Below, one piece after another: positions 1 through 30,092 of a stretch of 30,092 bases of DNA; the stretch's first letter is position 1, and each line of letters begins with the position of its first letter. Made by a program: the position numbers and the translations under genes. The notes beneath the pieces are model-generated. The model had not been told where the DNA came from and did no database searches. It saw only the letters and a list, made by a program, of their open reading frames with translations. The stretch covers positions 1 to 30,092 of IMG/VR virus record IMGVR_UViG_3300001715_000016; one strand, given 5' to 3'. The DNA comes from a virus.

Positions 1-765
1 GGCGATAATGTCATCAGCCGTTTTGCTTCCATCAGCGATGGCTTTGCTGTATTTCGGCAGGTTTGCTTGAAAGCGTTTATCGTCATAGACTGGTAATTCT
101 TCTGGCTGGTGATTTACCGACTTACGGTCATCAACAACGGTATATTCGGCATCAAGCGTTTTACCTTCCATTTCCTCAGCAGTAGGTGCTGCCCCAACTT
201 CTGGCCAGCCTTTACGTAAAGCTTGTGCTTCTGTGCATTTCGCAATCTGTCCGCGTGGACGTTTACGCCACATAGCGTTTGGCGCTGTTGATTTGCCCGA
301 ATCGGTTGCGTAGTTTTCTTCCCAGTACTCTTTAGCCACAAAAGAAACGATTTGATCGCCTACCAATTTGTGAGCTGTAACCTTGCACCACTCAGGAAAT
401 GAAACCTCAACCGCATTACCGTTTTTATCGGTTAGCGTTTTAGTGACGATTGGACCAAACTCAGGCTCACTGATACCAGCCATGTTTTTTGAGCGGTCAG
501 CTTGGATACGGTAAAGGCCGATACCTGGCATAACCACGTCACGCCACTCATAATTGCCGCTCACTGGGTTTTTAGTGTTCATTGGTACGGCATGTACTGG
601 CTTTTGCATCACATCAAGTCCAGCGGCATTGCAATAATCAATAATCATTGATATTGATTCGCTTTTAACGCCGACATAGAGCGACTGACCAAGAACCGCA
701 ATAAGCTGCTCTTTATGTATTGCCGGTGAGCTATCTTTATTGTTCGTTTTGGCTGGTGCGTTCAT
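1..765 (-). CDS. bet: Bet/RecT-family single-strand annealing recombinase, C-terminus cut by window edge
   Basis: Reading leftward from an ATG at 765, an open frame of 255 codons runs off the left edge of the window without a stop. The translation resembles phage recombination protein Bet (RecT superfamily), which anneals complementary ssDNA during recombination together with a 5'-3' exonuclease. Supporting blocks are a conserved early helix region (LDVMQKPVHAVP, about residues 50-61), the core VVMPGIGLYRIQADRS (about 77-92), and the MWRKRPRGQIAKCTEAQALRKGWP segment (split here only by eye) near residues 170-195. A strong ribosome binding site (GGAAGGAG) lies about 7 bases before the start, inside the end of the preceding small gene. 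The usual partner exonuclease is not visible and may lie to the left. The family call is by recognition, not by search. Confidence 0.85.
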   Translation of the reverse strand, partial: MNAPAKTNNKDSSPAIHKEQLIAVLGQSLYVGVKSESISMIIDYCNAAGLDVMQKPVHAVPMNTKNPVSGNYEWRDVVMPGIGLYRIQADRSKNMAGISEPEFGPIVTKTLTDKNGNAVEVSFPEWCKVTAHKLVGDQIVSFVAKEYWEENYATDSGKSTAPNAMWRKRPRGQIAKCTEAQALRKGWPEVGAAPTAEEMEGKTLDAEYTVVDDRKSVNHQPEELPVYDDKRFQANLPKYSKAIADGSKTADDIIA

Positions 766-931
766 CACTAACTCCTTCCTGGTTATCCAAATTTCCAAAT
801 GTTTTGTAAAAAAATTCTCTTTCTTCTGGGTTTAGCCCTTCGTTAAACTGTTTCTCTAAAGTAGGTTCTGCCATAGCCATTCCTAAAAATATTGCTGCTA
901 AAAATACGAGGTCGCGTTTTGTGGTGGTCAT
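737..931 (-). CDS. Small unknown protein with N-terminal hydrophobic stretch, 64 aa
   Basis: The protein is unrecognised. It begins MTTTKRDLVFLAAIFLG, so a signal peptide or single membrane segment at residues 8-21 is likely, followed by a charged, hydrophilic tail rich in Glu, Gln and Asn. Its ATG overlaps the stop of the upstream 44-codon gene as ATGA, and it has no good Shine-Dalgarno of its own, so translation is probably coupled. Its last 29 bases overlap the start of bet and carry the bet ribosome binding site. The coding call rests on this overlap chain; the function is unknown. Confidence 0.55.
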   Translation of the reverse strand: MTTTKRDLVFLAAIFLGMAMAEPTLEKQFNEGLNPEEREFFYKTFGNLDNQEGVSDERTSQNEQ

Positions 932-1062
932 CTGGTTAAAATCCAGTGAGCTAAAAGTGTTAGTCCTGCCACTGCAATTGGATGAGTTACGCGAATACCT
1001 TCAATCCATTCACCAGCAACAACTGAGACGCAAACCATTAAAAACACGATTAAGTGGCTCAT
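928..1062 (-). CDS. Tiny membrane protein, 44 aa
   Basis: The protein is unrecognised. The ATG at 1062 overlaps the TGA of the 69-codon gene upstream (ATGA), and its own TGA overlaps the next ATG in the same way. A GGTGAG ribosome binding site precedes it. The product has two hydrophobic stretches, residues 3-16 (HLIVFLMVCVSVVA) and about 28-42, separated by a short charged turn, so it is probably a small inner-membrane hairpin. Small membrane proteins of leftward phage early operons often alter host physiology or exclude other phages, but nothing here shows which. Confidence 0.5.
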   Translation of the reverse strand: MSHLIVFLMVCVSVVAGEWIEGIRVTHPIAVAGLTLLAHWILTR

Positions 1063-1268
1063 GACTCACCACAAGCATGTTTGATGGCTTGTTCTGCTGG
1101 CTTTACAGCGTCAATCATTGCGATATGCAACTGCATTGCGTACCCGTAATGATTTTTTTGTAAAGAAACTAATTTCTGCAAACCCTCCAACAACTCCCTA
1201 GCCACATCAGCAGGAACCCATTCATTGCATTCAAGGCCAACCATTTCTTCTGAGCAGTAGGTTTTCAT
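1059..1268 (-). CDS. Small hypothetical early protein, 69 aa
   Basis: The protein is unrecognised: soluble, mildly acidic, with two Cys near the N-terminus (residues 5 and 14) and one near the C-terminus, and a central helical stretch around residues 25-58. It sits in the leftward operon with ATGA overlaps to the genes on both sides, which is the main support for its being real. No catalytic motif or DNA-binding motif is visible. Confidence 0.55.
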   Translation of the reverse strand: MKTYCSEEMVGLECNEWVPADVARELLEGLQKLVSLQKNHYGYAMQLHIAMIDAVKPAEQAIKHACGES

Positions 1269-1498
1269 GGTCTTTTCTCCAGAGCCTCAAACAGTGCTTC
1301 AGCTTCGGCAATCGCGTCATTAGCCATATCCAGCAAGCTGTTGTAGTCTCCACTATTAAGCTTTTTCATTAGCTCTATGGATGCATGTTCAAGCTTGGTT
1401 AGGCCAGTAGCGTCAACAGTTCCCAAGTCTGTATTTGCTGGGTCCGCCCACACTTCATATTCATGCAGTGGCATTGCTGGCATATCTGCGTTTTCCAT
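1265..1498 (-). CDS. Small acidic hypothetical early protein, 77 aa
   Basis: The frame opens at 1552, but the ATG at 1498 is preferred because a GAGGGG ribosome binding site precedes it at good spacing and it lies just after the stop of the upstream gene. The product (MENADMPAMPLHEYEVW...) is acidic, and its second half (about residues 38-77) is predicted by eye to be helical with heptad-like Leu/Ala spacing. The stop overlaps the next ATG (ATGA). No known family is recognised. Confidence 0.6.
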   Translation of the reverse strand: MENADMPAMPLHEYEVWADPANTDLGTVDATGLTKLEHASIELMKKLNSGDYNSLLDMANDAIAEAEALFEALEKRP

Positions 1499-1499
1499 A

Positions 1500-1781
1500 T
1501 CAAAGCCCCTCATAAATTTTGGTTGCTGCCATAACCACAGCCTCATTAACAACTCGGTTCATTTCATAACCGCACGATGGGCCTAGTGAAATATCCTGTA
1601 GGGCTTGCTCGTAGCGTTTAGCAAATGAAGATTTTTTAACTGCTTGCTCTATGCAATAGGCAACAGAAACTTCGTTAAGGCCGCTCATAATGTCTTGAGC
1701 GAGATCATCAATCGGGTCTACATAAAAAGGACTGCTGGGATGATTGTCGAATTGGCGAATGCCTTCTGGATAATTACCCAT
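1500..1781 (-). CDS. Hypothetical early protein, 93 aa
   Basis: A longer frame exists from 1826, but the ATG at 1781 overlaps the TGA of the upstream 56-residue gene (TGATG), matching the arrangement of the rest of the operon. The start is therefore set there (MGNYPEGIRQF...). The protein has an acidic first half and a helical second half with two Cys. It shows no motif that I recognise. Confidence 0.55.
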   Translation of the reverse strand: MGNYPEGIRQFDNHPSSPFYVDPIDDLAQDIMSGLNEVSVAYCIEQAVKKSSFAKRYEQALQDISLGPSCGYEMNRVVNEAVVMAATKIYEGL

Positions 1782-1951
1782 CACAGCACCCCAAGCCATT
1801 TGCACACGACATAAAACAGCAGCCATGCAAACGAAGTTAAAGCGAGTGCGTCGCCAGCCATTTCAAGCAAGGTTTTAGGAGGTCTAGCCACTGGATATTC
1901 GGTAGAACAATCACCGACTCGATAAGTAGGTTGTATCTTTGCTGACTTCAT
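1781..1951 (-). CDS. First gene of the PL operon, small membrane protein, 56 aa
   Basis: The ATG at 1951 has a GGGAG ribosome binding site about 9 bases upstream and lies roughly 30 bases downstream of the expected PL start point. This makes it the first leftward gene, the place N takes in lambda. The product is not N-like: it lacks an arginine-rich N-terminus and instead has a membrane segment at about residues 36-52 (LALTSFAWLLFYVVCKW) behind a soluble N-terminus. The function is unknown. No boxA/boxB-type nut site was found between the promoter and this gene. Confidence 0.6.
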   Translation of the reverse strand: MKSAKIQPTYRVGDCSTEYPVARPPKTLLEMAGDALALTSFAWLLFYVVCKWLGVL

Positions 1952-1981
1952 GTTGTTTTGCTCCCGTGTTCTTGTGAACTT

Positions 1982-2017
1982 GGAAACAAATTTAGCAAAT
2001 GCTTAAGGATAGGTCAA
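1982..2017 (-). promoter_or_regulatory. PL promoter
   Basis: On the minus strand, TTGACC (2017-2012) and TAAATT (1994-1989) are separated by exactly 17 bases, a strong sigma70 promoter with an expected start near 1982. The spacer carries an operator-like site (1992-2005), so repressor bound there should block RNA polymerase. It drives the leftward operon beginning at 1951. Confidence 0.85.
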
Positions 2018-2061
2018 TAGCTTTTGCTAAATAAAACTAAATTAAATTTAGCAAATAAGCT
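1992..2061. promoter_or_regulatory. Left operator array (OL), three sites
   Basis: Three sites resemble the dyad TTAGCAAATGCTAA: 1992-2005 (TTAGCAAATGCTTA), 2017-2030 (ATAGCTTTTGCTAA) and 2048-2061 (TTAGCAAATAAGCT, strong left half only). Starts are 25 and 31 bp apart. The first lies inside the PL spacer and -10 region, the second against the -35 box, and the third upstream. This mirrors the right array and lambda OL1-OL3. Binding by the repressor is inferred. Confidence 0.8.
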
Positions 2062-2082
2062 GTGGCGTGGTTTTCAGGCAAT

Positions 2083-2105
2083 AAAAAACCCGCACTAGGC
2101 GGGTT
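2083..2105 (-). terminator. Intrinsic terminator of the repressor gene
   Basis: On the minus strand the stem AACCCGC/GCGGGTT (2105-2099 with 2093-2087) has a 5-base loop and is followed by a run of six T (2088-2083). It lies about 40 bases past the repressor stop and ends leftward cI transcription before it enters PL. The 2106-2144 stretch between them holds nothing recognisable. Confidence 0.85.
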
Positions 2106-2144
2106 ATATGTGGTTTTATTTTTTAGTTATTGTTTATGGCGGCG

Positions 2145-2828
2145 CTATAAATCCTTCCCTTCCCAAACCTTAAGAACACGACCAAATACCTGGAAATCCA
2201 TACCCTCCCTTATATACCAGTCAGGATAACTATCGTTATTTGAAATAACCCTTATACCTTCACCCGGCACACTCTGTAGGCGCTTCACAAAACCCTTATC
2301 GTCTACACGAAAAAAGTAAACGGCGTCATAATCAATCTGTTGTACTCCGGCATCAACGATTAAAGGATCGCCACAATTAAACATCCCTTTCATTGAATCT
2401 CCACGACCAGTAATAATTCTAAGGTTTTTATATCCGGTATTGGCTGGAACATTGTTGTTTACCCATTCAGGCGTAACCCTCCAATTAACAACCTCACCCA
2501 ATGGGCCATCAACATACGCGCCAGAACCCATTGAGGCTATAGCTTCCTTATATTGAGCAATCACAATAAAACCCTCGTTAGCCTTATTCGAGATTACAAC
2601 GCTATCAGGTTCATCCTGGTCAAACCACCCACTTTCTAAATTTAATGCTACCTCAAGCATCTTAACCGTCTTCTCATTGAACGGTCTTTTATTCTGCTTT
2701 AACTGCGTTATGTAGCCAGAAGTTACGCCAGCAGCAATAGCTAGCTCAGCCTGCGTGCCATATTTGGCAATCAGCTTTTTTAAGTTTCCGCGTCGAACGT
2801 CTTCAGTGTATTTGGTAGTCATAAGCAT
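2145..2828 (-). CDS. cI: CI-like phage repressor, HTH plus S24 LexA-type peptidase domain
   Basis: This is the lysogenic repressor. The N-terminal helix-turn-helix (about residues 25-45, TQAELAIAAGVTSGYITQLKQ) binds operators, and the C-terminal domain is a LexA/CI S24 self-cleavage fold with nucleophile Ser145 in GDSMKGMF and general-base Lys182 in GFVKRLQ. The usual Ala-Gly or Cys-Gly scissile bond is not evident; the equivalent place reads ASMGSG (residues 98-103), so cleavage at Met100-Gly101 is a guess. The length of 227 aa is typical. Two in-frame ATGs (2828 and 2822) are possible starts. Neither has a Shine-Dalgarno, and an operator site ends only three bases before the first, as expected for a (near-)leaderless PRM transcript. 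The gene is divergent from cro and autoregulation is likely. Confidence 0.93.
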   Translation of the reverse strand: MLMTTKYTEDVRRGNLKKLIAKYGTQAELAIAAGVTSGYITQLKQNKRPFNEKTVKMLEVALNLESGWFDQDEPDSVVISNKANEGFIVIAQYKEAIASMGSGAYVDGPLGEVVNWRVTPEWVNNNVPANTGYKNLRIITGRGDSMKGMFNCGDPLIVDAGVQQIDYDAVYFFRVDDKGFVKRLQSVPGEGIRVISNNDSYPDWYIREGMDFQVFGRVLKVWEGKDL

Positions 2829-2831
2829 AAG

Positions 2832-2905
2832 TTAGCAAATGCTAGAGTAAACCGCGACGAGCAAACGCTAAAGTTTTTCTTGCAATATTATTAAGCATTT
2901 GCTAA
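2832..2905. promoter_or_regulatory. Right operator array (OR) with probable PRM
   Basis: Three dyad sites lie between the repressor and cro: 2832-2845 (TTAGCAAATGCTAG), 2858-2871 (CGAGCAAACGCTAA) and 2892-2905 (TAAGCATTTGCTAA), with starts 26 and 34 bp apart. The last lies in the PR spacer and the first abuts the repressor start. For leftward PRM, weak boxes are visible: TTTAGC (2872-2867), 17 bases, TACTCT (2849-2844), or a TAGCAT -10 at 2844-2839. Weak boxes suit a promoter that needs activation by bound repressor. Confidence 0.8.
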
Positions 2906-2915
2906 ATTCTCCCCA
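2880..2915 (+). promoter_or_regulatory. PR promoter, predicted to start on the cro ATG
   Basis: TTGCAA (2880-2885) and TAAATT (2903-2908) are 17 bases apart. The normal start distance of about 7 bases puts +1 at 2915, the A of the cro ATG. There is no Shine-Dalgarno in the short CCCC-rich stretch before the ATG, so the first message is probably leaderless. The 18-base core TTAAGCATTTGCTAAATT is shared exactly with PL. Confidence 0.8.
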
Positions 2916-3124
2916 TGAACTTACAAAACTACATAGACAGCCTAAGTCCGGAACAGCTACAGCAGTTTGCTGATAGAGCTGATACCTCCGTTGCATACAT
3001 CAAACAGCTTGCTACAGGCCATAGGAAGGCGGGCGCTAAGTCAATCTTCAATCTGATAGCGGCAAGTGATGGTGTTTTAACGGCGCAATCACTTCGGCCT
3101 GACTTTACTAAATCAGCCGCATAA
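2915..3124 (+). CDS. cro: Cro-like repressor (YdaS-type HTH), 69 aa
   Basis: This is a small helix-turn-helix protein, first gene of the rightward operon and divergent from the CI-like gene, hence Cro by position. The HTH spans about residues 12-40 (PEQLQQFADRADTSVAYIKQ is the recognition core), and its style resembles the YdaS/Cro family. It should compete with CI for the shared operators and shut down PRM. It has no ribosome binding site and probably starts from a leaderless message. An intrinsic terminator follows immediately. Confidence 0.85.
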   Translation: MNLQNYIDSLSPEQLQQFADRADTSVAYIKQLATGHRKAGAKSIFNLIAASDGVLTAQSLRPDFTKSAA

Positions 3125-3126
3125 CA

Positions 3127-3151
3127 GCTCACCTTCGGGTGGGCTTTTTTT
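3127..3151 (+). terminator. Terminator after cro (tR1-like)
   Basis: The stem GCTCACC/GGTGGGC (one G-T pair) closes a stable TTCG tetraloop and is followed by seven T (3145-3151). It starts two bases after the cro stop. In lambda the equivalent site limits PR readthrough into cII and replication genes unless antitermination acts. No antiterminator binding site was recognised here. Confidence 0.85.
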
Positions 3152-3198
3152 GTGCCTGATACGTTTTTGAAAGTCGAATTTTGCATGATTACAGATTA

Positions 3199-3225
3199 AG
3201 TGATTCGCAGGTGAATGTAATCACT
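3199..3225. promoter_or_regulatory. Inverted repeat upstream of the LuxR-type gene
   Basis: AGTGATT (3199-3205) and AATCACT (3219-3225) form a perfect 7-bp inverted repeat 13 bases apart, ending six bases before the AAGGGG ribosome binding site of the next gene. The size and spacing fit a dimeric regulator site, possibly autoregulation by the LuxR-type protein. It could also fold as an RNA hairpin in the leader. Confidence 0.4.
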
Positions 3226-3241
3226 AAATAAAGGGGTTTTT

Positions 3242-3607
3242 ATGGATAGTGAATCAGAAGTCAGGATTGAGTTTAAAAAACACGTTCTCACCCCAAAAGT
3301 CGAGGAAGCGTTTGGAGTTTTGGGGCTTGGCAAAACTTATCAAGATGCGGCTGACGAGCTAAGCCGAGACATTGAAACAATAAAGTCTCACGGGAAGATA
3401 ATCCGTGAGGTATTTCAAGCTGCAAGCATGTTAGAGGCCGTTACAAAAGCTGTTGCAAAGGGAATCATCACCATCACCGAAAAGGGCGGCAAAACATTGT
3501 TGTTGGCCTTATTCATGGTCGGAACCGGTCTTCCAGAAGACCACGAAGCCGGAAAAATCAAAATCAAAACCCGCATCAAAATCGAGCGCCGTATTAATGA
3601 GTTCTAA
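3242..3607 (+). CDS. LuxR/GerE-type HTH protein in the cII position, 121 aa
   Basis: The first two thirds align by eye with the GerE/LuxR DNA-binding domain: 'LTPKVEEAFGVLGLGKTYQDAA' (15-36), then 'DELSRDIETIKSHGKII' (37-53), with the typical T-I-K-S-H recognition motif, then 'EAVTKAVAKGIIT' (65-77). It has no receiver or autoinducer domain, only a short C-terminal tail with a hydrophobic patch (LLLALFMVGTGL, 87-98) and a Lys/Arg-rich end. The start is fixed by AAGGGG five bases upstream. It occupies the slot of the lambda activator CII, so a role in the lysis-lysogeny choice is reasonable but inferred. The tail could place it at the membrane or serve as an oligomerisation helix. Confidence 0.75.
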   Translation: MDSESEVRIEFKKHVLTPKVEEAFGVLGLGKTYQDAADELSRDIETIKSHGKIIREVFQAASMLEAVTKAVAKGIITITEKGGKTLLLALFMVGTGLPEDHEAGKIKIKTRIKIERRINEF

Positions 3608-3752
3608 TTCACCTAAACCAAGCCCATTAGAAATGTTCGCCAAATGGTCTGGAATGGCTTTGAAATCAATCCTTATGGCTGGATTTTATCTGGTTTCTGC
3701 AATCGGTAATGCCATGCAGGTTTTTAAGAAAGATGACGGTGATAAAAAATGA
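3597..3752 (+). CDS. Small membrane protein, 51 aa
   Basis: The frame starts at an ATG (3597) inside the last codons of the LuxR-type gene (11-base overlap), and its stop overlaps the next ATG (ATGA), so it belongs to a coupled series. A hydrophobic segment at about residues 20-38 (MALKSILMAGFYLVSAIGNA) is followed by a Lys/Asp-rich tail. The product is unrecognised. The N-terminal extension seen in the same frame back to 3453 lies wholly inside the previous gene and is not used. Confidence 0.5.
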   Translation: MSSNSPKPSPLEMFAKWSGMALKSILMAGFYLVSAIGNAMQVFKKDDGDKK

Positions 3753-4573
3753 TCATCCGTAGCATTAGAACACAAAAATACACGGTTATACCAAACCTGA
3801 TAATCGAGGATAAAAACCTCGATTGGAAAGAGCTTGGTTTGCTGGTTTTTTTGCTTTCAAAACCTGACGAATGGGAAGTATCTGTACACCACTTAGCGAG
3901 ACAAAGAAAGGCTGGCAGAGACGCCGTATTAAACATGCTTAAAGCTTTGCGTGATGCGGGTTATGTAGAAATGAAACGTAAAGCTGAGGGTGGAGTTGAT
4001 TACATTATTTACGACACCCCCCAAAACCGGAAAAAGCCACAGTGGGAAAATCCGGAAGTGGCTACTGAAAGCACAGACCCAAAACCGGAAAAGCCACTAA
4101 CGGAAAATCCCACTATGGGAAAAGCCACTAACGGATTATCCGGTCATATAGTAAATACTGAAGATCTAGTAATTACTGAAAAAGAAATAGTAAAGACTGA
4201 AAGAGAGCAAAGCGCGCCAGAACAAACGCAAACCGAACTTGAAGCAAAACGAGTTGCTGACTATCTGCATAACCGCCTGATTGAAGAAATTCCAGAAGCA
4301 AGATCCGAAAAGCCTAACTCTTGGGTTAAAGATATTGAGCGTGCAATACGCATCGACGGACGAACAGAGGCAGAGCTGCTTGCCGTAATCGACTGGATCC
4401 ATACCGGTGACAAATTCTGGGTATCAAACATCAAGTCTGGCAAAAAACTACGCAGCCAATTCGTAACCATCGTTGGGCAAATGCGTAGACCAAAAACGAA
4501 TTACTCAAAACCAACTCGCCGTCCAGGTGAGTTCGATTATCAACGCGAAGTACCAGGGGAGCGATTATCGTGA
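3749..4573 (+). CDS. Phage replication initiator, O-like, with winged-helix N-terminus, 274 aa
   Basis: The N-terminal 85 residues look like a winged helix-turn-helix of phage replication initiators (DWKELGLLVFLLSKPDEW, then VSVHHLARQRKAGRDAVLNMLKALRDAGYV). A low-complexity Pro/Lys/Glu linker (about 90-170) is encoded by the iteron repeats described separately, and the C-terminal domain (about 170-250) would contact the helicase loader. This layout, with DNA-binding domain, origin in the gene and partner domain, is that of lambda O, although residue similarity to O is not evident. It overlaps the loader gene by GTGA. The function is well supported by position and repeats. Confidence 0.75.
   Translation: MIIRSIRTQKYTVIPNLIIEDKNLDWKELGLLVFLLSKPDEWEVSVHHLARQRKAGRDAVLNMLKALRDAGYVEMKRKAEGGVDYIIYDTPQNRKKPQWENPEVATESTDPKPEKPLTENPTMGKATNGLSGHIVNTEDLVITEKEIVKTEREQSAPEQTQTELEAKRVADYLHNRLIEEIPEARSEKPNSWVKDIERAIRIDGRTEAELLAVIDWIHTGDKFWVSNIKSGKKLRSQFVTIVGQMRRPKTNYSKPTRRPGEFDYQREVPGERLS
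4029..4210. other. ori: Probable phage replication origin: iterons plus AT-rich stretch inside the initiator gene
   Basis: Repeats of GGAAAAGCCACT type occur at 4029, 4045, inverted at about 4052-4062 (GGAAGTGGCT), 4087, 4102, 4118 and 4133 (degenerate GGATTATCC). The last four start 15-16 bp apart, close to one and a half helical turns. They are followed by 4144-4210, which is strongly A+T rich and purine-biased, as expected of a DNA-unwinding element. Lambda's ori has the same arrangement within O. Confidence 0.75.
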
Positions 4574-5361
4574 TAGCCCAAGATTTGAAAGAATTTGATA
4601 TTGCCTTATGCGAGGCGCTGGCAATTTTTGACAAGCATCCGCCTGAACGCTCAGTTGTTGAGTTCTGGATGAATATCTTATCGCCTTACAGTATTGAGCA
4701 GGCAAAGCGTGCATTCAAAATTCATGTGGCGAAAAGCCATTTTGCACCAAAACCAGCAGACATAATCGAAATTATCAACCAGCAAGACGGCAGACCATCA
4801 GCAGATGAAGCTTGGCCTATTGCTCTACAAGCAAGCGATGAAATGGCAACAGCAGTCTGGACAGAAGAAATCGAACAGGCGTGGCATCACTGCTACCCAG
4901 TCTTTGAATCAGGCGATGAGATAGGCGCTCGCATGGCCTTCCGTCAGCATTACCAAAGACAAATTGAACATGCCCGTATGACTGGAAAGCCAGTTAAGTG
5001 GACGGTATCACTCGGACACGATCCAGAACAAAGAGTCACAGCACTGGAAACCGCTCAGCAAAAAGGCTTGATCTCACACGATCGCGTTGCCGGTTTACTG
5101 CCATCACCAGAGCCAACAGGGGACGGACAGCACATTGCAGGGCTGGTTGGTTATCAAGGACAAATTGACGCGCCAGCAACAGACTCAGCCAAAGCAGGAT
5201 TAAAAAAACTACGCGATGTTCTCGCGTCATCCACGAGTGAGCCACGCGTCGACAAAGTTGACCAGCAAAAACAAGACGAACAAAAACGCCGTGATGAACT
5301 GGCAGAGCAAGAAAGATTACTGCTTGAAGCCAGAAACCGCTATCAGGAGCAATCAGCATGA
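4570..5361 (+). CDS. Replicative helicase loader-like protein (lambda P position), 263 aa
   Basis: The protein follows the initiator and so should bring the host DnaB helicase to the origin. The N-terminal 70 residues (LAIFDKHPPERSVVEFWMNIL, then SIEQAKRAFKIHV and FAPKPADIIEIINQQ) resemble the short N-terminal domain of phage loader/inhibitor proteins such as SPP1 gp39. The C-terminal 60 residues are a charged coiled coil. The start is a GTG at 4570 overlapping the previous TGA, with GGGGAG upstream. There is no Walker motif, so it is a P-type rather than DnaC-type loader. Confidence 0.6.
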   Translation: MIAQDLKEFDIALCEALAIFDKHPPERSVVEFWMNILSPYSIEQAKRAFKIHVAKSHFAPKPADIIEIINQQDGRPSADEAWPIALQASDEMATAVWTEEIEQAWHHCYPVFESGDEIGARMAFRQHYQRQIEHARMTGKPVKWTVSLGHDPEQRVTALETAQQKGLISHDRVAGLLPSPEPTGDGQHIAGLVGYQGQIDAPATDSAKAGLKKLRDVLASSTSEPRVDKVDQQKQDEQKRRDELAEQERLLLEARNRYQEQSA

Positions 5362-5621
5362 TCACAACTAACGCCAGAACTACAGACCCAGTATCAAGAC
5401 AGGCTGAATTTAAAAAAGGCGATTTAGTGACATTCAATGCCTACAAAGGCGAAGTTATACCGGCAAGAGTTATTGAGTGCTTAGGCGTTAACGAAGCTAG
5501 CGGACTGCATGTGTACCGACTTGAAGGTGCCGACAAGTCAAAACGACTTCAAACAATAACAAGCGGTAGCAGTATAAGAGAATCCGTTAATTTTGTTGAG
5601 CCAGGGGAGTTTGGCTGGTGA
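5358..5621 (+). CDS. Small hypothetical protein, 87 aa
   Basis: The product is unrecognised, with an SH3-like or Tudor-like feel: FKKGDLVTFNAYKGEVIPARVIEC (about 19-42) reads as a beta-strand-rich patch, followed by an HVYRLEG strand. It overlaps the loader gene by ATGA. A 37-base gap, the longest in this part of the operon, separates it from the next gene. Confidence 0.6.
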   Translation: MITTNARTTDPVSRQAEFKKGDLVTFNAYKGEVIPARVIECLGVNEASGLHVYRLEGADKSKRLQTITSGSSIRESVNFVEPGEFGW

Positions 5622-5658
5622 GCTTCTCCCGCACCTTCATATTCCTGGATAGCCAGTA

Positions 5659-6153
5659 ATGAGTGGTCAAACAGCTTATCACCTGGAAACAGACGAAATA
5701 CGCGCCAACTGTCTGCGTGAGATATCCATGCTGCCCATCAAATCAAACAAGATGGTGGTTATCAAGGATAAGAAGCAAACACGCTCAGAGGCTCAGTTAC
5801 GACTTAAGTGGATGTGGTGTGGTTTTTTGGCTAAAGAGCGTGCCGGAAATGAGGGGCGTGATCGCGAAGACTGGAACCGATTTTTTAAAGGCAAGTTCAT
5901 GCGCGCTCTACTGCTCGAGCAAGACGAAGAATTTCACGATTTTTTCACCAATGCAGACCGACTTCTTGAGTCAGCAGCAGATGAAGAAAATAGAAATTGG
6001 GCCAAAAAAACCATCATCGACGCCATGAAAACCGAGTGGCTTAACACCAAAAACATGAGTGAGTTTATGACCAGTATTGATAGACATTGCCAGCATCGCT
6101 ACTCAGTCCAGCTACCAATACCAGATGACCTTAAGTGGGCTGTTGAGAAATGA
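5659..6153 (+). CDS. ninB: NinB-like recombination protein, 164 aa
   Basis: NinB (Orf) of lambda binds ssDNA/SSB and assists recombination in place of RecFOR. The match seen here is in pattern: an early beta-strand ending in Lys-Gln-Thr-Arg with following 'SEAQLRLKWMWCGFLA' helix (about 40-58), a central Glu/Asp-rich 'REDWNRFFKGKFM' segment, and a C-terminal 'NMSEFMTSIDRHCQHRYSVQLP' helix. The last block is typical of NinB homologues, ahead of a Pro-Asp-Asp end. The length (lambda NinB 146 aa) and position before RusA- and YbcO-like genes agree. Sequence recognition is moderate; no clear Shine-Dalgarno is seen. Confidence 0.6.
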   Translation: MSGQTAYHLETDEIRANCLREISMLPIKSNKMVVIKDKKQTRSEAQLRLKWMWCGFLAKERAGNEGRDREDWNRFFKGKFMRALLLEQDEEFHDFFTNADRLLESAADEENRNWAKKTIIDAMKTEWLNTKNMSEFMTSIDRHCQHRYSVQLPIPDDLKWAVEK

Positions 6154-6440
6154 GCAAACTAACCAAAGCCTCCAATGGCAAAACCTGTATCAGATGCGGT
6201 TCGCCTGACGCTTACTCAGCCCATTTCAATGGCACATATCAGCACCAGTACGGCAAAGGTCGAGGCATTAAGTGTCACGACATGGCAACGGCTGAGTTTT
6301 GTTACGTGTGCGATCAATTATTCAGCGAAGGAACAACATCAGGTTTTCATAACCAGGATGACCGAGATTCGCAATTCCTTCACTACATAGTTTTGACGAA
6401 TATCAGACGGTTTAACGATGGAGTTTTGAAAGTTGCATGA
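6150..6440 (+). CDS. YbcO/DUF1364-like putative nuclease with zinc-binding Cys/His, 96 aa
   Basis: This is a small protein with two Cys-x2-Cys knuckles: CIRC (about 13-16) and CYVC (about 51-54), plus His25, His32 and a GRGIKCHD block (38-45). The block and the Cys layout fit the YbcO-type family common in lambdoid nin regions, proposed to be HNH-like nucleases. It overlaps the previous gene by ATGA and sits just before the RusA resolvase, consistent with a role in DNA processing. Enzyme activity is inferred. Confidence 0.6.
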   Translation: MSKLTKASNGKTCIRCGSPDAYSAHFNGTYQHQYGKGRGIKCHDMATAEFCYVCDQLFSEGTTSGFHNQDDRDSQFLHYIVLTNIRRFNDGVLKVA

Positions 6441-6609
6441 CCAAGCACCAGCAGAGATTGCCAAGGCTATTTTTGCGATGCAAAGCAGGGCAGAACAGGA
6501 GAAAGCATTAAGCAATTGCCAGAACGTTAAACAGGTGCGGCATTGCCTTAATGTATTTATCGAAAGACGGCGAATTTGCCGGTTATTGGGGAAGGAGTTT
6601 TGGTTGTGA
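6433..6609 (+). CDS. Small basic protein with TTG start, 58 aa
   Basis: A frame starting at TTG 6433 has a GGAG ribosome binding site at about 6420-6423 and ends in a TGA that overlaps the GTG start of rusA (GTGA). It fills what would otherwise be a 165-base gap in a gapless operon. The product is Arg/Lys-rich in its second half (NVFIERRRICRLLGKEFW) and helical by eye. No family is recognised. The unusual start codon makes the exact N-terminus uncertain; an internal ATG at about 6478 is an alternative. Confidence 0.45.
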   Translation: MHDQAPAEIAKAIFAMQSRAEQEKALSNCQNVKQVRHCLNVFIERRRICRLLGKEFWL

Positions 6610-6968
6610 TTCATAAAATACTGCCAGTAGCAAAACCACGGCAAACACGCTCAGACAAGTGGAAGCAAAGACCTGCGGTAATGCGTTACAGAGCCTTTGC
6701 TGATGAGGTTCGCCTGAAACGTGTTCAGCTACCAGAAGCGGGCGCATGGATTATTTTTCACATGCCAATGCCTTCCAGTTGGTCGCAGACAAAACGAGCA
6801 TTGATGAAAGGTAAGGCGCATCAGCAAAAACCGGACGTTGATAATTTAACAAAAAGCATCCTTGACTCTATTCACGCAGATGACTCAGGCGTTTGGGATA
6901 TCAGAGCAACCAAGATTTGGTCAGACGAAGGCGGTATCGAAATCCGCGAAATAGAGGTTTATAGCTGA
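6606..6968 (+). CDS. rusA: RusA-type Holliday junction resolvase, 120 aa
   Basis: RusA is a dimeric endonuclease that resolves Holliday junctions. The diagnostic block QKPDVDNLTKSILDSI (about 78-93) carries two of the metal-binding Asp residues, with a further DDSGVWDI stretch supplying another, and the N-terminal KPRQTRSDKW is typical. The start at GTG 6606 is preferred over the TTG at 6576: GGAAGGAG lies about 8 bases upstream, the GTGA overlap matches its neighbours, and the product is then 120 aa, the usual RusA length. It probably trims recombination intermediates before packaging. Confidence 0.88.
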   Translation: MIHKILPVAKPRQTRSDKWKQRPAVMRYRAFADEVRLKRVQLPEAGAWIIFHMPMPSSWSQTKRALMKGKAHQQKPDVDNLTKSILDSIHADDSGVWDIRATKIWSDEGGIEIREIEVYS

Positions 6969-7156
6969 TGGCTGATGACGCAGATATAACCGGCGAACGA
7001 CAAGAGAAGCAAGCGGCTAGGAAAAAACCTATGAGCCTAGATTGCGTCGACTGTGGCAATCGTATTCCAGCAAGTAGGCAGGTACAAACTGGAGGTACAG
7101 AGCTATGCGAGCTTTGCGACTCTAACGAAGAACATTTAGGGAGGCATTACAGATGA
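6968..7156 (+). CDS. TraR/DksA-family zinc-finger protein, 62 aa
   Basis: This is a short TraR-like protein. A C4 zinc finger is visible: CVDCGNRIP (about 26-34) and CELC (about 47-50), separated by 17 residues, preceded by a charged helix containing an acidic N-terminus (DDADITGE). TraR-type proteins enter the RNA polymerase secondary channel and alter promoter choice without ppGpp; phages carry them often. It overlaps rusA by TGATG and the next gene by ATGA. The target is unknown. Confidence 0.8.
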   Translation: MADDADITGERQEKQAARKKPMSLDCVDCGNRIPASRQVQTGGTELCELCDSNEEHLGRHYR

Positions 7157-7389
7157 TAGAGCGACTCAAGCGAATAAGGTCATGGCTAAAAATATCATTC
7201 ACTTGGCTTTTTTGTGGCGGCAGAAGCTACACAAGGCTTTCGTTTCAAAGTTGTGAATCACTGGAGTCACTAGATAAAGAGCGGGACAGAATTAACTCTC
7301 ACATTAAAAGCTTTCCTAATCATTGGGTTTATCGTGATTTTCAGAATATTTATCACGAACGAAAAATGGAGTTGTTTTATGGCTGGTAA
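7153..7389 (+). CDS. Hypothetical protein, 78 aa
   Basis: The product is unrecognised: a basic N-terminus with a hydrophobic stretch (WLKISFTWLFCGG, about 11-23) and then a charged helical part (SLDKERDRINSHIKSF, about 39-54). It overlaps TraR-like by ATGA and the next gene by 11 bases. A membrane-anchored or peripheral protein is possible. Confidence 0.5.
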   Translation: MIERLKRIRSWLKISFTWLFCGGRSYTRLSFQSCESLESLDKERDRINSHIKSFPNHWVYRDFQNIYHERKMELFYGW

Positions 7390-7591
7390 AGGTTCAAGAC
7401 AACGCCCAACAGATATGGACGCATACCGAGAAAACTATGAGCGAATTTTCGGCAAACCAATCTGCGTCCTAACCTCAAACAGCACTGAAACAGATAGGCA
7501 TTACGAAGAGGCTGGGAATGTTAATGATGAAATGGAGCTCCATCAGAAAAAGATGGAATACCTAGACGATGAATATGAATTGGGGGCGTGA
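7379..7591 (+). CDS. Hypothetical phage protein, 70 aa
   Basis: The frame runs upstream to 7334, but the start at ATG 7379 (MAGKGSRQRPTDMDAYRENY) fits a phage-family N-terminus often seen in nin-type regions and only briefly overlaps the previous gene. The rest is acidic and helical. The function is unknown. A GTGA is formed at its end, but the next gene probably starts at the ATG three bases later. Confidence 0.6.
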   Translation: MAGKGSRQRPTDMDAYRENYERIFGKPICVLTSNSTETDRHYEEAGNVNDEMELHQKKMEYLDDEYELGA

Positions 7592-7593
7592 TT

Positions 7594-7788
7594 ATGTTTG
7601 AAAAATTCATTATAGATGGTTGGTATTGTGTCGCTAAGAGAGTAGATGGTTTATGGGTTGTTTGGCTTAAAACCAAATCAAAACTTGAAGCCGATATTTT
7701 TTTTAACAGGCTTTCACCACCTTATGTGATTATGGGTGCAGGGCTTTCTCCCCGATTTTGGGAGCCAAGCTTGTCGTGGTGTCAATAA
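7594..7788 (+). CDS. Hypothetical protein, 64 aa
   Basis: The product is unrecognised and aromatic-rich (MFEKFIIDGWYCVAKRVDGLWVVWLKTK). The ATG at 7594 is chosen because GGGGG (7582-7586) lies seven bases upstream; a GTG at 7588 overlapping the previous stop would add two residues. The stop overlaps the next ATG as TAATG. Confidence 0.5.
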   Translation: MFEKFIIDGWYCVAKRVDGLWVVWLKTKSKLEADIFFNRLSPPYVIMGAGLSPRFWEPSLSWCQ

Positions 7789-8102
7789 TGCGTGCCGAAG
7801 TCGAGCGTATTTACATGAGCCTACTCGTTGAGATTGGCAGAGCAGGTAAAAAGGTCGGCATAAACATTGTCTGGAGCAACCGTAAAAAGCGTTTCATGCT
7901 GATACGTGAGGATGATTACAGGGTGATAGATATAGGCGAAGACAGCACAGCTAAATATCTGCTTGTAGGGCTTTATGACGGCGTTGGCGACTATCCTTTT
8001 TACTCAGACATATACGGAGACATTCATGCGTTCATACTCGAAGAAACCACGAAAGAGTACGGTTATCAGCCCGAACTTAAAGAGCTTGCAGAAGCAGGCT
8101 GA
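7788..8102 (+). CDS. Hypothetical protein, 104 aa
   Basis: The start at ATG 7788 overlaps the previous stop (TAATG); the longer frame from 7758 has only a non-ATG start. The protein (MRAEVERIYMSLLVEIGRAG...) has an N-terminal helix, a basic beta-rich middle (WSNRKKRFMLIREDDYRVIDIG) and an acidic C-terminus. No family is recognised. Its last 77 bases overlap the next gene in another frame. Confidence 0.55.
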   Translation: MRAEVERIYMSLLVEIGRAGKKVGINIVWSNRKKRFMLIREDDYRVIDIGEDSTAKYLLVGLYDGVGDYPFYSDIYGDIHAFILEETTKEYGYQPELKELAEAG

Positions 8103-8418
8103 TAAGGTTCTTTATAGGTGGGCTGATGGCAGATATGTCGGGATGGATAATCTTGATATGCGTTGCCCGGGCGATTCTCCGGAAAAGCTAGCCGGTGATG
8201 ACGTTCAGGTTGAATTATGCCACTCACTGGCTAAACGGTGGACGCTCAGAGACCAGCTAATTGCAAAGGCGCATTGGGGTTCAGATGAATCAAAGCGAAG
8301 CGTGGCGGCGATATCTTTGCGGCTGGGTATAGGCACAACAAAGACCGAAAACCGTATTGAGTGGATGCGTGATTGCGTTATTGAAAGCTGTGTCAAAGTC
8401 ACAACAATTTATAGTTAA
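8026..8418 (+). CDS. Candidate late-gene antiterminator (Q-like), 130 aa
   Basis: This is the last gene of the rightward early operon, just before the late region, the position of the Q antiterminator in lambdoid phages. The product has a WADGRYVG motif (about 32-39) and a C-terminal helix-turn-helix resembling sigma region 4 or phage antitermQ (DQLIAKAHWGSDESKRSVAAIS, with LGIGTTKTENRIEWM after it). GGAGA five bases before ATG 8026 fixes the start even though it overlaps the previous gene by 77 bases. Recognition rests on position and fold impression, so confidence is moderate. It could instead be another DNA-binding activator of late genes. Confidence 0.5.
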   Translation: MRSYSKKPRKSTVISPNLKSLQKQADKVLYRWADGRYVGMDNLDMRCPGDSPEKLAGDDVQVELCHSLAKRWTLRDQLIAKAHWGSDESKRSVAAISLRLGIGTTKTENRIEWMRDCVIESCVKVTTIYS

Positions 8419-8448
8419 TTTTTGTGGCGAAAAAAACCAGCAATAAGG

Positions 8449-8457
8449 TGGTATAGT
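8449..8457 (+). promoter_or_regulatory. Possible extended -10 late promoter
   Basis: TGGTATAGT (8449-8457) is an extended -10 element (TGn plus TATAGT) with no good -35. It lies just past the Q-like gene, where a late promoter (pR') is expected. A start near 8464 would put the GAGCG-AA-CGCTC inverted repeat (8469-8480) at the head of the transcript. This is suggestive only. Confidence 0.35.
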
Positions 8458-8503
8458 TCAGGTAAGGTGAGCGAACGCTCGTCTGAATCAGAAAGAGGTT
8501 ATT

Positions 8504-8638
8504 ATGCCTTTAGATAAAAAACACAAAGAGGCTCAAAAGAAGTTTAACAAGCAAATGTCTGACTTGGTTGCAAAAGCTAATTTCGTTGTGCGTAAAAACC
8601 AACTAAGGCGCCTTGGTTCATTTACTGGCGACATCTAA
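8504..8638 (+). CDS. Tiny basic protein, 44 aa
   Basis: ATG 8504 has a clear AGAAAGAGG ribosome binding site. The product is highly Lys/Arg-rich (MPLDKKHKEAQKKFNKQMSD...) and probably an amphipathic helix, hence possibly nucleic-acid binding. No homologue is recognised. Its stop is followed directly by the next ATG. Confidence 0.5.
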   Translation: MPLDKKHKEAQKKFNKQMSDLVAKANFVVRKNQLRRLGSFTGDI

Positions 8639-8830
8639 ATGAAATCAGAAATCCAATGGCGTCAAGAGCAAACTAGAAAGCGACTCATCGCATTGATAGA
8701 TGAGTGCAGACGCCCAAGCTGGCTAAACCTATATGGCTTACTCCCTCCCGCTGCGCAATCAGCAATTAATGCGGCGGAAGCACAATTAAAAGCAATGGAT
8801 GAAGCCAGCCCATATTTCAGTACCAATTGA
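8639..8830 (+). CDS. Small hypothetical protein, 63 aa
   Basis: The ATG at 8639 begins on the base after the previous stop. The product is helical by eye (MKSEIQWRQEQTRKRLIALI, then AAQSAINAAEAQLKAMDEAS) with a proline-containing hinge. There is no strong ribosome binding site, so it may be coupled to the 44-residue gene. It is the least certain CDS before the late region. Confidence 0.4.
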   Translation: MKSEIQWRQEQTRKRLIALIDECRRPSWLNLYGLLPPAAQSAINAAEAQLKAMDEASPYFSTN

Positions 8831-8844
8831 GAAGACAGGATAAT

Positions 8845-9064
8845 CCAGTCGTTTCTTTGGCGAGACAGTTGGTACTGTGATGTATTCGCATGGTGATTAT
8901 GAATAACCCGGGAAGCCGGGCGAGCTAGTATGTTGGCTGTGGTCATCGCGTTGACCCGGATATGCAGACTTAGTTACCAGCCGAATACAGTTCCATGCAC
9001 AAGGTTGATGGGTCTTATCAACTGAAAACCAAACCCCAATACAGAAATGTGTTGGGGTTTTTTA
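8845..9064 (+). ncRNA. Candidate structured RNA between the early and late regions
   Basis: The 267 bases from 8831 to 9097 have no convincing ORF but hold a dense series of pairings: ACAGT/ACTGT (8865-8869 with 8874-8878), CCCGG/CCGGG with a GAAG loop (8907-8911 with 8916-8920), GGTCA/TGACC (8941-8945 with 8952-8956) inside GGCTG/CAGCC (8935-8939 with 8978-8982), and GTTGAT/ATCAAC (9004-9009 with 9017-9022). A long-range TGTATTCG/CGAATACA pairing (8881-8888 with 8982-8989) could close a multibranch junction. A strong terminator ends the region. It could be a lambda-6S-like leader at which Q acts, or a separate small RNA; the 5' end is unknown (a weak GATAAT box is at 8839-8844). Confidence 0.5.
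9031..9064 (+). terminator. Strong terminator before the holin gene
   Basis: A 13-bp stem (AAACCCCAAtACA with TGTgTTGGGGTTT, one G-T pair) closes a GAAA tetraloop and runs into a T tract ending at 9064. It lies 33 bases before the pinholin start. It would stop early readthrough and make late expression depend on antitermination, like lambda tR'. Confidence 0.9.
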
Positions 9065-9097
9065 TTGCCCCACGTTCGGAGAAACCAGGATTAACTG

Positions 9098-9394
9098 ATG
9101 ACAGGCATAACCCATCACTTGGCTGAAACAGCCGCCACTGTAGGTGCAAAGACAAACTACGGTGCAAGTGCCGGGTTACTGTTCTTAGGATGGCTCAGTC
9201 CGGAAGAGTGGACAGTCATTGCTATCTTGGCCGGTATATTTTTCGCTGCAGCAGGTTTCTTAACGCAGTCACTCATGACTTGGTACTTCAAAAGCAAAAC
9301 ATTAAAGCTTGAGCAAAAACGCATTGAAGCAGAAATCGCCCGTAACAACGCAAATAACCAGCCATACCCAAACGAGATAGACGACAGACTTTGA
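9098..9394 (+). CDS. Pinholin-like class II holin, 98 aa
   Basis: This is a small inner-membrane protein of the phage 21 S / HP1 holin type. Residues about 20-36 (NYGASAGLLFLGWLSPE) form a weakly hydrophobic, Gly/Ala-rich first segment like a SAR domain. A loop starting SPEEW follows, then a strong second transmembrane segment (VIAILAGIFFAAAGFLTQSLMTWYF, about 40-64, read across the family), then a long charged cytoplasmic tail. Such pinholins depolarise the membrane and thereby release SAR endolysins, the type encoded at 28309, although the two genes are separated by about 19 kb here. The start ATG follows the terminator with an AACTG gap and no strong ribosome binding site. Confidence 0.8.
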   Translation: MTGITHHLAETAATVGAKTNYGASAGLLFLGWLSPEEWTVIAILAGIFFAAAGFLTQSLMTWYFKSKTLKLEQKRIEAEIARNNANNQPYPNEIDDRL

Positions 9395-9418
9395 CAACTA
9401 ACCCTGCGGGGGTAAGAC

Positions 9419-9730
9419 ATGATCGAGTTCCTTTTTTCAGTCGCGCTAAGCCAGCAACAAATACACGATCAATGCATTTACCGGGCAGGTGTAGCCAGTA
9501 ACGTCCAGGAAATACGCCAACAAGGTGACAACTGGGAAGCATTCAAACAAAACACCCAAAGAATATACAAAGACGATGAAGGATATCAAACCCTTCTCGG
9601 CATGGCTTATCTGGTTTATCACCAAATGCCATTTGAATTAGAAAGCGACCAGGTATTCGAGCTGATGTTCGATAGCTGTATCACATCACACTACAAAGCC
9701 CATCGAACCGGGCCTGAATTTACTTTATAA
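9419..9730 (+). CDS. Hypothetical protein with possible signal sequence, 103 aa
   Basis: GGGGG lies 7-8 bases before the ATG. The first residues (MIEFLFSVALSQQQ) are weakly hydrophobic. The rest is soluble with two Cys, at about residues 19 and 86 (HDQCIYRAG and FDSCITSHY), that could form a disulfide if exported, and an invariant-looking 'GVASNVQEIRQQGDNW' helix. It sits between the holin and the terminase. The function is unknown: an antiholin, spanin-like or packaging accessory role cannot be separated. Confidence 0.6.
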   Translation: MIEFLFSVALSQQQIHDQCIYRAGVASNVQEIRQQGDNWEAFKQNTQRIYKDDEGYQTLLGMAYLVYHQMPFELESDQVFELMFDSCITSHYKAHRTGPEFTL

Positions 9731-9742
9731 ACGAGGCCAACT

Positions 9743-10018
9743 ATGGCAACTGAAGACTTTAACAAGATTAATGGCCAAGTAGCCCAGGGGTTTGTTCCTG
9801 GTGGCAGTAAAGCGGCGGCAACCACACATAGTTTGGCTAATATCAGTTTCTTTTATGCGGCTACTGATTGCGTATTCTCATTTGATACAGGCTCATTTGC
9901 TGCACCAGTCAATTTGTCAGCATTTATGGTTATCGGTGTGCCAGAAGGGGCAAAGACTGTCACCTTCACGGAAAGCACAGCCATCTGCTACATGCGCAAG
10001 AATCAGGCTAACGGCTAA
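9743..10018 (+). CDS. Hypothetical virion-region protein, 91 aa
   Basis: GAGG precedes the ATG. The product is beta-strand-rich with Ala/Gly/Thr/Phe composition (ANISFFYAATDCVFSFDTGSF, 34-54 region) and ends in a polar tail, a composition common in small capsid decoration or head-tail proteins. It overlaps the next gene by TAATG. No family is recognised. Confidence 0.6.
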   Translation: MATEDFNKINGQVAQGFVPGGSKAAATTHSLANISFFYAATDCVFSFDTGSFAAPVNLSAFMVIGVPEGAKTVTFTESTAICYMRKNQANG

Positions 10019-10308
10019 TGCCAGCACCAGAGCAAATCCCACAAGGAACCAGTTATTACTTTATTGCGGACGCTTGCGGTGTATTTGAAGATGCAATTTA
10101 CACATTTGAGGTAAAGCAGTTTCCTGGAAGCGATCCAGTGATTGAAAAAGAAGGCTCAGCAATCAACAGTAAGATTGAATTTATCCTGACACCAGAAGAA
10201 ACAGCATCGCTTGATGTTGGGCTTTGGTATCTCGTAAGAACTGCAACACTACCCAACTGGACAGTCGATGCCGTTAAGCGGGTGCAGATTACTAAGGGTT
10301 GGGCGTGA
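10018..10308 (+). CDS. Hypothetical virion-region protein, 96 aa
   Basis: The ATG overlaps the previous stop (TAATG) and the stop overlaps the TerS ATG (TGATG), so it is coupled on both sides. The product is beta-rich and acidic (TSYYFIADACGVFEDAIYTFEV), ending in a TVDAVKRVQITKGW strand; an Ig-like or jelly-roll small domain is plausible. It and the 91-residue neighbour may act as a pair. No function is recognised. Confidence 0.6.
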   Translation: MPAPEQIPQGTSYYFIADACGVFEDAIYTFEVKQFPGSDPVIEKEGSAINSKIEFILTPEETASLDVGLWYLVRTATLPNWTVDAVKRVQITKGWA

Positions 10309-10844
10309 TGGGTAAGTTAAGCGACAAACAGAAAATGTTTGTTAAAGAATACCTTATTGACCTTAACGCAACACAAGCGGCAATACGCTCAGGATATAGC
10401 AAGAAAACAGCTAATAAGATTGGCTCTCAAAACTTGGCAAAACTAGATATCCAAGAAGCCATTCAGAAAGCGATGGATGATCGAGCAGGGCGCACAGAGA
10501 TTACAGCCGACAGAGTGCTGCAAGAGATAGCAAAGCTCGGATTTGCCAATATGATGGATTACATGACTGTTCAAGAGAACGGTTTAGCAGTAGTTGATTT
10601 GTCTTTACTGACTCGCGATCAAGCTGCAGCAATTACAGAATTAACAGTAGAAACCCGCAAAGAGTTCAAAGGCGAAAATGAGAACGACTCAGCCACTATT
10701 GAAAAGGTTAAATTCAAACTAGCTGATAAAGGGCAGAACCTTGAGCGCCTTGGTCGCCACTTAAAACTGTTTACAGACAAAACAGAGGTTGATATTTCAC
10801 CACTGACCGTTGTGCTGGCTGGTCACGATGTTGGGACGCTCTAA
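10308..10844 (+). CDS. terS: Terminase small subunit (Terminase_2 family), 178 aa
   Basis: TerS recognises the packaging site and stimulates the large subunit. The N-terminal KQKMFVKEYLIDLNATQAAI (about 7-26) and SGYSKKTANKIGSQNLAKL form the DNA-binding helix-turn-helix typical of Terminase_2 proteins. The middle holds the oligomerisation helices, and the C-terminus (LERLGRHLKLF, then LADKGQ upstream of it) contacts TerL. The start is at ATG 10308, overlapping the previous stop; an upstream TTG would add three residues. TerL starts 17 bases before its end. Confidence 0.9.
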   Translation: MGKLSDKQKMFVKEYLIDLNATQAAIRSGYSKKTANKIGSQNLAKLDIQEAIQKAMDDRAGRTEITADRVLQEIAKLGFANMMDYMTVQENGLAVVDLSLLTRDQAAAITELTVETRKEFKGENENDSATIEKVKFKLADKGQNLERLGRHLKLFTDKTEVDISPLTVVLAGHDVGTL

Positions 10845-12171
10845 AGAGTTTAAGCTGACTGCTAAGCAGCATGAGGCTGTAGAGCTATTTTCATCAGAAG
10901 CCACCTACATACTGCTTTACGGTGGATCAAGGTCAACAAAAACATTTACCACTATCAGGACGATAGTTTGCAGGGCGCTGGCAGTGCCGGGCTCACGACA
11001 CGCCATACTACGGTTCCGCTTCAACCACATAAAAGCATCAGTTATCCATGACACGTTTCCAAAGGTCATGCAGCTTTGTTTTCCTGGTTGCCCATACAAA
11101 CTGAATCAGACTGATTGGTTTGTTGAGTTTCCTAACGGCGCACAGATATGGTTCGGTGGGCTGGATGATAAAGAGCGTGCCGAAAAGATACTCGGTAACG
11201 AATACGCAACCATCATGCTAAATGAGATATCGCAAATCTCATACAACAGTTTCACTATCATGATCACGCGGCTTGCTCAGCTTTGCCACTATGAAATAAA
11301 TGGCATTAAGAAAGAGCTACGGCTTAAGTTCTTTTTAGACGAGAACCCGCCATCAAAAGGCCATTGGTCTTACAAATTATTTATTGAAAAACGATCACCA
11401 GATTCAAAAGCATCGCTTGATAATCCAGAGGATTACGCATCCATGCTGATGAACCCGGCAGACAACGCAGTTAATCTTCCAGCAACGTACCTGAAAGCAT
11501 TACAGAACCTACCCAAGAGGAAGCGTGATCGCTTCTGGGATGGCAAGTTTGGTGACGACACAGAAAACGCTTTATGGTCATCTTCAATGCTGGATGGTTC
11601 GCGGGTTAATGGTGATGACTTACCTGATTTTGTTCGGATAGTTGTTGCAGTGGATCCATCAGGATCGGGTGATGAAGACAACGCCGCCAATGATGCTATC
11701 GGGATTGTAGTGGCAGCGCTTGGCACTGACGGCATTGGCTACCTGCTTGAAGATGTAACAATCAAGGCTGGACCTGCTACATGGGGCAAAGTTGCAACCA
11801 GTGCCTATGAGCGCCACGAGGCAGACAGAATTATTGGGGAACAGAACTTTGGTGGTGCCATGGTTGAGTTCGTTGTTAAGGCCTCCAATCCAAACGTTTC
11901 ATACAAGTCAGTTAATGCGTCACGCGGCAAGGTGGTACGGGCTGAGCCTATAAGCGCATTGCATGAGTCTGGAAAGATAAAGCTGGTTGGCACCTTTGCT
12001 GACCTTGAAGACGAGCTAGTTTCATTTACTACCACAGGCTACATCGGAGAAAACTCACCCAACAGGGCTGATGCCTTTGTTTGGGCGTTTACAGAGTTAT
12101 TTCCCGGCATGACACAGAAAGATAAGAAACCCAAAACACCCATCACCATCCCTAACCTGAAGAGATTCTAA
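10828..12171 (+). CDS. terL: Terminase large subunit, 447 aa
   Basis: This is the ATPase-nuclease packaging motor. Walker A is GGSRSTKT (about 33-40), with Thr where many relatives have Gly before Lys; Walker B reads TIMLNEIS (about 129-136), with Asn-Glu rather than Asp-Glu, and Glu as the probable catalytic carboxylate. The C-terminal RNase H-like nuclease begins VAVDPSGSGDE (about 272-282) and its last metal ligand is in NRADAFVWAF (about 413-422). The chosen ATG (10828) overlaps terS by 17 bases; an in-frame ATG 18 bases earlier is possible. The length is normal for the family. Confidence 0.93.
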   Translation: MLGRSKEFKLTAKQHEAVELFSSEATYILLYGGSRSTKTFTTIRTIVCRALAVPGSRHAILRFRFNHIKASVIHDTFPKVMQLCFPGCPYKLNQTDWFVEFPNGAQIWFGGLDDKERAEKILGNEYATIMLNEISQISYNSFTIMITRLAQLCHYEINGIKKELRLKFFLDENPPSKGHWSYKLFIEKRSPDSKASLDNPEDYASMLMNPADNAVNLPATYLKALQNLPKRKRDRFWDGKFGDDTENALWSSSMLDGSRVNGDDLPDFVRIVVAVDPSGSGDEDNAANDAIGIVVAALGTDGIGYLLEDVTIKAGPATWGKVATSAYERHEADRIIGEQNFGGAMVEFVVKASNPNVSYKSVNASRGKVVRAEPISALHESGKIKLVGTFADLEDELVSFTTTGYIGENSPNRADAFVWAFTELFPGMTQKDKKPKTPITIPNLKRF

Positions 12172-14202
12172 GTGGACGATAAAAACGCAGAACTTCTTGT
12201 TAAATACAAGAAAGACATTGCTAAAGACGCTGATATTCTCTCAGAGCAGCGTGATAAAGCAAATGAGGATATGCGTTTTGTTAACGTTGATGGTGGGCAA
12301 TGGGAAAACTTTCTTGAGGATAAATACGAAGGCCGGGCAAAGCTAGAATTTGACCTGGTATCGAACTATAAAAACCGTTTCGTTGGTGAGTGGAATCAAA
12401 ACCGCGTCGGTGTTGAGTTCACGCCGGATGATGACAAGACTACCGATGATGACGCTGAGCTGTTAAACGGCATCTATCGGGCAGACTTCAGAGATAACTC
12501 AGGTCGTGCGGCTATTGATAACGCGGTTGATGAGTGCGCTACCTGCGGCTTTGGTGCGTTTGGTTTATCCACTGAGTTTGTGGATGATGAAGACCCTGAG
12601 AACGAACAGCAACGCATTATCTGGCGACCAATACACAACGCTTATAACTCAGTGTTTTTTGACCAGTCTGCAAAGCGTGCCGATAAGTTAGATGCTCGCT
12701 GGTGTACAGAGCTAACCGCGTACACCAAAGATGCGTTTGAGGAAGCCTTTCCGGACATTGATTGTGTATCTGCTTACCAACCACACGATAGAGCCTGGAA
12801 TAACTACAACGGCAGCACTGCCGAGGTTTATGTTGCCACGCGCTATGAGGTTGATAAAAAGAATGAAAAGTACTTTGTTTACAACAATCTAAATTCTGGT
12901 GAGGTTGAGTCATACACTAAAGAAGACCATGAGCTAATTAAGGATGAATTACAGAAGAGTGGCTCGCATAAGTTTGTCAGGATTCGCACCATACCTCGTC
13001 AACGGGTGATGATGAGCCGCTTCACCGGCAATGAGTTTATCGAAGAACCTAGAGAGATTGCAGGCAAGTTTATTCCCATCATTCCCATGTACGCCTTTCG
13101 TGCTTACGTGGATGGCGTGGAGTACTACTTTGGTCTGGTTCGTAAGCTTAAGGATGCAGGCCGGGCTTGGAATGTTCAAATCTCACAGCTTATCGAGAAT
13201 GCAGCTTCAGCCGGTCAAGAAGTTCCTATCTTCTTACGCAGTCAGATGGAAGCTCCTGACATTCAACAGCAGTGGGCAGACAAAAACAACAAGCCGTACT
13301 TAGTAGTTGATGAAGCAACCGATGGTGAAGGAAATATCCTTTCTATGGGGCCAATCGCCTACAACAAACCAGCCATGCTCGACCAAAGCACAGCGGCGCT
13401 GATGGATATTATTCCTAACTTCATTCGTGAAGTGACAGGCGGAGCACCACAAGAAACACTTGATCCAGCCACATCGGGCAAGGCCATTAACGCCATGCTC
13501 AAGCGTGAGAACCTGAACACGCAGCCAGTCAATGAACGAATTACCGAATCAATCAAGGCTAGTGGCAATGTCTATCAGGAAATAGCAGGAGATATTTATA
13601 ACGCTCGGCAGATGGTTCGCACGCTCGGTGTGGACGGGACGGAAGGTAAAGAGATACTACTCAAAGTCGTTGCAGATGAGAAGACCGGCAAACTTATACA
13701 AGCTAACACTATCAGCGGCAAGAAGTTTAGAGCGTATGCCGATGTTGGTCCGCAATACTCTTCCATGCGTGAGCAGACCGTTGAAGACCTGAAAGGTATG
13801 GCTGAAATGCTCGGCAATACGCAGGTTGGCGCTGAATATATGTCAGCCATTATCTCCACGATTCTCGACAACATTACCGGCGTTGGCTTAGGTCCATTAA
13901 AAGACTTAAACCGCAAGCAAATGATGCTGCAAGGATTGGTTGATCCTGAATCAGATGAGGATAAAGAATGGTTCGAGCAACAAATGCAGCCAAAAGAAGA
14001 TCCACAGCAAGCATTGGTGCAGGCAGCGGCAGCGCAGCAGTTAGCTGAAGCTGAAAACCTCAAGGCAGCCACCGTACAGAAAATTGCAGATGCCAAGAAA
14101 ACTGAGGCGGAAACAGAAGAAATTTACGCCGATATGGGCGTTAAACAGTTTGATTCACTGCTAAAGGCCAGAGAGCAAATCCTTGGTCGTCGGCAAGCAT
14201 AA
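12172..14202 (+). CDS. P22-like portal protein, 676 aa
   Basis: This is the dodecameric head vertex portal through which DNA is packaged and ejected. The N-terminal region (WENFLEDKYEGRAKLEFDLV, about 43-62, and EWNQNRVGVEFTPDD) and the 'CGFGAFGLSTEF' block are characteristic of P22 gp1/Sf6 portals, as is the length (P22 725, Sf6 708). The C-terminal 100 residues are Ala/Gln/Glu-rich (QALVQAAAAQQLAEAENL) and helical, matching the long coiled-coil 'barrel' domain of P22 portals. The start is a GTG directly after the terL stop. Confidence 0.93.
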   Translation: MDDKNAELLVKYKKDIAKDADILSEQRDKANEDMRFVNVDGGQWENFLEDKYEGRAKLEFDLVSNYKNRFVGEWNQNRVGVEFTPDDDKTTDDDAELLNGIYRADFRDNSGRAAIDNAVDECATCGFGAFGLSTEFVDDEDPENEQQRIIWRPIHNAYNSVFFDQSAKRADKLDARWCTELTAYTKDAFEEAFPDIDCVSAYQPHDRAWNNYNGSTAEVYVATRYEVDKKNEKYFVYNNLNSGEVESYTKEDHELIKDELQKSGSHKFVRIRTIPRQRVMMSRFTGNEFIEEPREIAGKFIPIIPMYAFRAYVDGVEYYFGLVRKLKDAGRAWNVQISQLIENAASAGQEVPIFLRSQMEAPDIQQQWADKNNKPYLVVDEATDGEGNILSMGPIAYNKPAMLDQSTAALMDIIPNFIREVTGGAPQETLDPATSGKAINAMLKRENLNTQPVNERITESIKASGNVYQEIAGDIYNARQMVRTLGVDGTEGKEILLKVVADEKTGKLIQANTISGKKFRAYADVGPQYSSMREQTVEDLKGMAEMLGNTQVGAEYMSAIISTILDNITGVGLGPLKDLNRKQMMLQGLVDPESDEDKEWFEQQMQPKEDPQQALVQAAAAQQLAEAENLKAATVQKIADAKKTEAETEEIYADMGVKQFDSLLKAREQILGRRQA

Positions 14203-14268
14203 CTCACTGCGAGTATAAGCAGGGCGGCATTCGCCCACACACTCTAAAACCATTACAGAGGTAAAACC
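14203..14268 (+). promoter_or_regulatory. Leader with hairpin before the scaffold gene
   Basis: The 66-base gap contains GGGCG/CGCCC (stem) around 14221-14235 with a GCATT loop and no T tract, then a GAGG ribosome binding site. The hairpin is probably an mRNA processing or stability element. Confidence 0.3.
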
Positions 14269-15159
14269 ATGGGTACTGAAGCGGAACAAGACCTAGACCA
14301 AGCTACGCCTGAAGAAAATGAATTTGAAGCTGAAGAAGTCGAAACAGAAGAAGTTGAGACCGGTGATGCGGACGAAGAAGAAGGCGAGAGCGGTGACGAG
14401 GAAAATCAGGATACGCAACCTGAAAAACTTTTAACTCAGCAAGAGCACCAGCAAGAGCTGGAGCGAGTTCTACGTAAGCGTTTAGCAAGGCTGAACAAGC
14501 AAAAAGACGCTGAGCCTGACGATGATACCAAGAGTCAATTAGAGCTGGAGCGCGAGCGTAACAAACTGCTCACGTTAGCAATGCAACAAGCGACCCAGGG
14601 CAAGCAACAAGCGTCAGACGCAGCACCTGACCCTGACAAGTTCGACGGTGGTGAGTACGACCCAGAGTATCGGAAACAGTACGAAGCCTATCTATTGAAA
14701 AAAAGTGAGGGACATGTTCAGCAACTGTTAAGCAAAGAGCGTGAAAACGATCAACGGCAACGTCAACAGGAAGCACAAGCCAGAGAGCTGGAAACGGCTC
14801 AGCGTGCACATTATGAGCGTGCATTAACACTGGGAGTGAAGGACTACGACGAAACCGAAGATAAGGTTATTGAGGCGTTAGGGCCAGAAGCAATAAATGT
14901 TGTAGTTCAAGGTTTTGATGACTCTCACGCCCTGATGTACTACCTGGGGAAAAATCCAGGCACGTTACAGAAGATTGATCAACTCGTTAAAGAAGGTTCG
15001 TCAATTTCGACAGCCAAAGCCCTTGCTGAGCTAGGCAGAATCTCGGCATCCCTTGCCATTGATTCAAAATCTAAACCGGCCCCCAATCCAGTTGAACCGT
15101 TAAAAGGTAACTCTGGCAAAAGCATCAATCCGATGCTCAGAGGGGCTAAATTTGAATAG
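14269..15159 (+). CDS. Scaffolding protein (P22 gp8-like), 296 aa
   Basis: This is the internal assembly chaperone that directs coat polymerisation and then exits the procapsid. Its first 55 residues are extremely acidic (Glu/Asp runs, about 13-50). The middle is a Gln/Glu/Lys-rich helical region with coiled-coil character (LERERNKLLTLAMQQ, then ENDQRQRQQEAQAREL). The C-terminus ends in a short basic motif (SINPMLRGAKFE), as in P22 gp8 where a basic helix-loop-helix binds coat. The length (P22 gp8 303) and position between portal and coat are exact. Confidence 0.88.
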   Translation: MGTEAEQDLDQATPEENEFEAEEVETEEVETGDADEEEGESGDEENQDTQPEKLLTQQEHQQELERVLRKRLARLNKQKDAEPDDDTKSQLELERERNKLLTLAMQQATQGKQQASDAAPDPDKFDGGEYDPEYRKQYEAYLLKKSEGHVQQLLSKERENDQRQRQQEAQARELETAQRAHYERALTLGVKDYDETEDKVIEALGPEAINVVVQGFDDSHALMYYLGKNPGTLQKIDQLVKEGSSISTAKALAELGRISASLAIDSKSKPAPNPVEPLKGNSGKSINPMLRGAKFE

Positions 15160-15170
15160 GTATTCAAACC

Positions 15171-16436
15171 ATGGCTAATAACTTTGAAAGTAACATCACG
15201 CGAAAGTTAGCAAAAACTTTCTTGGAAAAATTTGAATCAAGCCGTGTATTGTCTAAAAATGTCAATACACAATTACTAAGTGGTGCGTTCAGTGCTGATA
15301 CCGGTGACACGGTAGACTTCAAACGTCCTACTGACTACAAATCAACCCGTACTGCAGGCGGTGACATTTCTGGCGGTACAGCGCAATCAATCATCACAGG
15401 TAAAGCGTCTGGTACGGTTCAAGACTACTTCACAGTAGAACTGGATTGGGCAGAAGCTGATGAAGCGTTGAAGATGGATCAATTAGACCAGCTGATTGCT
15501 CCTGCAGCGACTCGTATTGTTACGGATATGGAGGTTGATTTCGCTGACTACATGATGCGCAACTGTGCATTACGTGCTGGTGCAGTTGGCACGCCTGTCA
15601 CGTTATGGTCGGAAGTGGCTGAAGCTGGCGCTGTGATGCGTTCTGCTGGCATCCCTATGGATGGCGACTGGATGTATGCGGTCAACCCGTACACACAAAC
15701 TAAACTGGCTGACAATCAGCGCAGTCTGGATGGTGTGGATGAATTGATCTCAGAAGCCCATCGCAAAGCCATTATCAGTTCTAACTTTGCTGGCATGAAG
15801 GTGATGACCGCTACTACGTTGTCAACTTACACCACGCATTCAGGTGCAGATCGCGCCGGTACGCTTTCAGGTAACCCAACTGTGACTTACGTTGCAGCGA
15901 AAGACACCATGAAGCAAACGCTTCCTGTGACTGGCTTCCAAGCCAACTTGCAGGTACGTGCCGGTGAAACCATCACTATTGCAGGACGCTATCGTTTGAA
16001 CCTGTCTACACGTCAGCCAGTGGTTGATGAAACAGGTGCTCGCGTAGTGTTCTCTGCGGTGGTTGCTGAGTCTGTGACATTGGGTGCTTCTGGTGAAGGC
16101 AATATTGTTATCAATGGCCCTGCTGTCTATGAGGCAACAGGTGCTTATAACACCGTTGATTCAGCGCCGGTTAGTGGTGACGTTGTGACCTTGTTGGGTG
16201 CGGCTTCTACTTTGTATCAGCCTAACCTGTTCTGGCACAAACAAGCGTTTTCGATTGGTGCAGTGCCAATCAAAAAACTTTACTCAACTGACACACTGGC
16301 CACGACTGAAGACGGTTTGCAAATCCGTGTTTCCAAAGGTGCAAGTATCCGTGAAAACAAACAGATTGTTCGTTTCGATTTACGGCCTGCCTACGGAACC
16401 ATGAACCCGTTCTTTGCTGGCCATGGCTTCGGCTAG
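15171..16436 (+). CDS. Major capsid protein, P22/Sf6 coat type, 421 aa
   Basis: This is the HK97-fold shell protein. The N-terminal part closely resembles Sf6/CUS-3-type coats: a short N-arm, then 'GDTVDFKRPTDYKSTRT' (about 43-59) and 'GDISGG', followed by RIVTDMEVDFADYMMRN. An inserted I-domain, as in P22, is visible at about residues 225-345 (NPTVTYVAAKDTMKQTLPV and later beta strands). The C-terminus returns to the core with PNLFWHKQAF and IVRFDLRPAYGTMNPFF. A terminator follows, which can set the high ratio of coat to downstream proteins. Confidence 0.95.
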   Translation: MANNFESNITRKLAKTFLEKFESSRVLSKNVNTQLLSGAFSADTGDTVDFKRPTDYKSTRTAGGDISGGTAQSIITGKASGTVQDYFTVELDWAEADEALKMDQLDQLIAPAATRIVTDMEVDFADYMMRNCALRAGAVGTPVTLWSEVAEAGAVMRSAGIPMDGDWMYAVNPYTQTKLADNQRSLDGVDELISEAHRKAIISSNFAGMKVMTATTLSTYTTHSGADRAGTLSGNPTVTYVAAKDTMKQTLPVTGFQANLQVRAGETITIAGRYRLNLSTRQPVVDETGARVVFSAVVAESVTLGASGEGNIVINGPAVYEATGAYNTVDSAPVSGDVVTLLGAASTLYQPNLFWHKQAFSIGAVPIKKLYSTDTLATTEDGLQIRVSKGASIRENKQIVRFDLRPAYGTMNPFFAGHGFG

Positions 16437-16444
16437 TTGTTTAT

Positions 16445-16471
16445 GGGAGGGCTTCGGCTCTCCCTTTTTTT
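16445..16471 (+). terminator. Terminator/attenuator after the coat gene
   Basis: GGGAGGGC and GCTCTCCC (one G-T pair) close a TTCG tetraloop, with seven T after it (16465-16471). The next gene starts 10 bases later in the same direction, so readthrough must occur. This probably lowers expression of the distal tail genes relative to coat. Confidence 0.8.
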
Positions 16472-16481
16472 GGAGTAGCAC

Positions 16482-16715
16482 ATGAAAACATGGCTTAAAG
16501 AGAGTGGTAAGGAAATCATCCTTAACGAGGAAAAGGACACAGAGCTTGCAGCGCGTGAACTTGGCTGGACGCCGAAAGATGAAGCCAAAACAGTGGATCA
16601 AATGACACTGGAAGAATTACATGCTGTAGCCGACAGCTTAGACAAAAAAATGGCAGTGAATATTGGGCTTGATAAGGCCCGTGAGAAAGTCAAAGCAATG
16701 CTTGAGGAAAAATAA
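16482..16715 (+). CDS. Small head-region protein, possibly HeH/SAP-like, 77 aa
   Basis: The product is acidic and helical. Its C-terminal half (MTLEELHAVADSLDKK, about 41-56, then KAREKVKAMLEE) is reminiscent of the short HeH/SAP helix-extended-helix domains found in phage structural operons, but the match is weak. A GGAG site lies 8 bases upstream of the ATG. It overlaps the next gene by one base. P22 has no gene here, so it is an addition to the P22 order. Confidence 0.6.
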   Translation: MKTWLKESGKEIILNEEKDTELAARELGWTPKDEAKTVDQMTLEELHAVADSLDKKMAVNIGLDKAREKVKAMLEEK

Positions 16716-17161
16716 TGAGTTCAGGCACTGAGATCATCACGGCTGCATTACAGAAGATTGGGGCGCACAGTGTTGCGTCTCCAGCTTCACCAGAGGCTAT
16801 TGTTGATGCAAAAAGCATCTTGAATAGCATGCTGCAAATGTGGCAGTCAGATCGTATTGATATGGGCGTTGTGCCATTAGATGCGCCTGGTGATGAGCTC
16901 AGTGAGCCGATGGATGCAAAACTAGGAATCATCTACAACCTTGCGATTATGCTTGCGCCTGATTTCTCCAATGGTAAGCAAGTCGTCTCACCTGAATTGA
17001 GCCGTGGCGCACGAATTGGCTACACGTTTATCAAAAAAATGTATCAACCGGTTGTGATTCCACAGAAGAAAGTCTCTTCTACTATGCCAATGGGTGCAGG
17101 TTCAACGCGTGGCGTATGGCGTAGTACATTTGTCGATCAAGACCGTGAGCTGGAAGACTAA
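16715..17161 (+). CDS. Tail accessory factor, P22 gp4-like, 148 aa
   Basis: In P22 gp4 extends the portal and begins tail closure. The N-terminus (TEIITAALQKIGAHS, about 4-18) and 'LNSMLQMWQSDRIDMG' (36-51) match the family, as do the 'GIIYNLAIMLAPDF' helix and the Arg-rich 'ELSRGARIGY' stretch. P22 gp4 is about 166 aa. The gene lies directly before the gp10-like gene, in P22 order. Confidence 0.88.
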   Translation: MSSGTEIITAALQKIGAHSVASPASPEAIVDAKSILNSMLQMWQSDRIDMGVVPLDAPGDELSEPMDAKLGIIYNLAIMLAPDFSNGKQVVSPELSRGARIGYTFIKKMYQPVVIPQKKVSSTMPMGAGSTRGVWRSTFVDQDRELED

Positions 17162-18528
17162 TGCGCATTCCATTTCCGTTAGGTTATGAAGGGGTCGAGC
17201 ACTTACCCAAAACAAAAAGGGTGCTACAGAATTGCTTTAACAATGGCTCAGACAAAATTATTTCACGTCCGGGCATTGAATGGATAAAAGACACTAACGC
17301 AGTTGCACGCGGTAGCTTCACATGGAATGGCGCGCTTTATCATGTGCTCTCACAGCAGCTTGTGAAGGTCACAAACACTGAGACAGGCGCATATACCGTT
17401 ATTGGCACGATAGCAGGGCCAGAGCCTATTGAAACCGACATAGGCTTTAATGAGGCGGTCATTGTGGTCAAGCGCGGCAAGATTTATACGCTCGATGCGA
17501 GTGATACCCTGGTTGAGATAGATACATCAGACGAAGAAACCAACTTCGTTCCCTGTATTGATGTGTGCCATATCAATGGGCGGTTTGTGTATATCCCTGC
17601 TGATGGTGAGCCTGCGTTTTTCTCTGATGTGGGTGATGCGGCAAGTGTGCAACCGCTCAGCTTCTTTGACGCTGAGGAGCTGCCGGATAAGAACATAGCC
17701 TGCTGCAATTTTAGCAACACGTTATTCATTTATGGCACTGACTCAATTGAGTTATTCCGCGATGCCGGCACAACACCTAATCCGTTTCAACGGGTATCAG
17801 GTGCACGCATTCAAAACGGTTATATCGGCGGCTTACTGGAATACAACAGTACATGGTTATTCATTGGCCGCGAGAAAGGACAGGACTTTGGCATCTATGC
17901 CATAGGTCAAGGTCAAGCGCCTAAGATTTCAAATGAAGCCATTGACTTAATACTCGATCAATACACGCAGTCAGAGCTAGCCGAAGCCATATCAGGGCGC
18001 TTTAAATGGCGCGGCTATGACATAGCAACTTTTACACTCCGCAGGCACTCATTCGCGTTTTTTGGTGGCAACTGGTTTTTGCTGGATACCGTATTTGATG
18101 GCGTATCTCGTCCATGGGGTGCAGGTTATATCACGCAGCTTGATGGTGAATATTACACATCATTCAGCGACAAGTTAGGCCGTATAGCCAAGATTAATAC
18201 TGATTACGGCGAGCGCATTACGCATATCGTTGATATGGGTTTTGAACAACCAGATGGTGATTGGTTTGCTTGCCAAAAAATACAGCTTGGTATTGCTCAG
18301 GGCTTTAACTCGACTGATGGCTCAGTCGCAATACAAATGAGCCGTGATGGTGTGCTGCATGGACCACCTTTATACCGAAATCTTGGCAACCTTGGTGAAT
18401 ACGCAAGGCAACTTGAATGGAACCCACCAGGCGGATTAGGCAGCTATCAGGGTTTTATGGGTGTGCGAATTTACACCACAGAGGATGTTGATTTCTCTCT
18501 CGACTATCTGAGTGCGAGCTTACGATGA
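17161..18528 (+). CDS. Packaged DNA stabilisation protein, P22 gp10-like, 455 aa
   Basis: P22 gp10 forms the second tail ring beneath gp4 and is needed to keep packaged DNA inside. The first residues (MRIPFPLGYEGVEHLPKTK) and 'NCFNNGSDKIISRPGIEW' (about 23-40) are close to the family signature. The rest is beta-propeller-like, with repeated Trp/Gly strands such as WLFIGREKGQDFGIYAIG. P22 gp10 is 472 aa. The gene overlaps the gp4-like gene by one base and the next gene by ATGA. Confidence 0.92.
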   Translation: MRIPFPLGYEGVEHLPKTKRVLQNCFNNGSDKIISRPGIEWIKDTNAVARGSFTWNGALYHVLSQQLVKVTNTETGAYTVIGTIAGPEPIETDIGFNEAVIVVKRGKIYTLDASDTLVEIDTSDEETNFVPCIDVCHINGRFVYIPADGEPAFFSDVGDAASVQPLSFFDAEELPDKNIACCNFSNTLFIYGTDSIELFRDAGTTPNPFQRVSGARIQNGYIGGLLEYNSTWLFIGREKGQDFGIYAIGQGQAPKISNEAIDLILDQYTQSELAEAISGRFKWRGYDIATFTLRRHSFAFFGGNWFLLDTVFDGVSRPWGAGYITQLDGEYYTSFSDKLGRIAKINTDYGERITHIVDMGFEQPDGDWFACQKIQLGIAQGFNSTDGSVAIQMSRDGVLHGPPLYRNLGNLGEYARQLEWNPPGGLGSYQGFMGVRIYTTEDVDFSLDYLSASLR

Positions 18529-18806
18529 TTGTTACTAAGCCGAATCATGGCAGCCCTATTATCGGACAGGGCGGCACAGCCAGTCCAAGCCTGCAAACCT
18601 TCTTTGATGATATTGAATTGCTGCTTAATGCGCGGCTGCTGGGCGAGTCGGTCAAGCTACCTAGCTACACAGTATTGACCTTGCCAGATGCCACCAAAAA
18701 CACGGGTGGACAAGTATTTGTCAGCAATGAGTCAGGCGGCGCAGTACCAGCGTTTAGTGATGGGACGAATTGGCGCAGGGTCACAGATAGGGCGATTGTG
18801 TCGTGA
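18525..18806 (+). CDS. Small tail protein in the gp26 (needle) slot, 93 aa
   Basis: The second half carries a motif common in phage tail fibres and head-binding proteins (SYTVLTLPDATKNTGGQVFV, then ESGGAVPAFSDGTNWRRVTD, about 69-88). It is far shorter than P22 gp26 (233 aa) and lacks a long coiled coil, so it is not an ordinary needle. It could be a plug-like or fibre-docking protein. ATGA and four-base overlaps link it to its neighbours. Confidence 0.6.
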   Translation: MIVTKPNHGSPIIGQGGTASPSLQTFFDDIELLLNARLLGESVKLPSYTVLTLPDATKNTGGQVFVSNESGGAVPAFSDGTNWRRVTDRAIVS

Positions 18807-19150
18807 TTGCTCGGACGTTTGATTACCGGTTAATTAAGCGTCTGGCTGGTGAAGTTCCTTGTGTATCAAACGAGATTATTTACTTAGTTGATGGTGGTTA
18901 TCTTTGGTATCTGTCGTCATTTCGTGATGGCTTGGTATTGCATAGAAGCTACAAAACACCCTGCAAAGGCAAAGAAGGTAAGCGCAGTGGATTGGAGGTT
19001 TTCAAATGGGTTTTTGAAAACACCAAATATGATCGCATTTATGGGCAAATTGAGAAAGACGATAAGCCAGCAAGATACATGGCCAGTTATGCAGGAATGG
19101 AAATAGATTCAGCCGATGAACAATACATTTATTACGTGGTGAAGAAATGA
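18803..19150 (+). CDS. GNAT-like protein in the P22 gp14 slot, 115 aa
   Basis: The final third (FKWVFENTKYDRIYGQI, then ASYAGMEIDSADE) resembles the last strands and helices of GNAT acetyltransferases, as does the DUF2824/gp14 family of P22-like phages, which occupies this same position before gene 7. P22 gp14 is needed for capsid maturation or ejection-protein assembly, but its chemistry is unclear. The AcCoA-binding signature is not clearly intact here. Confidence 0.6.
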   Translation: MIARTFDYRLIKRLAGEVPCVSNEIIYLVDGGYLWYLSSFRDGLVLHRSYKTPCKGKEGKRSGLEVFKWVFENTKYDRIYGQIEKDDKPARYMASYAGMEIDSADEQYIYYVVKK

Positions 19151-20010
19151 TCATAACCTTTTATAAAAACCTGTTCATTCGCATGATGTTTATGCCAGTC
19201 AAAAGCTTGTTTGGTGGTGGCGATAAAAGCGGAAGCAAGGCAGCTAATGCACAGGTCCAAGCAAATCAGGCATCCATCGATGAAATGAAACGCCAATTCG
19301 GAATCACACAAGAGAACATTGCACCTTTCCTGCAAGCTGGACAAGGCGCAGTTCCTGGTGTCGAAGCTGGTGCAACTGTGGGCGGCATGGATGAAATGCT
19401 CGCTCAGATATTCAATAGCGACATATTCGGCTCATTAGTGGGTGAGCGTCAGCGCGGTGTTCAGGGTCAGCTTGCTGCAGGTGGCTTGACTCGATCAGGT
19501 ACAGCAATGACTGAAGCGGCTAGAGTGCCGACTGATTTAGGTTTAATGCTCGAACAGATGCTGAATGGTCGCCAAACTAACCTAATGACTACCGGCTTAA
19601 ACGCAGCAACAGGCTTAGGTCAGATGGGACAGCAGAACTCTGCCGGTATCGGCAACATGATGAGCGCGTCAGGTAACGCCATATCAAGCGGTATTATCAC
19701 TGATGCACAAGCCAAAGCACAGGGTCAACAAAACATGCTGAATACTGCTGCAACCATTGGCTCCATGTTTATGGGCTTCTCTGATCCACGCTTAAAAATC
19801 AATGTCGAACCAGTTGCAGATATTAAAGGCCTTAATGTTTATCAGTGGGACTGGACACCAGAAACTAAAGGAACACTGGTTGAAGGCTGTGCAACGATTG
19901 GCTTTATGGCGGATGAAGTGCAAGAAAAATACCCGCAGCATATTCACGAATTTGGTGGATTTATGGTGGTGGACTATCCGGCACTGCTTGATGAGTTGGA
20001 GGCTGCATAA
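19147..20010 (+). CDS. Ejection protein gp7-like with C-terminal S74-type domain, 287 aa
   Basis: The N-terminal 200 residues are Gly/Ala/Gln/Met-rich and helical (GMDEMLAQIF, GLTRSGTAMTEAARVPT, AQGQQNMLNTAATIGS), typical of podophage DNA-transfer proteins, and the gene occupies the P22 gene 7 slot. Residues 212-287 differ: 'FSDPRLK', then YQWDWTP, then 'GFMADEVQEKYPQHI' are the marks of a peptidase S74/intramolecular chaperone domain with Ser212-Asp213 and Lys217 in the right spacing. Self-cleavage before Ser212 is possible. ATG 19147 overlaps the previous stop (ATGA); a later ATG at 19192 would drop 15 residues. Confidence 0.75.
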   Translation: MIITFYKNLFIRMMFMPVKSLFGGGDKSGSKAANAQVQANQASIDEMKRQFGITQENIAPFLQAGQGAVPGVEAGATVGGMDEMLAQIFNSDIFGSLVGERQRGVQGQLAAGGLTRSGTAMTEAARVPTDLGLMLEQMLNGRQTNLMTTGLNAATGLGQMGQQNSAGIGNMMSASGNAISSGIITDAQAKAQGQQNMLNTAATIGSMFMGFSDPRLKINVEPVADIKGLNVYQWDWTPETKGTLVEGCATIGFMADEVQEKYPQHIHEFGGFMVVDYPALLDELEAA

Positions 20011-21239
20011 TGGCAACACTTGAGAACGTCAATGGCGCGTCATTGGTCCCTAGTTTTGATGGTGGGCTTAACATGCTAAACCAAGCCTTTGGTCAGCGAA
20101 TGGATCGCCAAAGAGCGCAGCAGGCTCAACAGGCTCAGCAGCAACAAATTCAGCAGATACTGGGTGGTGGTCAAGGTGGACAGCCTGGTGCGACTCCGGG
20201 ATTTAATGGCAGCGTTACACCAGAGCAAATCCTCAGAATTGGTCAGATTGACCCCAAAATGGCAGAAATGATGCAGGGCATGTTGGAGCGTAACGACAAA
20301 GTAGAGATGGAGCAGGCAAAAGCGGAAGTGGATCGCGGTACGCGAGAAGCAACGCTTATCAGTAACGCTAAAACGCCAGCGGAACGAATGAATGTCATCA
20401 ATAATCTGGCGGCAGCGGCAGCGGCAGAAGGCAGGCCAGTAACGCGCTATGTTGAACTGATGAACATGTCACCAGACCAGCAAGAGCTTGAGTTACAGCG
20501 TATGGAGGTGATGGGGGCTGATATTAAAACTTTGCTTGAGCCGCCTAAACCGCCTGAAATACGCGAGTTTAAAGAAGGCGATCAAATTATTACCAAACAG
20601 TTGGACCCGACAACTGGACAGTGGACGCCAATTGCAGAGGCGCAGCGGTTTAATCCTAATGCTGGCGCTAAAGTGGATGTATCAGTCAATACCGGTACAG
20701 ACAAGTTTGTTGAGGAAGTCGCTAAAGGTGATGCATCACGCTTCCAAGAGGCGGCAACAGTTGGTCAGAACGCTTCACGCAATCAAGTGCGTTTAAACCG
20801 CCTGGAAGATTTGCTATCAAAATCAGGTGGGGGCATGGGAACTCAAGCTAAAGCTATTGCGGGTAATTTTGGCATCAAAACAGAAGGTCTTGACGATATC
20901 CAAGCAGCTCGTGCATTAATTAACACAATGGTCCCAGAGCAGCGCGCACCGGGTAGCGGAACAATGTCTGATGCTGACTTAGAACTGTTCAAACAAGCAC
21001 TGCCAAGTCTCATTAATACGCCTGAAGGTAATCAGAAGATTATTACCACTTTACGTTCAATCAATGAGTACGATCGCAGGATTGGCAGTATTGCCAGCTT
21101 AGCCATGTCGGGCGATATCAGCCGAAGCGAAGCGCGTCAAAAAATGATGGAAGTACCCAACCCATTAGTTGAATTTTCATCTAGTGGTGATGACGGCGGT
21201 GATGAAATTGAAAGCCTGGTGAATAAATATGCCAACTAA
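20010..21239 (+). CDS. Ejection protein, P22 gp20 slot, 409 aa
   Basis: This is a long helical protein with a Gln-rich stretch at about residues 32-50 (QRAQQAQQAQQQQIQQ), a Gly/Pro patch, and a conserved-looking 'ELFKQALPSLINTPEGNQ' block (about 326-343) followed by 'SEARQKMMEVPNP'. P22 gp20 is 471 aa and is ejected with the DNA. The family is inferred from position and composition. It overlaps both neighbours by a few bases. Confidence 0.7.
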   Translation: MATLENVNGASLVPSFDGGLNMLNQAFGQRMDRQRAQQAQQAQQQQIQQILGGGQGGQPGATPGFNGSVTPEQILRIGQIDPKMAEMMQGMLERNDKVEMEQAKAEVDRGTREATLISNAKTPAERMNVINNLAAAAAAEGRPVTRYVELMNMSPDQQELELQRMEVMGADIKTLLEPPKPPEIREFKEGDQIITKQLDPTTGQWTPIAEAQRFNPNAGAKVDVSVNTGTDKFVEEVAKGDASRFQEAATVGQNASRNQVRLNRLEDLLSKSGGGMGTQAKAIAGNFGIKTEGLDDIQAARALINTMVPEQRAPGSGTMSDADLELFKQALPSLINTPEGNQKIITTLRSINEYDRRIGSIASLAMSGDISRSEARQKMMEVPNPLVEFSSSGDDGGDEIESLVNKYAN

Positions 21240-23343
21240 GCAACAGTTAGAGCAGGCGCTAATTAATGCTGATAAGGCTGGCGATGTTGAGGCGGCAACA
21301 AAACTGGCTAATGCACTCAAAAACAATGCTTATGATGCACCTGCGCAGCCGGTTGAGGCACCAGAAACGGCACAGCCTGGTTGGGGTGAGATATTCACTG
21401 GCTCAGCCAGAAAGCAGAATAATCCTGAATTGGCTGAACTTCCTGAATTTGGCACGACTAAAGAAGGCGATACACCACGCATTGCGGCTGGCTTTCTATC
21501 GACGTTTGACCCAAAAGCGCAAATGGATATTATCAAGCAGTCGATACCAGAGGCGCGCTTTGAGCAGAGCGAAGATGGTACAGTCATTATTGAAGCGCCA
21601 ACCGAGTCAGGCGAAATGCGCCGGTCGGTGTTAAATCGTCCTGGCTTTTCACCGCAAGACGCGATGACAGCAACCGCTCAGGTCTTGGCATTTATTCCCG
21701 CAGCAAAACTGGCCAGCCTTGGCAAAACACTGATGGCTAAGATTGGTATGGGCGCGGCCGGTGCTGGCGCTACAGAGCAATTATTACAAGAGGGCGGCGT
21801 TGCATTGGGTCGTGAAGAGCGCGATCCAGTTGCAACAGGTGTTGCCATGTTTGCAGGCGGCGCAGCAGAGGCTATTGCACCTGCCATTCAAGGTTTCAGG
21901 GCATCACGTAACGCCAAGCAATTTGGCGCGATGACAGATGATGTTGCGCAGGTTTCAGATAATGTTGCTGTAGCCAAAGAAGCGAGCGAACAAACTGGCG
22001 TGCCATTATTTCAAGCGCAACAAACTGGTGTGCCTGCAACGATTGAAAAGCAATCATTTGTTGCCCAATTGCCAGCCGGAACCAAATCAGCTGTAAAAGC
22101 CTTAAGAGGCCAGAATAAAGCAGCTGGTGACGCCGTTGATAACTTCCTGAATACGATTGCACCACCTGAATCAGTAGTGACAGCACAGAGCCGTACACGC
22201 TCAGCAGCACAGGCAGCAATTGATAATGCGAAACGGATCCGGGCAGAAAAAACATCACCGCTATATAAATCAGCATTTGAGAAATCAGCTGATGTGAATA
22301 TTAAGCCAATTCGTGACTATATAACATCATCATTAGATGACCTGCCCGAGTCCGGCGAGGTGTCAAAAACACTGAAAAAAGTAAATGCATTGCTGACCGG
22401 AAAAGCCAAAGAGGTGGACGGTAAAACGGTTATCGAAAAGCCAACATTGAAGCTACTTCACAATGCCAAGCTTGAACTGGATCAAATGCTCAGCAAGCAA
22501 GGTGAAAATGCTTTAGGCAATACCACTAAGCGGCAAGTAACCGAAATTAAAGATTTACTCCTGCAGCAAATGGATGAAGCTAGCCCAGACTATCGGGCAG
22601 CCAGAGAGTTATTTGCAGCCGAATCTCCGCCAGTTTCAGCCCTTCAAGATTCAATCGTTGGCAAGATAGCGGATTTGGACGATACGCAGCTTAAAAGCGT
22701 CACCAGTAAGATATTTGACCCTGCACAGACCAATCCGCAGGTGGTATTGAAGGCGAGAGAGGCAATCACTAATACTGACCCAGATGCATGGAATGAAATT
22801 GTGCGCACCGAGCTTGAGCGCAGATTAGGATCCATTAAGGCCACAACTGAATCAGGAACCGTCGAAAACCTGCCTGGGCAGCTTTACCGGGCATTGTTTC
22901 CTAACGCCAAAAGCGAAACAGTGCTAATGAACGCGCTTACAGCTGAGCAGCGTAAAAACATGCAATACCTTAAAACTGCATTAGGTCGTGCGAGATTAGG
23001 TCGTCCAGGTGGATCACAAACTGCAGCGCGTGAAGAAATTAAGAGCGAATTGAAAGGCGGTTTGGTTCAAGGTTTCCGTGATTGGCTTCGCAATCCCATA
23101 TCTGGCTCTGTTGATAAAGGTGTCAGCATGATAACTATGGCGGGTGAAGATGCGTCATTTAATAGTCGCGTTTCTATTTTAGCCAAGGCGCTTTATGATC
23201 CAAAATGGCAACCAGAAATGAAAGCCCTAAGAAAGCTCAAATCTGACACGCCAGCTGCAGCAAGAGCAATGACACAATTGCTAAATGATATCGAGAAAGA
23301 TGAAATTAATTCAGATATTCCACAACAGCCCCAAGCACAGTAA
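21229..23343 (+). CDS. Ejection protein, P22 gp16 slot, 704 aa
   Basis: This is the largest internal protein in the window. It has a charged N-terminus (KQQLEQALINADKAGDVEAA), a hydrophobic Ala/Gly-rich segment at about residues 150-195 (VLAFIPAAKLASLG, then KIGMGAAGAGATEQLL) that could cross or destabilise membranes, and a long helical rest. P22 gp16 (609 aa) inserts in the inner membrane and is needed for DNA entry; this protein has the right place, size class and membrane-active stretch. Its last 38 bases overlap a minus-strand peptide gene. Confidence 0.7.
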   Translation: MPTKQQLEQALINADKAGDVEAATKLANALKNNAYDAPAQPVEAPETAQPGWGEIFTGSARKQNNPELAELPEFGTTKEGDTPRIAAGFLSTFDPKAQMDIIKQSIPEARFEQSEDGTVIIEAPTESGEMRRSVLNRPGFSPQDAMTATAQVLAFIPAAKLASLGKTLMAKIGMGAAGAGATEQLLQEGGVALGREERDPVATGVAMFAGGAAEAIAPAIQGFRASRNAKQFGAMTDDVAQVSDNVAVAKEASEQTGVPLFQAQQTGVPATIEKQSFVAQLPAGTKSAVKALRGQNKAAGDAVDNFLNTIAPPESVVTAQSRTRSAAQAAIDNAKRIRAEKTSPLYKSAFEKSADVNIKPIRDYITSSLDDLPESGEVSKTLKKVNALLTGKAKEVDGKTVIEKPTLKLLHNAKLELDQMLSKQGENALGNTTKRQVTEIKDLLLQQMDEASPDYRAARELFAAESPPVSALQDSIVGKIADLDDTQLKSVTSKIFDPAQTNPQVVLKAREAITNTDPDAWNEIVRTELERRLGSIKATTESGTVENLPGQLYRALFPNAKSETVLMNALTAEQRKNMQYLKTALGRARLGRPGGSQTAAREEIKSELKGGLVQGFRDWLRNPISGSVDKGVSMITMAGEDASFNSRVSILAKALYDPKWQPEMKALRKLKSDTPAAARAMTQLLNDIEKDEINSDIPQQPQAQ

Positions 23344-23410
23344 TCACCAAAACAACAGCCATTATCTCAGGGAAGAAGTAACACAGCGCAATAAAGGCCA
23401 GAAGCTCCAT
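23306..23410 (-). CDS. 34-residue membrane peptide, second gene of the leftward moron
   Basis: Minus-strand ATG 23410 overlaps the lipoprotein stop (TAATG). The product is almost entirely hydrophobic (MELLAFIALCYFFPEIMAVV, then LVITVLGAVV), with a single Pro-Glu kink, so it should lie in the inner membrane. It is too short for any family call. It is antisense to the end of the gp16-like gene. Linked translation with the lipoprotein suggests a joint role, for example in exclusion of other phages. Confidence 0.5.
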   Translation of the reverse strand: MELLAFIALCYFFPEIMAVVLVITVLGAVVEYLN

Positions 23411-23598
23411 TAGTTACACCGCGTATAAACCTGATCACCAACCGTGGTGGAAGTGCAATTTAACGAGGGATAGTTGGGCGCTGGCTCAGATGGCGTTAAC
23501 TGAGGATATTCGACCTGCACGGGCTGGTAATAGCCATGCGGAGACGTCGACTGACAACCAGCCAAGAGAGCAACAGAAAGAATGATAAGTAAGCGCAT
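23410..23598 (-). CDS. Small lipoprotein, first gene of the leftward moron, 62 aa
   Basis: The N-terminus (MRLLIILSVALLAGCQSTS) is a clear lipoprotein signal with lipobox LAGC, Cys15 being the lipidated residue. Ser follows two residues later rather than Asp, which favours the outer membrane. The mature part is a short Pro/Tyr/Ser-rich chain with two Cys near its end (NCTSTTVGDQVYTRCN). It is the only leftward gene among about 20 kb of rightward late genes and has its own promoter, so it can be expressed from the prophage. The slot corresponds to P22's immI/sieA. The function is unknown; a surface-exclusion lipoprotein is a reasonable hypothesis. Confidence 0.75.
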   Translation of the reverse strand: MRLLIILSVALLAGCQSTSPHGYYQPVQVEYPQLTPSEPAPNYPSLNCTSTTVGDQVYTRCN

Positions 23599-23633
23599 AA
23601 CCCCGAATATATCACAATTATCTATTAGGGCAA
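23598..23633 (-). promoter_or_regulatory. Promoter of the leftward lipoprotein operon
   Basis: On the minus strand, TTGCCC (23633-23628) and TATATT (23611-23606) are 16 bases apart. The expected start falls within one or two bases of the lipoprotein ATG (23598), so the message is almost leaderless; only CGGGGTT separates the -10 from the ATG. The -35 lies next to the start of the rightward fibre gene at 23638. Confidence 0.65.
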
Positions 23634-23637
23634 TAAC

Positions 23638-24690
23638 ATGGCATCAATGATAAGCGAGCATGAGTCGTTTCAGGGCGTAGACGGAAAACCTATTGTTAAT
23701 GGGTATATCTATGTGGGTGCGGCGGGGAAAGATCCAAAGCTGAACCCGATAGTCATTTATTCAGACCGCGAATTAAACACGCCGATTGCCAACCCACAAC
23801 GCACAGATAGTTATGGACGCGCTCAAAATAAGATATGGGTAACAGATCGCTATTCAATGAAAATTGAAGACAAAGATCGCGTTCAAAAATTTCAGGATTT
23901 GCAGCGCGGTGAATTGGCAGATTCGCCCACTATTAACTTAATCAATGTGCAAGGCATTAACAATGTAACGGCAGAAGCTGTGCCGCCTGTTAGCGCCTAT
24001 GTAGATAAAGCGGTTTATGTGCTTACGGTGGTGAATTCAAACACTGGAGCCGTGACTCTAGATTTTGGTGGTGGCGCAAAATCAGTTATTAAAAACAATG
24101 CAGATGCACTGGTGGCTGGTGACTGGCCGGCGGGTAGTGTTCAGCGTGTTAGTTATAACTCTTTCAGCGATAGGTTTGACACCCTGACGTTTAGCACTGT
24201 TGAAATAAACGAAAGCATTGCATTGTTTTCAACAACCATCCGCAACATTGGTGAGCCGTTTGCAGTATGGGATCACATCACTGGCTGCCCTTTGCCCTCT
24301 AATGACGCGACAGCAACCTTTATAAAATTAACAGCTGGCGAGGATGGTGTTGGTGAATATAACGAGGGACTGTTAACCAGTGAGAGCGTATCGGGAACGG
24401 CACCTAACGTAATTGCAATCGCAGTAATATCACACGCGCCAAGCCCTATGAACGGGCAGACAATCAAGCTTATTAACTCATCAAGGCAATTCATTCGTCC
24501 GGGCGCGTCAGGTGTAGAGCAGGACGATCAATTTGCCGAGCATACCCACTCAAATGGTATGAGTGCGCCCATAGGAACATACGCTTCATCAGGAGGTAAC
24601 GGCGGGAACCCTTCATTAACCGGGGCAACCGGAGGTGATGAAACACGCCCAAGAAACATAGGTGCAACCTATTACATGAGGATCGCATAA
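23638..24690 (+). CDS. Tail fibre with P22-type head-binding N-terminus, 350 aa
   Basis: Residues 1-100 (FQGVDGKPIVNGYIYVGAAG, then TPIANPQRTDSYGRAQNKIWV and YSMKIEDKDRVQKFQDLQRG, each block short) resemble the head-binding domain of P22-like tailspikes, which attaches the fibre to the gp4/gp10 tail. The C-terminus has 'HTHSNG' (about 302-307) and 'GDETRPRNIGATYYMRIA' (about 333-350), the tip signature of many short fibres where a metal-binding His-x-His and a conserved RPxN end shape the receptor-binding tip. No pectate-lyase-like enzyme domain is present. It follows the gp16-like gene, the P22 gene 9 position. Confidence 0.82.
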   Translation: MASMISEHESFQGVDGKPIVNGYIYVGAAGKDPKLNPIVIYSDRELNTPIANPQRTDSYGRAQNKIWVTDRYSMKIEDKDRVQKFQDLQRGELADSPTINLINVQGINNVTAEAVPPVSAYVDKAVYVLTVVNSNTGAVTLDFGGGAKSVIKNNADALVAGDWPAGSVQRVSYNSFSDRFDTLTFSTVEINESIALFSTTIRNIGEPFAVWDHITGCPLPSNDATATFIKLTAGEDGVGEYNEGLLTSESVSGTAPNVIAIAVISHAPSPMNGQTIKLINSSRQFIRPGASGVEQDDQFAEHTHSNGMSAPIGTYASSGGNGGNPSLTGATGGDETRPRNIGATYYMRIA

Positions 24691-25209
24691 ATGCCTTACA
24701 TGATAAACGACACCATCAGCAAATCAGTGGTTGAGGGCGGCATTGAAATTAGCGATGCTCAGTATCAGTCATTACTTGTGGCTAAGATGGAAGGAAAGCC
24801 CGTTACAGTGCGTAATGGTGAGCCTTTTATTTACAGCGGCGACAAGCGAGCGGTTTACCGGCTTGTTGATAACGTTGTCGAGTCTCAGGAAATATTGACC
24901 GAAGATCCAACTCCGGCAGGCTGGCAAACTATCGAGCCTACGCCTGAGCCTGAGCCAATAACCCAAGTCAGCCGGGCCCAAGGCACTGCGCAGTTACAGC
25001 TTTCAGGCTATTGGGAAACTGTTGTTACTTTAGTTGAAGCAATCCCCGACCCATCGACAAAGATAATCGCTAAACAGGCTCTATACGCAGCCAATACATG
25101 GCAAAAAAGCAGCCCGACTATGCAGCTGCTTGCCGGTGAAGACGGTTTAAACCTAACGCAACAGCAGTTTGACGAGTTGTTTATCAACGCGAATCAGATA
25201 CAACTCTAA
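24691..25209 (+). CDS. Fibre-associated protein / tail fibre assembly-like, 172 aa
   Basis: The C-terminal half (VSRAQGTAQLQLSGYWETVV, then AIPDPSTKIIAKQALYAANTW and NLTQQQFDELFINANQI) is a helical segment common after fibre genes of many phages. The N-terminal half is strand-rich and ends in a Pro/Glu linker (TPEPEPI, about 87-93). It starts directly after the fibre stop. It is probably a fibre chaperone or a minor fibre component. Confidence 0.65.
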   Translation: MPYMINDTISKSVVEGGIEISDAQYQSLLVAKMEGKPVTVRNGEPFIYSGDKRAVYRLVDNVVESQEILTEDPTPAGWQTIEPTPEPEPITQVSRAQGTAQLQLSGYWETVVTLVEAIPDPSTKIIAKQALYAANTWQKSSPTMQLLAGEDGLNLTQQQFDELFINANQIQL

Positions 25210-25233
25210 ACCACCAACAACCATCACCCATCA

Positions 25234-25257
25234 AACCCGCCAAGTGCGGGTTTTTAT
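25234..25257 (+). terminator. Terminator before the tailspike gene
   Basis: AACCCGC/GCGGGTT with a CAAGT loop is followed by TTTTTATT. The same stem sequence occurs in the repressor terminator at 2087-2105. A GGAG ribosome binding site for the tailspike follows at once, so the site partly ends and partly passes transcription. Confidence 0.85.
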
Positions 25258-25272
25258 TGCCCGGAGTTTTAC

Positions 25273-28251
25273 ATGAATCTATGCCTGAATCTCGCATTGA
25301 GTTGGGTTGGTAAACGTGTGTTTGTGCCGCCTACAGCACCAACAGCCGTATCCTTCCAATCCCTAGCCGCAAACGGCACAAGTGGCTCAGTTTCAACCAC
25401 GCAATTAACGGCAACGTTTGATATTGACCCAGGTTTAACCACTGGCAACTTTGTTGTGACAGGCGCAAGCAAGGGTGTTGTGTCGAAGGTTGATAACGTT
25501 TACACGATTAATATTCATACGATTACGGTGGCTAACGGCGAAAACGTTTCCCTGCAAGTTATAAACCCGGCAGGATTTTCGATTACACCGTCGATTAGGT
25601 TTGTTGCGGTTAATGTTGAGCCTGCTTCAAGCTTATTCCCAACTCCGGACTATACTCAGTCATGGATGAGCGATATCGTTACACGCCCGCAAGATGATGA
25701 TGGATGGACAATTCTGCCTATCTCATCAACCAGTCGGGTTATGTATGCGTCTGAGGCAGGCGATGATGGCACCGCTACACCATACATTTATGGTGATGGC
25801 TCTGCATTTACAGATTGGTTTGCGGATGAGGGTCAGGTAGCTTATAGAACGCATCAGGCAGCTATTGCTCAGATGCGTGAAGGCGAAAATGATTTGGTAT
25901 TGCTGAGGTATGGCGACTCCTTTGAGCAGACAGGTGAAATAAATGGTATTCCAGCAGGTAAAAGCTTGCTTGAAAGTCATGTTATTTCTGCTTATGGTGA
26001 TGAATCGTTGGCGCGCCCCTTTATTGCGTTTAAAAAGCAAGGCAGTAACTCTAACATGTTCGACAATGTTACCAATGTCGGGCAGATAGGTAAGGGTAAT
26101 AATTTAATAATTGCTCACATTCATGCTTCTTGCACTATAAGAGACCCATCCAGCCCTGACTTTGCTGGCTGGAATAACGTTGAGGGGGCAAGCTTTTATT
26201 TCGCCTTTACTAATGGGCCAGCACTTGAAAATACGCTGATTGAAGACGTCAGAATGGACTGGTTTAGTACGTGCATTAACTGCTCATCTGTCGTAAGTAA
26301 CTTTCAGGAAAGACGCAATACGTTTTACAGAAACTATGGCGGGTTTGCCATTGGCACTTATGGCGATAAGAATATCTTCTTGCAAGAAGAAAACCTTTTT
26401 TACCATTGCGGTTATTACGATAGATACGATGGAACCGATAACACCTTTCAGTACGAGGGGCAGTTCGTCGATGTTCTTGCCGCGACATTAAGTGGTGCGG
26501 CCGAAACTGAGGTGGTATTTACTCGGACGCTGCCTACTAATATTCCGGATGGAATCTATATTTATGTAACCACTGATGCTGATGTTGAAGTTGAACTGCA
26601 GATTGTAAGTTATACAGGGTCAACCGTTACGGTAGCCGCCACAGATTTTTCAATCGACAACGCCACAGCAGGCAACCAGGTAAGAGTGAAGCTTTTTGGC
26701 GGGAAGTTTACCAATCATTCGAGCTATTCGCTTTATCCAAAAAAATACTACTCTGTGAACAATGTATCAATTAACCCTTCACAGATGCACAGTAAAAACA
26801 TTAATGATAATGACAACGCATTGGACGCCTTAAACTGTGCGTATACCGGAAATTTATATGTAGGTGGAGAGATAGGGCTTGAAGCCAGGGGTAATGTAGC
26901 CAGTACCGTAAGTCCTAGGTTTGGAAACTTTGTTGTTGCAAATAACGTTATAACGAACCTTGGTGAAAATAAGCCAACCAACCGCGGTTACTCATGGCCT
27001 TTATGGTTTGACGATCACGATAATCTGTTGGCAGAGTACAACTGGGTAACAAATCAATTTGTAGATGCAGATGTAGATGACAGGCGCACTATCTTGCTGG
27101 GCGGATTTTTTACCAACTCAAACATCCGCTTTAATATATTTGAAGGAACGGAAAGCAGTATCCAGACCGCTAGTGTGGAGCCAGACCAAACGCTTTCGCT
27201 TTACGGCAACGCTATCGACCGGACAGGGTATGTTGAGTCAACCCGCGACATAAATACCTATATGGCTGATTTTCATGGGGGCGGAACGGCTGATGATTTT
27301 GCCGAGCTGCTATTGCCAAGAAGAAAAGGCAATTGGATAACGTTAGATCGGGAGGCTCACTCCTACATTAAAGAAGGGTTCAGATTCACTGCGAACGGCA
27401 TTAACATTATCACCCAGCCTGTAAATCAACAGGCTTCTATAGGCAACTCCGCCACATTTAGTGTTAACGCTTATATTGAACCTGTCTCAGCATATCAGTG
27501 GTATCTGGCAGCTGATGACAGCCCAATAGTAGGAGAGACCTCCAGGGCGTTAACTATAACTGATGTTCAAGAGGTTGATGACGGAAATGGTTATTATCCT
27601 ATTGTTTCAAGCACCAGAGGTAGTACACAAGCTAATACGGCTAACCTGGAAGTCATTGCATCAAGGCTATATTTAGATCCAAAAGAAGATACTGATACCT
27701 CCATATCGTTTGACGTGGGAGCTTCAGCAAATGCAGTTTTTGATGGTCAATCATTAGTGTTCAAGGTGATCACATCAGACGTAGCAACAGCTATCGGTGG
27801 CGGTCTGGCTAATAACTCCACAAATACGATAAGGCTTGTACCGGGCGGCAATGGCGCTATTAACATCAGGTCTTCATTTGGATTTACGACAACAGGCCCG
27901 TTTGATATCACCTTGCCAGCTCAAAGCGTTATATGGGATGGCTCAGAGCATATTGTGGAAATTCCGGTGGTTGCTGGTGCAAATGTATCGGCAATTGTTG
28001 ATGGCGTGACTTACACAAATGCAACTGTGCAATGGTTGGCTGTCGATCCACGGATAGAGTTTAGTTATATTCGTCAGGCAGGGGTGTATTACTTATATGA
28101 CATTGAAGTACAGCAAACCTCCGACAGTAGCGTGTTCTTTGCGATTGCGGTAGATTCCGGCATTACGGTCGGGACTGAGCCTGCCACAGTTGGCACTGGA
28201 GGCATCACTTACAATGTAGATGCTGCCGATTGGACTGAAACCCCATCATAA
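25273..28251 (+). CDS. Large tailspike with probable beta-helix and Ig-like domain, 992 aa
   Basis: The N-terminal 20 residues are unusual (MNLCLNLALSWVGKRVFVPP) and no P22-type head-binding domain is seen, so attachment must use another route, perhaps the fibre at 23638. A strand-rich repeat region of about residues 230-680 (for example VISAYGDESLARPFIAFKK, then VSNFQERRNTFYRNYGGFAI, NVITNLGENK) reads as a right-handed parallel beta-helix, typical of capsule- or O-antigen-degrading tailspikes. An Ig-like domain follows (ITQPVNQQASIGNSATFSV, then AYQWYLAADDSPI). The C-terminus is beta-sandwich-like. The start is fixed by GGAG seven bases upstream. The substrate is unknown. Confidence 0.8.
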   Translation: MNLCLNLALSWVGKRVFVPPTAPTAVSFQSLAANGTSGSVSTTQLTATFDIDPGLTTGNFVVTGASKGVVSKVDNVYTINIHTITVANGENVSLQVINPAGFSITPSIRFVAVNVEPASSLFPTPDYTQSWMSDIVTRPQDDDGWTILPISSTSRVMYASEAGDDGTATPYIYGDGSAFTDWFADEGQVAYRTHQAAIAQMREGENDLVLLRYGDSFEQTGEINGIPAGKSLLESHVISAYGDESLARPFIAFKKQGSNSNMFDNVTNVGQIGKGNNLIIAHIHASCTIRDPSSPDFAGWNNVEGASFYFAFTNGPALENTLIEDVRMDWFSTCINCSSVVSNFQERRNTFYRNYGGFAIGTYGDKNIFLQEENLFYHCGYYDRYDGTDNTFQYEGQFVDVLAATLSGAAETEVVFTRTLPTNIPDGIYIYVTTDADVEVELQIVSYTGSTVTVAATDFSIDNATAGNQVRVKLFGGKFTNHSSYSLYPKKYYSVNNVSINPSQMHSKNINDNDNALDALNCAYTGNLYVGGEIGLEARGNVASTVSPRFGNFVVANNVITNLGENKPTNRGYSWPLWFDDHDNLLAEYNWVTNQFVDADVDDRRTILLGGFFTNSNIRFNIFEGTESSIQTASVEPDQTLSLYGNAIDRTGYVESTRDINTYMADFHGGGTADDFAELLLPRRKGNWITLDREAHSYIKEGFRFTANGINIITQPVNQQASIGNSATFSVNAYIEPVSAYQWYLAADDSPIVGETSRALTITDVQEVDDGNGYYPIVSSTRGSTQANTANLEVIASRLYLDPKEDTDTSISFDVGASANAVFDGQSLVFKVITSDVATAIGGGLANNSTNTIRLVPGGNGAINIRSSFGFTTTGPFDITLPAQSVIWDGSEHIVEIPVVAGANVSAIVDGVTYTNATVQWLAVDPRIEFSYIRQAGVYYLYDIEVQQTSDSSVFFAIAVDSGITVGTEPATVGTGGITYNVDAADWTETPS

Positions 28252-28272
28252 TAAAACACATAGAAACGACAA

Positions 28273-28293
28273 GCCGCCTCCGGGCGGTTTTTT
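28273..28293 (+). terminator. Terminator before the endolysin gene
   Basis: CCGCC/GGCGG (28274-28278 with 28283-28287) with a TCCG loop is followed by six T (28288-28293). It lies between the tailspike and lysis genes with the endolysin ribosome binding site just after it, so it acts as an attenuator. Confidence 0.75.
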
Positions 28294-28308
28294 ATGTCTG
28301 GAGTAAAT

Positions 28309-28839
28309 ATGAATAGATTTAAGGTTGGCGGTTTAACGCTAGGCTCGTCTGTGCTTGTTGCCTTTTTAGCTCTATGGGAGGGGGGTGGGCAAGATGGTAT
28401 GACGGTTTATGCCGACAAGTTGGCAGGAGGGCTTCCAACTACCTGCTACGGGATAACAAAGCACGTCACCGATGAGCCTGTAGTGGTTGGTGAATATTGG
28501 AGTAAGGAAAAATGCGATCGCGTTATGAGTGTTGCGGCTACCAAGGTGCAGCTTAAATTGCTTTCCTGCCTTACTCATGAGCCGCCACAAATGGTGTTCG
28601 ATGCTATATCAAGCCATGCCTGGAATTTTGGCTATCCAAAGACATGCGCAAGCAATTCTGTTAAGCATATAAATCGCGGTGAATATACTGCTGGCTGCAA
28701 TTTATTAGCAAATACATACAGTGGCAAGCCAAACTGGTCCTATGTGACAACTGTTAATGGAAAGGTATTTGTTCAAGGGCTTTATAACCGGAGACAGGCT
28801 GAGCGCGACAATTTATGTCTGGCTGGTCTTTATGAATAA
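28309..28839 (+). CDS. SAR endolysin, GH24-type lysozyme, 176 aa
   Basis: This is a muramidase that cuts the peptidoglycan glycan chain. Residues about 5-22 (KVGGLTLGSSVLVAFLAL) are a weakly hydrophobic Gly/Ser/Ala-rich segment, the signal-arrest-release domain that tethers the enzyme in the membrane until depolarisation. Catalytic Glu24 follows it directly, with Asp36 and Thr44/Thr45 in the DKLAGGLPTTCYG block; spacing is a little longer than in phage 21 R. ATG 28309 is chosen because GGAG lies six bases upstream; the in-frame ATG at 28294 has none. The typical GH24 elements SHAWNFGYPKTC and YNRRQAER are present. It overlaps Rz. Confidence 0.92.
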   Translation: MNRFKVGGLTLGSSVLVAFLALWEGGGQDGMTVYADKLAGGLPTTCYGITKHVTDEPVVVGEYWSKEKCDRVMSVAATKVQLKLLSCLTHEPPQMVFDAISSHAWNFGYPKTCASNSVKHINRGEYTAGCNLLANTYSGKPNWSYVTTVNGKVFVQGLYNRRQAERDNLCLAGLYE

Positions 28840-29305
28840 ATACATCCTAATTGCTGCCATGTGCCTAACGTTCGTTGCGGGTTGGCAAATTAATGGCTGG
28901 CGTATGGGTGAGCAAATTGCCGAGTTAAACGCCAGAACAGCCGAAACACTTAAATCAATCGCTGTGACCGCAGCAAACAAACAACGGGAGCTGCAAGATG
29001 AACTTGATATTGAACAGTCTAGATGGGCGGCTGTTGAAGCTGAACAATACGCTTTACTGCGTGATGCAGAGAAGCAAAACAACCAGCTTCGTGCTGATGT
29101 TGCTGCTGGCCGTAAGCGGTTGCGCGTCAACGCCACCTGTCCAGCCAGTAGCGATAGACTGTCCGAAACCGGCCCCAGTACCAGCGTGGATAATGGAAGC
29201 GCCCCCGAACTTAATTCAGATGCTCGACAATCTTATTATTCCCTCCGAGACGGAATTGAGCGAGTAATCAAGCAGCTACTCGCGTGCCAGTCCCGGCTTA
29301 AGTGA
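28832..29305 (+). CDS. Rz: Inner-membrane spanin Rz, 157 aa
   Basis: Rz and Rz1 fuse inner and outer membranes in the final lysis step. It has an N-terminal transmembrane segment (YILIAAMCLTFVAGW, about 4-18), then a long periplasmic coiled coil (QIAELNARTAETLKSIAV and NKQRELQDELDIEQSRW), and a Ser/Pro-rich region with two Cys. ATG 28832 overlaps the endolysin stop by 8 bases; the longer frame from 28757 lies inside the endolysin and is not used. Rz1 is nested within it. Its end overlaps the convergent methyltransferase. Confidence 0.92.
   Translation: MNKYILIAAMCLTFVAGWQINGWRMGEQIAELNARTAETLKSIAVTAANKQRELQDELDIEQSRWAAVEAEQYALLRDAEKQNNQLRADVAAGRKRLRVNATCPASSDRLSETGPSTSVDNGSAPELNSDARQSYYSLRDGIERVIKQLLACQSRLK
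29064..29267 (+). CDS. Rz1: Outer-membrane spanin lipoprotein Rz1, nested in Rz, 67 aa
   Basis: It lies entirely within Rz in the +1 frame. MQRSKTTSFVLMLLLAVSGC is a lipoprotein signal with lipobox VSGC (Cys20). The mature part is Pro-rich (PPVQPVAIDCPKPAPVPAW), as in other Rz1 proteins that bridge to Rz from the outer membrane. The ATG at 29064 is the natural start because the upstream frame only adds 22 non-signal residues. Confidence 0.9.
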   Translation: MQRSKTTSFVLMLLLAVSGCASTPPVQPVAIDCPKPAPVPAWIMEAPPNLIQMLDNLIIPSETELSE

Positions 29306-30092
29306 TTTTTAGAATATTCATGGCCTTTGATTTTATTTCGTTAATACGAGAGTTATGTACCGCAAAATAATTGGTGGTTCTTCTTGGGTACTGATGTGAG
29401 TCGATGAATGCCTCAAGCGACAAGCCTTTTGCTGAATGGGGTAGCCGGTTAGGGATGAATAACTGATAATCGTGTGACTCAAAGAATTTCCACATAGCTT
29501 CTTTGGTATAACCAAGAACCTCACTTGGCCCGGACTCAAACATAATGACAGGCTTGCAGCGTTGAATTAACTTTACACTACCCAGTAACGCGCCAAGCTC
29601 GGCACCTTCAATATCAATCTTGATGACATCAACATCATTGCGATCAATAAGGTTATCAACCAGGTTCATTTCGACGGTAATTTCTTTGGCGTTTTTAATT
29701 TTATTGAGTGAGCTATAACCACTTAATTTCTGATCAATAAAAAACCGGGCAACTCCCGTTCTGTCGGAAACAGCACATTCATAAATCTCAACGTCTTTAA
29801 ATTTAGCTGATAGCTTTTTCGCTTTATCAGGGATTGCTTCAAAGGCAATTATCTTTGATGGTCGTGAGTGGGTTTTAACCTCAGAAATAATAGACCCAAT
29901 GTGTGCACCTATATCGACAAATACCTTACCGGCATCGCACAGCCTCACCACCAGGAATGTGGAGAGGTGATCGTTCATCACGGTTCCAACAGACAAAGAA
30001 CGCTTACGGGCCTGAGATAGTATTTCTACCTTAGTCCGCAGTCTCAATAAGGCGCCATCAAAAACAGATCCTACAAGTAATTCCCTGATCAT
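29298..30092 (-). CDS. FkbM-family SAM-dependent methyltransferase, possibly incomplete at its N-terminus, 264 aa
   Basis: The SAM-binding fold is clear: motif I FVDIGAHIGSI (about 58-68), acidic second-strand residue in IAFEAIP (82-88), and IDIEGAEL (about 148-155), all typical of FkbM (Methyltransf_21) proteins that methylate hydroxyls of sugars or natural products. The ATG is the last codon of the window, so the real start may lie to the right. It converges on Rz with an 8-base overlap of the two 3' ends, so it marks the end of the late operon. Surface-sugar methylation in phages and prophages can alter receptors; whether this is a phage moron or the flanking host gene cannot be told here. 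Confidence 0.82.
   Translation of the reverse strand: MIRELLVGSVFDGALLRLRTKVEILSQARKRSLSVGTVMNDHLSTFLVVRLCDAGKVFVDIGAHIGSIISEVKTHSRPSKIIAFEAIPDKAKKLSAKFKDVEIYECAVSDRTGVARFFIDQKLSGYSSLNKIKNAKEITVEMNLVDNLIDRNDVDVIKIDIEGAELGALLGSVKLIQRCKPVIMFESGPSEVLGYTKEAMWKFFESHDYQLFIPNRLPHSAKGLSLEAFIDSHQYPRRTTNYFAVHNSRINEIKSKAMNILKIT

What the first reader, a model, noticed from the sequence alone, without database searches (positions are those of the whole stretch)
8845..9064. Candidate structured RNA with multibranch fold between the Q-like gene and the holin
About 220 non-coding bases contain at least five local helices, a long-range 8-bp pairing (8881-8888 with 8982-8989) and a 13-bp GAAA-capped terminator. 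A further pairing of CATGG (8889-8893) with CCATG (8993-8997) would form a pseudoknot. This is more structure than a simple leader needs; it may be a new phage small RNA or an unusual Q-dependent leader.
Basis: partly seen in the sequence, partly recalled or inferred. Interest (0 to 1): 0.6.

Follow-up and report, generated by a model that had tools for sequence, protein, structure and literature searches.

The report
Phage three-way-junction structured RNA module
The stretch between a phage regulatory gene and its lysis genes holds a real, previously uncatalogued folded RNA whose conserved three-armed core recurs, with compensating base changes, in other phages and prophages, in one of them next to a tRNA-like end; what it does is not known.

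Summary
It is 95-97% identical in three other phage sequences (L002, L003=L004=L016, L006). Distant relatives were found by covariance model and by DNA pattern: L027=L071, and L039, which has two tandem units. Across seven units P1 exists in three unrelated sequences, yet 90 of 91 base-pair cells pair. Nothing in Rfam matches. The following ~140 nt (8879-9026) differ in every phage; in four of five cases they begin with a helix that closes the domain, and in L027 that domain ends in a tRNA-like acceptor plus T-arm. The terminator is real and conserved. The pseudoknot is unsupported. The module occurs in two operon contexts: the late-lysis leader (window group) and the early, integrase-side operon (L027, L039). 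L005 keeps the same promoter block, terminator and holin without it. A Q-specific leader is therefore unlikely. Best reading: a portable, probably trans-acting structured phage RNA, here ended by the late terminator. Function inferred, not shown.

The parts
8449..8495 (+). promoter/leader-start block of the late operon (extended -10-like TGGTATAGT, then a palindrome-like GAGCG..CGCTC)
   Evidence: 95.7% identical over 47 bp to L005, where it lies about 60 nt upstream of the same terminator; promoter activity is inference, not returned by the consensus scan
8504..8638 (+). 44-aa ORF with an AGAGG ribosome site, no relatives found
   Evidence: sequence; no Pfam or PHROG match
8639..8830 (+). 63-aa ORF whose last codons and stop lie in the P1 5' strand of the RNA
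   Evidence: ORF list; no relatives
8817..8878 (+). conserved three-way-junction RNA core; P1 = 8817-8829 with 8866-8878 (12 of 13 pair here)
   Evidence: 95-97% identical in L002, L003, L006; P1 covaries across three unrelated stem sequences, 90 of 91 cells paired; z -3.2
8834..8850 (+). P2 hairpin: GAC 8834-8836 with GTC 8848-8850, extended by GGA/TCC
   Evidence: folds; P2 stem rewritten but kept in L027 (GAUGACC/GGUCAUC) and L039 (GAUGG/CCAUC)
8854..8865 (+). P3 hairpin: UCUU 8854-8857 with GAGA 8862-8865, loop UGGC
   Evidence: register supported by C-G/U-A and C-G/U-G exchanges in L027 and L039
8881..8989 (+). variable domain, closed by 8881-8888/8982-8989 and 8891-8898/8972-8979
   Evidence: closing helix right after P1 in 4 of 5 sequences, combined p about 0.001; interior not conserved
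9003..9023 (+). local hairpin GGUUGAUG..UAUCAACU
   Evidence: MFE and centroid; not conserved in relatives
9031..9063 (+). intrinsic terminator between the RNA and the lysis genes (tR'-like position)
   Evidence: 13-bp stem, GAAA loop, T run; conserved in L002, L003, L005 and in altered form in L006
9098..9394 (+). holin, first gene after the terminator
   Evidence: PF04971 P21 holin S family, E 4e-9; PHROG 20 holin

Best explanation
The region encodes a portable structured phage RNA: a conserved three-way-junction arm (P1-P3) followed, after a few nucleotides, by a second domain closed by its own helix, which in some relatives resembles the acceptor/T-arm end of a tRNA. It is carried as a cassette in phage operons. 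In this phage it is made as the 3' end of the late leader, which stops at the terminator before the holin unless RNA polymerase is made termination-resistant. It is probably trimmed out and acts in trans as a stable RNA. Shown by sequence: the fold, its covariation, its presence in different operons, the terminator. Inferred: transcription, processing, trans action.
For: Fold z -5.7. The core is kept at 95-97% between phages whose flanks diverge. Covariation: 7 pairs changed on both sides, 0/500 shuffles reach the number of changed cells or the score; with L039 unit 2, three unrelated P1 sequences and 90/91 cells paired. L039 was found by a pattern that did not use the P1 5' strand, yet pairs 13/13 (p about 1.5e-4). 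Conserved U-G pairs on the + strand (P1 position 11, P3) would be A-C on the other strand. Two operon contexts: late leader (window, L002, L003, L006) and early integrase-side operon (L027, L039). Tandem units in L039 sharing TGCGGTG...CACCGCA. L005 does without it. Closing helix in 4 of 5.
Against: No expression data. Only three P1 lineages are known, so covariation rests on few independent changes. The second domain of the window has no T-arm and is not conserved. L003 shows no closing helix (p 0.80, z about 0). tRNA likeness is strong only in L027, and neither ARAGORN nor the Rfam tRNA model sees it. No partner protein is known.
Confidence: 0.5

Rival explanations
1. A cis-acting antitermination element, like HK022 put: the 3WJ binds the transcribing polymerase and lets it pass the terminator before the lysis genes and other terminators downstream.
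For: It sits in polycistronic operons, early and late, and directly before an intrinsic terminator; put RNAs are about 70 nt, similar in size (PMC9378689).
Against: L005 has the same terminator and holin without it. put consists of two stem-loops, not a 3WJ. Tandem copies with tRNA-like ends (L039) and about 140 nt of further structured RNA before the terminator are not expected. The element lies hundreds of nt from the presumed start.
Confidence: 0.2
2. A constitutive terminated late-leader small RNA like StxS or lambda 6S RNA: the variable part base-pairs with host or phage mRNAs, and the 3WJ is a stabilising 5' cap.
For: Position between late promoter and tR'-like terminator, where StxS arises (PMC7873438); the variable part differs in each phage; strong terminator.
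Against: In L027 and L039 the same core is in an early operon with no terminator of this kind directly behind it. The second domain tends to be a closed, folded unit rather than an open seed. Hfq dependence and targets untested.
Confidence: 0.17
3. A DNA element (recombination or replication hairpin) whose inverted repeat is the functional part; no RNA function.
For: The 62-bp core begins and ends where similarity between the phages begins and ends, as at a module boundary.
Against: P3 and P2 change in a paired way too; conserved U-G pairs favour the + strand; the + strand folds better; no recombinase gene is next to it in the late operon.
Confidence: 0.06

Closest known systems
Bacterial Y RNA (YrlA) bound by Rsr/Ro60
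   Same: Modular: one stem module plus a tRNA-like module with acceptor/D/T arms (as reviewed in PMC8394870); reported also from phages (PMC12282133).
   Different: In YrlA the RNA's own 5' and 3' ends form the stem; here the 3WJ arm and the closed domain are consecutive. No TROVE/Ro protein in G001, G047 or the phage records searched; no Rfam match.
GOLLD and ROOL ornate phage RNAs
   Same: Structured phage/prophage RNAs of unknown function, often near tRNA islands (PMC12286853).
   Different: About 60-250 nt instead of several hundred; no covariance-model match.
Late-leader small RNAs of lambdoid phages (lambda 6S RNA, StxS)
   Same: Position between late promoter and terminator ahead of the lysis genes (PMC7873438).
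   Different: Not known to carry this 3WJ; here the core also occurs in early operons.
HK022 put RNA
   Same: About 70-nt structured RNA in a phage operon ahead of terminators (PMC9378689).
   Different: put is two stem-loops binding RNA polymerase; here a three-way junction, absent in L005 although terminator and holin are the same.

Membership tests
Bacterial Y RNA (YrlA) | partner Ro/Rsr (TROVE) protein encoded in the same genome | tested here: not met
   PF05731 absent from G001, G047 and four phage records (drafts or fragments); it rings in the control Deinobacterium
Bacterial Y RNA (YrlA) | tRNA-like module with acceptor and T-arm | tested here: inconclusive
   clear by eye and fold in L027, partial in L002, L006 and L039 unit 1, absent in the window; ARAGORN and Rfam tRNA negative
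Bacterial Y RNA (YrlA) | covariance-model match | tested here: not met
   no Rfam match to a Y RNA family
GOLLD / ROOL | covariance-model match and length of several hundred nt | tested here: not met
   element about 247 nt
Q-dependent late leader (lambda 6S-like) | lies between late promoter and terminator upstream of lysis genes | tested here: inconclusive
   terminator and holin shown; promoter block shared with L005 but its activity is inferred
Q-dependent late leader (lambda 6S-like) | upstream gene is a Q antiterminator | tested here: inconclusive
   no Pfam match, weak PHROG match of unknown function
HK022 put RNA | two consecutive stem-loops | tested here: not met
   fold is a 3WJ; comparison with PMC9378689
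HK022 put RNA | antitermination activity in cis | not testable with these tools
   needs a read-through reporter
Known Rfam families | score above gathering threshold | tested here: not met
   0 matches in 4227 families; only chance-level matches to the terminator

The most novel reading that the evidence does not exclude
A new family of mobile phage RNAs, built from a three-way-junction arm and a tRNA-mimicking domain, matured by host tRNA enzymes and acting in trans during infection or lysogeny, for instance as decoys or counter-defence RNAs. In L027 and L039 it sits right after a gene that in L031 weakly matches the restriction-alleviation protein Lar.
Probability: 0.3. Interest if true: 0.75.

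Novelty: new variant of a known kind. Interest (0 to 1): 0.55.

Why it matters
Structured phage RNAs outside tRNAs are few and mostly of unknown function. This one has comparative support, a small portable core, a defined position before a terminator, and a relative whose second domain ends like a tRNA, so processing by tRNA enzymes and action in trans can be tested directly. It also shows that an RNA core can sit in early and late phage operons alike while the domain joined to it is exchanged.

Tried and rejected
Rfam at gathering and at lax thresholds: only terminator-like chance matches. BLAST of the region in phages, plasmids and E. coli: none. Relatives of the 63-aa ORF and of the Q-position gene in viral contigs: none. 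One viral pattern scan was mis-specified (10 instead of 8 free bases), so its empty result means nothing; repeated correctly. Loci L036-L038 and most of L039-L086 were chance pattern hits. L028 (22 bits) lacks P1 pairing and was rejected. Model and DNA searches of a sample of 369 genomes of the class gave no further members; the filters were strict, so absence is not shown. Y RNA was considered and not adopted because no Ro protein and no model match was found. A link to tRNA-like sequence in Kuttervirus Vi01 rests on 31 nt at E 0.3 plus a shared TGCGGTG/CACCGCA; the 3WJ model does not match there, so it is not counted as a member.

Full report
What was claimed and what is there. The finding lies in a virus record of 30092 bases, between a gene in the Q position and a P21-type holin. 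The 8-bp long-range helix and the 13-bp terminator are exactly as described, and the region folds better than shuffled sequence (z -3.9). But the stated start, 8845, cuts through the best-supported part. With the true start at 8817 the whole element to 9063 reaches z -5.7. Taken apart, the signal comes from a three-way junction (3WJ, z -3.2) and from the hairpin-terminator end (z -4.0); the middle is not significant by itself with loose ends (z -1.3) and about -2.6 with its own exact ends.

Close relatives. Holin relatives in viral contigs and a pattern scan gave the loci used here. Against L002, L003 (identical in this region to L004 and to a Methylophaga MAG, L016) and L006, a block of 67 bp (8818-8884) is 95-97% identical. 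The roughly 140 bases after it are different in each, and the terminator returns conserved. L005 has the window's promoter-like block and the same terminator, but between them only a short leader with a perfect 14-bp hairpin. So the segment between promoter and terminator is a replaceable cassette, and the RNA is dispensable for this terminator-lysis arrangement.

Fold of the core. P1 is 13 positions (8817-8829 with 8866-8878), P2 a GAC/GUC hairpin, P3 UCUU/GAGA around UGGC. The four close sequences are too alike to test it. A covariance model of them found L027 in another genome of the same order, with P1 rewritten by compensating changes while the loop UGGCGAG, CAGU and UAAUG stay. Because a structure model found it, this alone is biased. 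A plain DNA pattern that fixed only the 3' side of P1 next to the junction, the P3 loop and 3' strand, and TRATG then found the same element in L071 and a further one in L039. There the unconstrained 5' strand of P1 pairs 13 of 13, expected by chance with p about 1.5e-4; no other new locus was better than 11. L039 carries a second unit about 260 nt downstream with a third, unrelated P1. Over the seven units 90 of 91 cells pair and ten of 13 positions use two or more pair types. Conserved U-G pairs say the + strand is the folded one.

Second domain. In L002, L006, L027 and the window a helix begins within four bases of the end of P1 and closes the domain (p 0.011, 0.041, 0.026, 0.038; L003 p 0.80; combined 0.001). 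In L027 the closed domain is UGCGGUG ... GUCGG-UUCGAAU-CCGGC-CACCGCA: a 7-bp acceptor-like helix with an adjoining T-arm that has the standard T-loop. L039 has the same UGCGGUG/CACCGCA helix in both units. L002 and L006 have AAUGUGGU and a hairpin next to the 3' strand. ARAGORN and the Rfam tRNA model do not call any of these, so 'tRNA-like' is a reading of anatomy. The window itself has no T-arm; its closing helix is followed by a second helix.

Context and mechanism. In the window group the RNA precedes a terminator and the lysis genes. In L027 and L039 it is in an early-type operon on the integrase side (in L031 between repressor and integrase), after a small gene that in L031 weakly matches Lar. 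A cis element of the lysis genes or of Q would not be expected in both places, and would not be expected in tandem. The simplest account is a portable RNA that acts in trans, here ending at the late terminator and therefore probably made constitutively from the late promoter in the lysogen, as is known for StxS. Transcription, processing and function are inferred.

Known kinds. No Rfam family matches. The modular logic recalls bacterial Y RNAs, but the Ro partner was not found in the genomes that carry the RNA. GOLLD and ROOL are larger and do not match. put differs in fold, and this RNA is missing from L005. I therefore call it a new variant of a known kind, phage structured RNAs of unknown function. 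Limits: few lineages, no expression data, one capped collection scan lost to a mis-typed pattern.

Noticed in passing
L005 4785-4850: The leader of L005 between promoter and terminator is a perfect 14-bp inverted repeat AGAAAGCAGTCTGG/CCAGACTGCTTTCT (z -6.7 with terminator), apparently an alternative occupant of the same cassette site.
   Followed up: partly
L088 3332-7443 (Salmonella phage Vi01, NC_015296, 134831-138942): A 4.1-kb stretch without annotated genes holds five tRNAs found by ARAGORN (Met, Asn, Gln, Tyr, Ser) and several long hairpins, among them a unit TTGCGGTG...GTCGGTTCGAATCCGACCACCGCAA that resembles the tRNA-like end in L027.
   Followed up: partly
L088 3964-4148: Sub-threshold match to permuted tmRNA (21 bits, gathering 47) over a possible tag reading frame GCAAACGATAATACGTTCCTGGCAGTAGCTTAA (ANDNTFLAVA-stop): possibly a phage tmRNA.
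   Followed up: no
L031 9644-9949 and L039 7647-7964: The gene just upstream of the RNA in the early operon weakly matches the restriction-alleviation protein Lar in L031 (E 2e-4, below cut-off); the L039 gene looks like its relative; a DNA methyltransferase lies nearby in L039.
   Followed up: partly
window 6500-6609: 110 bp are 99% identical to the start of L006 although the neighbouring shared stretches are about 75-95% alike: a recent exchange or a shared junction.
   Followed up: no
window 8817-8830: The stop codon of the 63-aa ORF lies at the base of P1, so a ribosome finishing this ORF would open the 5' strand of P1; this arrangement is seen only in the window.
   Followed up: no
L039 7520-7620 (minus strand): About 120 nt upstream of the 3WJ are also shared by L027 and L039 (about 74% over 190 nt), with a covarying hairpin GCACGC/GCGTGC to GCAGAC/GTCTGC; the RNA of that lineage may be longer.
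   Followed up: partly
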